Shown one piece after another: positions 1 to 64,000 of a stretch of DNA of 64,000 bases. This DNA is from Roridomyces roridus (taxonomy: Eukaryota > Basidiomycota > Agaricomycetes > Agaricales > Mycenaceae): assembly GCA_029378245.1 (NCBI GenBank), contig JARKIF010000107.1, positions 49,987 to 113,986 on the forward strand, in the 5' to 3' direction. The position numbers and the translations under genes were made by a program. How positions within the stretch are numbered: position 1 is the first letter of the stretch; every line of letters begins with the position of its first letter. The notes beneath the pieces were generated by a model. That model did not search any database, was not told the DNA's origin, and saw only the letters and a list, made by a program, of their open reading frames with translations.

Positions 1-1353
1 ACGAGACACGGGAAACAAGCGAATTCTTTCGCATGATGCATGACTGGGCGGCGCTCCTCGAACCTGGGGCCACGCCTCCCGTCGACTTGATTCCACAGCG
101 GTGGTCTGCGTGGAAACGAGCCGCGTCCAGGATTCGAGTGATGCAGCGCGCCCTGTATTTTGGATATTTGGAGGATACGGAGAAGAGGGTTGAGAATGGG
201 GAGGAGAATGGGAGTTATATGGAGGAGGTGCTTGCGAGGCGGGAGGAGTTTGGGTTGGATCGGGAGATGACCGCGTGCGTTATGTCTTCTGCTTTCATAA
301 CGACTGCTGACGCTTGGCAGATACGTTGGCGGGGTACTCGTCGAGGGTGCCTCGGAGACAACCTGGTCATACCTCAACTCCTTCATTCTGACACTGGTCG
401 CGTTTCCTGAAGCGCAGAAAAAAGCTCATGAGGAGATAGATCGGGTTGTGGGTCAAGATCGTCTGGCCACGTTGGCGGATTTTGAGCAGCTACCTTACAT
501 TCGGGCACTGCTGTTTGAGGTACACCGCTTCCGACCAGTCGCTCCGCTCCTCGTTCCTCACGCAACTACAATCAATCAACGGGTTAGTGCTTGTTCACAA
601 TATCGACTCGCTTCAATCTCATCGAGATTTTAGATTGAGAACTATATCATTCCGAAGGGCAGTACGATCTTCGTGAACGCATGGGGAATACTACACGATC
701 CAGGTATATTGATTACATTTGCTGTTTCTCTGGATCACATTGGACCTGAACGTTACTGCTTCCAGAGTTATTTGACGACCCGGAGAGTTTTCAACCCGAG
801 CGATATCTGATCACGGAGAACGGAACAAAGCCTGGTATCGACGCTAGCAGTTTGAAGACAACACTAACCTTCGGCGTTGGCCGCGTGAGTCCCACCCTAG
901 TTATATTTCTTTCAGTGATTACACAACGCACGTAGCGAAGTTGTCCTGGCATTCATCTGGCGCAAACCTCCATGGTGCGGTCCAACTCACCTTTTCCTCG
1001 TCATTCATCATTCAAAATTGGCCAGAGTATCGTCGCGATGAATCTCCTTTGGGCATTCGACTTCAAGCCAGCTTTGGATGCACAAGGTAACGAGATCGCG
1101 GTTGATTTGTTTGCGTACTCCAAGGTGAGTGAAATACAAGTTCTTTTTGAAGTCGAGTGATACGAACAGCGTCATTGACATACAGGGCGTCACAATGGCT
1201 CCGCTTCCTTTTGAATGCAGGATCACACCGAGGACGGGGGATAAGGCTGAGATCATCCGGCGCGAGTTCCTCGATGCGACAGATGTATTTGAAAAGTTCG
1301 AGTTTGGGTTGAGTGCGGATGATAAGGCGTTCGTGGAGAGATTTACAAGATGA
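1..1353 (+). CDS. Cytochrome P450, 3' part (5' end outside the window)
   Basis: Haem-thiolate monooxygenase, C-terminal half; by family ER-anchored and fed by P450 reductase. Inferred exons: 1-274, 321-582, 634-713, 776-884, 936-974, 1026-1124, 1196-1353, all with GT-AG introns and matching phases. Visible landmarks in order: I-helix region VEGASETTWS in place of the usual AGxDTT, the ExxR motif as EVHR, the PERF-type segment FQPERYL, and the haem loop FGVGRRSCPG, which is completed only across the intron at 885-935 and so supports that splice. It ends in a short tail with stop TGA at 1351-1353. Closest in style to fungal E-class group I enzymes of the O-methylsterigmatocystin oxidoreductase type; substrate unknown. 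The MYND-family relic begins only about 45 bp after the stop, so the native 3' UTR may be lost. Confidence 0.9.
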
Positions 1354-1949
1354 AGCAAATGGTAGTGTAGCAGAAGTGGGTGGGCATGTGTTACGAGAGT
1401 GCCAAAAGGTCGACTGGAAAGCGGGACACAAAAAAGAGTGCGGTAAATGGTTCAAACTGGAGGATTTGACGCCTTCGACGGCCGAACAGCATTCCTCTCA
1501 AATCGGCCCTCCGCTCAATGGCTTCAAGCGCTCCGGAGCACTCATCTGTCAAGTTGCAAAACTCAATAAGCTATTGACCGAGTACGACGAGTGTGTATAC
1601 GTCTCCTTCCCGCACCCGCCGATTCGCGCAGCCTTTCGCGCTTGTAGAGATAAAGCATTGACTACAGGCGATCGTCGAGCCGTCGCGATGCTCGCAAGCT
1701 TTCTTACGTGTGTTTGCAGCGACCCGCGACCGAAAAAGATTGGTGTCGACCCAGGTGCTGTGTTGGGACAGAGAGTTTGATTTTCCGGAGATCCTGCTCG
1801 CGGCGGCCGAGATGGAGATGCTGATGCATTTAGATGCAGGAGGGCGTCCGTGCGTGTTCACTTTCTTTTACCATTCGGAGGCTAAGTAATTTTTTTTTCT
1901 CCTGGATACCTCTCATTGTCACGCAGGCGTATTGGCAGCGGAGTGGAAG

Positions 1950-3251
1950 TAGTGATGGGTCGGTTCGGTTCGGTTCGCGTTCGGGACACTTTTCGTCGAA
2001 CGCCGAACGTGAACGTAGCGTTCGGTTCAGGAAAATCTCGAACGTCGAACCTGAACGCGCGTTCACGTTCAGTTCGGCGTTCGAACGCGTTCGAACCTGG
2101 AGCATCGACACGTGATGATTCATGTGAGAATCTGCACAAAAGTTGGAAGAAAGTACGCAGGGAAGTACGCACCATCTCCAGTTATATACCGAGTTGACCT
2201 TTGGGACTGTACGGCCCCGACAGTACTAGTTTCGGGTGGTTGATGCGCCATCAGGAGTGATCAAGCGGCGGGGAGTTGCGATGTTTGAACGGAACGACAG
2301 CGGAACTACAGTTCTGGGTCAAGATTCCAACTCTCCTAGTACTAGTTCACTTTTGAAACCGCTAAATCCCCCACCAGGTAGGTTGAGATCCCGAAAAATT
2401 GGGGTTCGGGTTCAATTTCGCGTTCACGTTCGAACGCATGTACTCCCACCCGAACGCTGAACCGAACTTGACGTTCAGGTTCAGCAAAATGGGGAATAGT
2501 GATGTTCAGGGCCCGGCTTGGCCTGGATACCCGGGCATGGGCCCGGCTTGGAGCGGCTCGGGCTCCATATTTCCCGAGCCCAAGCCCAAGCCCTCCCAGG
2601 CCGAGCCCAAGCCGAAGCCCTGGGCTTGAGCCCGGGCATATTAGTCAGGCGGGATCAAGGTGCATACTCCTCACCCCGTTTGAAGATCACCGGCTCGGGG
2701 AACAAGAGCTTACTACAAAATATTTCAAGCATTGCAACGCGTGGCCTGCACTCGTGGATTTTGGTGTCGGGGTATCAAGCCATGCAGTTCCAGTTGCATG
2801 AGCCAGTAACAAGCCAGACTCCGCCGGGAAGCGCCTCAATGAACGACCATGAATGTGCGTGTGCGTGGTCGATGTCGAGAGTGGCATGACGTGGAAGCCG
2901 AAGGGGCGACTGATCACCGTCGATGCGGCCAAGAACTACCGTGTTTCATCGATGCCCCGAAGAACGGGTGACGCGTGGAGGAGGGCCGTAAGTCAAAAGG
3001 TATCACATGTCAAGCCTGGGCTTGGTGGGCTCAGCCGGGCCTGACATTTCTCAAGCCTGAGCCCTGAGCCCGGCAAGGCCCAGCAGTGGGCTGGGCCCGG
3101 CTTGCCGATACCCGGGCTCGGCAAGGCCCGGCTTCCGGGCTCAGGCCGAGCCCTGAACATCACTAATGGGGAACGTGAACGCCGAACGCGCGTTCGGTTC
3201 GGTTCGGTTCTGGTTCGAACCGATTCCTTGAACCGGACCCACCCACCACTA
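1950..3251. mobile_element. Outer hAT-type non-autonomous element, 8-bp TSD AGTGGAAG
   Basis: Exact 8-bp duplications AGTGGAAG lie at 1942-1949 and 3252-3259. The left end reads TAGTGATGGGTCGGTTCGG and the right end, reverse-complemented, TAGTGGTGGGTGGGTCCGG; these are imperfect terminal inverted repeats of the TAGNGNTGGG style known for hAT. The interior is filled with short degenerate repeats of GTTCGG/GAACGT type in both orientations. No transposase is encoded, so mobilisation in trans is inferred. Without the nested element and its duplication the body is about 625 bp. Removing it restores the MYND exon seen in paralogs. Confidence 0.85.
2497..3165. mobile_element. Nested hAT-type element, 16-bp perfect TIR, 8-bp TSD ATGGGGAA
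   Basis: Inserted inside the outer element. The TIR TAGTGATGTTCAGGGC is perfect at both ends. The 8-bp target duplications ATGGGGAA are at 2489-2496 and 3166-3173. Length is 669 bp. Both subterminal regions are dense in GGGCCCGGCTTGG/CCGAGCCC-type motifs, unlike the GTTCGG motifs of its host element, so the two are different families. The middle (about 2650-3000) has no recognisable coding sequence. Order of events: MYND copy, then outer hAT, then this element. Confidence 0.9.
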
Positions 3252-3430
3252 AGTGGAAGGCAATACCGTCCACATGGATGGACGTGGGGATTGTTCCCCG
3301 CTAGTCTCGAGTTTAGGTCCTCCTGGGAACGTGTGTAGTACGATACGATGTTGAGATCTGTGTTTTTGTTTTCTTGGACAAATCTGTGACAAAGTTCAGC
3401 CGATTAAATAAACGATTGAAGTACATGCTA

Positions 3431-6400
3431 AGGTAGCGGCAATACATATGCTGTTGCCCCACGTGATGTGATTGTCACAATGCCTATTTGGGACGGATGG
3501 GGATTCGAGAGTGAATCTGCGGACACCTGAGTACATTATGGCAAATCGGCTTCAACAATCCTGTGTAGATAGACCTTGAGCTGATTGTCAATTTTTTACC
3601 CGAATTTTGGAGCACATTTGGAGGACTAGTTCCTAAATTACTGTGAGATTACATTACAGACCCGCATTTTGATTCCCTCCTCGTAGTATCCCAGCGGATA
3701 TCATCTCTTTTTTGAACTCTGGAGGCAGTGTGCGATGCCCCTTATACTTTCTCGCGGCCCAGGCAGCTTGCGAACCATCCAACCCTTGGCGATACGCGTC
3801 GGCAAATCTGTGGGCGCGAATAACAAACCGGCGCATGGACTCGAGTGGGACATCATCGAGAACGCCAAGCGTGTTCTTTTCGAGCACATCTTCCCGCGAT
3901 GACTCGGGATTTAACCGGTAAATCCGTTTGGCGTAACCCCAGACCATCTCGATGGGGTTGAGTTCGCAATGGAATTTCGGCAAAAACAAGACCGTAACAT
4001 TTTGTCGAGCGCAAGCGTCCTCAAGGCAGGACTTGACTGACTCGAAATCAGGTTGGTTGAAGAGCATGCGCCGCATACAGCAGGTGGTGGAGTGGATGTT
4101 GTCACATTTGAAACCCGACTTGCATTCGGCCTTCTTCTTGTGGAGTTCCTGCTCAGACATAGTCCCTAAATCCCCCTTCTTCCGTCGTTCCTCGAGAATG
4201 ACCTCCATTCCCTTGAATTTGCCGGCATGCGCTGCATGATTGGAGGGAAAATATAATTCCTGTGGTGTGCCATCGGCAAAAGATGCGCCCGTCATCTGTA
4301 TCTGCTCCTTTAAGCGGCTGCCGTGTTCGTCGTGCATGACGGAGCCGTCCGGGTTGCGCTTGAGCACGGAAACAAGAAAATTGCTGTCGGCGTTGGAGTT
4401 CTTGCCGGCGCGCGTGCCGGAGATGGACTTGGGCATGGATCGGGCAGATAGCGCACCCTCGCCACGTTTGCGGTGTGTTGTTGCGTTGTCGTAGACGAAA
4501 ATGTGATCGAACTCCGGCCACTGTTCGTTGACAATGGCACAGGCCGCCAGAGCCTGCTCTTCAATGTCTTCAGCGGCGAAGTAACCATCCCGGTTCTTGC
4601 CAGGCCGCATCGAGCGGCGTGCACCAGGCCGACCGTCTCGCGTGCGTAGCCAGCCAAAGTCCGCGGAAAAATAATCGGCAACCATGTATGATGCTCCGTC
4701 ACCCTTCCTGTACGGCGTTGCGGGGGCATCCTTGTGGTACCAGGCTTTGCGACGGCGATCGTGAGCATAGAAAACACTCTCGTCATGATACCAGATCACT
4801 GTTCGCCGGACTCGAGCGGGGAGAGTGGGGGTGATAACGGACCCATCGGGCTCGTAGATAAAGGACCGCTCCAGGAAGCCCTTGAGGGCCGGAAGATAGA
4901 CTTGGTCTCTGTAGTAGACAACGTCGGCGCGCTCGTGTCCGTCAGAGTATTGACCCTTTTTTTCAACTCGGAATCTGAGGCTGGATAAATGAAAGGAGCG
5001 AAGATATGCTGGAGAGCTCACCTGTATCCAAGTTCGTTCAAATAATTCCGCGCCGTGCGGACACTGATTTTCTTGTCGATGCCGTGCTTATCCATGATGT
5101 CCTGCCGCCCGAGGAATTCAACCAGCCTTTCGGCGGTGATGAATTTACCGAGTTCCTGAAGATATTCCCGGATCTCGGTCGCCAGTTCTTCATCAGCCAG
5201 CATCGACTGTTTCCAACCACCGTACGGATTGATCGGCAAGACTTTGCGATCGTTGATGTACTGTCGGCTGAGACGGGCAAAGGTCCGCGCGCAATGCAGA
5301 CTATCCCGACCCATCGCAATGGCAGCTTGGCGCGCCGACTCGCTCCATTTCCCATAGGTCAACGACTTGGGATTCGTGTACAGGGAGAGATGGGCACGGA
5401 TGCCCTCCATCCGATTTTGGACCCATACAGTGAAGTTTGGCCGCTTGTAACCACCTGCTTTACTGCGGCTCGGTCCTCGGAGCGTAACCTCCATATCCAA
5501 CAAGGCCGCCTTCGCAGAAGTGATGTCCGGCGCAACGGCAAGCATCTGTTTAACCCCAAGAATAGCCATTTTCTCCAGAAAGCTCGGAGGCGGCGCGGGA
5601 CGAGGATACCCGTCTCCAGGGAATTGACCTATATTATCCGGCACGCAGAGCTCATCTAGCTCCGGGGGGATGTCCTCGTCCTCGTCGACATCTTCATCTG
5701 AATCAGACTCGTCGGCTAACATAGAAGCAGGGCGCGGTGCGGGAAAAGTGTGAACGGATGCACAGTCATCTTGAAGATCTTGATGAGCAGGCCGCCGTAA
5801 TTTGTGGACCACATTGAATGTCAACGGGGCGGCTGTAGGACTCTCGGGAGTGGTTCCCTGGTGGAATAGACCAGAATGAAAGGCCGGACTCGGAGATCTG
5901 GCCATGAAGACATCTTCCTTGTCATCTTCTTCTGTTATAGTCACACCGCGACGAGGGGATTCGGGGGGAGAAGTTGTTGGCTAGGGAAGGTCAGACTCGA
6001 ATGGTCAAGTAATCAAGAAGCGCACCGGCTCGTTCTGGATGTCTTCGAGATCATCGCCCCGGCGTTTCTTCTCGGCCCGCTTTTCCGGGCTCTTGACAGG
6101 GCTCAATGCGGTAACTCCGCGTTTGATGGCTCTCTTCGGCGACGCCAAGAGGCCATTGAGACGGTTCACTCTGTCCCGGAGGAACTTTTTCGACGGAGGC
6201 ATGTAGGAGACCTGACGGGGGGCGGATTGAAATTTTTTAGGGCCCAGCAGTCGAAGAAACTTTGCTTTTTGGCCCTGTGGATCCCTCATTTCGGGAACTA
6301 GTCCCTTGATTTTGGACTTTTGGGGGAAATAATACCGGGAATGGCAATCTGGGACCGATCCCCACAGAACTGTTGTGGCCAAATTTTCGATTTCATGCTC

Positions 6401-6497
6401 TGAGTACGGGAAATGCGTATTCTTTCCATTTCATTCCCAAAAAGGGAAAAGTCACAAGAGATCACGTGGGGCAACAGCATATGTATTGCCGCTACCT
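3431..6497 (-). mobile_element. Complete Tc1/mariner-like DNA transposon with TA target duplication
   Basis: Terminal inverted repeats of about 45 bp start AGGTAGCGGCAATACATATG at 3431 and recur as the reverse complement ending at 6497; they contain the shared GCCCCACGTGAT core. TA dinucleotides flank both ends (3429-3430 and 6498-6499), the hallmark target duplication of Tc1/mariner/IS630 elements. The element is 3067 bp and carries one three-exon gene on the minus strand (3654-6202) with no stop or frame break. Near-identical TIRs and an intact frame suggest a fairly recent insertion; activity cannot be judged from sequence alone. Confidence 0.92.
3654..6202 (-). CDS. DDE transposase of the Tc1-like element, 820 aa, three exons
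   Basis: Exons 6202-6026, 5980-5022 and 4980-3654 with GT-AG introns of 45 and 41 nt; the sum is 821 codons including the stop, all in frame. The N-terminus is basic (MPPSKKFLRDRVNRLNG), followed by an acidic linker (ESDSDEDVDEDED) and a helical DNA-binding region about residues 180-380. Catalytic triad candidates: WYHDESVF (first Asp), VYDNATTHRKR (second Asp), CELNPIEMVW (Glu). Cut-and-paste transposition of its own element in the nucleus is the family role. The spacing between second Asp and Glu is about 180 residues, far more than the 34 of classical Tc1, and includes a cysteine-containing insert (CCMRRML, then QPDF). I recall this long-spacer form as common in basidiomycetes. Confidence 0.85.
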
Positions 6498-6654
6498 TAA
6501 GTCGCAGCGCTCCTGCAGTAACTACCTGCTCTTCTGGAGTCCGGACTCCGGTCATGTGACTGTCGGTACGGATGATCTGATCAACAGCCAGCTCCGTCTT
6601 TTTCCAAGCCACTTCCTTCCTGCCACACTGCCGGTGCCCTTTTCGCTGACCAAC

Positions 6655-8403
6655 ATGAACCCGGACACCCTCGGAGTTCCGCCTGACATCCAACTAGCCT
6701 CCTCCGATCCACTAGCGTGGGAGGACAGGTGGGACCAAGTCTTCGCTGTTGTCAACGGCCAGCGCATCTTCTCGTCCTCTCCCGCAGCATGGACCGTTCA
6801 GACCTTGGCCACGTCTCCAAATATGCAAGACCCCAAACACAGAGACGACGTGATTCGTTGCACCCGTTCCCTGCGAAAGACCTTGTGCGATATCCAGGCG
6901 AAGCTTACCTCCATTGCTGTACCCTTCTTTCTCGGGAACGATCTGCAGGACAGATGGATGTCGGCAGCCCCCAGCAGACGTGGTGAGATCATTCTCGCTG
7001 GCTTGATTGCTGCTTGCACAACGGTGCCTTCCCTCCATGATGCTCGATGGTTTTGCGACAAAGAGATGAGGGTCGAATCACACCGACAGAATGGCCGCTT
7101 ATTCCTCGATCTCTTGGAGGAAATGATGGTACAAAACCCGACAGCTGCCTCCCCGGACACGCCCACTTATGTCGCGCATCCGGTGTGGGACGCAATCGCG
7201 GCTGATCAGCAAGCATCTAACGCTACCATATGTGAAAAGATTGCACTTGCAGACATCCTCTCTGAGCGGAATCTGTTGATCGGTCAGGACTCAGCTTCGA
7301 GAGTCAACCCTCGGGAATACTGAACTTGGAGCAGGATTTGTGATCCACTTCGCGCTTTGCTCGATTCTCGGTTTGCCCACTCCTGAGCTGATTCAAACGA
7401 AAATCGGTTCCAAACCTGGAAAGTCAGCTCAATATCACCTCATGCATCCGATTCAAGCCGAATTGCGAACGGTTTGCGGAGAAGCAACGGCCCAGGAGTT
7501 CGGGGAAATTGCCCGTCAGCTTGGGAAGGGAGTGGACGCTCAAAGGAGAGAGGTATACGCCACGGGAAAACGGTCCTGCCAGACGTGTCTCAAGCCGAAC
7601 GATACGACGAAAAAGTACCCGCGCTGCAAACGATGCTGGGATACGATGAAGAGGGAGGTTTTATACTGCTCCTCGTGCGTGCCGTGCATTTTCTCTTGTC
7701 AATTTCAATTACCGACTGTAAACCCCTCAGTGAATGTCAGAAGGTGGATTGGAAAGCTGGACACAAGAACGAGTGCGGTAAATGGCTCCAGCTCGAGGAT
7801 TTGACACCTTCCGCTCCCGAGCAACACTCTCCGGAGCCCAAGATCGGTCCTCCAGTCTCCGGATTCAAGCGCTCCGGCGCACTTATTTTCCAGGTGTCAC
7901 ACCTGAACCAGCTCTCCCCGGACTACGACTACATCATCCTCCTGGAATATGACCGTGTATACGTATCCTTCTCACACCCGCCGATTCGTGCCGCCTTTTG
8001 CGCCTGCAGGAACAAGGCGATGACGACGGGTGATCGCCGCGCCGTCGGGATGCTCGCGCACTTTCTCCTCTTCATGTACTACCACCACCCGCGGCTGCAA
8101 CAGATCGGTGTCGTCCCAGGTGCCATGCTGGGACAGATGTTGACGGAGTTCGAGTTTCCGGATATTCTGCGTGCAGCAAATGAAATGGAGCAGCGGATGT
8201 ATTTGGACGAAGGACAGCGTCCGTGCGTGATCATTTCCCTTTCATCCGTGTATCATTCATGATCAATAATCCTTCCCTCTTCTAGACCTCTCATTCTCGA
8301 CGGAGGGGTCTCGGTGGCAGAGTGGAATGCAATTCCATCAACATGGTTGGACGTTGGGGTTGTTCCCCTCTTCGAGTTAGGTTCAGTTTACGCCAACCTT
8401 TAG
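6655..8403 (+). CDS. MYND zinc-finger family protein, 525 aa, intact (copy B)
   Basis: Exons 6655-7282, 7335-7674, 7731-8222 and 8286-8403; the sum is exactly 526 codons. The N-terminal signature PPDIQLASSDPLAWEDRW is shared by all copies here. The zinc finger lies in the middle and is completed across intron 2: CQTCLKPN, CKRCW, then YCSSECQKVDW and HKNEC, which fits the C-x2-C, C-x2-C, YC-x-ECQ, H-x3-C pattern of MYND. A conserved C-terminal block (GFKRSGALIFQVSHLNQLS, DRRAVGMLAHF) of unknown fold follows. MYND fingers are protein-binding modules; the partner is unknown. The start was chosen by comparison with the other copies. Right-hand neighbour of the Tc1-like element, about 160 bp from its end. 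Confidence 0.85.
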
Positions 8404-9174
8404 AACCATAGGTGCAATCGTTGGCTGTCTGTAATATTCTTCTTGTTTTCTTGAACTTTGTGCAATGACTTTCGTACAAATCCTCCTGAAACGGCAGGAT
8501 CAAGGAAGTTGAACCAAAGTTGAACCGCACATGTTCAAGTTTTTGATCGTTTATCCCGAGTCCCCGTCAACTCCCTTTGCCCTTGACTTCAAACCGTATG
8601 GTAGAAGACGGATCGATTCAAAAATCTGAAAAGATATCCTTGGCTACGGCAAATTTCTCAGACCCCACCGCGAACATCAATCCTCCTCAAACGGTTGGAC
8701 GTGGAGAATCGCATGGGGAACTGCCTCCCGATATACGTCGAACGAGAGGCGTGCTTTGACTCGGAGAAACTCCATTGTGCGATATCCCTGCGGACGCCGT
8801 CGATAGCCCCAATAGCATGGCTGATTCAGAGTTGGCGTTTGCCCGGGGCGTCTGGCCATCCGAGAGACGCTCCCAGGAACAGCAGGCGCAAGACTCAACG
8901 AACAACATCTTTGCAGTAAACCTGAGTCCAATATTCGGGGCTGCAGCCGCCAGGAACCTCGCGGGGCAGACACTTTCGGAAGCTGCCAGCAGAAACTGAT
9001 TCAAAATCATGCGAGGGCGGATGAAAATCGTCTTTTTTCGTTTGACAGTGACGAGCTATTGAGCCGGATTTGAAAATAAATATTGTAATGTAAGATACTG
9101 TGGAAGAGATGTCAACTTCAATCGAGACAGTCGACCATGAATCTTACTTGCCTACTCGAGCCCAGAATTCATCG
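8404..9174. other. Intergenic; contains the left copy of a tandem-duplicated segment
   Basis: No gene recognised. About 8830-9010 resembles 10870-11040 (shared stretches around CCTCGCGGGGCAGACA and AAGCTGCCAGCAGAAACTG), which shows that the duplication carrying the F-box genes extends into their 3' flanks. The first 100 bp hold the 3' end of copy B. Confidence 0.6.
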
Positions 9175-10329
9175 TTACAACTCTGGCAACGACTCGACCC
9201 ATAGTTCGGCGCCAGGGAATGCGCTCTCAAACACACTTCTGTCGGTGCGTGCATGGTGGATTGCAATACGCTGCGGATATCCCTGGTGACGCACTGCGAG
9301 GATAGCCGCGACAGGGTCTGCACCGAGGAAGACTTCGGAAACAGCGAGCGTTTCCAATGCGGGGAACGCGAGCATCGAAAAGAATAGCTGCATACTATCT
9401 TCGTCGTAATCATCCGAGTTCTTCAAGAGAAGACGCAGGGAGCGCACAGGAATCGGCGTGATCGTGGAGATTGGTGGCAGATTGCTGCTGACTGGATTAC
9501 AAATGTCGATATTGCAAATTTCGAGGATGGTCGTGTGCGGCAGAATCTCGACAGCTTCGTACGGAAAGAGAGTCGCGGTGAGGGAGGTGATTTGGGACCA
9601 TGGAAGGGTGATACAAAAGGGATTGAAAAAGTTCGAAAGGACGACGTCCTTGAGCCTTGGCGCGTCAACGAACAGTTTCCGCTGTAAATCCCCGGGAATG
9701 TGGGCCTTGGCTGGAGGGTAATGGGTCGGGCCCACGGTCAAGCCACGCAAAAGTGGCATGGAGGTTGTGAAAACCTCGAGATCCTCGAGAGGGAAACGAA
9801 TGTCCATGTCTCGAACCCGCAAAGCATGCGCCAAAACTGCCTCGACAAAAGCGGTGGTGGAGGGCATGCACTGGGTGTGATACGGGCGCACAAGCGCGAT
9901 GGACAAGGGACAATGACCGGATCGCTGCAGCCAAGAATCCAGCAGACCGAGCTGGCGGGCATGTAGCTTCTTGTCCTCGGAATCGATATCCAATTCCATG
10001 GTGCTCCACAGCGCGGGGGTGCCCAGGGCGATATCACGCCATCGGCGGCATATGCGAAGCAAGAATGAAGGGGACAATGGTCCGACGAGCGACGGGCGCT
10101 GTGGAAAAGGTGGAAGGAATTGCGTGAAGATTTCCGACGTGACTTAGGCGGGTAAGGTGAGCACGGGATATCTGTGGCTGGCCAGTGCTTGGCAGAGCTG
10201 ACTTCTCTCGTAGAGGCGTGGCTCAAGGCTGTGTTGAAGGTCCTCTATCTCAAGATCGAGTTCCGCAATGCGGTCGCGAGCGGCTGAGCGAGCCACAAAG
10301 GTAGTGAAAACAGGAGCGGAGTCGGACAT
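9175..10329 (-). pseudogene. F-box family gene with one nonsense codon (tandem copy 1)
   Basis: One uninterrupted frame apart from a single stop. It begins MSDSAPVFTTFVARSAARD, has an N-terminal coiled-coil-like helix (RDRIAELDLEIEDLQ), then the F-box start YPVLTLPA followed by TAA where copy 2 has Glu, and continues VTSEIFTQFLPP. Downstream are the conserved LLRICRRWRDIALGTPALWS and an LRR-like region to SLPEL. F-box proteins recruit substrates to SCF ubiquitin ligases. The stop falls inside the F-box itself, so any downstream product (possible start near 10077) would lack Skp1 binding. Very similar to 11199-12353. A sequencing error is possible but would need two base changes. Confidence 0.75.
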
Positions 10330-11198
10330 CTGTCAACGAGTTCCAGTGAGCTTTAGGCTGATAAATCCAATCGCTACGAGTCCTCACCTGTGAATTCGAA
10401 TGAGCGCCCTGCAGTTTGTCACGGAGAAGAGCAAGAGAACGGAGAAGAGCAAGAGACGATCAAATTTCCACGTGCACCATTGCCGACTGATGCGCATCAC
10501 AGGCGGCTTCAATAAAAGCACTGAAAAAAAACCACGAATCGAATATAAAATCGTAAATGACAGGAACAAGATACGGAAGCCAAGGCAGTAGATGGGCCGT
10601 CGCTCATGATACGGACAACCTCGGATATGTACACCACTCGCCGTTTACCAGAGTAAGTAAGCGTGGACGAAACCCTGCCACCGCTGATTGCCTGCATTTC
10701 AGCATCGCCGTTGAGACGCAGCGTGGGCGGCGACGAGCAAGGCTCCCAGTCGCCACCCAGCCTCCTACGCAAGCTGCACGTGGTGCGCCCTTGGTCTGAG
10801 CGCAGAAGATATGGCGGTGCTTGCCCCGCATCAAGCTTCAAGAGACGAACCGCGACAATATCATGGCTGATTCGGCGCGTCTGGCCATCCCAGAGATGCT
10901 CCCGAGGAACAGCAGGACTCCACGAACCACGTCTTCACAGTTAACCGGAGTTCAATCTTTATTCAGGTGGCTGCCCGGAACCTCGCGGGGCAGACATTTT
11001 CGGAAGCTGCCAGCAGAAACTGATTCACAATCGGATGAAAATCGTCTTTTTCGTTTCAGTGACGAGTTATGTATTGAGCCGGATTGGAAAAATAAATATT
11101 TGTAATGCCATAAAATCCTGTGCAAGACATGTCAACGTACAATAATCGAGACAGTCAAACATGAATCTTACTTACCTACTCGCGCCCAAAATTCATCG
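10330..11198. other. Spacer between the two F-box copies
   Basis: Holds the 5' flank of copy 1 and the 3' flank of copy 2. About 100 bp near 10740-10850 resemble 13080-13190 (shared AAGCGCAGAAG...TGGC...GCTTGCC pattern). No gene recognised. Confidence 0.4.
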
Positions 11199-12353
11199 TT
11201 ACAACTCTGGCAACGACTCGACAGATAATTCGGCGCCAGGAAATGCGCTCTCAAACAGACTCTTCGCAGTGCGTGCATGGTGGATCGCAATACGCCGCGG
11301 ATATCCTTGTCCACGCAGTGCAAGGATGGCCGCAACGGGGTCTGCCCCGAGGAAGACTTCGGAAACAGCGAGCGTTTCCAATGCGGGGAATTCGAGCATC
11401 GAAAAGAATAGCTGCATACTATCTTCGTCATGCTCGTCATCCAGGTTCTTCAAGAGAAGACGCAGGGAGCGCACAGGAATCGGCGCGATCTCCGGGACCA
11501 GTGGTGTATTGCCGCCCCTCACTGAATTACAAATGTCGATATTGCAGATTTGGAGGATGGTCGTGTGCTGCAGAATTTCGGCAGCTTCGCACGCAAAGAG
11601 AGTCGCGGTGAGGGAGGTGATTTGGGACCATGGAAGCGTGATAGAAAATGGGTTGAAGAGGTTTGAAAGGACTACGTCCGTGAGCCTTGGTGCATGAAGG
11701 AAGAGTTTCCGCTGCAAATGCCCGGGGACGTGGGTGTTCGCTGGAGGGTACTGGGTTGGGCCTACGGTCACGCTACGTAGGAGCGGCATGGGGACTGTGA
11801 AATGCTCGAGATCCTGGAGAGGGACACAAATGTCCATATCTCGAAACCGCGAGGCATGGGCCAAGATTGCCTTTGCCAACGCGGTGATGGAAGGCGTACA
11901 CCGCGTGCTGTACGAGCCCACCAGCGCAATGGATAGGGGGCAATGACCAGATCGCTGCAGCCAGGAATGGAGCAAACCGAGCTGGTGTTCATGTAGCTTC
12001 TCGTCTTCGAACTCGATATCCAATGTCATAGTGCTCCATAGCGCAGGGGTGGACAGGGCGATGTCACGCCATCGGCGGCATATGCGAAGCAATAATGACG
12101 GGGACAATGGTCCAACGAGCGACGGGCGCTGTCGAAAAGGTGGAAGGAATTGCATGAAAATCTCCGATGTGACCTCGGCGGGTAAGGTGAGCACGGGATA
12201 GCTGTAGCTGGCCAGCGCGTCGCGGAGGCGTCGTCGCTCAAGCTGCCGCATCTCGAGAGAGCGCTGGAAATCCTCTATTTCAAGATCGAGCTCCGCAATG
12301 CGATCGCGAGCGGCTGAGCGAGCCACAGAGGTCGTGAAAGAAAGACCGGACAT
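11199..12353 (-). CDS. F-box domain protein, 384 aa (tandem copy 2)
   Basis: Single exon with start MSGLSFTTSVARSAARD, chosen because it aligns with the start of copy 1; the frame remains open upstream to 12545 but that part is not conserved. Order of features: amphipathic N-terminal helix, F-box core LTLPAEVTSEIFMQFLPP with LLLRICRRWRDIALSTPALWST, then leucine-rich segments through residues about 150-330, ending VESLPEL. The inferred role is substrate adaptor of an SCF E3 ligase in cytosol or nucleus; target unknown. Agaricomycetes have large families of this type. Expression control cannot be read from the flank. Confidence 0.8.
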   Translation of the reverse strand: MSGLSFTTSVARSAARDRIAELDLEIEDFQRSLEMRQLERRRLRDALASYSYPVLTLPAEVTSEIFMQFLPPFRQRPSLVGPLSPSLLLRICRRWRDIALSTPALWSTMTLDIEFEDEKLHEHQLGLLHSWLQRSGHCPLSIALVGSYSTRCTPSITALAKAILAHASRFRDMDICVPLQDLEHFTVPMPLLRSVTVGPTQYPPANTHVPGHLQRKLFLHAPRLTDVVLSNLFNPFSITLPWSQITSLTATLFACEAAEILQHTTILQICNIDICNSVRGGNTPLVPEIAPIPVRSLRLLLKNLDDEHDEDSMQLFFSMLEFPALETLAVSEVFLGADPVAAILALRGQGYPRRIAIHHARTAKSLFESAFPGAELSVESLPEL

Positions 12354-14627
12354 CTGTCGACGAGTCCCAGTGAACCTTACGCTCATGAAGCCAATCTCTA
12401 CCCAACGATTCCTTACCTGCAGATGAGTAACCAAATGGCGCTGCGTCCTGGTGTTGTGGAGAAGAGCAAGAGACGAGATCAGACGGGAGTATTGATCCGA
12501 GCGACTCGGAGCGACTTTCCAGCTGAATGAAAATCGCATCTCCAATGGACTCGATAAACTACACGGGCTGCACGAAAAGGACCGAATTCCGGTGAGAAGT
12601 AGCGGACTCTCGTACGAATCGAATATAACATTGAGTCGAGATAAAGAGAGTAAGATATTTTATAGGCGGTCTCTCCGGGTCAGACCATCAGGCGTAGTCG
12701 GCTGAAGATGCGAATCCCTGTCAGCGCCGAATTGATCTAGTAACTGGAGGTACATACGCACCAGAAATCTGCATAAGGAAAGCCGGACAAGACTACCAGT
12801 CACCTCTGATTATACAGGACGAGCGCGCCGCTACCGCTGCTGCATTTCGTTTCCATCCCACCGTCAGAACGCGCAACCCGCGCAATCTAGGTCGTCATCA
12901 GCTTTGCGAGTCGTTATGGAGTAGAAACAAAAGCACGAACCAGGGACCCTGCCGTATCCGTGTGGGAGATTGCAGAGCGACGCCCAGAATCATCGACCCC
13001 TGCCGACCTGCGACGCGAGAAAGAGCCGTCCTGAGCAGGTCTCGCATCCGTGCGTACACGCCAAACGACTCTATATGGCGCTGCGACAGCCCAGGCTCCC
13101 ACACAAGCTGTGTGTGGTATCCGAATGACGCCCGCCTTGTCCAAGCGCAGAAGGTGTGGCAGCGCTTGCCTCGGATCGAAAAACGACGAGCGCCAAGCAG
13201 AGACTGAGAGGCACCACCCAAGCACCCAACGGTGCCATCCCCCGATATCGCACCCTCGGCGGGCAGGTGCAGCATCGCCGAAACTACCAACGTCGATGCG
13301 TCGTCTCCGTTGGTGCTGGGCAGGAGCTCTAGTCGGCCAACGCCCTTCCGCGAGAGAATATCGGCCAAGTCGACCACACTTTGGTGATATCGGGCTCCTT
13401 CCTGGGAAAGGCGGGATTGTCGACCGACTAGATGACCCATGGACCAAGACCATGGACCCGAAGATTGCAGACCGACACCCAGTCCACGGCTCCCACCCGC
13501 GACGCGACCAACGCCTAAACCCACTAAACAGCACGCCAGCGGTCGAGACAAGGGAATCCCGCGCATTGCCAATCCACGTCGACGGGTGAGGAATTTTACT
13601 GATGCCGGGCGACGGGCTGCACCTCTGTCACATCGGCGAGAGTAAATGGGAAGGCAGAAAGAGACTGCTGTGATACCACCAATCAGCTGGATGGACACCA
13701 AAGGGGAAATGATGAGACGTACGCCGATGACCGGGAGTGAATCTTCTTGCAGAATAGATGTCCGATCGGGGAAGGGAAGGGGAGGCAAATGCTGGGACCA
13801 CCCGAAAGCTGACATACGGCCCAGGACGAATAGAGGCGCGGTGGAAGTGACTCCAGTCGGGGACAGCATCGGGTGCGGTCGGATGGGGCCTGGAGCCAGC
13901 CGACACAGTCGCCGGAAGGAGGATAGTCGATAAGGATGGATGAGGCAATGGCGGCGGCGAGTTGTCCATGGTGAGGAGTGCAGTGGAAAACAGAAAGGTG
14001 CCCGAAAGGGACAGCCTGACATATGTACATCTGCGACGCTGGAGGGTCGCGCTGTGGATGGAGTGGATGGACGACAAAATCGCAGAGCCTGGGCCAGGGA
14101 GTATGACATTGAGATACGAGAGCGCTACAAGCCTTGACGCGCAGTGAGACAGAATTTGCGGAGAAGTCCGGCAAGAACGCACCTTTTCGCCAACGGCTGA
14201 AGGCAGTTGTCCCGTAAGACGAGCCCGCAGGCTTCCCACGCCCCATCCATGCCCAGCCGCTCTTTGCCATACTGTAGGTGTAGCGCGTCGCGGCACTCGG
14301 TCCCGACCAATCTAAGGACGATGGCTACGGTCAGCTCCCTGAGCATTCAGAGAGAAGCGATAGGATCACGCACCCGGGACATGGATTCCTCTACCTTTGC
14401 TATTGCCGGGATTGCAGCACGGACGTGGAGACCATCAGCTCCTCGAGCCAGGTCGACCACGTCGTCCGGATTATCCGTTTTACCGATGTCGTTGATGCTC
14501 GACTGTCAGAGTTGCTGCCTCAAAAACATCCGTTTTTCCGCCACAGGTCGTATAAAGGTCGCCAATGAGAACACTCCACTTCAAAGCAAACGACCCACCC
14601 TCGTAAATCAAGCCAACATCCCAAGAA
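12354..14627. other. 2.3-kb stretch without a recognised gene
   Basis: GC-rich, with long open frames on both strands (for example minus 12898-14109 and plus 13050-13589), none of which shows a domain, a compositional signature or a paralog here. A minus-strand frame at about 14125-14345 (LVGTECRDALHLQYGKE) looks protein-like but I cannot name it. The last 100 bp should hold the promoter of the cupin gene. A short segment (13080-13190) resembles 10740-10850. Confidence 0.4.
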
Positions 14628-15143
14628 ATGTCCTCGACCAGCTCTCAGCTCCCCGACGCCCGCCTTGTCGTCACCGGGCACACCGCCGACGGAACCTCCG
14701 TCTTCACATACGACGACACCCCCACGCCCTTCTTCCCATTCGGCCCCGCAGGCAGCTCCTTCACGACCTTCCACGCGAGCTCAACCGTGCCGGTCTCCAA
14801 CACCGCGCCATTTCCCGAGCTTGGGAACACCCTCCCGCGCCCCCCGCCCGAGGGTGTCATTTTCTGCACCACAGACATCCGCGCTGGATCGCGCGCTCCC
14901 ATGCATCGCACCCTCAGCATCGACTACACCGTGATCCTTTCGGGCGAGATCGTCTGTATCCTCGACAGCGGCGAGGAGAGGACCGTCAAGGCTGGAGAGT
15001 TTATCGTGCAGCGGGGAACGAACCACGCCTGGCACAACCGCTCGGAGGAGACTTGCCGTATGCTGGCAGTCATGGTTGGCGCGGAGAAGATTGTCTTGGA
15101 TGGGAAGGCGTTGGAGGAGACCGTTATAAAGAAGCCGGAGTAG
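14628..15143 (+). CDS. Single-domain cupin protein, 171 aa
   Basis: One exon, no signal peptide, so probably cytosolic. The cupin barrel occupies the C-terminal half. Motif 1 is atypical: APMHRTLSIDYTVILSGEI lacks the HxH metal ligands. Motif 2 is closer to consensus: GEFIVQRGTNHAWHN. The first 80 residues are proline/threonine-rich and include a PFFPFGPAGSSF segment. Related small fungal cupins are annotated only as cupin-domain or oxalate-decarboxylase-like; with the first-motif histidines missing I would not assign catalysis. Followed within 200 bp by a MYND gene on the same strand. Confidence 0.8.
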   Translation: MSSTSSQLPDARLVVTGHTADGTSVFTYDDTPTPFFPFGPAGSSFTTFHASSTVPVSNTAPFPELGNTLPRPPPEGVIFCTTDIRAGSRAPMHRTLSIDYTVILSGEIVCILDSGEERTVKAGEFIVQRGTNHAWHNRSEETCRMLAVMVGAEKIVLDGKALEETVIKKPE

Positions 15144-15336
15144 ATACATAGTCTCCAATTGGCACGAGCCGCAACGATTCCGACTTGTAACTTGTGTAGA
15201 ATATTCAGCAGTGTAGAATATTTGGAGGCCCTTTTCGAGTGAACCGCGTTAAGACGGATCAGGCGGCGGATCAACAACAAACACTTTTCAACCAAAACTT
15301 CCATCTCGCCGCACAGTCTGGCCAGTCACTGCTCAT

Positions 15337-17036
15337 ATGAGCTCGCCTTTACCTGTCCCGCCCCCCATCCAATTAGCCTCCTCCGATTCGCGCGCATGGG
15401 ACGAACAGTGGCAGAGATACTTTACCCTGGTACATGCTGGCAGGCCGCCGACTTGGACCGTCCCTCTTGAAGCTATCCAGGTCCAGACCCTGGCCATGAA
15501 GACCAGAACGTATCAGCCGAAACAACATGACGATGCGATTCGGTACACTCGCAGCCTCCGACAAGCCCTGTGCGAGGTCCAGGTGGAGATGACTCGCGAG
15601 GCGGCGCCGTACTTTCAAGGGCAGGACCTACCGCAAAGATGGATGTCGGCGGCCCCAGAGAAGCGTGGAGAGATCATCCTTGCTGGTCTCGCATACACTT
15701 GCTCAGCTTACGGCACTCTCAATCAAGCCCGTTACTTTTGCGAGAAAGAGATGGATGTCGAATCGCATCGACGAGATGGCCGACTCTTCCTCGACCTTTT
15801 GCAGGGGATGATGGGGCAGAACCCGACTACTACCGCACCGGAGGGCCCGACCTATATCTCACATCCAGTGTGGGACGCCCTCGCAGCTGATGAGCAAGCC
15901 TCGTCCGACAAAAAGCTCGCACTTACGGTCATACTTGCAGAGAGGAACATGTTGATCGGTGAGGCTCTGAAGATTGCATTCCAAACCCCCGTCTAACCGC
16001 AGCCGCTTCGCAGGCTTCGTCACGCTATTCACATCTCGCTCTTTCCTCAATTTGCCAATTCCTCAAATCAAATCGAACAAGGGGCCTAGGAAGCCTGTGA
16101 AACCCAAATACCGTGTAAGCGGTCCCATGCAGAACGCACTGAATGTGCTTTACGGCGAAGAGGCGGCCAAGGGGATCACGAAAGCCGCGCGTGAAAATGA
16201 GAGGGGTGATCGCATTCAGGCCAAAGAGCGGTACGCGGGAGGGAAGCAGCATTGCCGGACATGCGAGAAACCGATCGATACAACAACAAAGTATCCGCGC
16301 TGCAAACGATGCTGGGATACATTAGAAAGAGAGGTTCCGTACTGCTCCGCGTTGGTGGCGTTCATTTCTTCTCATCTATTCATTACTGACGGTAAATGCC
16401 TGAGTGAATGTCAAAGAGTCGATTGGAAAGCTAGACATAAGAAGGAGTGTGGCCGTTTGCTCCAGCTCGAGGATTTGACTAGCTCGGCGCCTGAGCAACA
16501 GTCTTCCACTCAAATCGGTCCTCCACTCCCCGGTTTTAAACGCTCTGGAGCGCTCATATTCCAAGTTGCCGCACTGAACAAACTATCCCCCGAATACGAC
16601 TACATCATCTTCCTGGAGTACGATCGCGTTTACGTCTCTTTTCCACACCCGTCGATTCGTTCAGCTTTTCGGGCCTGCAGAGACAAGGCAGTCAACACCG
16701 GCGATCGACGCGCCGTCGCGATGCTCGCACAATTCCTCCTCTTTGTTTACTACAACGACCCGCGACCGCAGCAGCTTGGTGTCGATCCAGGTGCCTTGTT
16801 GGGGCAGATCTTGACAGAGTTTGACTTTCCCGAAATCGTGGTGGCGGAGAACGAAATGCAGCGGCGGATGTGTTCAGATGTAGAACGTCGTCCGTGCGTA
16901 CTGATTTTTTTTCTGATTGTGTCTATTATCATTTAGATTCTGGTACAGACCTCTCATTCTCGATGGAGGCGTCTCGGCGGCAGAGTGGAAGGCAAAACCA
17001 TCCACATGGGTGGACGTTGGGATCGTTCCCCGCTAG
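15337..17036 (+). CDS. MYND zinc-finger family protein, 511 aa, intact (copy C)
   Basis: Exons 15337-15958, 16014-16350, 16405-16893 and 16949-17036 total 512 codons. The N-terminus MSSPLPVPPPIQLASSDS begins at the first ATG. Zinc ligands: CRTCEKPI, CKRCW, YCSAECQRVDW, HKKEC. The C-terminal block GFKRSGALIFQVAALNKLS, DRRAVAMLAQF is conserved; it ends TWVDVGIVPR. This copy is the best reference for judging the broken ones at 1397, 19163 and 25262. It is closer to the 53680-55422 copy (both have a RAWDE.W start and GEEAAKGITKA) than to copy B, so at least two subfamilies exist. Role unknown beyond likely protein binding. Confidence 0.85.
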
Positions 17037-17439
17037 TCTCGAGTTTAGGGAGTCTTCTTGGGAGGTAAGATGTATTTCTAGTTTTCTTGGGCGGTGAGTT
17101 TCGTACAAACTATCTGTCAAGTCGAAACTCGGCCAATCTAACTACAACGGCACGATGAAAGAACTTGAACCAAAGTTGAATGGCATCTGTTTTGATCGCT
17201 GATCCCAAGTCCCGGCAAACTCTCTTTGCTCTTGACTTCCATCTGCATATTTGACTGTCCTCACCGCTTCCGACCAATGGTAGTACTTGTATCTTTCACT
17301 GGTGGGACTAGGTGTGTCACTTTGATCAAGCATCCCGCCCGGACCCGCCGATCCCTGCGGGCTGTGCAGAGCACATCGACCGCATATATACTCGGACCAG
17401 TGCCGTCTCTCTCACCCACAGCTCTTGGCTCAGTCCACC
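17037..17439 (+). promoter_or_regulatory. 3' flank of MYND copy C and putative DUF4419 promoter
   Basis: The left half resembles the 3' flank of the other MYND copies. A TATA-like GCATATATAC occurs at about 17379, some 60 bp before the ATG at 17440, which is a plausible core promoter position. Nothing else is seen. Confidence 0.35.
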
Positions 17440-18849
17440 ATGCCTGTGTCCTTCAAAGTCGCACCCCACAATGCCAACCCGTTGGAACTCATGCAGTCTT
17501 TCTCTGCCGAGGAGATCTTGTCCGTATCGTGCAAGGACCAGCACCGCTACGTGGAAGAAATTCTCCAATGTGGTTTCTCGGGGCAAGAACAGGGCTCGTA
17601 CGTCTGTCCTTTATCCTCGATCTACTCGTACTCACGCCGTGGCTCCAGTGGTCGCAATATCAAGGCCGAAATCCCGAACATTGTCCCCGATGGCCAGGGA
17701 AATGGATTCGTCAACACCGTGATCAACGCCTACAACGACCATCATGCTCTGGTAATCCGTCCCGACGACGTCTGGCTCACCATCTTGTCCCAATTCAACT
17801 TTTTCGTCAACGCCAACGCGGAGGTCCTGCGCGCCAACTTTGTAGAGCACGAGGGTAAACGCGAGCTAGTCATCCTCGTTGACGGCAATCGCTACAGCGT
17901 GGATTTCGGCGACATGTCCCGCCAGATGGTGGGGTTGATCGAGAAGAACGTCGTCGACCCTACCTTGCGCAAATGGGTGCTCCCTGATTTCACCACCACA
18001 ACCGTCAATGACACTACCGTCGCCTCGGTGCTCATGATGGCCACTTTAAAACAATATTTCTCGTACGCCTTCGGGATGACGACCTGCGGTATTCCCCGTG
18101 TCACGCTCGAGGGGGAGAAGTCTGACTGGGTTAATATCCTCGAGCGGCTCGAGAAGCTCAAGGAATATGGTATCGAGACGATTGCTTGGTACCATCTCCT
18201 ACGCCCCGTCATCTCCCGCTTTGTCGCAGCATTCGACGACCCCACGAGCCAGGACAACGCGAATTTTTGGCAGCAGGTCGCATACCTCAACAAACCGAGC
18301 AGCGGTGCACCGTACTACACCGGTTGGATCAACGCTTTCAACGCTTTTAGCAAAGAAGGCAAATGGATCGGAACTCCGTTGAATATGGCGAGTCCACCTT
18401 CCTTCTAGCGTCCACAGACTCACTTGCATTCTAGGAGGCGGTGTCGGAGGAAGGCCCCGAAGGCCTCTCCGCAGAGCGTTTCTGGTCCAAGTACGCGAAA
18501 TATCCGATTCATACAGATATCGTATTTGACGACTCCCCGTACCACACCGTCGGGACCCGCAACGTTCCGCCCGCGTACGCCGAGGTGGATGTCAAGCTGA
18601 ACGACAACGGTGAGGAGATTGACTGGGATGGTCGGAATGCAAGTTTCCTCCAGCGGCGATCAGAGTCTTTCGTCCAACGGCGAGAATGATACGGTGCGGC
18701 CGGTGGCTGGGTGGTGGATCTGCGTCAAGAAGCAGAATGTTATCAGTGCTGAGGAGGAAGAGGAGACTCGGAGGGCGAGACGGAGGAAGGAGCGGGAGGA
18801 GAGGATGAAGGAGTGGGCGGAGAAGTCCGGGAGTCTCATCGATATCTAA
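17440..18849 (+). CDS. DUF4419 family protein, with a frame break near residue 370
   Basis: Exons 17440-17597, 17649-18387 and 18435-about 18849. Family landmarks: NDHHALVIRPDDVWLTILSQ with FNFFVNANAE, then ILERLEKLKEYG and the late GYAEVDVK; after the break VGMQVSSSGDQSLSSNGEND and PVAGWW. The second intron starts with GC (ATG|GCGAGT) and ends CTAG, 47 nt, in phase. Near 18620 the frame changes between GEEID and TGMVGM; no intron of normal size fits, so this is a small deletion or a sequencing error. Tail residues are strongly charged (EEEEETRRARRRKERE). DUF4419 has no established function; fungal copies are usually annotated only by domain. Confidence 0.75.
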
Positions 18850-19162
18850 ATGCATTCAAGTGTATATATTGGAAACAGGCTGGATGGATTCAAAAAAGTG
18901 GACGGGAAATCATTAGCCGAAAGAAACACAGCTGCAGCCCCGCAAGCATCAAGCATTCTCCTCTGATTTGACGGTGAGGTCTGCGTCAGGGAATGCCTCT
19001 CAAATGCCTCTTTGGATGCTCTGCAAATCTGTATTCGACGAGGGAATCGGGAGCCTTTTGAGATACATTAAGGAGGCGATGGAATCGAATGTGTCCATCG
19101 ATATCGTAACTGAAGTTTTGCATTTTCGCCCCAGAAGACAACAAGAAATAGTGCAAACTCTC
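18850..19162 (-). other. Spacer with a weak trace of an F-box 3' end
   Basis: On the minus strand around 18963-19005 the sequence can be read as FER-FPDADLTVKSEE, which recalls the F-box family ending FESAFPGAELWVES. Frame is broken and the trace is short. Confidence 0.25.
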
Positions 19163-20957
19163 AAAGCGTCAAATCCTCCAACTGAAGCAATTTACCGCAC
19201 TCCTTCTGATGACCCGCTTTCCAATCAATCTTTTGACATTCCCTGAAAGAAATACGGTCAGGATCTGAATGGATAACAAGAGAGAATGTAACCCACGTTG
19301 AGCAGTACACGATTGACTTTTCCAGTGTATCCCAGCATCGTTTGCAACGCGGGAACTTTGTCGTTGTCTCGTTGAATTTCTTGCACGAGTGGCACATCTG
19401 TTTCCCCGCTGCGTGTATCTCTTTGCTTCGAGCATGCACTCCCTTCTCAATCTGACGTGCAACTTTCCCGAATTCTTGGGCCGCCTTCTCCCCGCCAACC
19501 GAGCGCACTCTGTCTAGGCTGGACTGTACAATGTCGGGGGAAATGCGAGGTTTGGAAGCGTTCTTTGCTTTACAGAGCTGAAGAGGTGGCAAGTCGAGAA
19601 TCGAGCGAAGTGCAGAGTTGACGACGGATCCTGCCAAATTTCAGACGAATCGAGGGTGCGGTACATTGATCCTCACCAATCAACATGTTACGTTCTGCGA
19701 GAATCTTGGCCAGTGCAGTTTTTGCAGCGACTGTAGTCTTCGGTGATTTCTGATCAGCGACAATCGCATCCCACACTGGGTGGGAAATATAGCTTGGCGT
19801 TGGGGGTAGGGATGAACACCGCCCGTGTACGGGTGACGGCCGTCGAATTGACGGCACGAGACGGTTACGGGCCGTCAAATCAACGGCCGTCTTTTTGACA
19901 CCTCCCTGGGTCCGACGGGACGGGACGGCAAAATAGACGGGTACGGGCCGTCAAAAGACGGGTTGGGTGCGAACCTCATCGAAGTGCTTCATTTGAGCGG
20001 CAAAAAATGTTCTCCACCTTTCAAACATTCTCCCAAGCTGCCTGCACCTGTCATTCCTTCGCATTCAGGTGAGCAAACACGTACTTCTCAGACTTCGAGG
20101 ACATTTGATGCAACTTTGATGTCAGATATCCCATCAATAGGCCCAGAATCGGTCCCCATAGGCTCCATATCCACTGGAAATGGGCAACATGCGGTTGCAC
20201 CACGCGTCCTATTACAGACTCGCTTGGTTTCTGCACAAAACATGTTTGATCCGACCATCCCGGGCCCCAACCCGTAGACGGGCCGTCAATCTGACACATT
20301 GACGGGACGGACGGCAATGTTGCCGTCCCGTACCCGTCCCGTACATTTCTTTGATCAACGGCCCGACGGGTACGGGTACGTACCCGTGTACGGACGGCCG
20401 TCGAACGGCTTGCGACGGGTACGGTGTGCATCCCTAGTTGGGGGTTCCTCCGCCTCGGTGGAGTTCGATGCCCTCATCTCTTCCAAAAGATCGAGGAACA
20501 GGCGAGCATTTTGTCGGTGCGATTTGACGCTCATCTCCTTTGCACAAAGGCATCGTGCATCGTTCAGAGTAGGTATAGTTGTGCAAGCAGCAACCAGGCC
20601 AGCAAGAATGATCTCTCCACGTCTCGTAGGAGACGCCGACATCCATCTCTCCTGCACAACAGGGAGCGATATATCATCGTCGGTCATCTGCGCCTGGAGG
20701 GTGCACAAGGCCTTCTGCATGGAACGGACGTCATGAATCACGGTGTGTCGGTTCTTCGGGTCCTGCATATACGGCGATATGGCTACTTTGTGAACGACAT
20801 TTTCTTCATGCCTGAGCCCGAGAACGCGCGCGGCGCGCCGACCGCCGATTGCAGCAAAGACCTGCTCCCACCGTTGCTCCCACGCGAGCGGATCGGAAAA
20901 GGCAAGTTCGAGGTCGGGTGGGATTCCAGGGGTGTTTTTGCTCAGCGTAGAGGGCAT
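19163..20957 (-). pseudogene. MYND-family copy D, split by a hAT element and truncated at the 3' end
   Basis: Exon 1 starts MPSTLSKNTPGIPPDLELAF at 20957. It is interrupted after RLFLDLLEEMRASNSTEAEEPPT by the element at 19807-20436 and resumes with TPSYISHPVWDAIVAD. Exon 2 keeps the zinc ligands CHSCKKFN, CKRCW, YCST and the exon 3 start ECQKIDWKAGHQKECG. Homology stops at LLQLEDLTL near 19163, so the whole C-terminal block is missing. Copy F (25262-26432) ends at the same codon, so both may descend from one already truncated ancestor. Confidence 0.8.
19807..20436. mobile_element. hAT-type element, 8-bp TSD GTTGGGGG
   Basis: 630 bp. Ends TAGGGATGAACACC and, reverse-complemented, TAGGGATGCACACC; exact duplications GTTGGGGG lie at 19799-19806 and 20437-20444. 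Subterminal regions are packed with GACGGGTACGGGCCGTC-like motifs in both orientations. About 270 bp of unrelated sequence in the centre has no coding signal. It lies inside exon 1 of MYND copy D. Confidence 0.9.
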
Positions 20958-21020
20958 TGTGGCTGGATGCAGCTGGATGGCTTGAAAAGAGAAGGAAGGC
21001 CTGTCACGGGTGACGGGGTT

Positions 21021-21667
21021 TAGTGCTGGCCAAATACGAATACGATACGCCAAATCCCGTATTATATTCATATCCATATCGTATTCACCTCACCGCACTC
21101 GTATCATATTTCTAGTGTATCGTATTCACCACGGTGAATACGATACAAATATATTTTGGATATATTCAAATATATTCTACCCCGCATGAACCACCCAGTC
21201 CAGGCCCTTGTGAGTCCCCACTTGGTCGTGTCTTGGCCCAACATTGTGTCGCAATGTTGGCTGACACACTCTCCAGCATCGTAGTGTCAACCAGCAGTTA
21301 AGAAGTTCATGGAGAAGAAGTATTCGGGCCAAGGATCACTCGGCATTCGGATCAAATTTCCATTTTAGGCATTTTGCACCTGCAAATCACTGTTAGCAAA
21401 GCGGGACACCGGTGCCGATCATCAAGATCATTATCAATTCTGTGATTGCCGTGCTCTCCGAGCCTGATTTGAGCCTGATTGCCAGTGGCCGGCGTATCTG
21501 AATATATTTCGATATGCCCACTGCATATCATATTCATATCTATATTGTATCGTATTCATATTCAGATGTATTCGTATCCGATTGGACCCCAGAGCTCGTA
21601 TCATATCCATATTCACCTGAATATATTCAAAATATATTTTCCCGTATCGTATTTTTGGCCAGCACTA
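21021..21667. mobile_element. hAT-type element, 8-bp TSD ACGGGGTT
   Basis: 647 bp. Left end TAGTGCTGGCCAAATACGA, right end reverse-complemented TAGTGCTGGCCAAAAATACG. Target duplications ACGGGGTT lie at 21013-21020 and 21668-21675. Subterminal repeats are AT-rich, of the form ATACGATAC/ATATTCATATC, and include near-palindromes such as ATCGTATTCACCACGGTGAA. It sits just upstream of the start of MYND copy D, in its 5' flank. No coding sequence seen. Confidence 0.9.
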
Positions 21668-21870
21668 ACGGGGTTGGCTTTTGATCCGTGCGTGCCAACC
21701 CGGACAGCTCAAAGTTCGCGCGTTCACGTTCAGTCCCCACAATCGTCGTAGTAACTTTCAGTCGTTGGTTGGTGTTTATGGTTGCCGAGATAACAGAAAT
21801 TCAAGTCCGAACTATGTACTTCGCTAAACTGATTCCCTGACTTTCCCTGATCGCCGTCGACGTCTCCGAC

Positions 21871-22424
21871 TAGGGCTCCGACCCGACCGTCAAAATGACG
21901 GGTCAACGAGCCGTCACGACGGGTGCCGGCCCGGCTGTACAGCCCTCTGAAGCCACAATTTGACGGCCGGGTCCGGGTCCGGTTCCTTGGCTGACGGGGT
22001 ACCCGTTCCCGGCCGTCGACGGGCCATGACGGGTGGTGACAGGTCCTCGGCTAACTAACCATGCCGAGCTGCCATCATCACTTGATGCTCCAGGGGTAGC
22101 GCACATGGGTCATCGGCAATCTTCCCGATGGCCCACTACTGCGGTTCTGGCTGGTTTTGGAGGCTTCCCGAGTATCAATAGGTATCGATCCGTAATTTTG
22201 ACTTGCCGGCATCACGTTGACATCAATATGATGGTCGATTTAGCTGGAGGCACGGGCTGTCACCGCTCCGACCCGTCATGACGGCCGTGACGGGTCTGAC
22301 GGGTACCACCCGGCCGTTTTGAGGCCTCGCAACATGGTCTGACGGCCGGGTGGGGCCCGTCCGACCTCCCATGACGGCCGTCAGAGCGACGGCCGTCGCC
22401 GTCAACGGCCGGGTCGGAGCCCTA
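21871..22424. mobile_element. hAT-type element, 8-bp TSD TCTCCGAC
   Basis: 554 bp. The left end TAGGGCTCCGACCCG matches the reverse complement of the right end (CGGGTCGGAGCCCTA). Target duplications TCTCCGAC lie at 21863-21870 and 22425-22432. Subterminal motifs are GACGGCCGTCA-like and overlap in style with the element at 19807, but TIRs and centres differ. It flanks the F-box relic at 22433. Confidence 0.9.
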
Positions 22425-22432
22425 TCTCCGAC

Positions 22433-22985
22433 TCTCCATGCAACACAATCTTCTCCCCTCGAACATAACTCCCAGCATGCGGAAGATCTCCTCTGGCAAC
22501 GACATCCAAAGTAGATCTCTTCCCGAGATGCGCGGATATCCCTGAGGACGCAGTCGGGAAAGCGCGGCGACAGGATCCGCTCCCAGAAATAAAACGACGA
22601 GCGAGTCCAACACTGGGAGAATGAGCGAGTTAACCAGCGCCACCAAGATCTGATCGGTGCGGGCCCTCCCGAGACTGGGATTTCACGCTCATCCCAAAAT
22701 CGGAGGGCAAGGGGGCAGTTTCGAGAGTGTTTCAGCCAAAGCTTCAGTCGTTCAAGTCGCTGCCCGTGCACCCATTCCGGTTCTTCATCATGGAGATCCA
22801 CATCCTTGAGCTCCACAATGCCGGCGCCCCGAGCGCTACGTATTGGCAGCATATTTGAGGTAAGAAACAAGGCGAGAACCGGCCGGCGGTGGTAGAAATG
22901 AATTCGAGGTGTGATGGGAGGAAATGCATGAAGATTTCCGAAGAGATTTCGGCGGGTAGTGTCAGGATTGGGTACCATCGGCATC
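22433..22985 (-). pseudogene. F-box relic with internal deletion
   Basis: The 5' part reads YPILTLPAEISSEIFMHFLP, a good F-box start, then changes frame through ALGAPALWSS and RLERLKLWLKHSRNCPLAL, which matches the GLLHSWLQRSGHCPLSIAL region of the 11199-12353 gene. It then jumps to the C-terminal VFLGADPVAA..RPQGYP segment, losing the LRR-like middle. Several frame changes and no long frame. The hAT element at 21871-22424 abuts its 3' end. Confidence 0.65.
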
Positions 22986-23253
22986 GTCTTACCTGGTCGC
23001 CTCTGAATTCAGCGTCAGTAACCGTTAAAGCTGATGTGTCCTCGTCTTTCAGTATTTACAATATCTCTCAAGTATCTCGGTCAGCTGAATATTTTGCACA
23101 ACTTAACTGAAAGCACAATTCGGAATTCAATTTGTCCAACTAGTCCAGCTCCTTGTATTCCAATTCCAGTCTCATATTTTTTGGCCAGAAACCCAGAAGT
23201 ACATGATTTCAGCTTTCACAGACCCCCAGTGCCTACGGTCTGAGCGTCTGAGC

Positions 23254-24977
23254 TCAAGAGCCGGGGACGGGAACGATTCCAACGTCCATCCATGCCTCGG
23301 ATGGGATTGTTTCCCACTGCGCCACAGAGACTCCTGCGTCAACAATGAGAGCTCTATCGAAAGAAATCAGAATAGAAGAATCATAAATGGAATGAGTCCT
23401 CACGGTCGTCGCCCTGCATCCAAACACATCCGCTGCGCCATCTCGGCTACTGCGCACCAAAGCTCCGGGAACTGGAACTCGTCCATGATTTGCCCCATCA
23501 TAACAGCCCGGTCCACACCAATCCTTTGCGGCCGCGGGTCAATGGTGCACACAACGAAGAGGAAATGTGCGAGCATCGCGACGGCGCGGCGATCACCCGT
23601 TGACAATGCCTTGTCCCTACAGGCGCGAACGGCGGCGCAAATAGGCGGGTGCGGAAAGGCAAAGTACACGTAAGCGTTGGGTACCCTTATGAGGTATTCG
23701 TAGTCGGGGGATAGCTGGTTCAGTGCCGAGACTTGGAACAGGAGTGCGCCTGAGCGCTTAAAACCGGGGAGTGGAGGGCCGATTCGAGGAGAGTGGTCGG
23801 AAGTTGACGGCGTCAATTCCTCGAGTTGTAACAATTTGCCGCACTCGTTCTTGTGTCCTGCTTTCCAATCGACCTTTTGGCATTCACTGAGGGATTTACA
23901 TTTGGGAACTCGAAGTGACAAGAAAAAAATGGACGGTACGCACGAGGAGCAGTACAAAACCTCCCTCTCCATCGTATCCCAACATCGTTTGCAGCGCGGG
24001 TACTTTGTCGTCGTATCATTGGGTTTTGTGCAAGTCTCGCATTCTTGCTTCCCCCTCGCATATTCCTCCCTCTGGTGAGCGTACACTCCCTTTGCAACTT
24101 GACGCGCGATTTTCTCCATTGCCTTGACCGTGTCTTCGTTGTAAGCCACGGGCAGTATTTTCTCGAGAAGTCGCGTGTCCTGGGATGTAGGTTTGTCAGG
24201 TTTGGATTTTGTTGAATACAGTTCAGGGAGCGCTATGTCGAGAATCGAGCAAAGTGCGAAATGTACCACGAAGCCTGGGAAGATCAATGTCCAAGAGCGT
24301 CGACCAAGTGATGCTCATGAAATTAAATACTCACCAATTAGCATATTCCGATCGGCGAGGTGGCTTTTCAGCGCGGTCTTTGCAGGGATTGTAGCGTTGG
24401 ACGCTTGCTGAGCGACGATGGCATCCCACACCGGGTTGGAGATATAGGTTGGCATGTTGGGGGAGCCAGCGGTTGGGTTTTGTACCATCATCTCCTCCAA
24501 AAGATCGAGGAACAGGCAACCATTTTGTCGGTGTGATTCGACCCTCAACTCTTTTTCGCAATACCATCGAGCCATGTGCATGGAAGCAGTAGCGGTGCAA
24601 GCCTTGACCAGGCCAGCGAGAATAATCTCGCCACGCTTCGCAGGGGTCGCAGACATCCATCTCCGCTGCAGGTTGTTCCCGGCAAAGAACGGTGCAGCAT
24701 AGTGGGTGATCTGCGCCTGTAAGTCGCACAACGTCTTTCGCATGGATCGGATGTAACCGATCACGGCGTCACGCTTTTTTGGGTCCTGCATGTGCGGCAT
24801 TACCGCATAGCTTTGAACGCTGTACTCTGCAGCAGAGACTCCCGCCGAGAGAAGACGCTGGCCGGCCTTGATTACAGCGAAGACCTGCTCCCACCTTTCC
24901 TCCCACGCGAGAGGATCGGAAAAGGCCAGTTGAATGTCAGGTAGCATCCCAGGTGAGTTCGCAGTTATGTGAGCCAT
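23254..24977 (-). CDS. MYND zinc-finger family protein, 518 aa, intact (copy E)
   Basis: Exons 24977-24335, 24274-23944, 23886-23404 and 23353-23254 total 519 codons with GT-AG introns in the same places as copies B and C. The start MAHITANSPGMLPDIQLAF fits the family; an in-frame ATG 22 codons upstream is possible. Zinc ligands: CETCTKPN, CKRCW, YCSSECQKVDW, HKNEC. It ends MDVGIVPVPGS, slightly longer than copy C. Conserved blocks GFKRSGALLFQVSALNQLS and DRRAVAMLAHF are present. Flanked by relics: F-box at 22433 and MYND copy F at 25262. Confidence 0.85.
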
Positions 24978-25261
24978 CGTATAAGGCGAGTTGCGGGCAG
25001 TGGGAAGCAAGTGGGAAGACAAAAGGCGCACAAGTGACGGCACGCTGATTGATCCGCATCAATGCCGATGAGCGGCCGGATAAAGTTACATAATATTGGT
25101 TGTTACATATACGTACATTTGACTTGCATTTGACTTCAACCAAACTTCAACATCTCATGCGTCAAAGTCTACCCTCTCGCCGGGTAAGTGTAGTATGCGA
25201 GCCTGGCGACGTAGAGCGCGCTGCGCGCGAGCCGAGGGCCATCGAGACACAAGAGGTGCCA

Positions 25262-26432
25262 ACTCAGAGCGTCAAATCCTCGAGCTGTAGGAGTTCACCA
25301 CACTCCTTTCTTATGCCCAGCTTTCCAGTCGATCTTTTGACATTCACTTGGATTCGCGGTCAGCGATTTAATGGACAAGAAAATGGACGCCACGCACGGT
25401 GAGCAGTACGAAACCTACCTCTGCATTGTGTCCCAGCATCGTTTGCAGCGCGGGAACTTTGACGTTGTATCATTGACTTTTCTGCACGACTGGCAGATTT
25501 CTTTCGCCATTGCATGCACTTCTTTCTTTTGAGCGCGCACTCACTTGTCCACCCGACGCGCCACTTTCACGAATTCTTGGGCCACTTCTTCCCCGCAAGT
25601 CGCGCGAACACTGGATAGAAGGGTGGGCTGTACAGGGTTATGTAATTGAGAATTGCAAGGTTTGGGACCGGTCTTGACTTGATGGAGCCCAGGAACTGAC
25701 GCGTCGAAAATCGTGCGATGTGCAAAGTGTACCACATATACTACCAAAGTTTCAGACAAATAGAGTGTCCGGCAGCTGAATCCTCACCAATCAACATGTT
25801 CCGGTGAACGAGAATCTCGGCCGGTGCGATCTTGGCAACGACTGTAGTCTTGGGCGATTTCTGAGCAGCGACAATGGCATCCCACACGGGTTGGAGACAT
25901 AGACGGGCGTGGAGTGATGGCCAGGGGTTGGATTCCGTACCCTCATCTCTGCCAAAAGATCGAGGAACAGGTGAGCATTCTGTCGGTGCGATTTGACGCT
26001 CATCTCCTTTGCGCAAAGGCATCGTGCATCGTTCAGAGTAGGTATATTGGTGCAAGCAGAGACCAAGCCAGCGAGAATGATCTCGCCACGCCTTGTAGGA
26101 GACGCCGACATCCATCTCTGCTGCACGACAAGGGACGATGGAGCACCATCCTCGTTCATGTTCGCCTGGGCGCTGCACATGGCCTTCTGCAGGGAACGGA
26201 TCGTACGAAGTACAGAGTCTCGGTACTTTGGGTCCTGCATACACGGCGCTGTGGCCGCGTCGAGAACGATCTCTTCTTCATAACTGAGCCCGAGAACGCG
26301 CCGACGACTGGTGGCAAGTGCAGTAAAGACCTGCTCCCACCTTTCCTCCCACGCAATCGGATCGGAGGAGGCTAGTTGGATGTCGTGCGGGGCTGTAAAT
26401 ACAAGCCTGTTCTTGCTTAGCCCAGAGGGCAT
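25262..26432 (-). pseudogene. MYND-family copy F, frameshifts, nonsense and 3' truncation
   Basis: Starts MPSGLSKNRLVF with PHDIQLASSDPIAWEERW. A frameshift occurs at VSNP just before WDAIVAAQKSPKTTVVAK. Exon 2 has TGA where copy D has Gly (RRVDK then stop; copy D QIEKGVHARS). The zinc-finger remains are CQSCRKVND and CKRCWDT. The end at LLQLEDLTL is the same as in copy D. Closest relative here is copy D (shared ILAGLVSACTNIPTLNDAR and KSPKTTV). Confidence 0.75.
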
Positions 26433-27061
26433 CGTGACTGGCCGTTGGAAGCAGTCCCAAGCACGCTGGAATCTGGGTGGCTTGAAAAGAGGGTCGAGCC
26501 ACGCAGGGTCGCGGCTGATGGAGTTGACTCTTGAATTCAAGCGGCCTATTTGAGCGCACGAAGAGAGCGCATCGACTTTCGCGTGGGTGAATGCAAAGGA
26601 CAAGCAAGGTTTGATCACGTGGAGCAAGCGTGGGTAAGATTGATCCGCATCACTCTCGGCTTAGCCGCTTGGACCCGAACCACCACCTCGTCAGGCTCGC
26701 CGATGCAATTGTTCGCTCATTGCTTTCCCGTACGACTTCTCGCTGCGACGCTCATGTGGAGCGTACCCAGCTCCACCTCCACCACCATCGTGATTCGTTT
26801 CCCGTCCGTCAGCGCCCTCCAACTCTGAGTCCAACTTGCCTCCAACGGTCTCGCCGGTGGCGTTTCTCGATTCCATTCATCCTGTCTGGAAAGAACCCTC
26901 TTCGCAGCCGTGACTTGGTCATATGATGACGACGATGCTCTCCTCCGCTCACATCTGCTATTTCCGCCATTCGGGGCCGCACTACTCACATCTGGGCAAA
27001 TGGGCCTGCTTTGCGCTTAAAAGTCCCGCCTTCCCTTCCCAGCTGCTGCCCACAAGTCGCG
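26433..27061. promoter_or_regulatory. Divergent intergenic region
   Basis: Lies between the start of relic F (minus) and the two-domain gene (plus), so it should hold the promoter of the latter. Pyrimidine-rich stretches occur before the ATG at 27062; I see no clear TATA box. No coding signal. Confidence 0.3.
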
Positions 27062-28046
27062 ATGACTTCAACCAAGGCGTCCGCCTTTATCAGTATCCAC
27101 AAAGGCCCGATCAACTTGACACGCGCCGAATTTGAAGCCAAAGCAAATGCTCTCGGAGATGCCATAGCTGCTCTCCCCGTCGCACGGGATAATCTCCTCA
27201 AGCTCGACATGGCATGCATCGCTGCGGCTCTTATCGACAGTTGCTCATGTCCCATCAGATATTCGAGAACACTCTCATGGACAAACATTTGAAGGGGGTC
27301 GGGCTCCCGTTGGCTCCACCCACTGTGGTTATGTCGGCTGAATACGAAGTACATCACATCCTCTCCCTACATCCGTATCTTTTTTCGATTGTTGTCCTAG
27401 ACTTTCGAACATCTCACCAAGGTTTGCGGCCCACCAGGCTCTATTTTCCGTTTATAACTCAGCTGTTCCCAGTTTCTCAAAGATCCAGCTCTCCAAACGC
27501 TCCTCTCTACATCTGACGACTTTGGCTTCCTCCAAAATCCGACCGCCTTCGCAGCTGACATCATCACCAAGGTCGAACCTGGACACCTGCCCGGTGAGAC
27601 CGCCCCACCTTTCCGAGGACGACTTCGCCAAGGGAATGGAGGGCCTTATGGACGACGTCGTTGCCCAGCCTGTTCGGAATCGGTTTTTGAGCTACTCGCT
27701 GTGGACGCAGAATGATGCAGTGGAGGAACATATCAAGGAACTTGGCTACCCCGCCCCAGAGCCTCTTCTCGTCGTCCGTGCAAGTACTGAGGTGCGTGGA
27801 CATCTCCGCTTGAACAACAAATCTCTGACTCACTTTTCACAGACTTTGGACCACTTGAAGGAAGTGAGTGATAGCGAGGTTTTGACCTTGCTCGGACTCT
27901 CACATTTCCAGATATTCGAGCACTCGGAGGTTGCGAACCTGTTGCTGACCCGGCTGGGGGAATTCGGGTTTAACGCTGATAGCGAGAATACGGTGTACAG
28001 TAGCGTCTTCTCGGCGGATATCCTTACCAAGATTAACAACTATTGA
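27062..28046 (+). CDS. Two-domain small protein, 245 aa, EthD/dimeric alpha-beta-barrel-like
   Basis: Six exons proposed: 27062-27211, 27259-27348, 27401-27421, 27473-27571, 27618-27791, 27843-28046; total 246 codons. Intron 1 begins GC (ATG|GCATGC) and ends CAG. The protein is an internal duplication: domain 1 (EFEAKANALGDAIAALPVAR, ending FAADIITK) and domain 2 (DDFAKGMEGLMDDVVAQPVR, ending FSADILTKINNY). The intron before the TFEHL/TLDHL segment is at the same place in both, supporting the model. Intron 4 (GTCGAA...GAG) is the weakest. Resemblance to fungal EthD-like ferredoxin-fold proteins is by pattern only; function unknown. Confidence 0.65.
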
Positions 28047-28139
28047 GTCCTGTAAGTATGCTTTGCAATGCAATCTTGCTCCCATGTTCCCTTGAGCCAC
28101 CTATCTCCGAGGCATGAATCTGACTGGGCTCCGCGGAGG

Positions 28140-28288
28140 ACATGCAGCAGGGTGTTGGACCATCCGGCGGCATTCCGGCCGTCGGTAAGGCGTTGGCAGC
28201 TCTGGTGGATTCGGGCTTCAACCCACACGACGCGGCGTACAGTTCCGTGTTTTTTGGGGAAATCTCAACCAAGATCGACAAAGTTTAG
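28140..28288 (+). pseudogene. Third, partial copy of the small-domain C-terminus
   Basis: About 150 bp after the gene at 27062 the frame VGKALAALVDSGFNPHDAAY then SSVFFGEISTKIDKV and stop matches the end of domain 2 (GEFGFNADSENTVYSSVF, ADILTKINNY). Only the last exon equivalent is present, so this is a duplicated exon fragment. Confidence 0.6.
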
Positions 28289-28493
28289 GAATGTACGCTG
28301 GAGATACACAGGCGCTTGGGCGGCTCCGGTGCAAAGACATTTTCTCGTGCGGCTTGCGGGTTTCGAATGAGAGATCAAGAGTGGGATGAACACGCACGTT
28401 CAACCCGTACCAGGGCCCGTGTCGGTCGCAACACCACTGCTACTGGTGGTCACTCTCCTTTCCAAAAGCCACAAGGAAGCAGGAGCAAAATAA

Positions 28494-28581
28494 TGGCATC
28501 ACCGTGGATTGAACACGGGACCTCCAGATTTCGAAAGGATGTTACTTCAGTCTGTTGCTCTCCCAGCTGAGCTATGACGCC
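28494..28581 (-). tRNA. tRNA-Phe (anticodon GAA) with a 15-nt intron
   Basis: Read on the minus strand: acceptor GGCGTCA pairs with TGATGCC, D arm GCTC-AGCTGGGA-GAGC, anticodon arm ACAGA-CTGAAG with the intron TAACATCCTTTCGAA directly after G37 as in canonical nuclear tRNA-Phe genes, then ATCTGG, and T arm CCGTG-TTCAATC-CACGG. Mature length is 73 nt before CCA addition. The T loop has TTCAATC instead of TTCGAATC, still acceptable. Discriminator A. No obvious T-run terminator within the next 15 nt was checked in detail. Confidence 0.88.
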
Positions 28582-28845
28582 GTTGAAGCCCCTATATCCA
28601 ATCTACACTCTAGGTAAGTGAGACGTTTCTTGCAGTTCAACTTTTGCGGAAGCCAAGCACGATGCCAACCGTGGTCCTGGTGAGGCGAAATAGTTGGCAA
28701 GGCAAAGTGTTGAAAGGTAGGTAGGTAACGATACACGAGAAGTGCAAACAGTTTATTTAACAATCCAAACTCACACCGGAAAGTATTAGACTCCGAGCCT
28801 CTGTAGAGTGCACGGAGCGAGACGGAGCAACGAGGCGCAAAATGG

Positions 28846-28970
28846 TGGCATCACCGTGGATTGAACACCGTGGATTGAACACCGTGGATTGAACACGGGA
28901 CCTCCAAATTATCCAAATACGATACCACCTATACTTCAGTCTGTTGTTCTCCCAGCTGAGCTATGACGCC
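28846..28970 (-). pseudogene. tRNA-Phe copy with triplicated T arm, probably dead
   Basis: Same acceptor (GGCGTCA/TGATGCC), D arm slightly altered (GAGAAC for GAGAGC), anticodon loop CTGAAG, intron about 25 nt, 3' anticodon stem TTTGG for TCTGG. The segment TTCAATCCACGGTG is present three times in tandem where one T arm belongs. The extra 28 nt cannot fit a normal cloverleaf unless one T arm is used and the rest loops out. Confidence 0.8.
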
Positions 28971-28974
28971 CCTG

Positions 28975-29045
28975 GAAGGAATCCGAAATGTCGAATCTGT
29001 ATGATGAAAATTTCCGCGGAGACCTCTTGCGATGGAGTCGAGATT
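28975..29045 (-). pseudogene. Possible F-box fragment
   Basis: Minus-strand reading PSQEVSAEIFIIQIRHFGF resembles the F-box opening LPAEVTSEIFMQFLP of the gene at 11199. Only about 20 residues; no further homology found on either side. Confidence 0.25.
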
Positions 29046-29166
29046 GAAGAAAACCCGAGAAAGAACAAAAGATTTCATAATATCCCTCCAACGTCACTGT
29101 ACCTCGACCAGAGGACCTTCAAAATTTTATGAGTCAATATCTACGGAACGGCTGCCACATACTTAC

Positions 29167-30225
29167 AACACTCCACAAAGCCCGGGTAATGGATTTCACG
29201 GCACATGGTCGGACCCAGCGATTGGGAAGTTCATGCGCTGCGAAAGAGTTTCATCAAGTCTGACTGAAATACGAGGTAAGGACAGCCAACTCACTTCCTG
29301 TCGAGCAACGAATCACGATTCAAACTGTTTGACAAGGGAACGATTGGCAAGAGCTTACAATCTGTTTTAAGGTGAATACCAGAGTTCGGAAGTTGCGAGA
29401 CTGCAAAACGCTGACCTCCTGTCGAAAGAGCGTTGTTGACTGGTTTGTCGGACAAGAAAGGTTGAATATCACTGACATGCTAGGCAGTGGAAGTTGAGAG
29501 TAGAAAAGCTGTCGATGTGTTGATACTCACTGGCTGTTCGAATGAAATACATCAAAGGATGTGCGAGCGTTCAATTGAAAACAGGACTCACGAACTGTTG
29601 GAAAGGCAGATTGAATTCAAGTCGCGGGTTGGATGTAGCTTGGCAAGCAGCTCACCATCTGTGGAACAACCAATTCGAATGGTATCCGGGCATGTTGTTG
29701 CAGAGACTCACCCGCTGCGAATGTCGCTCCTCAGTCCAGTTGCGACATCCCAGAACCGCGTGCAACTCACCTCCTGCAAATAGATCCAGTAAGCCACTGT
29801 ATTCACATCGCTGGAGAAAGGAAGGACACGCACCAACTAGCAGAACAAACTGGGTCGGCCAAAAACATCACATTCGACAGAACGACGCACCGCCTTACCA
29901 TAACTGGTCAATGATTGGCGCATGATGGATGATACTACATACAGGCGTTTGCAAGAAGAACTCCGACTGATCAAGCAGATTTTGCATCCCATTACTCACC
30001 AGCTGGCGGAAGAAAAAGTGAGTATTTGCGTCGACGTGCGCAGAGGTCAACACTTACCAGCTGTTTAAAGGGACTCGGAACTACAAACACTAATTGTACG
30101 GGTGCAACTCACCTCCTGGTTGAAAAGGCAATCCAATTAGTCAACGCGATAAACCATGAAATCCAACACTTCCCTCCTGTCAAAAAACATCGAGCGCATA
30201 CAGTAGAAACGACTCGGAACGTACG
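29167..30225 (-). other. Array of 3-nt micro-exons separated by introns of about 50-60 nt
   Basis: On the minus strand, AG acceptors are followed after exactly 3 nt by GT donors again and again. Micro-exon positions (plus coordinates) and codons in 5' to 3' order: 30174-30176 GAG, 30113-30115 GAG, 30058-30060 CTG, 30000-30002 CTG, 29834-29836 TTG, 29771-29773 GAG, 29712-29714 CGG, 29656-29658 ATG, 29592-29594 TTC, 29531-29533 CCA, 29477-29479 CAT, 29416-29418 GAG, 29359-29361 ATT, 29295-29297 GAA, then a normal exon 29237-29167. Donors are GTGAGT, GTAAGT, GTGAGC, GTCAGT, GTAAGC, GTCAGC and GTGCGT; only the first (GGAAGT) is abnormal. A 163-nt interval (29837-29999) is ambiguous and contains a possible 5-nt exon TTATG. 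Intron bodies do not look like copies of one another. If the ambiguous interval is one intron, an open frame runs from ATG near 30240 (MVQIVHEELL) through the chain to a TGA in the terminal exon (GSDHVP). Confidence 0.6.
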
Positions 30226-30270
30226 TGGACAATTTGCACCATACGAAAGGTTTCTGTTACTTCGTGATGC

Positions 30271-31635
30271 CTAAAATTCACGTCCAGTTGAATCTGAGTC
30301 TGGATTGACGATCACGCACGTCTGTAGCTCAGCAACTTCTTCAAACCCAGGCGTGTCCGGCTCAGAGGCAGCCGCTTCAACCAATATCCAAGGCACAGAA
30401 GAGAGCTGATATCGCGCTCCGCACGTTCTTTCAGTACTGTTCAAATGGGCAAGAGTTCAATCAATAATCCCAATTTGAAGTGCGTAGACCATGCGTACCA
30501 TTCAACCCAACTATCCTCCTTGGCCTCTGCGCTAGTTCTGCTGCACTCAGGGCACATCTGCCTTGGCGTTCGAGGACGCACGGTCCGCTTGATGATGCTA
30601 ATGTGGATTTGCGTCGACGGGCTCACCCTGCCACAGACTTTGGGATATGGAATAACGTCGCCGTCGGCAGAGACGATACTGTAGTCCCCTCGGTCGATGT
30701 AACTTCTTCCTGCCTCTGGGGAGTTGAACAGGTAGGCCTGCAAAATGCGGTGAAGATCCTGTCTCAAAGTCAGTCGAGTCCTTATCATGTAGGTTACTTG
30801 AACCGTGAACGTACTTCAAATGTGGTCAAATAGGCCAGTGGAACTGGTATGGAGCGTCCAATCGGATCTACAACGCAAAAGACGGGGTCCCGTATATCGT
30901 GGAGTGACATCTGGGCAAATAGCTGTTGGACGGCGGTGCCCAGTTGGCGTATCTCAGCCATTGCGTCGCGGATCTCACCGCCACGCTGGGAGACTTGCGC
31001 GGACAAAAATGAGGATATGACACTGTCACAACGCTGAGCGTAGAACTACAGGGAAGAAGACATCACCGACGCTTCGACAGAGTTGACCCTTGACCCGATA
31101 TACTGCACCTGGGAGCCCACTCGTCCAAGCTGTTCTCCCACCTCGTGCAATTTGATACTAGGAAAAGTGAGATTACCGTGAAAAACCCCGCGGATAAGAC
31201 ACCGAACCTGTTGGATGAAGACAAAAGTTCACGGAGCACAGCACGCCGCTCCGATATTTGCGCTTTCCACGCTGTTATCTCCTTTTCCTCCATCGCGGCC
31301 ATCCACGACTTGCGAAGAAACCCACCAAAACCTGCAGCTGCGGCTTCGTATGACTTGATTTTGGCGGCGAAATCAGCGAGAAGTGAGCGACAGAGCTCGA
31401 CTTCGGCCCAGAGCCTATCCGTGAAGTGCCCTTGCCCGAAAACGAGCGTGAGCTTGCTCATATCTTCGCACAGTCCCTCCAGAGCCGCGACGAGCTGGTG
31501 ACGGCGGTGTGAGCTTCCTGCAGTCTTTCGAAGAGTGTCGATGATGCGTTTAGCGATTCTGGCCGCTTCCAAGATGTCTCCGAAGGACCCAAAGGTGAGG
31601 GCGACACCGACGACGAATGGAGAGGCCAGTGGCAT
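30271..31635 (-). CDS. ULD-type ubiquitin-like domain protein with helical N-terminus
   Basis: The first exon encodes MPLASPFVVGVALTFGSFGD followed by long helices (IAKRIIDTLRKTAG, LVAALEGLCEDMSKL, WAEVELCRSLLADF). After an intron come HEVGEQLGRVGSQVQYIGSR and SAQVSQRGGEIRDAMAEIRQ, coiled-coil-like. The ubiquitin-like fold follows: DPVFCVVDPIGRSIPVPLAY, an intron (GTACGT...GACAG), DLHRILQAYLFNSPEAG, DYSIVSADGD, IHISIIKRTV. A C-x2-C (MCPECSRT) sits near the end. The last splice joins SWVE to CTERTCGARYQ and the frame stops at TAG 30271-30273. Exact second intron is uncertain. The family is common in mushroom fungi; function is not established. The micro-exon array starts about 45 bp beyond the stop on the same strand. 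Confidence 0.75.
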
Positions 31636-32284
31636 CTTCGAGAGCGGAGGGAACGTGGAGAGGCAGTGCGCCGCGCGAACATTGAGCGCAAATGCTGTAG
31701 AAAGGCCGAGGTTTCCACGATCGACGTCGACATGAGATGATGGTCTAGAGACAGAAGGTGTCGCCCATCAGCGTGGCATGATGTTATCTGAATCACTTTC
31801 TGGGCAGGAATTCTCTGGAGTGTTGAGAATACTGCAAGCTAGTTTTCAGGTGTTGGTATCGCTCTCAGGTCGCTCTCATTTCGACCCAAACTTCGTGTAT
31901 CAATTTTATACGCGGAAGCCTTGGACTATTTCCGATTCCCGGAATGTATTGTTCAAAAACAGCTCGTGTTGAACGGTTTCCTGTAGAATGATCTCTAGTA
32001 CAGCTTACCTTTAAACAGTTGCCGCTCACAGATAACATGGGAGAATCATTCTAATTGCAGTCCTGGGCGCTGATTTCTGACAGGCATATAAGCCGCCCTC
32101 GTCCTTCTCTAGATCTCCTTCAGCCCTCAAAGCTTCCCAGAAGAGTCATGCCCGAGTCTAATGTTCGTAGCCGCTCCATTCCCAGATACTTCACTCACAC
32201 TCAGATCGTTTCTGCTCACAGACCACCGCCGACCAAACCCCGCCACAGGCCACCGCAGACCAAAAACCGGTCTCTAATGGTCCC
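31636..32284. other. Upstream region of the ULD gene
   Basis: Should contain the ULD promoter. A short basic frame on plus (about 32055-32318) has no recognisable features. Nothing else identified. Confidence 0.35.
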
Positions 32285-32719
32285 GAAAGCTGTGGTTGCG
32301 GCTTCCAGTGGGTCATAACAAATCTACTATGAGAAATTGTCATTTATATCAATCGCCAGCTGCCCTTGCAGGCCTTGCCGATGCTAGAGGGTGCATACCG
32401 AAATCGAGATCACGTGGTTTATGTACTTACTACAACAGTCCCAAATTCAATTGTCATCGTCTCAAAGAGCCTTCGGCAATACTCGCGCGTCGCGGCCTGC
32501 CGGATTCCACATCGACATCCTCGTTGCGAGGGCTCATGAGACTCGGACTGTGTCTGTCTGAGATGACCCAGTTCAATCAGAACTACTGAGGACGTACCAT
32601 GATACCCGCCTACGACCCGGACTCGGCGCTTGAGTTTGATCCCCTTCGTCGTCCTCGGCCGAGAGGTCTGCAGATCCAAAAGAAAAGTCCGGCGAAGGGA
32701 GCGGCCCCTCTGCTAGGTC

Positions 32720-34616
32720 TGTCGGAAAAACGTTCGGATCATGAAGATCAGTGATGATGGGTGATAAGGCGATTAGACAAGGGGAGCCTGATAGGTTGAG
32801 CCAATCTAATTAGTTCAGGGAGGTTGAGGCATTACAAGGCATTATAAGGTAAGGGTCAATCCAATGACAAAAGCTTTCGCCACCTTCCCAGGCCTTTCTA
32901 GTCTTATGCATTTCTTGCTCTCGAAGCGAGTCGAACCAGCGACCCATGCGTGTCAAACGCATGCCAAGAGCAAATGAATGTAACCACTACACCAGGTAGT
33001 CGTTTTATTAGATCGTAACCGGCGTCTTCACATACCGCTTTCAAACGTTCGCAGTATCCACACACCTCCGCAACGCCCAAACCTGCTATGGTTTTCTGCA
33101 TCTGAATAGTTCGACGTGTACAACTCGCGCTCGAATTCAATTCGAAGCCGTCTCGTCCCTGTTTAATTGTGCATCGGGATTGCTCCCCACTGCAGCGATA
33201 CAACATCTCTCTGAATCTTCATCCACAGGCGGCGGTGCGCGGACAAGTGTCGGATAGATTTTCCCGAGACCGGCAACATATGTACTACGACGCTGAAGTT
33301 GGGCGCAACTGCCGGTCAACCTCGGAGTGATGAATGTAGGATGTGGCATGGATAATGCATTTGTGCTGGTCGACGTCGGGGCGTGTCTATCAGCACCTCG
33401 AATATTACAAACGACAGAACGGGGGTGTCGGGAAATGGTGTTGGGGCTGCTAGTTTAGTGTCAGACTCGTCGTCTATCCATCAATGAGTGTTGTGAGAAT
33501 AAGTAAGCCCAAAGAGTATTGTAGTTTCTTTCGCTCGGCGTAATGACCGAGGTCAGTTTGTACATTGACTGTCACGGAATTAAAAACGGAAGAAAGGGAG
33601 GAGGAAAGGAGGGCCGTACGCTGACATCTATATACTACCACAGCGTCTGAACACCCGATTCGACGACGTCGCGAAGTACACCGGCCCCTCACAAGCAAAA
33701 GTTCATGGCGCCAACTTGAAGCGTAGCGAACGTTGCAGTGCGCGCCGATGCGATGATTCAAGAGGGCCGCGTTCGCTCCGAACTCTTATAACGGCGGTCG
33801 CACACGGACGGGAAGTAATGGGTGAAGGGAAGGCAGCATGACAAACTCACGGGATAACCAGAGAAAGAAAGAATGCCCCACATATTCAGAACGCTGTCCC
33901 TGGTCTCCAATTGCTTGCCATCCCCACTCGACACTCGGATATCAAGTCGTACCCTCGACGAGATGCGGAGTCACATCTGCGCAGATAGAGTACGACTGTG
34001 GATTTCGAGAATCGATGGGGACACAATTCAGAAGACCCAAGTTGGATCTGGGATGTCGGCGAAGAGGGAAATGGTCAATGGACGAGCCGTAGAAATACAC
34101 TGCCGACGCACCTGCTGTATCGGTCCATGGACAGCAGTATACACTTTTCGCGCGCTGAGAGCGGAGAACCATCGCACTGAGACACCCGGAAGGGTTCGAG
34201 GATGAAAGAAGTTGACCCCATGGATGCATACGCACCGTAGGATCGGGAACGAGATCCTCGATGCTCGTAGGCACTTCAGCACCCAGCCCTATTCCAACTT
34301 CGGCCCGACTTTTTCGAATTCAGAGCCCAGTGAAGCTCCTAGAGGCTCTGAACTTGGGACGACAGACTCCAGAGCAATGAGCAACGCAAGGCCGACGTGG
34401 CAGTTACTGCCGTCGCGTGGGGGCCTATAGATGGCCGCCACCGTCCCAAACAAGGGCCTATATGCTGCGTCAGTGCGTGGCGATCGTTGTACATGAGAGC
34501 TGTTGGCATTGGGACGGCGTGGAGCTGGGGTACTTGCTCGGGCGCTGGACGGGACGGCAGCCTAATAAGGCCTTGACAGCTCGTGGGATTATAAGGCTAA
34601 AAATATTTTTCCGACA
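32720..34616. mobile_element. Insertion with TGTCGGAAAAA ends and a 2-bp TC duplication
   Basis: 1897 bp. The left end TGTCGGAAAAA and the right end TTTTTCCGACA are inverted repeats. TC flanks both sides (32718-32719 and 34617-34618). The homologous locus at 44851-44860 (GGTAGGTCGGC) is uninterrupted and has a single TC, which fixes the boundaries. No transposase frame recognised. It contains a tRNA-like sequence at 32914-33002. Superfamily uncertain: 2-bp duplications other than TA are unusual for fungal DNA transposons. Confidence 0.75.
32914..33002 (-). other. tRNA-like sequence inside the TGTCGG element
   Basis: Minus strand has a good A box (TGGTGTAGTGGTTA) and B box (GGTTCGACTCG), an anticodon-like hairpin ATGCG-TTTGACA-CGCAT, and a 7-bp pair TTGCTCT/AGAGCAA. 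The parts do not assemble into a normal cloverleaf: the T stem fails to pair and there are extra bases between D arm and anticodon. A tRNA pseudogene or SINE-type head is likely. Confidence 0.4.
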
Positions 34617-34753
34617 TCGGCAGACGAAGTCCAAAACTCGGAAAACCGCTTCTTGCAGACAGCACATGTGAATGGCTCCCCAGAACGCTTCTCAACGCAG
34701 TGTTCATGGCTCCAAACTCGACACAATTGACACCGGATCGTCGGGCGCAACCC

Positions 34754-34999
34754 CCCTCACGCTTCTCCTCCTCTCGCCTATGCCACCCGAGAAACGCGCC
34801 CCGGGTCTTGCGCGTCCCTCACGCTGGGTTGTGGTGGTGGTGACACCAATGGGCTTCTCGAGGACGACTGCAGATTGGCAGCAGGCGGAGGATGGAGGCT
34901 ATAGGATAGTGTCGCGCGGAATCGGAGACGGATGACGCACCACACGAACAACTGTTCTCGCCAATGTCCTCCTGCCAGCTGCGAATCTTTCTGTAAGTC
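34754..34999. other. Unassigned spacer
   Basis: Between the PHD fragment and the Y14 relic. May include the degraded 3' end of the relic. Nothing recognised. Confidence 0.3.
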
Positions 35000-35525
35000 T
35001 TCAGGTCTTGACACATCGAGGAGCCGCGTTCGTGAGGGGCTTGAGGATGAGAGGATCCGTGGGTTTGACTCTTGATGCACGTATTGTTCCCAGTTCTTGA
35101 CGAAGAGGCCTGAGGTTTGTCTTGCGCTCCGAGGTAAGAAAACACAATATCATCGATTACGAGGACTGGCACTGTGCCCACGAGCCTCGAGGGCCCCTGC
35201 CCTTTTTCAGGCCCGAAGGCGGTGGTCGAACAAATGCATGTCGCACTGGATAGTTTGCTCCGGCAGTGGCGTATTAGAGGCGCAGCCTGGGCATCCGTCA
35301 TAGTCTCGTATTCCACCAACGCGTAGCCCTGGTGGATGGACAGGTCAGAGAAGGCACGGCAGCGGACGCGCAGCGACACACCTTGACGTAGCCTGTCCCG
35401 CGGTTGAGGGTGATCAAGGTGCAGGTCTTTGATCTCTCTGAGCGGCAATCTCTTCCTTAGGAGCCTCCTCGTGCACGTTGGTGGCCAGATCAATCCCTCG
35501 AACGCTAAGCTGCCTCCGAGTCAAT
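35000..35525 (-). pseudogene. RBM8A/Y14-like relic (exon-junction-complex RNA-binding protein)
   Basis: Successive pieces in order match Y14 landmarks: SVRGIDLATNVHEEAPKEEI (compare the Y14 region with VHEEA), EIKDLHL, TLNRGTGYVK, an intron GTGTGT...CCAG, then GYALVEYETMTDAQAA, and after another shift AFVRPPPSG. Three changes of frame are needed, so the copy is dead. The retained intron argues for a DNA-level duplication and not a retrocopy. Y14 is a single-copy core gene in most fungi, so an active copy should exist elsewhere. Confidence 0.65.
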
Positions 35526-36039
35526 GCGTGGGCGCGTTGATGTCAGACAATACACACATCGTGCAGCGCTCTTTTACAGTGGCATCGTTTCCGCCTGCAG
35601 AAATGGTGCCTGCTGCAGTGCGCGACCCTGCCCGTTGACTGACCGGTGTTTTGGTGTCTAACTGGTCACCTGGTGGGAGGATTCAGGAACGGTTAGAAGG
35701 AAAGCTAACGACTCAGTAACGAGGGACGGAGACGCGGGAGCCGGATCAATCGCTGACATCACCAAGACGTGAGTAGCTGGCTTTAGCTCCTTTTAGCTCT
35801 CGACCACCATCCTCTCGTCGCCGCTTTGAGTCATCATCGCCGGCGGCGACGTCCAATCTTAGTCCTTCATTCCTCGCGTCTCCAGCTCATCAATCGCGCT
35901 CTATCGTACGCGTCTTTTCCATTTCACGACATCCTCTACCATCCGCCTGCTTCTATTGGACCTGTCGCTGCCTGACTTCCACATCGACCAGCGCGCGACG
36001 AGTTCGCTTATATTAGAAAAGTGAGGTCGTGTTGGCCGG
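35526..36039. other. Unassigned spacer
   Basis: No gene or repeat recognised. It has a plus-strand GACGTGAGTAGCTGGC and pyrimidine-rich tracts but no convincing exon. Confidence 0.3.
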
Positions 36040-37145
36040 TGCGTACCATCGACGCATTCAAGTCATCGCTGGATGGGATGACAAATATTTGCGCGGTCTG
36101 ACTGCAGTGTGCACAGCAGAGACTTGGCAGAGACAATAAAAGACATAGTGATCCCGATCTCATGTGTTGTTTCCGGCAGTCTCTCTCGTTCCTGAACCCA
36201 CCATCCCTCACATCCCGATCTCGATGATGCACCTTCCCCAGATAGACTTCGCGAGAGAAAGTCGTCTCTTTACAACCACTCGGGTTTCCACACGGAGGCC
36301 GTAATGACCGTTTTTTCTTTCGTTCTTAGACCCACCATCCCTCACATCCCGATCCCGATGAAGCACCTTCCCCAGATGGACGTCGCGCGAATTAGTGTCG
36401 TCTCTTCACCACCACTCGGGTTTCCACACGGAGGCCGTAATAACCATTTTTCTGCCCCGTCCTCGGACTGCTCGCAGAAAAGTGAGGTTGTGTTCGCCGC
36501 CGGTGCGCCCCATCGTCGGAATTCATACGACACGGCTGAGCTTGCAGAATGTGAGGACAAATATTTGCAATTTCCAAAGCGGTGGGACTGCACAGCAGAG
36601 ACAATAAAAGACATAGTGAGACCCGATCTCAGAGTCATGTATCCACGTTGTCTCAGGGAGTCTCTCTGTGTTCCTGGACCCACCATCCCTCACATCCCGA
36701 TCTCGATGAAGCACCTTCCCCAGATGGACGTCGCGCGAACTCGTGTCGTCTTTCTACCACCACTCGGGTTTCAACTTTCAACACGGAGACCGTAATCACC
36801 ATTTTTTTGCCCCGTCCTCGGATGAGGTCATGTTCGCCGCCGGTGCGTACCATCGTCGACGTTCATCTCATCATCCGACATGGCTGAGCGAATGTGAGGA
36901 CAAACTTATATTTGCAATTTCCAAAGCGGTCTGCACAGCAGAGACAATAAAAGACATGGCGATCCCGATCTCATGTTTCCACGTTACCTCAGGGAGTCTC
37001 TTGTTCCTGGACCCACCTCACCATCCCTCACATCCCGATCTCGATGAAGTACCTTCCCCAGATAGACTTTGCGCGAGCTAGTGTCGTCTTTCCACCACTC
37101 GGGTTTCAACACGGAAAACGTAATCGCCATTTTCTATAAGTGAAA
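36040..37145 (+). repeat. Degenerate tandem repeat, unit roughly 280-460 bp, three to four copies
   Basis: Recurring blocks, in order: GGTGCGTACCATCG, a GACAAATATTTGC-like segment, GCAGAGACAATAAAAGACAT, CCACCATCCCTCACATCCCG, CACCTTCCCCAGATGGAC, and CGGGTTTCCACACGGAGGCC. Block starts near 36043, 36503 and 36842, with an extra half unit near 36330. No coding frame spans the units. Confidence 0.7.
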
Positions 37146-37310
37146 TACTGATGAGCTTGTGAGATCAGTACGGGTTCTTGTGACAGCGGAATGACAGTGA
37201 TCACTGATCCGCACTTCTCTCTCACACCACGACTATCTGCCAGCACTTCGTGCAATGCAGCGCCTACATCCACGAATCCACCTTCCAGAGTCTCCGAAAC
37301 TTTTCTCTGG
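37140..37310. repeat. Uninterrupted copy of the Mutator-like element's target region
   Basis: 37140-37175 matches 42185-42222 and 37164-37310 matches 43358-43498. The two flanks that are 1.1 kb apart at 42-43 kb are contiguous here, with a single TACGGGTTC at about 37168-37176. Confidence 0.85.
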
Positions 37311-37619
37311 CTACATTGGCTCTGCTCTCTCTCGTTTTCACCGCTGGGAACACTTGTCATCCTCTGTTTCCTTGTGGATACACTTGGCTCACCGAGACCT
37401 CGGGCTTTCAATGGGACAACTTACGTGACTAGCAGCTGGGACTAGGGTGAGATCCACTGGTCCTATGGCTTCCTATTTGCTTTACCACCCATGTTTCTCC
37501 ATCAATTACGAGCCCCGTATACCATCACGGCCCGTCCATTGGACAAATTACTATACATCCTCGCTGTTAGTCGGTTTCGTTCCCTCCGGGCTGTTAACGG
37601 TCTCACTGTCCCGGATCAT

Positions 37620-40520
37620 CAAACTCTTTTCTGCAACATGTCTATGTCCTCGAGCACTTGATCGCCCCGTGCTTCCCTGCTATCGGCTTCTTCCTGGCCG
37701 TCAAATCCCCATTCGTTCATTATATGCATCCACGTCTTCGAGTGCAGGATTGCTTTCTTCCTCTGCTATCAAAAGTGTTGAATTCTTCTGGGCATTGAGT
37801 TCCCGTTCGTTCGTTATACGCATCCACGCCCTCGAGCACGGGATTGCTTTCTTCCTCCGCTATCAAAAGTGTTGAGCTCTTCTGGGCATCGAGTTCCCAC
37901 TCATTTATATGTCTATGCCATCGAGCGCTGGATCCTGCGCAATCATTCTGGGCTTTGAGTTCCCACTCTTTCGTGCATCCATGCCCTCGAGTGCTGGATT
38001 GCTTTCTTCCTCCATTATTGGAAGTGTTGACTTTCGGGCATCGAGTTCCCATCCTTGCCCTCGAGCGCTGGATCATATTTCTTCCTCCGCTATTGAAAGT
38101 GTTGAGTTCTTCTGGGCATCGAGCTCATATTCATCCATGCATCTATACCGTCGAGCGCTGGCTAACTTTCTCCCTGCACTACCGAACACGTCAACTCTTT
38201 GTTATTCTTGGCCATTGGGTTTCCATCGGCAACATACGTCCACGGCCCCAAGAACAACTGACAGTCTGGGTTACAACTTTGGCTTCTACGGAACGGTTCT
38301 GAGTTCTGACTACAATCATCGGCATTCAAGTCTAGCTTATGTCTTACTTTGCCCTCTTTACCCGAACCATGCAAGACGACTACGACCCCCTTACTGATTC
38401 GCAGCATTTACCTTCACACCCTCGTCTGAGGCGGCCTCTTCGACTATAACACAACGGACGAATATAGGCCTATTCTCTTTGCACTCACGTGAACTCCACA
38501 TTTCGGCGCATCAACGGCGAGTTTACTCTGTTCCTCCGCTGTTAAATTTGAAGCTCTGTTTCTCCGCTATTGAAGCTCTGTTGCTCTGTCATCGAAGTTC
38601 TGTTTCTCCGCTATCGAAGCTCTGTTGCTCTGTCATCGAAGGCCTGTTCCTCTGCTATGGAAGCTCCGTTTGTCTGCTGTCGAAACTTGGTTCTTCTGCT
38701 ATCGAAGGCATTGAGCATCATCCTCCTTAACCTACAAGCACCCTTTTACAGTACGCATCTATGTCCTCCGGCGCCGAATGGCCCTGTATATATGTCTGCT
38801 CTCAAAAGCGACGGGCTTGTTCCTCTGCTCTCAAAAACATCGAATTTTTATCCTTCCTAGGCCATCGAGCGCCCCTTCAGAGTACGCATCCCTGCACCCA
38901 GCCGCTGGGTAGCTCTGTCTGCTATCGAAAGCGGCGAACTTGCTCCTCCCTTCGTCGTCTAATAGGTGCCTTGTATCTTGTCATCGAAGACGAGCTTTGC
39001 CATCGACGGCATTTGGTTTCAACATCATCATCGCAGGGACTCTTTGCCATCGTTGACGGCGTCCCAGCTGTATCCTCAATTACTGGAATTCCTGTTTCTG
39101 GCCATCGAAGGCATTGACACCCATATCCTTGAATACTCGAGTTGGTCAGGCTCGTCATCGCGGACGCTCCGCCATCGAAGGCATTCCGTTTCCGTTTTCA
39201 TATCCTCAAGCGCTGGTTGGCTTGATTACATTGATGTACCTGAGCGCTGGTACTGGTATCCCTTCACTCCAGGTCGTTTTATCCTTCCTAGGCCATCGAG
39301 CGCCCCTTCAGAGTACGCATCCCTGCACCCAGCCGCTGGGTAGCTCTGTCTGCTATCGAAAGCGGCGAACTTGCTCCTCCCTTCGTCGTCTAATAGGTGC
39401 CTTGTATCTTGTCATCGAAGACGAGCTTTGCCATCGACGGCATTTGGTTTCAACATCATCATCGCAGGGACTCTTTGCCATCGTTGACGGCGTCCCAGCT
39501 GTATCCTCAATTACTGGAATTCCTGTTTCTGGCCATCGAAGGCATTGACACCCATATCCTTGAATACTCGAGTTGGTCAGGCTCGTCATCGCGGACGCTC
39601 CGCCATCGAAGGCATTCCGTTTCCGTTTTCATATCCTCAAGCGCTGGTTGGCTTGATTACATTGATGTACCTGAGCGCTGGTACTGGTATCCCTTCACTC
39701 CAGGTCGTCGGAATATTTTGAAGTTGATATGTAAGTGCACTATCTATCTTGTCGGGATCCTTCCAACTTGTACCTGCGGGCCGTACTCATCCATGTACAA
39801 CTGCCTGTATCGTGGGCATACTTTACTGGTCTTACGCTATCGAGAGCGTCCCTTTTACGACTTTTGTCTGCTGTTATCACAATGGTGCTTGTCTTGAGCT
39901 ATCGAGAGCACCATTTTCGCCGCCATCGAGAGCATGCATTCATTCCAGTATCAATGACTTCCACCGTGATTAAACAACCTGCATGCATTCACTCTGCTAT
40001 CAAAGCAACGACTTCCGCCACGGTCCAAAGTGTGCCTGGATGCAGCACATCAGCCTCCAGGTCCCATGCCATGCGAAAAATTCGCCTTGGCTGCTATCGA
40101 AAGCACGTCTTCTCATACGCTATGAAGAATGTCTTCGTTTGTCGCTATCGAGAACGCGCCTTGTTCTTATGCTAATGAGCATAGGTTGCTATCGAGAGCG
40201 CACTTATCGAGAGCACACTTGTTTTCTTGCGCCATGGTTGGCATATCACCATCGGAGCTTGGATATCTTACTCTATTGAACGCAGCCGTGGTTTGCATCT
40301 ATTCAAAGTGCACCTGTCCTGCGCTGTTGGGATTGACTTGGCGCTGTCAGTGCATACCTCGCCGCTATAAAAAGTGTGCATACCGTCAAAGGCATCTTTC
40401 CTGCCGCTATCAAAGTTTTCTTGTCCTGCACTACTGCAAGCATTATTGGTCTACTGGCAACTAGGAGCTGTTTTACCCGATCAATAGTATTCCTTTGTCT
40501 GCTGCTATCGAAAGCGCATC
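37620..40520. repeat. Region with dispersed GCTATCGAAAGC-like motifs
   Basis: About twenty occurrences of a 12-nt near-palindrome (GCTATCGAAAGC, GCTATCGAGAGC, GCTATTGAAAGTG, GCCATCGAGAGC) at irregular spacing of roughly 20-100 bp. Between 37725 and 38200 they sit in a degenerate 70-90 bp unit that also has CATCGAGTTCCCA and GAGCGCTGGAT. Between 38555 and 38715 they form a short array of about 22-24 bp units (GAAGCTCTGTTGCTC). Open frames on plus are by-products. No rDNA or telomere resemblance. Confidence 0.65.
38846..39707. repeat. Perfect-looking tandem duplication, 431-bp unit
   Basis: Copies 38846-39276 and 39277-39707. They give identical translations over more than 100 codons, so divergence is essentially nil. 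Either very recent or an assembly artefact. It lies within the GCTATCGAAAGC region. Confidence 0.9.
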
Positions 40521-42034
40521 TTGATTTCTTTGAACCCAGTGACGGGCAATTGGATTTAGCTGATACTTACCCCACGTTCATGGTGGTGGATGTTCTCATT
40601 TCAAACGGGACCGTGACATGTTGTTGTGTCTATGGCATCAGCCCTGCTCTCCAGTGTCTGCTTTTTCAATTCTGCCTTGCTATGCCCACCGTCTTCCCCA
40701 CTTCACCCCACGGAGGCACATTCGGTTGCACCATTGAATCACAGGGCTGTTGTGAGTGTGCTTCTGACTGGGTGTAAGCTCAATCCTGTCCCATTCAATT
40801 CCGTTCGCTCATGAGCGTGAACCGCCAATTCACTTGTTATCTTCGATGGCTGAGGTTCATTCCCTCCTTGGATACGTGTTCGGATGTGCCCTTCTGCGCC
40901 GTCCAGATTGCGGAGTTCCTTGATTCCGCAAATTTGTGTCTGTTCAATGTCCTTGCTCACAGATGAGCGTCTTGACTCTCACGAATTTCGCTGGAACACT
41001 CTCCGTTCATTTCTTCCATTTGCCACTAGTGTTTTCCATCTGCCGCTTTCACATTGGGCAGGTTTGGGGTTGCATTGTCCGCTCGAGTGTCTAAAATCAT
41101 GTGGATATGCCCTCGTAGTCCCTACCTTCTTGCCGGTATTTACGAGGCGTCGGCGGTGGTCTCAGGGTACTTTGACCCACAGCGTTCGAGTCGTCCTATG
41201 GGGTCAGGCCCGCATAAACTCTACCCTGAGAGTGATTCTGATTTCGGTAGATGTCGAACATCTTTGCTCGTGGCAGACTCGGCCCATCATCTCACTTGTA
41301 ATTCTTTCTTCATTCACAAAACCCGGTTATGTATCTCATACGGATGTCACTACGTTGGTTCCACTGGTATTGGGCAGTTCAACATCCAACTGACAATTAT
41401 CGTGTTTGGCCGGTCAGACGTATGGGTGGCCCTGAATTTATTGGGTCCTTCCTCTCTCTCAAGTATCTAATCTCGGTGCGATTGATTTTCAACAAACCAC
41501 CCATCTACCGTGTCTTCATCCTGTCCGCGAGACTTCATTGCGGTCCCAATGTCCACTTCATACTTTGGTTTTATTTTACGCCGTGAACTTTGGGCTCAAT
41601 GTGATATTGGTTCAACATTCTGTGGATGGCCGTTCACATTGCCCTCTCCCTACCCATTTTCATCCAGATATCCTTTCATTCAGTCTTCTGCACCCCTGGA
41701 TGTGGCAATATCACTTCACAGCTCAAACTGAAACCTCTCAAGGCCAACATCTGACACATGTAATGCATTCTGCATAATCATTAGGTCGCACTTCATATCT
41801 GCATCTGCCGAGGTTTAACCCAGGGTTCCTTGCTGGTGGGGGCTTGTTGCCATTACTTCCTCGTCAAGTCCTCGGTTTGAAATCTGTTTCTACTTCGTCC
41901 TTTTGGTGCCAGTCATGTTTCCAGTGTGGTTGAACCCATGTGGCAAGTTCAAATCCAGATTGAGGAGCCGCTGATTTGTTGGGTTAGCCGTGGGCGTTGG
42001 TGATGCCCTCGTCTGGCGTCTCCGTTTCTTTGGG
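40521..42034. other. 1.5-kb stretch with no recognised gene
   Basis: Several medium frames on plus (for example 40884-41393) without domains, paralogs or convincing splice structure. Thymine-rich on the plus strand. I see nothing I can support. Confidence 0.35.
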
Positions 42035-43725
42035 TTCATTCTCACGCCTCACCATCGCCCTACGACCTGGAGATCAGCGGTTCGAGAAGTTGAATCTTCC
42101 GCTGCTCCTCCACCCCCAACGAATCTCTGTGGCTGCCCCAAAATCGAATTCAATTTCCAAACGCAAATGAAGCGCAGAACAAGAGTGAAATACTGATGAG
42201 CTTGTGAGATCAGTACGGGTTCTAGACTCGTAACCAGTCTGTCTATGATTGTCGATAGACAGACTGGTCGATCTCGGGGATTATTCAAAGGACGCGCCGA
42301 TTTCCTAATTCGGCGAATTCACGTGATCTGCGACCTCTGTCCTTCCCTGCGTCGTGCGGCCGCGCTGCTGCCTCGGAGCAACTCAGAAACATTCTACCAA
42401 GTCTCCCATTACATAGCATTACCTCCTTTGTTGTAGATTAAAACAAAGTTCAGTGGCATTGCGTACATAGACAAGTCCTAAGTACTTGATGCACCGAGCT
42501 CGCTGAAATGTGGCCATTATGCCCCTACGCCGCTGCACGGCGTCAATCCCCACTCTCGCTGCACCTTGAACCCGGGCCGTCTGGACTCCAACACTCTCGC
42601 CACGCGCTGCTGCAGTTGTTGCATCGGCAAGACCACCAGCGGCCGCCGACACCGCTTCTCTATTAACATCTGAGATCGCCGCGCAGGGTCGAGACGTTCG
42701 AGTGCCCCGAGCTGCATGACAAGCAGCCACTTGGGAGGTGCGAGCGTTGTGACTGTGGGAACGGTGGGTGCTGCAACCGGTGCTGTCGTGCAGGCCGCCG
42801 TATGAACAGCCTACAGGCGCTGCCGGGAGCGCACGTGCGATGGCGTCGAAAGGGGCACGATAAACGACAGGAGACAAGACGGGGAGTTGCGAGCGTGGTC
42901 GAATGGCTCGATCCTGGATTGTAGAAGGAATCGGTCGCACATTCAGGTCGAGAGGACATTGTTACGCACGCGGAAATAAGTCTCAAGTCAACATTGTCCA
43001 TCCATGAATCTAAGATCCGAGGCCTGAGTGGCCACGCGTGACCGTCAAGGTGATTTTGAGATGGATGCAGGTGTGGATGTCGTTGGGTGAAGCCGGCTTC
43101 CAGAGTGCCATAACGAGGGAATTCGGACGCCAAGAGTGGCGTATGAGCGGGTTCGATGGTGTTTCGAGAGAATCAATTCGTCGACCGGCGATATTACGAG
43201 CGGTGGGAGGCCAGGGAGGAAGCACGACGCAGCAGAAGGAGAGAGGTGGGAGATCACGTGGAATCGCCAAATTAGGAAATCCGCGCGTCCTATGAAAGAT
43301 CACCGAGATCGACTGGTCTGTCTATCGACACTCATAGACAGACCAGGCTCTGGTCTATACGGGTTCTTGTGACAGCGGAATGACAGTGATCACTGATCCG
43401 CACTTCTCTCTCACACCACGACTATCTGCCAGCACTTCGTGCAATGCAGCGCCTACATCCACGAATCCACCTTCCAGAGTCTCCGAAACTTTTCCCCGCC
43501 CGCCCTCGCCCTCAACCGTTTCTTTCAGCTTCTCAATGGTCTATGGGGCAGACACAGGTAGGGTGGTGGTTGGGGTTCATTCTCACGCCTCACCATCGCC
43601 CTACGACCTGGAGATCAGCGGTTCGAGAAGTTGAATCTTCCGCTGCTCCTCCACCCCCAACGAATCTCTGTGGCTGCCCCAAAATCGAATTCAATTTCCA
43701 AACGCAAATGAAGCGCAGAACAAGA
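42035..43725. repeat. About 150-bp direct repeat flanking the Mutator-like insertion
   Basis: 42035-42187 and 43570-43725 are nearly identical (start GGGTTCATTCTCACGCC, end AAGCGCAGAACAAGA). The Mutator-like element and the 37164-37310-type block lie between them. Confidence 0.75.
42223..43357. mobile_element. Mutator-like element, long TIRs, 9-bp TSD TACGGGTTC
   Basis: 1135 bp. Nine-base duplications TACGGGTTC at 42214-42222 and 43358-43366. Terminal inverted repeats extend about 100 bp: starts TAGACTCGTAACCAGTC and TAGACCAGAGCCTGGTC, then a hairpin (CCAGTCTGTCTAT...ATAGACAGACTGG), then GTCGATCTCGG, GGACGCGC and TTTCCTAATT to CACGTGATC. The paralogous site at 37164-37176 lacks the element. 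Internal frames (for example minus 42419-42940) show no MULE transposase, so it is non-autonomous. TSD length and long TIRs are what place it near Mutator. Confidence 0.85.
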
Positions 43726-43871
43726 AGCCTCAACACGGAAAACGTAATCGCCATTTTCTATAAAGCCTCAACCCGAATGGCACTTCTCCTCAGTTGTATC
43801 TTTCGTTCCTTCTCTCTCCCTCAACTGTATCGATTTACCTCGCTTCCAAGACCTCGTTCAAGCCATCGATT

Positions 43872-44553
43872 ATGCAACAGTACCCAACCAGCCAGCCGTG
43901 CCGTGTCTGTGACTGTGCCACTAAGCAATGGTGTAGCTGCTGTCATACCGCTCGGTATTGCCAGTGCTCGACTGAGCACGCTCCCGGCGTACGTCCATGT
44001 CCCTCTCGAGTCTCCACACACCACTTGATCTCATTTACATCTGTAGGATCCACATGCGGAGCCCCAGTCGATTTCGGTCTCGGCCATTTTATTCGTCGCG
44101 GAAGAAGGTACGTGTTACAGTCGCCTTTGTCCTTCTAGACACACAGCTATCCTTCCAGAACACCCTCGGGTCGGCACCACCATCAACTCCCGCCCGCCGC
44201 ACTACCGCCCCTCGAACGGATGCCCGATCCCATTCCTCCAGCCGTACTTTGACCCCACTCCGCAGAGCATGGTCCTCGCGCAGGGCCTTAACCGCGAGCC
44301 CCACCGGTTACTTCACATTTTCTACTCGCCCATCGCTCTCGCCAAGACGTCGCCGATCAACCGGGCGATCTACCACATTAAATTTCCCGGCCCTGCGCCC
44401 GAGCCTTGGGCCGGCACTGTCACCGAAAGCTGTGGTTGCGGCCTCCAGTGCGTCATAACGAATCCACTCTCAGATTTGGACATTTATCAGTTGTCAGCTG
44501 CCCTTGCAGCCCTTGCAAATGCTAGAGGGTGGATGCCAGAACTGCTGGGTTGA
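43872..44553 (+). pseudogene. MYND-type protein fragment of a second family
   Basis: Begins MQQYPTSQPCRVCDCATKQW, with cysteines CRVC, CSCC and YCQC that look like a decayed MYND finger. After frame changes comes a block that I recognise from agaricomycete MYND proteins: HPRVGTTINSR, PFLQPYFDPTPQSMVLAQG, LLHIFYSPIALAKTSPINRA, ending PEPWAGTV. There it runs into the segment shared with 32285-32719 (TESCGCGLQCV) and stops at 44553. Truncated and probably fused by rearrangement; not the same family as the seven-copy MYND family. Confidence 0.6.
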
Positions 44554-44718
44554 GTCATGTCGTTTAAGTACTTACTACAACATTCCCCCCGTGTAATGTC
44601 ATCGTCTCAAAGAGCCTTCGGCGATACTCGCGCGTCTTGGCCGACCGAATTCCACATCAACATCCTCGTTGCGAGGGCTCATGAGACTCGGACTGTGTCT
44701 GTCGTAAGATGACACGGT

Positions 44719-46770
44719 TCAATCAAAACTCCTGAGGACGTACCATGATGCCCGCCTATGACCCGGACTCGGCGCTTGATCCCCTTCGTCGTCCTCGGCC
44801 GAGAGGTCTGCAGATCCGAAAGAGAAATCCGGCGAAGGCAGCGGCCCCTCTGGTAGGTCGGCAGACGAAGTCCAAAACTCGGAAAAGCGCGATCGAGCCA
44901 GAGCAGCGTTCTTGCAGACAGCGCATGTGAACGGCTCCCCAGAACACTTTTCAACACAGTCGTCATGGCTCCAAACTCGACACAATTGACACTGGATCGT
45001 CGGACGCAATCCTGGGTCTAGAAACAATGAGTTGTATGTATATTTCAAGGTCGAATTAGGATGTCACTCACCGCGCTCGCCACACGTGCACCAAAACCGA
45101 TCGTTCGCGCTTACGAGCTCATGGCAAACTGCACACACCTCCAGCAGACTCGGCGCCCCATGACAAATGACCGCACTATCATCTGTCCTTGCCGCCAGCG
45201 TGATCTCCTCGCGAACGTACCCCGCACACCGATGGGCGCCGTTCCCCGACGATGGGTCCACTTCCGTCCACACGAATTTCCTAATCGGAAGTCCCATCTC
45301 GATGTCCCGGTTGATTTGCCCCGAAACGCGCGATAACGAGCGGATTCTCCTCCTGTCCAGTGTTCGCCAGACGTATTCCCTCCTGGGAGGAATGCCAGGC
45401 ACATTGGTGGGTTTGCCAGCGCTTGTCCAGCCATCGGCGTCCAAAGACAAGACCATCTCCAAGCCGAATCGGCGAACTTGGGATGGATCAAGTACGACTG
45501 GACTGCGCTCGATATCCTCGGCTGGACTTGCTTTAGTTTCAACATTCGACAATACCGGAAGCACTCACGATGCACCATATGATTTGCAGATCGTAAAACC
45601 TAGGACAGTTCAGCAATGCAATCGAATCAAGGAGAATCAAGCTCACCTTGCGACACAGCGTGTCGAAAATTCTCCACGCACAGGCAGAGTTATCTCCAGC
45701 CTGTGCAATGTCGTCCGGGAAATAATCGTAAATATTACTTGCAGGCTTGGGTGGGTCAATCCCGATTGAAAACCGGTCGTTATCGTCAATAAAGACGTCG
45801 AAATTCTAGCCCAAGTTGTCAAGCAGATGCTGGATTACATTGGTGGCTTTACCTCGATTCCGAGAGGCGCCAGGGATATTCCCTGATCACTGAGATAATT
45901 CATGCCCGCCTGTAGTCGGGGTTCATTAACAGGCGAGTTCGTGAGGAAGAGAAACAACTTACAGAAAGACCTGCAATCATCTTGAATCCCAAGGTGACGC
46001 TCCTACCGAGGTCGTCCTTGAGTGCAGCGGCCAATGGACCCTCTGCGGTGTTCTGATGAGCTGTGGAGCGTGTCGTCAACCATCAGCGCTTCGCTGAGAT
46101 GAATGGAGCAAGTACCATTTTCATAAACTATATACTGATTTAGGGATGCCGGGGAAGATACGCCTTGAATCTGCAAGACGTTGGGATGGCTGGGGCGGTC
46201 TCGTAAGATTCGTTTAGAAAAGGTCTTGATACGCACAAGAGTGCCCTTGAAAGCGCCACAGTCGATTCCAATTGCTTCATCGCATGAGTCGACGAAAATA
46301 ATTCCGGATTGCAGCCATACCTCCCTGGCTGTCGGCCCACGATTGAAGACCTTGACGATAACCGCACAGCCCTTGACTTTTCCCGCATGCAATAAATATC
46401 CAGGACCGCTGCCGATTTCAAGGACAAGTTTGATGTGCTTTTTGGCGATGACCTGCGACGGGCGGTTCAGCCCGCGTCTATATGTGAATTCTGCCCTGGG
46501 CGCTTACCTGAAGTCCATCCTGCCCCGCTCCTCGATAGCGTTTATGTGTGTGCTGCTCCGAGTCTTGCTGAGGCATGTCTAGCAGATCTACCCAGGGTGA
46601 GGATCCTCTGCCGAGACACCAAAGGATGCTGGCACACCTTCAATGCGAGACGTCGACGTCCTCCGGCGCTTCCTCTCGGGCCCGTGGAAGTTGTACACCA
46701 CGTTACCCCGGATATGGGTATACTGGCCCTCTCCCAAGGCGAAATTTTGTGCATTCTCGATGAATGACAT
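44719..46770 (-). CDS. Kinase-like (probable pseudokinase) protein with C-terminal PHD finger
   Basis: Many short exons. N-terminus MSFIENAQNFALGEGQYTHI with a basic KRRR patch. Kinase-like lobe: VIAKKHIKLVLEIGSGPGYL, AVIVKVFNRGP (candidate VAIK Lys), then across introns QLESTVALSRAL, SHPNVLQIQGVSSPA, YIVYEN, TAEGPLAAALKDDLGRSVTL, AGMNYLSDQGISLAPLGIEN, FDVFIDDNDRFSIGI. Where HRDxxxxN and DFG are expected there are SLAPLGIEN and no DFG, so catalysis is doubtful. Then DNSACAWRIFDTLCRK, REYVWRTLDRRR, RCAGYVREEITLAAR, and a PHD-type finger (CAVC, CTCG, IQCQLCRVWSHDDC, CAVC). PHD fingers usually read histone tails, which suggests a nuclear role. The end of exon 1 and the last exon are uncertain. 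A broken relative is at 32285-34753. Confidence 0.7.
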
Positions 46771-47107
46771 CCACCGCGAGCTCTGCAGAGCCTGGAGGTG
46801 GCCGCGCACCGTATGTAGAGGTGGGAGAGAAAGCTGTTCAGGAAGTCAGATTTGTAACAGAGGTCCCACGACCGTCGTACTGGAACCGGACCGAGTGGAG
46901 ATGGGGACAATGACTTTGCGACAACCTGTGTCTGTGATGCGAAGGAAGCGGGCTGCGGAGACGTCGACAGATGGTACGGAAGACAAAAGTAGTAAATAGC
47001 CAGTCGTGTCTGGTGACTTGTCGCTTTGCAGGACGGAACAACCAATGCCGAAGGCTTCGAAAGGAGTCTCGAGTGGAGGAGATTGTGGGATTGAACTTGA
47101 GAAGGAT
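46771..47107 (-). promoter_or_regulatory. Spacer and presumed promoter of the kinase-like/PHD gene
   Basis: Lies between the stop of the BTB gene and the start of the kinase-like gene, both on minus. No TATA box stands out; no coding signal. Confidence 0.3.
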
Positions 47108-48233
47108 TTACAAGAACTCGCTAAATTGGGGTATTTTTGCGATTCTCTCTTCGACACACTTTCGCCAACGTTCGAGGTCGCGGAGACAGCATTGTTGCCA
47201 AACTTCGTCCCCGGTATGGAAGACAGCTTTCAAATCGCGGAGACTGCCGATACCTCGGCCCAAATCCATCAAGATCCAGAAAGCAGCGTCCCTGTACTGG
47301 TCGTCGGGACCGTGTGTGGTGTTCTCAGTATGTGAATGTTCGACACGGCCGGCACACACAACGTCGTCGTGGACGGAATCTTCGAGGGCGGCCTGCCACT
47401 CGTCCCTGTAGCGAGCCTATGGTGTACTTTTCAGTAAGATGTGACGTCCGTACCGCGGACATGATACCCATGGGAGAATCAGATACGGTGGAAGAATCTG
47501 CATAACTTGGTAGCTGGGCATGCTAACGATAATCGGTGCAACCTTGTCGAAAAGAGCCGCATAGTCGTGCTTCGCCGCGTACGCTGCCACATCGAGAGGA
47601 TGCTCGTGTGCCATGCTCCTATAATACATATTCTATCATTAACTGCCGAGAAAAAATCAAAAGCAGAATCACCACGCACCAAAATCGGCCCCGACAATTA
47701 CTCATCGCCGGAAAGACCTTATACTTCTCCGCTGCCTCCGCCAGCGGTTTAAGCACCTCAAGAGGAGCGGTGTCTAACGCTGGCTGGGGCTGGGGATACA
47801 GGAATTGGAACAACAGCTCGAGTGTCGCGGACGCCTCCGGTAGCTCAAGGACCTCTCCCGTGGACGCCATCTCGCCAGGGAAACCGCTTGCACAGATGTC
47901 GAGATTCTTGCGGTGGAGATGGAAGAGAACGTTGTCAGAGGATCTGAAAGTAACATCTGCGTGCGGGAAATTGACTGCACGGCGGTGCGGACACTTATTA
48001 GATTGTACGAGTGAGCAAAAATGAGAGTGCTGACATTTCTCAGACACGACAGCTGAACCGTCTTCGTTATGTGCAGCATTAATGATCGGAAGTGAGGAGT
48101 GATTCTCGGCGGGTTTTGACGTGTATGCACGAGCAGCAAGTCGGAGGGCAGAGCCAGTGTGACGCGGTTTTGTCGCAGACCACGCTCGGCTGGGGTTGGA
48201 ACGAAGAGCGCCGTGGCGAAGGAAGGATTGCAT
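47108..48233 (-). CDS. BTB/POZ domain protein
   Basis: BTB core in the first clear exon: HADVTFRSSDNVLFHLHRKN, PEASATLELLFQFLYP, LEVLKPLAEAAEKY, ending about 47690. After an intron: MAHEHPLDVAAYAAKHDYAA, ILPPYLILPWV; after another: RYRDEWQAALEDSVHDD, DAAFWILMDLGRGIGSL, WRKCVEERIAKIPQFSEFL, stop at 47108. The layout (BTB followed by a helical tail with a W-x-x-C segment) is typical of the large agaricomycete BTB family. BTB domains dimerise and can bind Cul3; target unknown. The start is uncertain: the frame is open from 48233, but the true first exon may be shorter and begin nearer 48060. Confidence 0.75.
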
Positions 48234-51200
48234 CCTATGCGATGGTCAGTGCGTTGGCAAATGAAGCAAGACTGTGGAACCTAGCACCGAGAGCCGTAAG
48301 TAGGTCTGGTGAAAAAGATGAAAAAATAGGAGTCGGAGTTATCAGCGATCAAGGGACAAACTTTCCAAAACAATGGCATTGGTGTCTCAAGTCTGGACTC
48401 GGTACAGACTCATTACACGGCGCGCCACCCCGCTGGATGTCCGAGCCGACTACACGCACAACTCGTCCCGGGGTCTTCACGACTTCCGTGGCGTCCTTGA
48501 AGCCTCGTCCTCCCCGAGTCCCGTCCACGCACCAGCACCCCCACCCCCCAAACGCTTGCGCACCCAAGAATGGGAAGAGCTACCCTCCCGCCCCTTCGCC
48601 ACCGTACCCGCCCTTCCTCCTCTCCGATCTTGAACGGTGAGCACATTGGTAGAGCCCACGGTACGACGCTGATCCTGAAAACGCAAGCAGGGATGATTCA
48701 TGAAGTAAAAAAAGGGTCCACGGCTGGCTGCATCTGTGCATGTACACTGCGTGCAGCCGCGTGCCTGCACTACATCAGACGGGAAGGGGAAGACCATAAG
48801 GTCATGCCGACGAGTCGGGATACCACGCACGATCGGCCGACCAAACGCGAGCGAGCGCGTGCGGGTAAACAACGGCCAGCGTGGAAGTGTATCTCCCACG
48901 TCAAAGCGAGTAGACTGGTCCAGCAATCCCGATAGCTTGTAGTACGGGCGGAGACCCCAATGACAGATAGGTACCCATGGGCCCTATCATGCCCGAACGA
49001 CGAGCCATGGCATTCTTATCCCAAGAAGCCAAGTCGCCGAAACGACCCAGCTCGCTCCGTCCGAAGCGGATGGCGTCGGCGGCCGCGAACCAGCCCGCAT
49101 AGGCGACAGAAACCAGAAGACGTCGTAGGCGAAAGAAGCCAGCGGACGCGGGGTGTCTGCCAGACGAACGTCTAGACGATCCCAATGAATAGTAGGGAAG
49201 AAGCCCGGTGGCGACGGACTCCGAATATGAGCGCGAGAAGCGTGGACGAAAGCGCATCCTCCGTGTCCGACAGATGCGTCGAGAACACAAGGGGAGCTGA
49301 CCAAGCTGCGGGCAGTCCTCCTCGCTCGATTCCAAAGGTCGCACGGCGATTCTAACAGCACATCCACCGCCGCTATGCCCAAAAGGCTGCACGAGATTGA
49401 GACGGCATTCCTGGAGGGCATCGACGCCTGCTCTCCACGGAAAGCCTGCCCCGAGGCCCACACGCCGCCCGAACCAGAAAAGAGAAGGAGATAGAGTTTC
49501 GAGAGCTCACCCTACACCCGGACCCTCCCTCCCAGCATCTGCAGACCAGCAACGGCGGCTGCCCGAGCTCAGTGCGCAGCGTGTACAGGTCCGCCTTGCT
49601 GTTAGTACACTCCCCCTCCAGTAGGGATCTTGCACGGAGGGGCTGCATATTTGTGCCAATCTGGGAAGCAAAATGAGCGATGACGAGGGAAAGAGGGACG
49701 AAGAACGAGATACCAAGAGCTCCAGAGGGGAGGGATAAAGTGTCCCGTTGCCGGTGTATTCCTCCCGCGGAGGGACCTCTTGTGCGGATGATCCACAAAT
49801 TCGTTTTGTCCAAACTTGAAGGAGGCCGATCTGAAATGCAAGGTCAGCGACGACAAGACAGAGGAGATGGAGCAAGATACCAGCTCGGCAGCAGAGGGGG
49901 AGGAGTACAGTGGGTGGATTGACAAGTTGGTAGCCGGGCGCGGAAGGGACCTGGATCTTGCGGGTGGAGGAGGAGACGGAGAATGGTGGTAAAGATAAGG
50001 TAGGGGTATCGTAAAGACGGACGACTCGGAGATCAGCTAGGCAGCAGAGGGGGAGGAGTAGAGTGGGTGGATTGGGAAGTTGGTAGCCGGGCACGCAAGG
50101 GACGGAGGAGACGCAGGAATGGTGGTAAGGATATCGTAGGAGTACGACTGCAAGATGTACGGGAAGTAGAAAGGGATTTGGGAGCAACAGCAGATAGAGC
50201 TAGTCAAGGGACGCGGAAAAGCAGGGGAGAGAAGAAAGTGAAGCGGTAGGTGTATGTGGAGAGGCAACGAGGAGGAAAGGAAGCGCAATACAGTAGGGAG
50301 CGGAAGGTATAGAAAGGGAGGTTTGGAGAGTGTAGGACTTTGACTTTGGGCTGGGAGATATGGTATCCGGGAAACGTGGGCCCTATGACGGACGGAAGGA
50401 CGTCCTGGACAGTGAAGGCGGCCAGTGGGTGGTTAAGTAGTGAAGGAGGCCGCAGGCGAGGAATTGTGCATGGAGGATGATGACATGCTGTACAGAATAT
50501 CAGGAAGAGAGCGAGCGGCACCATAACTCGATGCCCACTCAGGTGGAGTCTGAAGATAAGCTTCAGCTTGCATACTTGACGGAGGGGAGATGCACACACC
50601 TGTGTACCGCGGCCATGCGCCCCGACTCGAGTCCTGTAAGAATGAGAATCGGTCAGGATCGAGACCAAAAGGCAACACAGAGGGAGGTCAGGTCAGATAG
50701 GAGCGAAAGACGAAGATGCAGGGTATCAACACGGAGATTCAGTGTGAACTATGCTTGTTTCGGTGGAAATCATCGTGCGTGGGGGATGAAGAAGAGGACG
50801 CCGATAATACTCTGCAGAGACTGCGGGAGCAGCATGCAAGATATGGCGCAAACAGCGGGGAAAGAAGGATGGAGGATGCTCACAGACGATTTCGGCCACT
50901 CAAGGGTATACGACTCCTCCGGTGCGTGGAGCGACGGAGCAGGATATACGTTCGTTAGCCAGCCAGGGGCAGCTACACCGCTCAATCCCAGGACCTGCAT
51001 GATAAATGAGCAGCCGAAAAAGAGCGAGCCTCGAGGCTTACCTTCTCGGAGTCTCCGCAAGCTTGCAATTGGCCACCGCATCGGAAGTCTTCATCCCATT
51101 GGCTGGGCTTGTGCGCGTCAAGCTGGTCATGCAGCTCGAGCGGTGCATTTCGACTTTGTCAGGGCGTCGTCGACGTGAAAGAGCAAGTAGCTGGGTGACG

Positions 51201-51294
51201 GGGTGGCTCGGTGGCACGTGTACGCCACCGTAAACACGTGCAAAGCATCTTCTCCTCTTCCGGAGTCTTCCGGTCAGAACACCTCGTCGACGAT
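48234..51294. other. 3-kb stretch with only weak coding candidates
   Basis: Possible exons, all low confidence: plus 48438-48640 (MSEPTTRTTRPGVFTTSVAS, proline-rich, followed by a GTGAGC donor) and plus 49375-49494 (39 codons, MPKRLHEIETAFLEGIDACS). A minus-strand frame 48987-49463 is open but anonymous. From about 49640 to 50480 the plus strand is strikingly G/A-rich. The MYND-type gene at 51295 should have its promoter in the last 200 bp. Confidence 0.35.
49878..50160. repeat. Two-copy tandem repeat, about 120-155 bp
   Basis: Copies near 49878-50022 and 50034-50145 share GGCAGCAGAGGGGGAGGAGT, GTGGGTGGATTG and AAGTTGGTAGCCGGGC, then GAATGGTGGTAA. Purine-rich. Confidence 0.7.
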
Positions 51295-53399
51295 ATGCAC
51301 GAATGCCTTCAACTCGACGCTCTAGACAAGCTGCCTGTATCAATCCAGGTAAGTACTGCATCGCGCTCGGTTCAAGCCTCTGCGCTCACTGGCGCCTGCA
51401 GCAATTAGCATTGACTGTTCTGGACGGCTCTTTCGACAACTTGGAGCTTCTCTTTGAGAGGACGCCAAAGGATAGCTGGGTACTCCTACTCCCTGTGATA
51501 TACGAGCTGCTGGATCCGGGATGCATTCCGACCAGTGGCGACTCGAACAAGTTCTTTCCGATAGCTTGTGCCGCGCTGTTTGCCATGGATAAAATCGCGT
51601 ACATATCGGGAACGCCGAATGAAGTGGGCCTTGACTTGTGGCCCCGATTCTGGGCTTGGTTTCTCTTCATCGAATCTGATTGCCAACACCGGGATGACCG
51701 CGACAGTGAACGAGTCGCATGCACTCGTATTATTCGTTGCGCACATCACTTCAGATGTCTTCATCATATCGACACGAATACGCTGCTTCAAAATACACCC
51801 GGTTTGTTCAGCGCCGTGACGCGAGCATGGCAATCGGCCCTCCAGTTACACGGAAGCGGTGGGACGCCGGAGGGTCCAACTTCAATGGAGACCGTTTTGC
51901 AGCTCAGGGTGGCACTCGCGTTCCTGTCTACGGATCCGAAGCCTTGGAATACTACGAGCCCCAGGATGCTGCAAGAACTCGTGGATGGTGCAGACAGTTC
52001 CCCAGGCGTGTTTGCGAGTGTGCTTATTCAACACATCCACATCGCATTGGGCCTTTTGACCACAACCACGGAAGTCCTAAACGCCGCTGGATGGATACAA
52101 TTACCACAACTCATCATCTTCATTGACTTCCTCCACGATATCGATGCTGCGGATCGCCTTCATGCGGAACTTCCACGCCAGATTCTTCGGGAATTTGTAG
52201 AACAACAAGATCTCATTCCCTCCCTATTTCACGTGGTACGCACGGTTGCAGCTATTCCAGTAACCTAAGATTCAGACAACGTCGCGAACGGGTCTTTGCA
52301 ACTATTGACCAAACTGTTGGTCGGCAAAGAAATCTGCGGCGCCGCAGCTCGTGCGAACATCATAGCCGGTCTTCTGCGCAGTGCAGTCCTTTGCGCGCAG
52401 AAGTCCTACCTGCCCAGGTCGCACGTTTTGTTCAAGTCCGCTTTGCTCAGTATCCTCCCACATTTCACGCTCCACCGGCGAGTCCTGCGCCGCATCCGGG
52501 GTGCTTTAACGAAAGCAGAACCCTACGCGATCAAAAGGCGATTCGCGACGGCGGGATTTCTGTCTGCGTGGACGCACTTTGCGGGTGTGGCGAAAGAGAG
52601 GCTTGCCGTTCTCGATGCCTTCGAGTCGGGAGAAACGCTCCACATGAAAAGCTGCGATAATATATCGGTATGTACGCATTTCTTCCATGCTACTCACGCT
52701 CATGTAAATGCCGCAGTGCAACAAGCTGGCGGCCAAGACAGATTTCATGCGTTGCTCTGCATGCAAGAAATCGTATTACTGCTCTAGGGACTGCCAAGCA
52801 ACCGATTGGAACGACGGAGGCCATAGAGAGGCCTGCGAGGAAAGCACCGAAACTCTCCTTTGCGGTGAGTGCGTTTACGTGGGACCATAATTTTTTGCAA
52901 TCTCGTCCATAGATGAAAGAATGTCTTCGACTACCCGAGAGCAATCCTTCATCCGGATGGTTCTCCATCGCGACTACCTCAAGGCCAAAAACAGATCTTC
53001 CGGGATACTATCAAGTGCCTGCGCGAGCACCCCGGTGCCGGGTATTTTGTCGAGTTCAACTACGTTACGACTCCCGTTGAGATCAATGTCTGTTCTCTCT
53101 CAACAGACTCAAAGACATTGAAACAACTTTCCCAACATCCTCAGTGGCAGCATATCCTGGCCCGAACTGCGCACAGCGAGGGGCCTACCACCTTGCATGT
53201 GGTTCAAATGGTGGCCGGTGAAACTGCGGGGTGCGTACCGATTCCATTGCGAAGCAGCAGCGGCATGGTTACCAAGGAACTGGAACGCATTGCGCGTGAC
53301 TCGGAGGCTGGGTCTGGAAGGCAGGGCGAGGCCGAGCTGGAGAGGATGATCCAAAATCTTGTGTTGAGGTCGTCGCATGAAGTAGAGGATATTCACTGA
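51295..53399 (+). CDS. MYND-finger protein of the long helical family, with two frame breaks
   Basis: Start MHECLQLDALDKLPVSIQ, intron GTAAGT...GCAG, then QLALTVLDGSFDNLELLFER and a long helical-repeat-like region (LLLPVIYELLDPG, DLWPRFWAWFLFI, TPGLFSAVTRAW), which is the usual layout of these mushroom proteins. The MYND finger is C-terminal: NKLAAKTDFMRCSACKKSYY, CSRDCQATDWNDGGHREAC, with its first Cys supplied across an intron at about 52666. Tail QIFRDTIKCLREHPGAGYFV to SSHEVEDIH. The frame breaks at the intron near 52225-52275 (all donors are phase 0 but the next exon needs phase 1) and near 52990 (LKAK to QIFRD). Either a young pseudogene or sequencing errors. Confidence 0.7.
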
Positions 53400-53679
53400 A
53401 AGTCGTTGACGACTCACGAGTTGGCTGGTCAGCTTCAAATTTCCCATAATGTATGCCATGCCAGCTGGAATGAACTGAGCCGATAGTTTCAACTTCCTGT
53501 AACGCCTCTCAACACCAAAGGTTGAAACATGGTTTCTGTGTGCGCAGGCAAATTGTTCTCCTTGTACGCACTCCAGCTCAGATGCCCGCAACCTGTCGTT
53601 CCTAGAGGATACACTTTGCCCCAAAAAACAAGATGGATACAAGTACTGCAACGAGCATGAACACGCTTCTTCCCTTCTA

Positions 53680-55422
53680 CTAGGTATTAGACTGTTCCCG
53701 AGCGCCTGGAATGGAAACCTCTCCAGTCTGATCTACCCAGGCGGTCGCGGACGGCATTATCCCCCACTGTGCCGCCGGGATCCCTGCCTCGACGATCAGA
53801 GGTCTGGCGGGGATAATCATAATCATCGAATGATAGAGGGAAAACAAGGAGCACGTACGGACGACGCGCTGCATCTCGATACATCTGCTGCTCCATCTCA
53901 TTGACCGCGACCACAAGCTCCGGAAACTCGTACTCGTCCATGATCTGCTTCATAATAGCAGCTTGGTCGACACGAATACCCTGTGGCTGCGGGTCGTTGC
54001 AGTAAATAAAGCGAAGAAAATGCGCCAACATCGCAACGGCGCGGCGATCGCCTGTCATCAGTGCCTTGTCTCTACAGGCTCGAAAGGCTGCGCGGATCGA
54101 AGGGTCCGGGAAGGAGACGTATAATACGCAATCGTTCTCCAAGAAGATATGGTACTCTTTCTCGGAGGATAGCGTATTCAGAGCTGAAACTTGGCATATG
54201 AGTGCTCCGGAGCGCTTGAAGCCGTGGAGCGGAGGGCCGATGCGGGATCCGGAGGAATGTTGTTCGGGAGTGGAAAGCGGCAAATCCTCGAACTGGAGCC
54301 AACGCCCACACTCCTTCTTATGTCCAGCTTTCCAGTCGACCTTTTGACAGTCACTGAGAGATTACAGGTCAACGGGGGCAATGAGCAAAACAGGAACATC
54401 ACCGACGAGGAACAGTACAAAACTTCTCTCTGCACTGTATCCCAGCACCGTTTGCAGCGCGGATACTTTGTCGTCGTATCGTTCGGTTGCTGGCACGAAT
54501 GGCAAACCTGCTTCGCTGTTGCGTACATCTCTTTCTCTTGGATGCAATATCCCTTGTTGGTTTCGCGCGTAGCTTTTGTGATACCCTTGGCCGCCTCCTC
54601 TCCGTAAAGCTTACGCAGTGTGGCTTGATCCACGCTGTCGTCTTTGATTCTCTTCAAGGGCTTGTGAGTCGCTTTGGACGAATGGAGTTGGGGGGTCGGT
54701 AACTCGAGGAAAGAGCAAAGCGTGAAGAATACGACGAAGCCTAGGCGAATGTGATTCAGCACTGGGTTGAATGGTATGCTCAAAGTCTCACCGATCAACA
54801 TGTTCCGTTCTGCAAGTATGAACGTGAGTGCGAACTGTTTATCCGTGGAGGTCCAGGCTTTCTGGTCGGCCGCCATTGCGTCCCATGCGGGATGTGCGAT
54901 ATAGGTAGGGCTCTCTGGGTCGTTATCGGTCGGGTTCTGCACCATCATCTCCTGAAAAAGGTCGAGGAAGAGTCGACCGTCTTGTCGATGGGACTCGACA
55001 TCCATCTCTTTCGCGCAATAGTGACGGGCGTCATGAAGAGCAGGGTAGACGGAGCAAGTGGATACAAGCGCCGCGAGAATGAGATCTCCACGCTTTGCCG
55101 GCGTTGCCGACATCCATCGTCGTTGCAGCTCTTGTCCGACAAAGAACGGAGCCGCACAGCGTGTCATATCCAGCTGGGTGCCAGCCAAGATTTTCCGGAT
55201 GCCACGAATGTGCTGAATCAGATGGTGGCGTTGTTCTGGGGTGTGGGTGCTGAACTTTGAGGTCATACACTGAAGATTCCAAGCCTCGAAAAAGAAGATC
55301 GGCGTGCCAATGGGCATTTTGAGAGCGTACTCGGCGAGTAATTTCGCCCACTTTTCGTCCCATGCGCGGGGGTCAGAGGAAGCCAGCTGTATGCTGGGCG
55401 GCATAGGAATCGACGGGCTCAT
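53680..55422 (-). CDS. MYND zinc-finger family protein, 527 aa, intact (copy G)
   Basis: Exons 55422-54792, 54740-54407, 54353-53859 and 53803-53680 total 528 codons. Start MSPSIPMPPSIQLASSDPRA. Zinc ligands: CHSCQQPN, CKRCW, YCSSDCQKVDW (Asp for the usual Glu), HKKEC. Conserved GFKRSGALICQVSALNTLS and DRRAVAMLAHFLRF. It ends in a longer, divergent tail, SIPGAREQSNT. Shares GEEAAKGITKA with copy C. Its neighbour on the left is the other type of MYND protein, on the opposite strand. Confidence 0.85.
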
Positions 55423-55970
55423 GCGGGGTACAGGAGTCAGGACGCTGCGGTAAGATGGAGGCAAGGAAGAGGCAAGGCGAAAATTGTTTTGACGTTGATC
55501 CGGCGACGGATCATTCCTTTTACTTCTCGGAAGTTGGCAAGCACTTCAACCAGAGCACGGCGCCAGTCAGCGGGTTCAACGACCGGAGCGTCACGGAAGG
55601 CAAGAAAACAAGGGTGTGAAATCATGCCACTAGAAGTTGGAATTCAAGTTAATAATGTCTCTCGAGTAAGTAAGGACAAGTTACTGGTTGGTCGGTCCCC
55701 CCTCCGAGCCCTTAAAAACTTTTCCGGGAAGGGTATACTCGACCTTGACTCCTAGTCTCCCACTCCGGATGTAATCCGATGCCAGTCCGCCGACTGGCAC
55801 AATGTGAATGAGTACAAGGCGGCGTGGTCTAAACCTCGTTCAATCCTTCTCAGTGCGTTGCGCCGAATGAACCGTCTCTCATTTTATATAATTCCCGCCG
55901 GAAGACGAAATTCTGCGTTCGATAATCCCTCGAGAAAGGACACTCCTGCCCGCGATTATACATGCATCCG
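55423..55970. other. 5' flank of MYND copy G and spacer
   Basis: Should hold the copy G promoter on minus. No gene recognised between the copy G start and the MYND C-terminal fragment at 55971. Confidence 0.3.
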
Positions 55971-56124
55971 CTCGAAATTTCAAATCTTCACCGTCGCCGT
56001 GAAATGCCTACGCGCGTGTCTTGACACGGGGTATTTCGTCCATTTCAACTACGTGCGCGGCGCCCCCGAAATTTGCGCCTATCCCATCGAGTCCGAGGCC
56101 GATCAGCCGGGAAGGGAGTCGTAG
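55971..56124 (+). pseudogene. C-terminal fragment of the long MYND family
   Basis: The frame FQIFTVAVKCLRACLDTGYF then VHFNYVRGAPEICAYPIES matches QIFRDTIKCLREHPGAGYFV and EFNYVTTPVEINVCSLS of the gene at 51295. Only this tail is left; it stops at 56122-56124. Confidence 0.6.
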
Positions 56125-56470
56125 GGGTCAGATTTGACCCAATGTATTTAACATAACCTGTGTTCAAAAGTCCGGAATTCATCGATCTGTTTTGTGAGCC
56201 TACAGCTTAACTGACCCACCATTAGACGCGCGTGGAAGATCCTAATGCGACCCGTTGACTCAATTGTTATGAATTTGTGTCTTCAGACCTCTCGACCCAT
56301 CCAATTCCAATTTTTCAAGGTGCACAAGGCTTCCGCATCGAGAAGATATTCGACTAAAACACGAACGGATAGATGATCAAATTAAATGATGTGTGGAAAC
56401 TCCTCCACCCTCCTGCAAATAATTTAAAACGAGACACGGCAAAGAAGACAAGAAATCCACACACCAAATC
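56125..56470. other. Spacer
   Basis: Between the MYND tail fragment and the 3' end of an F-box gene. No coding signal seen. Confidence 0.35.
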
Positions 56471-57903
56471 TCAAAACTCGTAAAACTGGAACAACAACCG
56501 TCCCTGATCCTCCAGTTCCCAGAGCGGCTCTGGATCGAACTTTTTGCCCTTCCACCTGGGCTTGCCGGTACTCTCTTCCCGCAAACGGCATATCACAACC
56601 TCGAAAAGAGGCTCACCAGAGGATTCGGATGTGCGCGAAAGGACAAAGTCCAGAAAAACGTTGGGCGTGAAGCGAAGATACGAGTTGTACCGCAAATATT
56701 TCAGCTGCGGTACTAGCGCCTCGTCGATGTCTTGCTCCGGCGTCAATGTGAGGCGCCGCAAGGCAACGTCTGTGAGGACGTCGCAGCTTGAGTGGTCTGA
56801 GATCTCTAGCCGCTCGAGCGACGGGAGGAGCTCCAAGGCGGAAATGAGATCTTTCTGCGCGATGATGACTCCCCTGATTTGCAGAACACGGAGGGTGCGG
56901 TCGAATGACGAGCGCACTGAGAGGGATTCGAAGTATTCGGTCGGCCACTGTGTTATAGGAGGAACGATGGAGAGGGTATGCAACCGGGGCAGTGTGAGGC
57001 ATCCGAGTACCGGACCGACCATCTGGCCAATACCGATCGTGAATGAGGAAATAGGAGAAGTGATTTGTGGGAGATCATGTAGGAGGATGCTGGGCGCTCC
57101 TTTCAGGACGAAGGCTGCGCCGCGGCGAGATAAATACGCCATACCGAGCACGACTGAAGGTAGGTGGAAGCCGCCGAGGGGTTGGTAGGTCAAGGAAAGT
57201 AACTGGTTCCACGGGAGCCGTGGATAGTCTGATCGGACCAGCGTTACGTGCGTCAGCTTCGGCGCAGTTTCGAGCACGCCGCTCGAGTCATTATAGTTAT
57301 GGGCAAGCCGGAGCTCCTGGAGGGTGTCGAGTCTACCCTTTATCCCGAAGTTGGATGGAATCGTAAGGCCTGGTCGGCCAGACGAATCCAAAGCAAGCCG
57401 TTGCCATCGTTTGGCATCACTTCGTTCAGGAGGATATCCGGAAACGAAAGGGTCAGTGTCAATGGATGGGCAGTCGACCGCTCCAGAGACAGACGGAGAG
57501 CATCCAGCAATCTCCGGCCCTTTTTGCGATTGTCTCGCGGCCAGTCTTTCTCGTCCACGATTATATTCGACCAGAGTCTTGGTAGGCCGATGAAGATGTT
57601 CCGCCAGATGCTGCAAACTGCAGAGACTCGCAGGAGCCCGGTTACTGAGAGGCCGTCGCAGCCCCCTTCGTACTGCGCAAAATATTGGAAGATGAGGCAT
57701 AGGAGCTCGGCGGGTATGCGCCGCACGGGAGCCTGGATGGATCCATATGCGTTGATCTTGATTTGAATCCGCGCACGGTTGGCCTGTAGCTCGTCGATTC
57801 TATCCCGCATTTGCTGGATTAAAGCGTCGTATTGCTCGAGTAGTGAGATCGAGGAGTCGAGTACCAAAGGGGCATCATGTGGTATGTGAGGAGATCTAGA
57901 CAT
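56471..57903 (-). CDS. F-box/LRR protein with one frame break
   Basis: Start MSRSPHIPHDAPLVLDSSIS, then a coiled-coil-like helix (LIQQMRDRIDELQANRARIQ), the F-box APVRRIPAELLCLIFQYFAQ, VSAVCSIWRNIFIGLPRLWS, and leucine-rich segments to the end (LLFQFYEF). Around 57400-57440 the frame changes from SFPDILLNEV to RWQRLALD; no intron of normal size fits, so a single indel or a sequencing error is likely. Everything after it is intact for over 300 codons. Inferred role: SCF substrate adaptor. Not closely related to the F-box copies at 9-12 kb. Confidence 0.75.
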
Positions 57904-60108
57904 TTTACGGAGTCCCTCGAGTTGTTCGGCAGTGGAACAGGGTCGGGAGGAGGCAGAGGATGCTTGCAAGAGCGGCACAACATGGTGGTCGGGAATTCGG
58001 AGCGAAATCAAGCTTTGATCCGCTCTTTCGTAATCGTCCGCCTTGACTGCCGCCTCTCAAGCCTCTCTTCTGTGGCATCCTCTCGAGCAATTCCCCCATC
58101 ACCAGACGACGTGTTCATGTGCTTGCATGTCCCCTGACGATGCCCGTTGAATGTTAACCCTGGAGAGGACCTACCGTATGTCATGGCGCGCATCGCACGA
58201 CGCTGATGAAGATATGGTCCTCGCAGTCCGCATGGATATCGGTTGGCCTAGTTGACGTCGAGCACGCAGACAACAACTCTTGGGCCATCAACCCCTCGGT
58301 ACTGGACTCGTCACTGGTCGACATCGGGACCACGTCACAGTGCCGTCGATGCTCAAGAGGTGGAAAAACAGAATCTCGGCCGCTATTACCTTCATGCTGG
58401 GCTCTTCTGGTGCGCCCTCCACAGAGTACAATGTGCTGCAGCCAATGGCCGGACAGTCCTGCACCTCCACCGGCTCCCGAGTTTCCACTCTGAATCGTCC
58501 CATCGGACCAGGTTCTCGGCCATCTTTCTCATGTACGCCAGCGCATCGGTCGTCATAATCCGGACCCACCGTTCCATGGTCGCCATCGAGACTAGGGGGT
58601 GGGCAGCTCCCGACTCTGTGGAACGTGTCTCCATCAGCACCTCCTTTCACATCGCGGGTAAGTACGCTTACACCACAGTCCAAGGTGTGGCAGCTCATAT
58701 CAAGACAGCGGACTCTCCCTACTCCAAAGCGATCCCGCGTTGAGTGCGGGATAGCTGCCCACCACATCCGCGTCGAGGAATCTCCCCGAGATCCTCGGCG
58801 GCAGCTAGGGCGGGGAGGGAAGCTGCTGTAGCGTATCGGGCTCGTGCGTGCTGTGCTTGTGGAGCAGGAGGTTTACGAGGGCATCGCTGCCCCGTCCATC
58901 GATTCTCAACGGAGGCCATGCTTCATCTTACTCGTTGCGGGCAAGAAGTCGGCTCCTGCATATCTATGCTCGTCTTCGCCCGCGTTCTGCATCTGCCTCC
59001 GCCACGTCATCGCTCCGCGGGCAGTATGATAGTCTACCCTGGGTTACCCTCGGACACGGTCCGAAGACCTTTAGCTTACTCCCTCGCCACGCGCAGGATA
59101 TCAGTCCCCAGGACCGTGGCGTTGTCTGTATCGGGGATACGAGGGCTACCCCGCTTCCAGTCCGCACTTTCGCTCCTTCCTGTCTGCCCGCCTCCGCAAC
59201 TTTCCAGCCCGCCGCAGCCACGCATCCTGGTGCACGCGAAGACTCGATTATAGTCCTACTAGGTAGAAGGTCAGCGCTGGCATCCAGTCGGGTGTGCTAG
59301 CTACTCTCGGACGTACCTATAACCGCCGTGCCGCTCTGCCGGAGCCCATACGCAGTCTTGCGAATGCACTGGTCCTCCGCCCAAGCCCAATACTTACGTA
59401 ATCGATCATTGCATCGGTGTGTACCGCGCCTCTTCATGACTACTCTTTCTGGTACTCTTACAGAGATACACATGCCCTGTTCCCCATCGTCTCCCGACCC
59501 TGCTAGAGGTCCTGCTTGTGTATGCGGTTAGCTCTCGTTATCGATATCTGCTCGACGGTGAAAGGGTCAACTGGGAGCGTTGTGAGTCTGTTCTTTGATC
59601 ATGTGTGTCTCGTCTCATCACGGCGCTAGATTGAAGCATTGCGGGGAGGTGATTGCCTGTTCTAACGAGATGTTCTCTTGGTCTGTCCATCCTTTTCGAT
59701 TTGACTGTTTTTAAATTCTGATTCCCTGCCAAGCAGCTTTGCGACTCATACTTTTCTTGCGAGCTATTTCGTGGTTCCGCCTAAATGATAATCTGAGTCG
59801 TATATCAACCACCCTATCCGCTCCGATGCTAATGACCCCGACCTCTTCATTTCAGCGGCCTTCCAAGTAGACGCGAACGGCCTCTCGCCCAGGGTCAAGG
59901 CGGAGGAATTGGGGTTCAAGACAAGTTGAAGAAGCGGAGTTGATTCAAGTCCTGTATATATTCAAACATCGGTATGAGCAACTGTCTAATTATTGGCCGG
60001 CACTACTAAACACAAGCGGCATAATGGCTTCACTATTGGTATTGCATGTAATGTTCAAGGCCGGCGCCTGGAGAAAAGGTCAGCAGCTGGTGTCTTAAGT
60101 TGGAAAAT
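57904..60108. other. 2.2-kb stretch without a recognised gene
   Basis: Overlapping open frames on both strands at 58206-59300, GC-rich, no domain signature, no paralog in the window. Apart from the promoter of the F-box gene near 57910-58200, I see nothing I can support. Confidence 0.35.
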
Positions 60109-61379
60109 CTACGCACCTGAAAGATCCGTCATGGACAATAGATCACGACTCTCCAGTGAGGGTAATGCAGACCGAATCGAGGCAGCCCACCCGGCAAAAT
60201 CCGTTTCACGGAAGGGAAGGGTGTTGATGTCCACCCTCCTCAAGAAACGAAGGCGATCCAAGGCCAATTCAACTGCTCGGTTAAGCGGCGTGGCGTCGTG
60301 TGGGAAGGGGGCGGGGACGCTGTCGAATGTGATCGTTTCGAGTCGGGAATCGACAGGAACGGCTACAAATGCGGAGAGCATCGTCGGAAACAGGGACGCT
60401 GAGATGGTGTGAAGTGTGCGGAGAGTTGGTGATATACAGGAGTTCAGATTTATCGCTGTTGAGGGGCAAGAAATTAGCTGTATACACCGAGGAAACCAAG
60501 GCAAAGCTTACTTTTGTCTTTCAAGACTGTTAGATGCTCAAGACATCGGGACACGTTTGCCTTGACCATCTTGTCCAAGTTGTCTTGCCACGCGTGCTCC
60601 TTCGCAGCAATCGTGAGCGAGGTCAGGTGGGACAAGTCGATACGGGGGTTGAGGAAGCGAGAGATTATCTCCTCTTGGGAGTAGAAGTCACAGATGAGGA
60701 GGGTTCTGAGTCGAGGCTTCCAAGGCTGTTCCTCTGGCCAGGAGTTTCGTTCTGCCCATGCGGGGTCGAAAAAGATGCGCGAAATCGACAGCGACTTGAG
60801 GGAGACGGTGTCGCTGAACAGAGATAGCAATTCTCTGGGCGATTGTACCACGAGCCCTCGCAGATGAACAGACTCCAGCGTGTACGACGAAAACACTGTT
60901 GTTAATGCGGACTTGAGAGGTGGAGCTAATCGGCCCCAATGCATGCAGAATGCGCCTTCACCATTCCACTCGGAGTTGACAACATCTTCGACGAGGGATA
61001 TTGCTGTCAGATGGAGAAGCGGGAGCAGGAGGGGGAGCGCTGGATCAGACATGACCCATGGAGCAGGACGCTCCACGCCGTAGTCTCCATGCCGCTCGTC
61101 CCACTCCCATGGAGTTTCAGAGCCCACCAGCACGATCCGCAATTCGCGAACCAGGCTGGCCAGACGTGGGGACGCAGTGAGAGTGTGGTATAATTGTTGG
61201 GAAGGGCTGCTGTCGTTGTCGGAATTCACAGACTCTGGCCGGATCTCAATTTTGCGAAAGAGATGGCTTTGCGAGGGACTGACGAACGTCCGGGCAGTCA
61301 AGGCGCAGGATTGGAGGCTGGAGACATCTGCATCGAGTTGGTCGACGATGAGGTTGATGAGTTCTTGCGGGACGTGCAT
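60109..61379 (-). CDS. F-box-like protein, two exons
   Basis: Exon 1 61379 to about 60511: MHVPQELINLIVDQLDADVS, SCALTARTFVSPSQSHLFRK, then leucine-rich segments (LLLPLLHLTAISLVED, SLKSLSISRIFF). Intron GTAAGC...CAACAG. Exon 2: INLNSCISPTLRTLHTISAS, LRFLRRVDINTLPFRET, FAGWAASIRSALPSLESRDL; stop at 60109, although a GTGCGT donor there could mean one more small exon. The PQELIxxIVDxL opening and HLFRKI are typical of short-F-box agaricomycete proteins. Target unknown. Confidence 0.75.
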
Positions 61380-61529
61380 GGTGGTAGTAAGTTGAATAAC
61401 AAAGCAAGGCGGATTGCCACGGATTGGCCACGGATGACGTGTGCATCCTTGATGGCATCACTGACGATATCTTTCTCTTCATCGACCACCATCATGTCCA
61501 ACGACCCTCGTGTCCATGACAGTCCATGA

Positions 61530-62535
61530 CCAAATCCAAGAAATCCGAAGCAGCCTCAACATCGCACGCTCACTCAAATATTCCCCCCCTCCGAGCTCAC
61601 AGAAGCACTCATACTAACCCTCCTGCGGAACGCGAAGACTAAGTGCCACGCCTCCCGACGCAGTGGCACGCACTGAGCGCTGCGAGTTTGCCCACGCCCG
61701 CATCCGTCGTATCCCCGCAGAAACGCTGCAGCACATTTTCCTCGCTTACGCAGACCTGCTGAGCGACACGCCGGACTGCCTCGACGTCCAGGGCGGAATC
61801 TGGCTGTTGAGCCACATATATGATATGTGGCCATTGGCGTGCCGTAGCCATGTCGACACCTGGGCTTTGGAAGACCCTGTGTTTTCAGGGCGCTGAGCAA
61901 GCTCGAGAAACTCCGTTTTGAAGGGCTTGGTAACTGGAACCGAATAATCAGGCTATAGAGCGCACCTCTCCTCCAGCACCTTGTCTTATACGACTCGATT
62001 AAATCCTACACCGTGCCTTTCTCGCCAACCTCGAAGATTGTCTGTTGATTCCCCGTCCACTTCTCCAATACTGTTGAGCCCCCTCGTTCACCAGCACCTG
62101 CGCCGGCTCCACCTCCAAGCCTCCTCAATGGTCCCAGACACCCTTACATTCCGATGAAATCATCCTTCCATCGCGGAGACGGAGAATTTCCTCCGTTTCT
62201 TTGCGGAAGATGAAACCGGCGATATCGAGGGCCCCGATCTCAAAGGCCTTCCACTCGGTGACATCGCCGTGCGTGTACTCAAACAGCGCGCCGCCCGCCT
62301 GTGTCCTCCGCCTCGGTAGTGCGCCTCGAGTCGCCCACGCTCGCAGACGTACACGATACAAGCACCGCGAGTTTGGTTAGGATTGTGAAGTTGTCTGGGG
62401 AGACTGGCTTGGAGTTCGACGCCGGAGCTGTGTATGCCGTGCGGTGAGTTTTTTTCGTCCTCGTTCTTGGAACCTCGGGTCTCTCATTTGGGGAATTGCA
62501 GGTTGATTCCCTCGCAGATCGAGAGATTGAATCTA
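61530..62535 (+). pseudogene. F-box/LRR relic
   Basis: Pieces in order: SSLNIARSLKYSPPPSELTE, then HARIRRIPAETLQHIFLAYA and CLDVQGGIWLLSHI (F-box and following helix), then after frame changes NFLRFFAEDETGDIEGPDLK and LESPTLADVHDTSTASLVRI, ending around QIERLNL at 62535. No continuous frame; the middle LRR region is mostly lost. Confidence 0.55.
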
Positions 62536-64000
62536 TAGACGGAGTATGTACCATTTCCTTGTATTTTGGATATCCCTGCTCGACAATCGGAGGACGGCAG
62601 CTTGGAAATCGTCTGAGCCCTCCTCCGTTATTCGTTCACCACAACCTATCTGGCTAGGTCACCCGAACTAAGAAAATATTGATCACCCACCACCAGCCAG
62701 AGTCCTCCCCGAATCGAACGGAGATGCAGACGAAGACTACGTGTGCGCGAGACGTTGGACTAATCCTAATCCTGAGAGTTCACTGCTTTCAAGCTCAAGG
62801 TTGTTCAAGCAAGTAAAAGCTTACACGTATGGACGTTTTGCGAAAGGAAAACAAGCCGGATCCGGAGTAGGACAACTGACCTGCGAGTGATTATGAGTAG
62901 AGTTGGCTTCAGCAGTAGAAAAACTGGCGGAGATGGCAGCCCATCGCCGGGTCTCGAATCGAACGATGAACGCCTCGAGGGAGTGATTCTATCCGAGTGG
63001 TCTCAGGATCGGCAAATAGGCCATGAAATCAAAGAACTGGGTGGATTCGATAACTGGCGACGCTCGAATCAAACGCAGCCCCCGGCCTCTTGGGGGAAAA
63101 ACTCAAATCCACACAATCCTTATGGCTGAGTCCCGGATATAACGGGCCAAGAGGGGCGCAACGCGAAGGAACCGCTCGGCCTTTCAACGTTTCAAACAGC
63201 AAACTGTGAGCGAGTTCGGTGTCGGTGTTTGCGTCCACGAAGAAGTAGTTGAACTGAGAGAGGATTCGTGACAAGCCAGACTTACGTCCTCCGAGTCGGA
63301 GCGGAAGACGAGCGCGCCAGGTGATTGTTGGCCAAGAAGAATAAATGATCCGATCGGAAGACAAGGTTTAAGGTGGACGAATAAACATAGCCATATGAGT
63401 ACTGGAATTTACCTTTGGTAGAGTACCAGGTACTGGTGGATAACGTTTGTTCTGTCTCAAACAGCAGTACAATCACTAGGCTGCGAGGGAAATGGTCGCA
63501 CCGGAAGGTCAGAACTCTGTCGGGCAAGAAGTAGTTATTGAAGATCCTGCGCATGCACGAACCCCGGATCGAATGGCGAAAGAATGGTGCCATGTGTTGT
63601 CGTTGCTTCATCGGACGCGGATGATGGCGGTCGAACCAAAAAGGTTGTCCGGAGATGAGGCTGATGCCTGGTGCCGAATCAAACGAGCAACGCCGCGGAG
63701 GAATGCGGACAACTGAGAATCCTGCTACAAAGGCGGTGAGAAGATGATTAGTGCTCAAAGTTTTCACCCGGGAACGAATGTAACTTCAGTGTGGAAGAGC
63801 TGCGAGGCCAAGGGTAAAAAGAATTCTACCGACATGTTGGCAAGAATCATGTCCCGACTCGAACGGGAGTGAAGACGGGGATCGAGAGTACTTGCCCTAA
63901 TCAACCATTTCGTGCCCGTGAGTGAGTGGGGAACTCTTGAGAAAGTACAGCGACCTTTTGTGAATGCGTTTCCCGTGAAAATTGGATCGATATCGACAGC
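62536..64000 (-). pseudogene. Degraded region with DUF4419-like pieces
   Basis: On minus, LVFRSD occurs at about 63360 and again at 63300 (LVFRSDSEDV), followed at 63260-63220 by ILSQFNYFFVDANTDTELAH. This resembles the HALVIRPDDVW and ILSQFNFFVNANAE part of the DUF4419 gene at 17440. Frames change repeatedly. A motif TTCGATTCG/TTTGATTCG recurs six times (see findings). The rest is unassigned. Confidence 0.35.

Follow-up and report, generated by a model that had tools for sequence, protein, structure and literature searches.

A run of predicted one-codon exons at the 3' end of a ULD_2 gene in the mushroom Roridomyces roridus

Gene structure at the locus

The stretch of DNA analysed here (the window) comprises 64,000 nucleotides of one contig (C10) of Roridomyces roridus (Mycenaceae), the genome of which was searched as 90.8 Mb in 501 contigs. 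On the minus strand of the window lies FB45DRAFT_523951 (public protein model P0001), a gene predicted to end in a long array of exons that each hold a single codon (Table 1). The predicted protein matches the ULD_2 domain (PF22893) with an E-value of 1.3e-10 and 41.8 bits against a cut-off of 24.5; the Pfam scan returned nothing else above cut-off, neither NACHT nor ankyrin repeats. Exons 1-5 have ordinary dimensions (87-428 nt) and are followed by a short sixth exon, the array and a last coding exon. A GTAAGT at 29167 could be the start of an intron in the 3' UTR.

The original prediction had closed the ULD gene at a stop codon upstream of the array and had opened a separate micro-exon gene from MVQIVH (ATG at 30242). 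Both proposals have to be abandoned, as the apparent stop falls within a 49-nt intron (30319-30271) whose removal joins the array to the ULD gene, in the public model as in the present one. The same prediction had also allowed for splicing of the array to the ULD gene, which the predicted in-frame join, shared by P0001, bears out. With 30319-30271 removed, the ULD frame runs on as THHEVTETFRMVQIVH, continues through the one-codon exons and RMNFPIAGSDHVP, and ends at a stop at 29196; the joined codons thus keep phase throughout, as had been claimed. Between the start of exon 6 and this stop, 1075 nt of genomic DNA would be reduced to 136 nt by complete splicing.

P0001 is identical to the present model for 383 residues, the first micro-exon included, once its second intron is adopted: P0001 has 48 nt between exons 2 and 3, where the first version of the present model had an intron of 27 nt. 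P0001 makes the same join of exon 5 to exon 6 but leaves the path of the array after micro-exon 1, where it reads into the next intron and ends EGSVGFHGLSR. Its structure model, which is without the spliced tail, has a helical bundle at the N-terminus and a C-terminal stretch of low confidence (mean pLDDT 61; residues 343-393 below 50). Foldseek found no match with an E-value below 0.001. A gene on the plus strand over the array was considered and rejected, the five stop-to-stop open reading frames there having no Pfam match above cut-off. A probable allelic copy on contig C480 differs at two of 9701 bases (32413 and 33146); as both lie outside the ULD gene, this copy is uninformative on conservation.

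Table 1. Coordinates of the predicted ULD gene and its one-codon exons in the window
Feature	Position	Strand	Remarks
ULD coding exon 1 (N-terminal helical region)	31208..31635	-	identical to P0001
ULD coding exon 2	31071..31157	-	followed by a 48-nt intron, adopted from the public model
ULD coding exon 3	30815..31022	-	
ULD coding exon 4	30499..30758	-	most of the ULD_2 domain; first CxxC of a zinc-ribbon-like motif (by eye)
ULD coding exon 5	30320..30436	-	unspliced reading reaches a TAG, previously taken as the ULD stop
Phase-2 intron, 49 nt, GTGCGT...TTTTAG	30271..30319	-	removes the apparent stop; matched by a phase-2 intron in the paralog
Exon 6	30225..30270	-	encodes HHEVTETFRMVQIVH; family motif F-R-L-V-Q-I-x-Y/H
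One-codon exon GAG (E)	30174..30176	-	donor GGAAGT, not GT
One-codon exon GAG (E)	30113..30115	-	
One-codon exon CTG (L)	30058..30060	-	
One-codon exon CTG (L)	30000..30002	-	
Inferred one-codon exon CCT (P)	29943..29945	-	acceptor ACG, not AG; TGG here in the paralog
Inferred one-codon exon GCG (A)	29891..29893	-	acceptor AAG, donor GTGCGT; ACT here in the paralog
One-codon exon TTG (L)	29834..29836	-	
One-codon exon GAG (E)	29771..29773	-	same residue in the paralog
One-codon exon CGG (R)	29712..29714	-	same residue in the paralog
One-codon exon ATG (M)	29656..29658	-	
One-codon exon TTC (F)	29592..29594	-	
One-codon exon CCA (P)	29531..29533	-	
One-codon exon CAT (H)	29477..29479	-	
One-codon exon GAG (E)	29416..29418	-	
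One-codon exon ATT (I)	29359..29361	-	
One-codon exon GAA (E)	29295..29297	-	
Last coding exon, RMNFPIAGSDHVP and stop TGA	29196..29237	-	

The array of one-codon exons

Fourteen units, each made up of an AG acceptor, three nucleotides and a donor, had been described on the minus strand from 30176 to 29295. All are present at those places, and 13 of the 14 combine a GT donor with an AG acceptor, the exception being the first. The intron range given with them also holds (48-61 nt, provided that an ambiguous interval of 163 nt is split into two exons), but the count of fourteen probably does not. Between CTG (30000) and TTG (29836), a scan limited to exons of up to 12 nt and introns of 36-75 nt yields CCT + GCG as the sole two-exon parse that keeps the frame. 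This parse gives introns of 54, 49 and 54 nt and requires an ACG acceptor for CCT; alternatively, GCG alone could follow an intron of 106 nt, which also keeps the frame. Since a paralog of the gene (see below) has two one-codon exons at the matching place, the one-codon exons of the window gene are probably 16 in number rather than 14. Counted in this way, 32 of the 34 splice dinucleotides of the window array are GT or AG, and the two broken sites are a donor GG after micro-exon 1 and an acceptor CG before micro-exon 5. Splicing may pass over the codons of at least these two micro-exons; alternatively, the tail of the window copy may be in the course of being lost.

The array stands far above what shuffled sequence produces. 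Its region (1029 nt) holds 12 well-formed sites at a spacing of 3 nt and 0 or 1 at each of the other lengths in a scan from 0 to 24 nt, while the window outside the array has 6 well-formed sites at 3 nt on both strands together. In 1000 dinucleotide shuffles of the region, the mean number of 3-nt sites is 0.17 and the maximum 3, and the longest strict chain is 1, against 7 in the array itself. Chains of at least three occur in none of 60 shuffles of the whole window at 16 exon lengths (0-15 nt); across the window and five further stretches, scanned at the same lengths, they are limited to a length of 3 and to the array, its allele and the paralog. The probability that this is a chance run of splice-like words, a reading for which no support was found, is therefore vanishingly small, the more so as the paralog repeats the layout; the original prediction had rightly set chance aside. 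A strict pattern of two consensus units has 8 matches in the 90.8-Mb genome, all of them at the array locus or in its allelic copy, and its reversed control has none. This pattern misses the paralog and thus under-counts arrays. Two Rfam matches were found within the window, none of them inside the array.

A paralog in the same register

Querying the R. roridus genome with the ULD exon located a paralog on contig C79 (51% identity over 94% of the query). The intron ahead of exon 6 is in phase 2 in both genes, and the matching exon 6 of the paralog, ending FRMIQVVY, is followed in the same register by an array of eleven 3-nt exons (GAG, CGG, TTT, TTT, TGG, ACT, ACT, GAG, CGA, CAA and ATT, in that order) and, last, two 6-nt exons (CAACAA and TGGAAA). 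All 14 introns of this array are of the GT-AG type (28/28 dinucleotides), so that 60 of the 62 splice dinucleotides of the two arrays together are intact. A lack of AG-NNN-GT spacing in related sequence had been named beforehand as evidence against the array; the paralog points the other way, as the spacing is present. The public model of the paralog equals the present model for 389 residues and then likewise leaves the path after micro-exon 1.

Between the two arrays, 11 codons can be aligned, with identity at E1, E8 and R9; the similarity is significant in a BLOSUM permutation (p = 0.011), with register 0 the best among nine offsets, and nucleotide identity of the same codons is not (13/33, p = 0.11). 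A codon register common to both genes speaks against the earlier suggestion that the array makes a splicing-based regulatory RNA. The number of tail codons is nearly constant (16 in the window gene, 15 in the paralog), and two boundaries of the paralog are without an intron. The 6-nt exons indicate that introns come and go while the codon count changes little, which favours gain or loss of introns within an existing tail rather than the multiplication of a unit. The spliced tail has borderline helical amphipathicity (p = 0.026 for the window gene, 0.068 for the paralog).

At 12 matching positions, similarity between the introns of the two genes is not above that of shuffled sequence (p = 0.27). 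When introns are pooled over all positions, their similarity scores lie slightly above those of letter shuffles, both between the genes (mean 11.46 vs 11.15, p = 0.010) and inside the paralog (p = 0.015); neither comparison has a pair that stands out. The matching intron bodies thus look saturated, yet 60 of 62 dinucleotides and the register persist, which argues that the splice sites of the array are used; this persistence is the strongest evidence that the sequences offer.

Two further ULD copies lie in tandem on C79 (692977 and 695365; L031 1472-5250). They appear incomplete and interrupted by intervening sequence; in the second, the motif exon (AFRLVQFIY) seems to survive, followed by GTAAGA, and no chain of at least three micro-exons was found in either.

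Splice signals

The part of an exon that pairs with U1 is as long as a 3-nt exon. The donors that follow the micro-exons are unusually close to GTRAGT, which is consistent with a need for strong pairing on the intronic side. Counting the GG donor, 25 of the 29 donors of micro-exons carry A at position +4; elsewhere in the two genes 1 donor in 12 does (Fisher 4.6e-6), or 4 in 18 when the comparison set is enlarged by six P450 donors selected by eye. The donor table and the intron list use the earlier 27-nt intron after exon 2, which lies outside the array, and neither version of that donor has an A at +4. Among branch-point patterns, CTRAY occurs in 1 of 17 array introns of the window gene (2.1 in shuffles) and in 2 of 14 of the paralog (2.0 in shuffles). 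The looser YTNAY is found in 12 of 14 paralog introns (p = 0.024) and in 8 of 17 window introns (p = 0.95).

Relatives in other species

Protein searches yielded 73 distinct ULD_2 proteins, that of the window gene included (55, with 18 added by a second search). A motif near the C-terminal end of the Mycena members, F-R-L-V-Q-I-x-Y/H, was defined here as a criterion of the family; in the window gene it lies in exon 6 and reads FRMVQIVH. It is present in 31 of the 55 first-search proteins (two of the 55 being from R. roridus) and absent from the other 24. Directly after the motif, 14 of the 31 have V (GTN), and 5 have one residue and then VS or AS, namely the R. roridus paralog and proteins of Mycena pura, M. 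rebaudengoi, M. venus and M. amicta; in 10 something else follows, and in 2 the protein ends. In the public model of the paralog, the VS/AS pattern lies where micro-exon 1 runs into a GTAAGT intron; for the other species, protein models give such a sign only indirectly. Of the second-search proteins, 1 of 18 carries the motif, without V after it. The window gene is a member of a ULD_2 family of Mycena and relatives in which the motif F-R-L-V-Q-I-x-Y is common, but no database model with the spliced tail was found: a query with the tail matched only P0001, with an E-value of 1.4. Annotation of the family may stop short at this point, given that the public models of the two R. roridus genes depart from the array after micro-exon 1.

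No ankyrin repeats appear among the 25 of 29 families listed for the 41 of 55 relatives scanned. Some Mycena ULD proteins (P0042, P0056 and P0043) are annotated with sequence after or beyond the motif region, and P0043, of M. venus, has SH3 domains. The C-terminal end of the ULD_2 family may be a site of domain exchange.

Interpretation of the array

The explanation that best covers the locus (probability about 0.8) is that the array is, by prediction, the 3' end of the adjacent ULD_2 gene, in which sixteen consecutive codons each likely constitute an exon. That the array is spliced and coding in this gene family is, on its sequence features, very probable. The odds are not much short of even that it is spliced constitutively, codes for protein and has no function as an array, introns having piled up at the codon boundaries of a dispensable tail. 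Under such a scheme, one-codon exons in phase 0 would make mis-splicing nearly harmless, so that introns would accumulate. The near-constant codon number alongside differing intron numbers is as expected of gain and loss within a fixed tail, and the lack of clear similarity between units and the two broken sites of the window copy fit as well. Against functionless accumulation stand the 60 preserved dinucleotides and the stronger donors, which indicate selection for splicing, though not for variation. It is unlikely that the window copy has lost its array, its protein ending EGSVGFHGLSR in the intron after micro-exon 1 while only the paralog uses the array. The GG in place of GT after micro-exon 1, the CG in place of AG before micro-exon 5 and the end of P0001 would all agree with such a loss; however, the remaining 32 of 34 window dinucleotides are intact, and both broken sites can be passed by skipping one codon in frame. 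Moreover, the public model of the paralog enters the intron despite an array that is GT-AG throughout, so that model ends of this kind look like failures of annotation.

Two further readings concern how the regular spacing arises. In recursive splicing, 30224-29238 would be one long intron removed piecewise, with the 3-nt exons absent from the mRNA, and a regular succession of acceptor-donor pairs over 987 nt does resemble a series of ratchet points. At ratchet points, however, acceptor and donor directly abut, and the array regions contain no site of length 0. None of the 3-nt units starts with GT, so no donor would be recreated once they are joined. The other introns of both genes measure just 46-62 nt and the codons are in register with the paralog, which makes recursive splicing highly improbable. 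Only slightly better placed, and still quite improbable, is the multiplication of an introner-like element or tandem unit, in which an intron, or an intron with its codon, was copied and always left 3 nt. The constant step of 3 nt suits this origin, as do adjacent identical codons (GAG GAG and CTG CTG in the window gene, TTT TTT and ACT ACT in the paralog) and the weak excess of pooled intron similarity noted above. However, the window introns are no more alike than shuffled ones (mean over all pairs 11.5 vs 11.2, p = 0.075; adjacent pairs p = 0.62), with none outstanding, in agreement with the original description of the intron bodies as unrelated. The array region matches only itself and its allele in the genome, by a search that skips very common words, and near-identical intron copies, the mark of an introner-like element, were not found by it; the introner-like insertion put forward earlier thus finds no support. 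The 6-nt exons of the paralog also uncouple the number of introns from the number of codons.

Comparison with known micro-exon systems

A parallel to the spliced coding array exists in another phylum, for Tuber melanosporum is an ascomycete. Its nank (NACHT-ankyrin) family is described as having many alternatively spliced 3-bp mini-exons, said to diversify a C-terminal recognition domain (Iotti et al., 2012, as described in PMC4986451, PMC9815663 and PMC10197012). As compared through the descriptions in these citing papers, the two systems share multiple 3-bp exons at the C-terminal coding end (16 in the window gene, of which 14 as originally described and 2 inferred, and 11 in the paralog). 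They differ in that the truffle genes, as described, encode NACHT and ankyrin domains and the ULD_2 gene neither, and in that alternative splicing is reported for the truffle while the basidiomycete array is known from genomic sequence.

Other systems are less close. Micro-exon genes (MEG) of Schistosoma have short exons, mostly multiples of three, whose skipping keeps the frame (PMC10526429); their exons of 6-81 bp (3-81 bp according to an abstract) lie between introns ranging from 100 to nearly 5000 bp, whereas the window array has 3-nt exons, introns of 48-61 nt and a position at the 3' end only. Spliceosomes are reported to use exons of a few nucleotides, e.g., the 1-nt exon of APC11 (PMC8831610), and RPS24 offers a further microexon example from plants and animals. 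Among the plant and animal cases found, microexons are single or have two or three neighbours, in contrast to sixteen codon-sized exons in a row. For basidiomycetes, the accounts available mention P450 genes of Phanerochaete (shortest exon 6 bp), bglA genes of a basidiomycete yeast (shortest 5 bp) and microexons beside short introns, of which a single gene can have as many as 10 shorter than 30 bp. In these P450 and bglA accounts, 3-nt exons in a run were not found, nor were they for any basidiomycete in the literature searched, mostly open-access (including PMC3584928, PMC9142197, PMC1184071 and PMC3990503). Functional microexons in filamentous fungi have been stated not to have been described before (PMC11121469), which disagrees with the truffle report.

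Proposed mechanism and implications

If the array is spliced as predicted, an ordinary short-intron (intron-definition) spliceosome would remove its 17 introns. With sizes of 48-61 nt against 46-62 nt elsewhere in the two genes, these introns appear ordinary and are probably recognised across the intron. They would probably be removed one by one from 5' to 3', each splice lengthening the upstream exon, whereupon the 3-nt size of the next exon would no longer matter. Donors close to GTRAGT would compensate for the missing normal exon context. As each unit is one codon between phase-0 introns, a skip would lose one residue and never shift the frame; single-codon skips of this kind would lend the array tolerance to errors, would account for the restriction of its exon lengths to multiples of three and could render both broken sites of the window copy tolerable.

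The same property would permit a large set of alternative C-terminal tails, alternative inclusion being proposed here by analogy with the NACHT-ankyrin receptors of truffles. That variation of the tail is the selected function of the array is a tentative reading and a somewhat doubtful one. Still less likely is the full combination, in which mushrooms, separately from truffles, evolved codon-by-codon splicing as a means to diversify protein tails, with sixteen individually skippable codons in a ULD protein whose N-terminal bundle is possibly cell-death-like (HeLo/MLKL/plant-CC type), and with the same system hidden genus-wide in the unread tails of annotated Mycena ULD proteins. If this were true, one ULD gene could yield up to 65,536 in-frame tails. 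If single codons are included variably, fungi would have a second example, next to the truffle NLRs, of tails diversified combinatorially, in another phylum and another protein family. Irrespective of function, a series of sixteen one-codon exons would test to an extreme degree how the spliceosome defines exons, a question that can already be addressed with two paralogs that share the register but have unlike introns.

Other features of the window

A tRNA-like sequence on the minus strand at 28852-28970 resembles the Rfam tRNA at 28494-28581 and contains, in its 3' part, a 14-bp unit repeated 3.2 times; ARAGORN, run in bacterial mode, reported neither of the two. The segment 10146-22005 (~11.9 kb) of contig C10 is missing from the C480 copy (junction L010 5273/5274), a difference that amounts to a haplotype insertion or deletion inside a stretch of related repeats. 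Finally, 38846-39708 is a perfect tandem duplication of 431 bp, of which the C480 copy appears to hold one unit.
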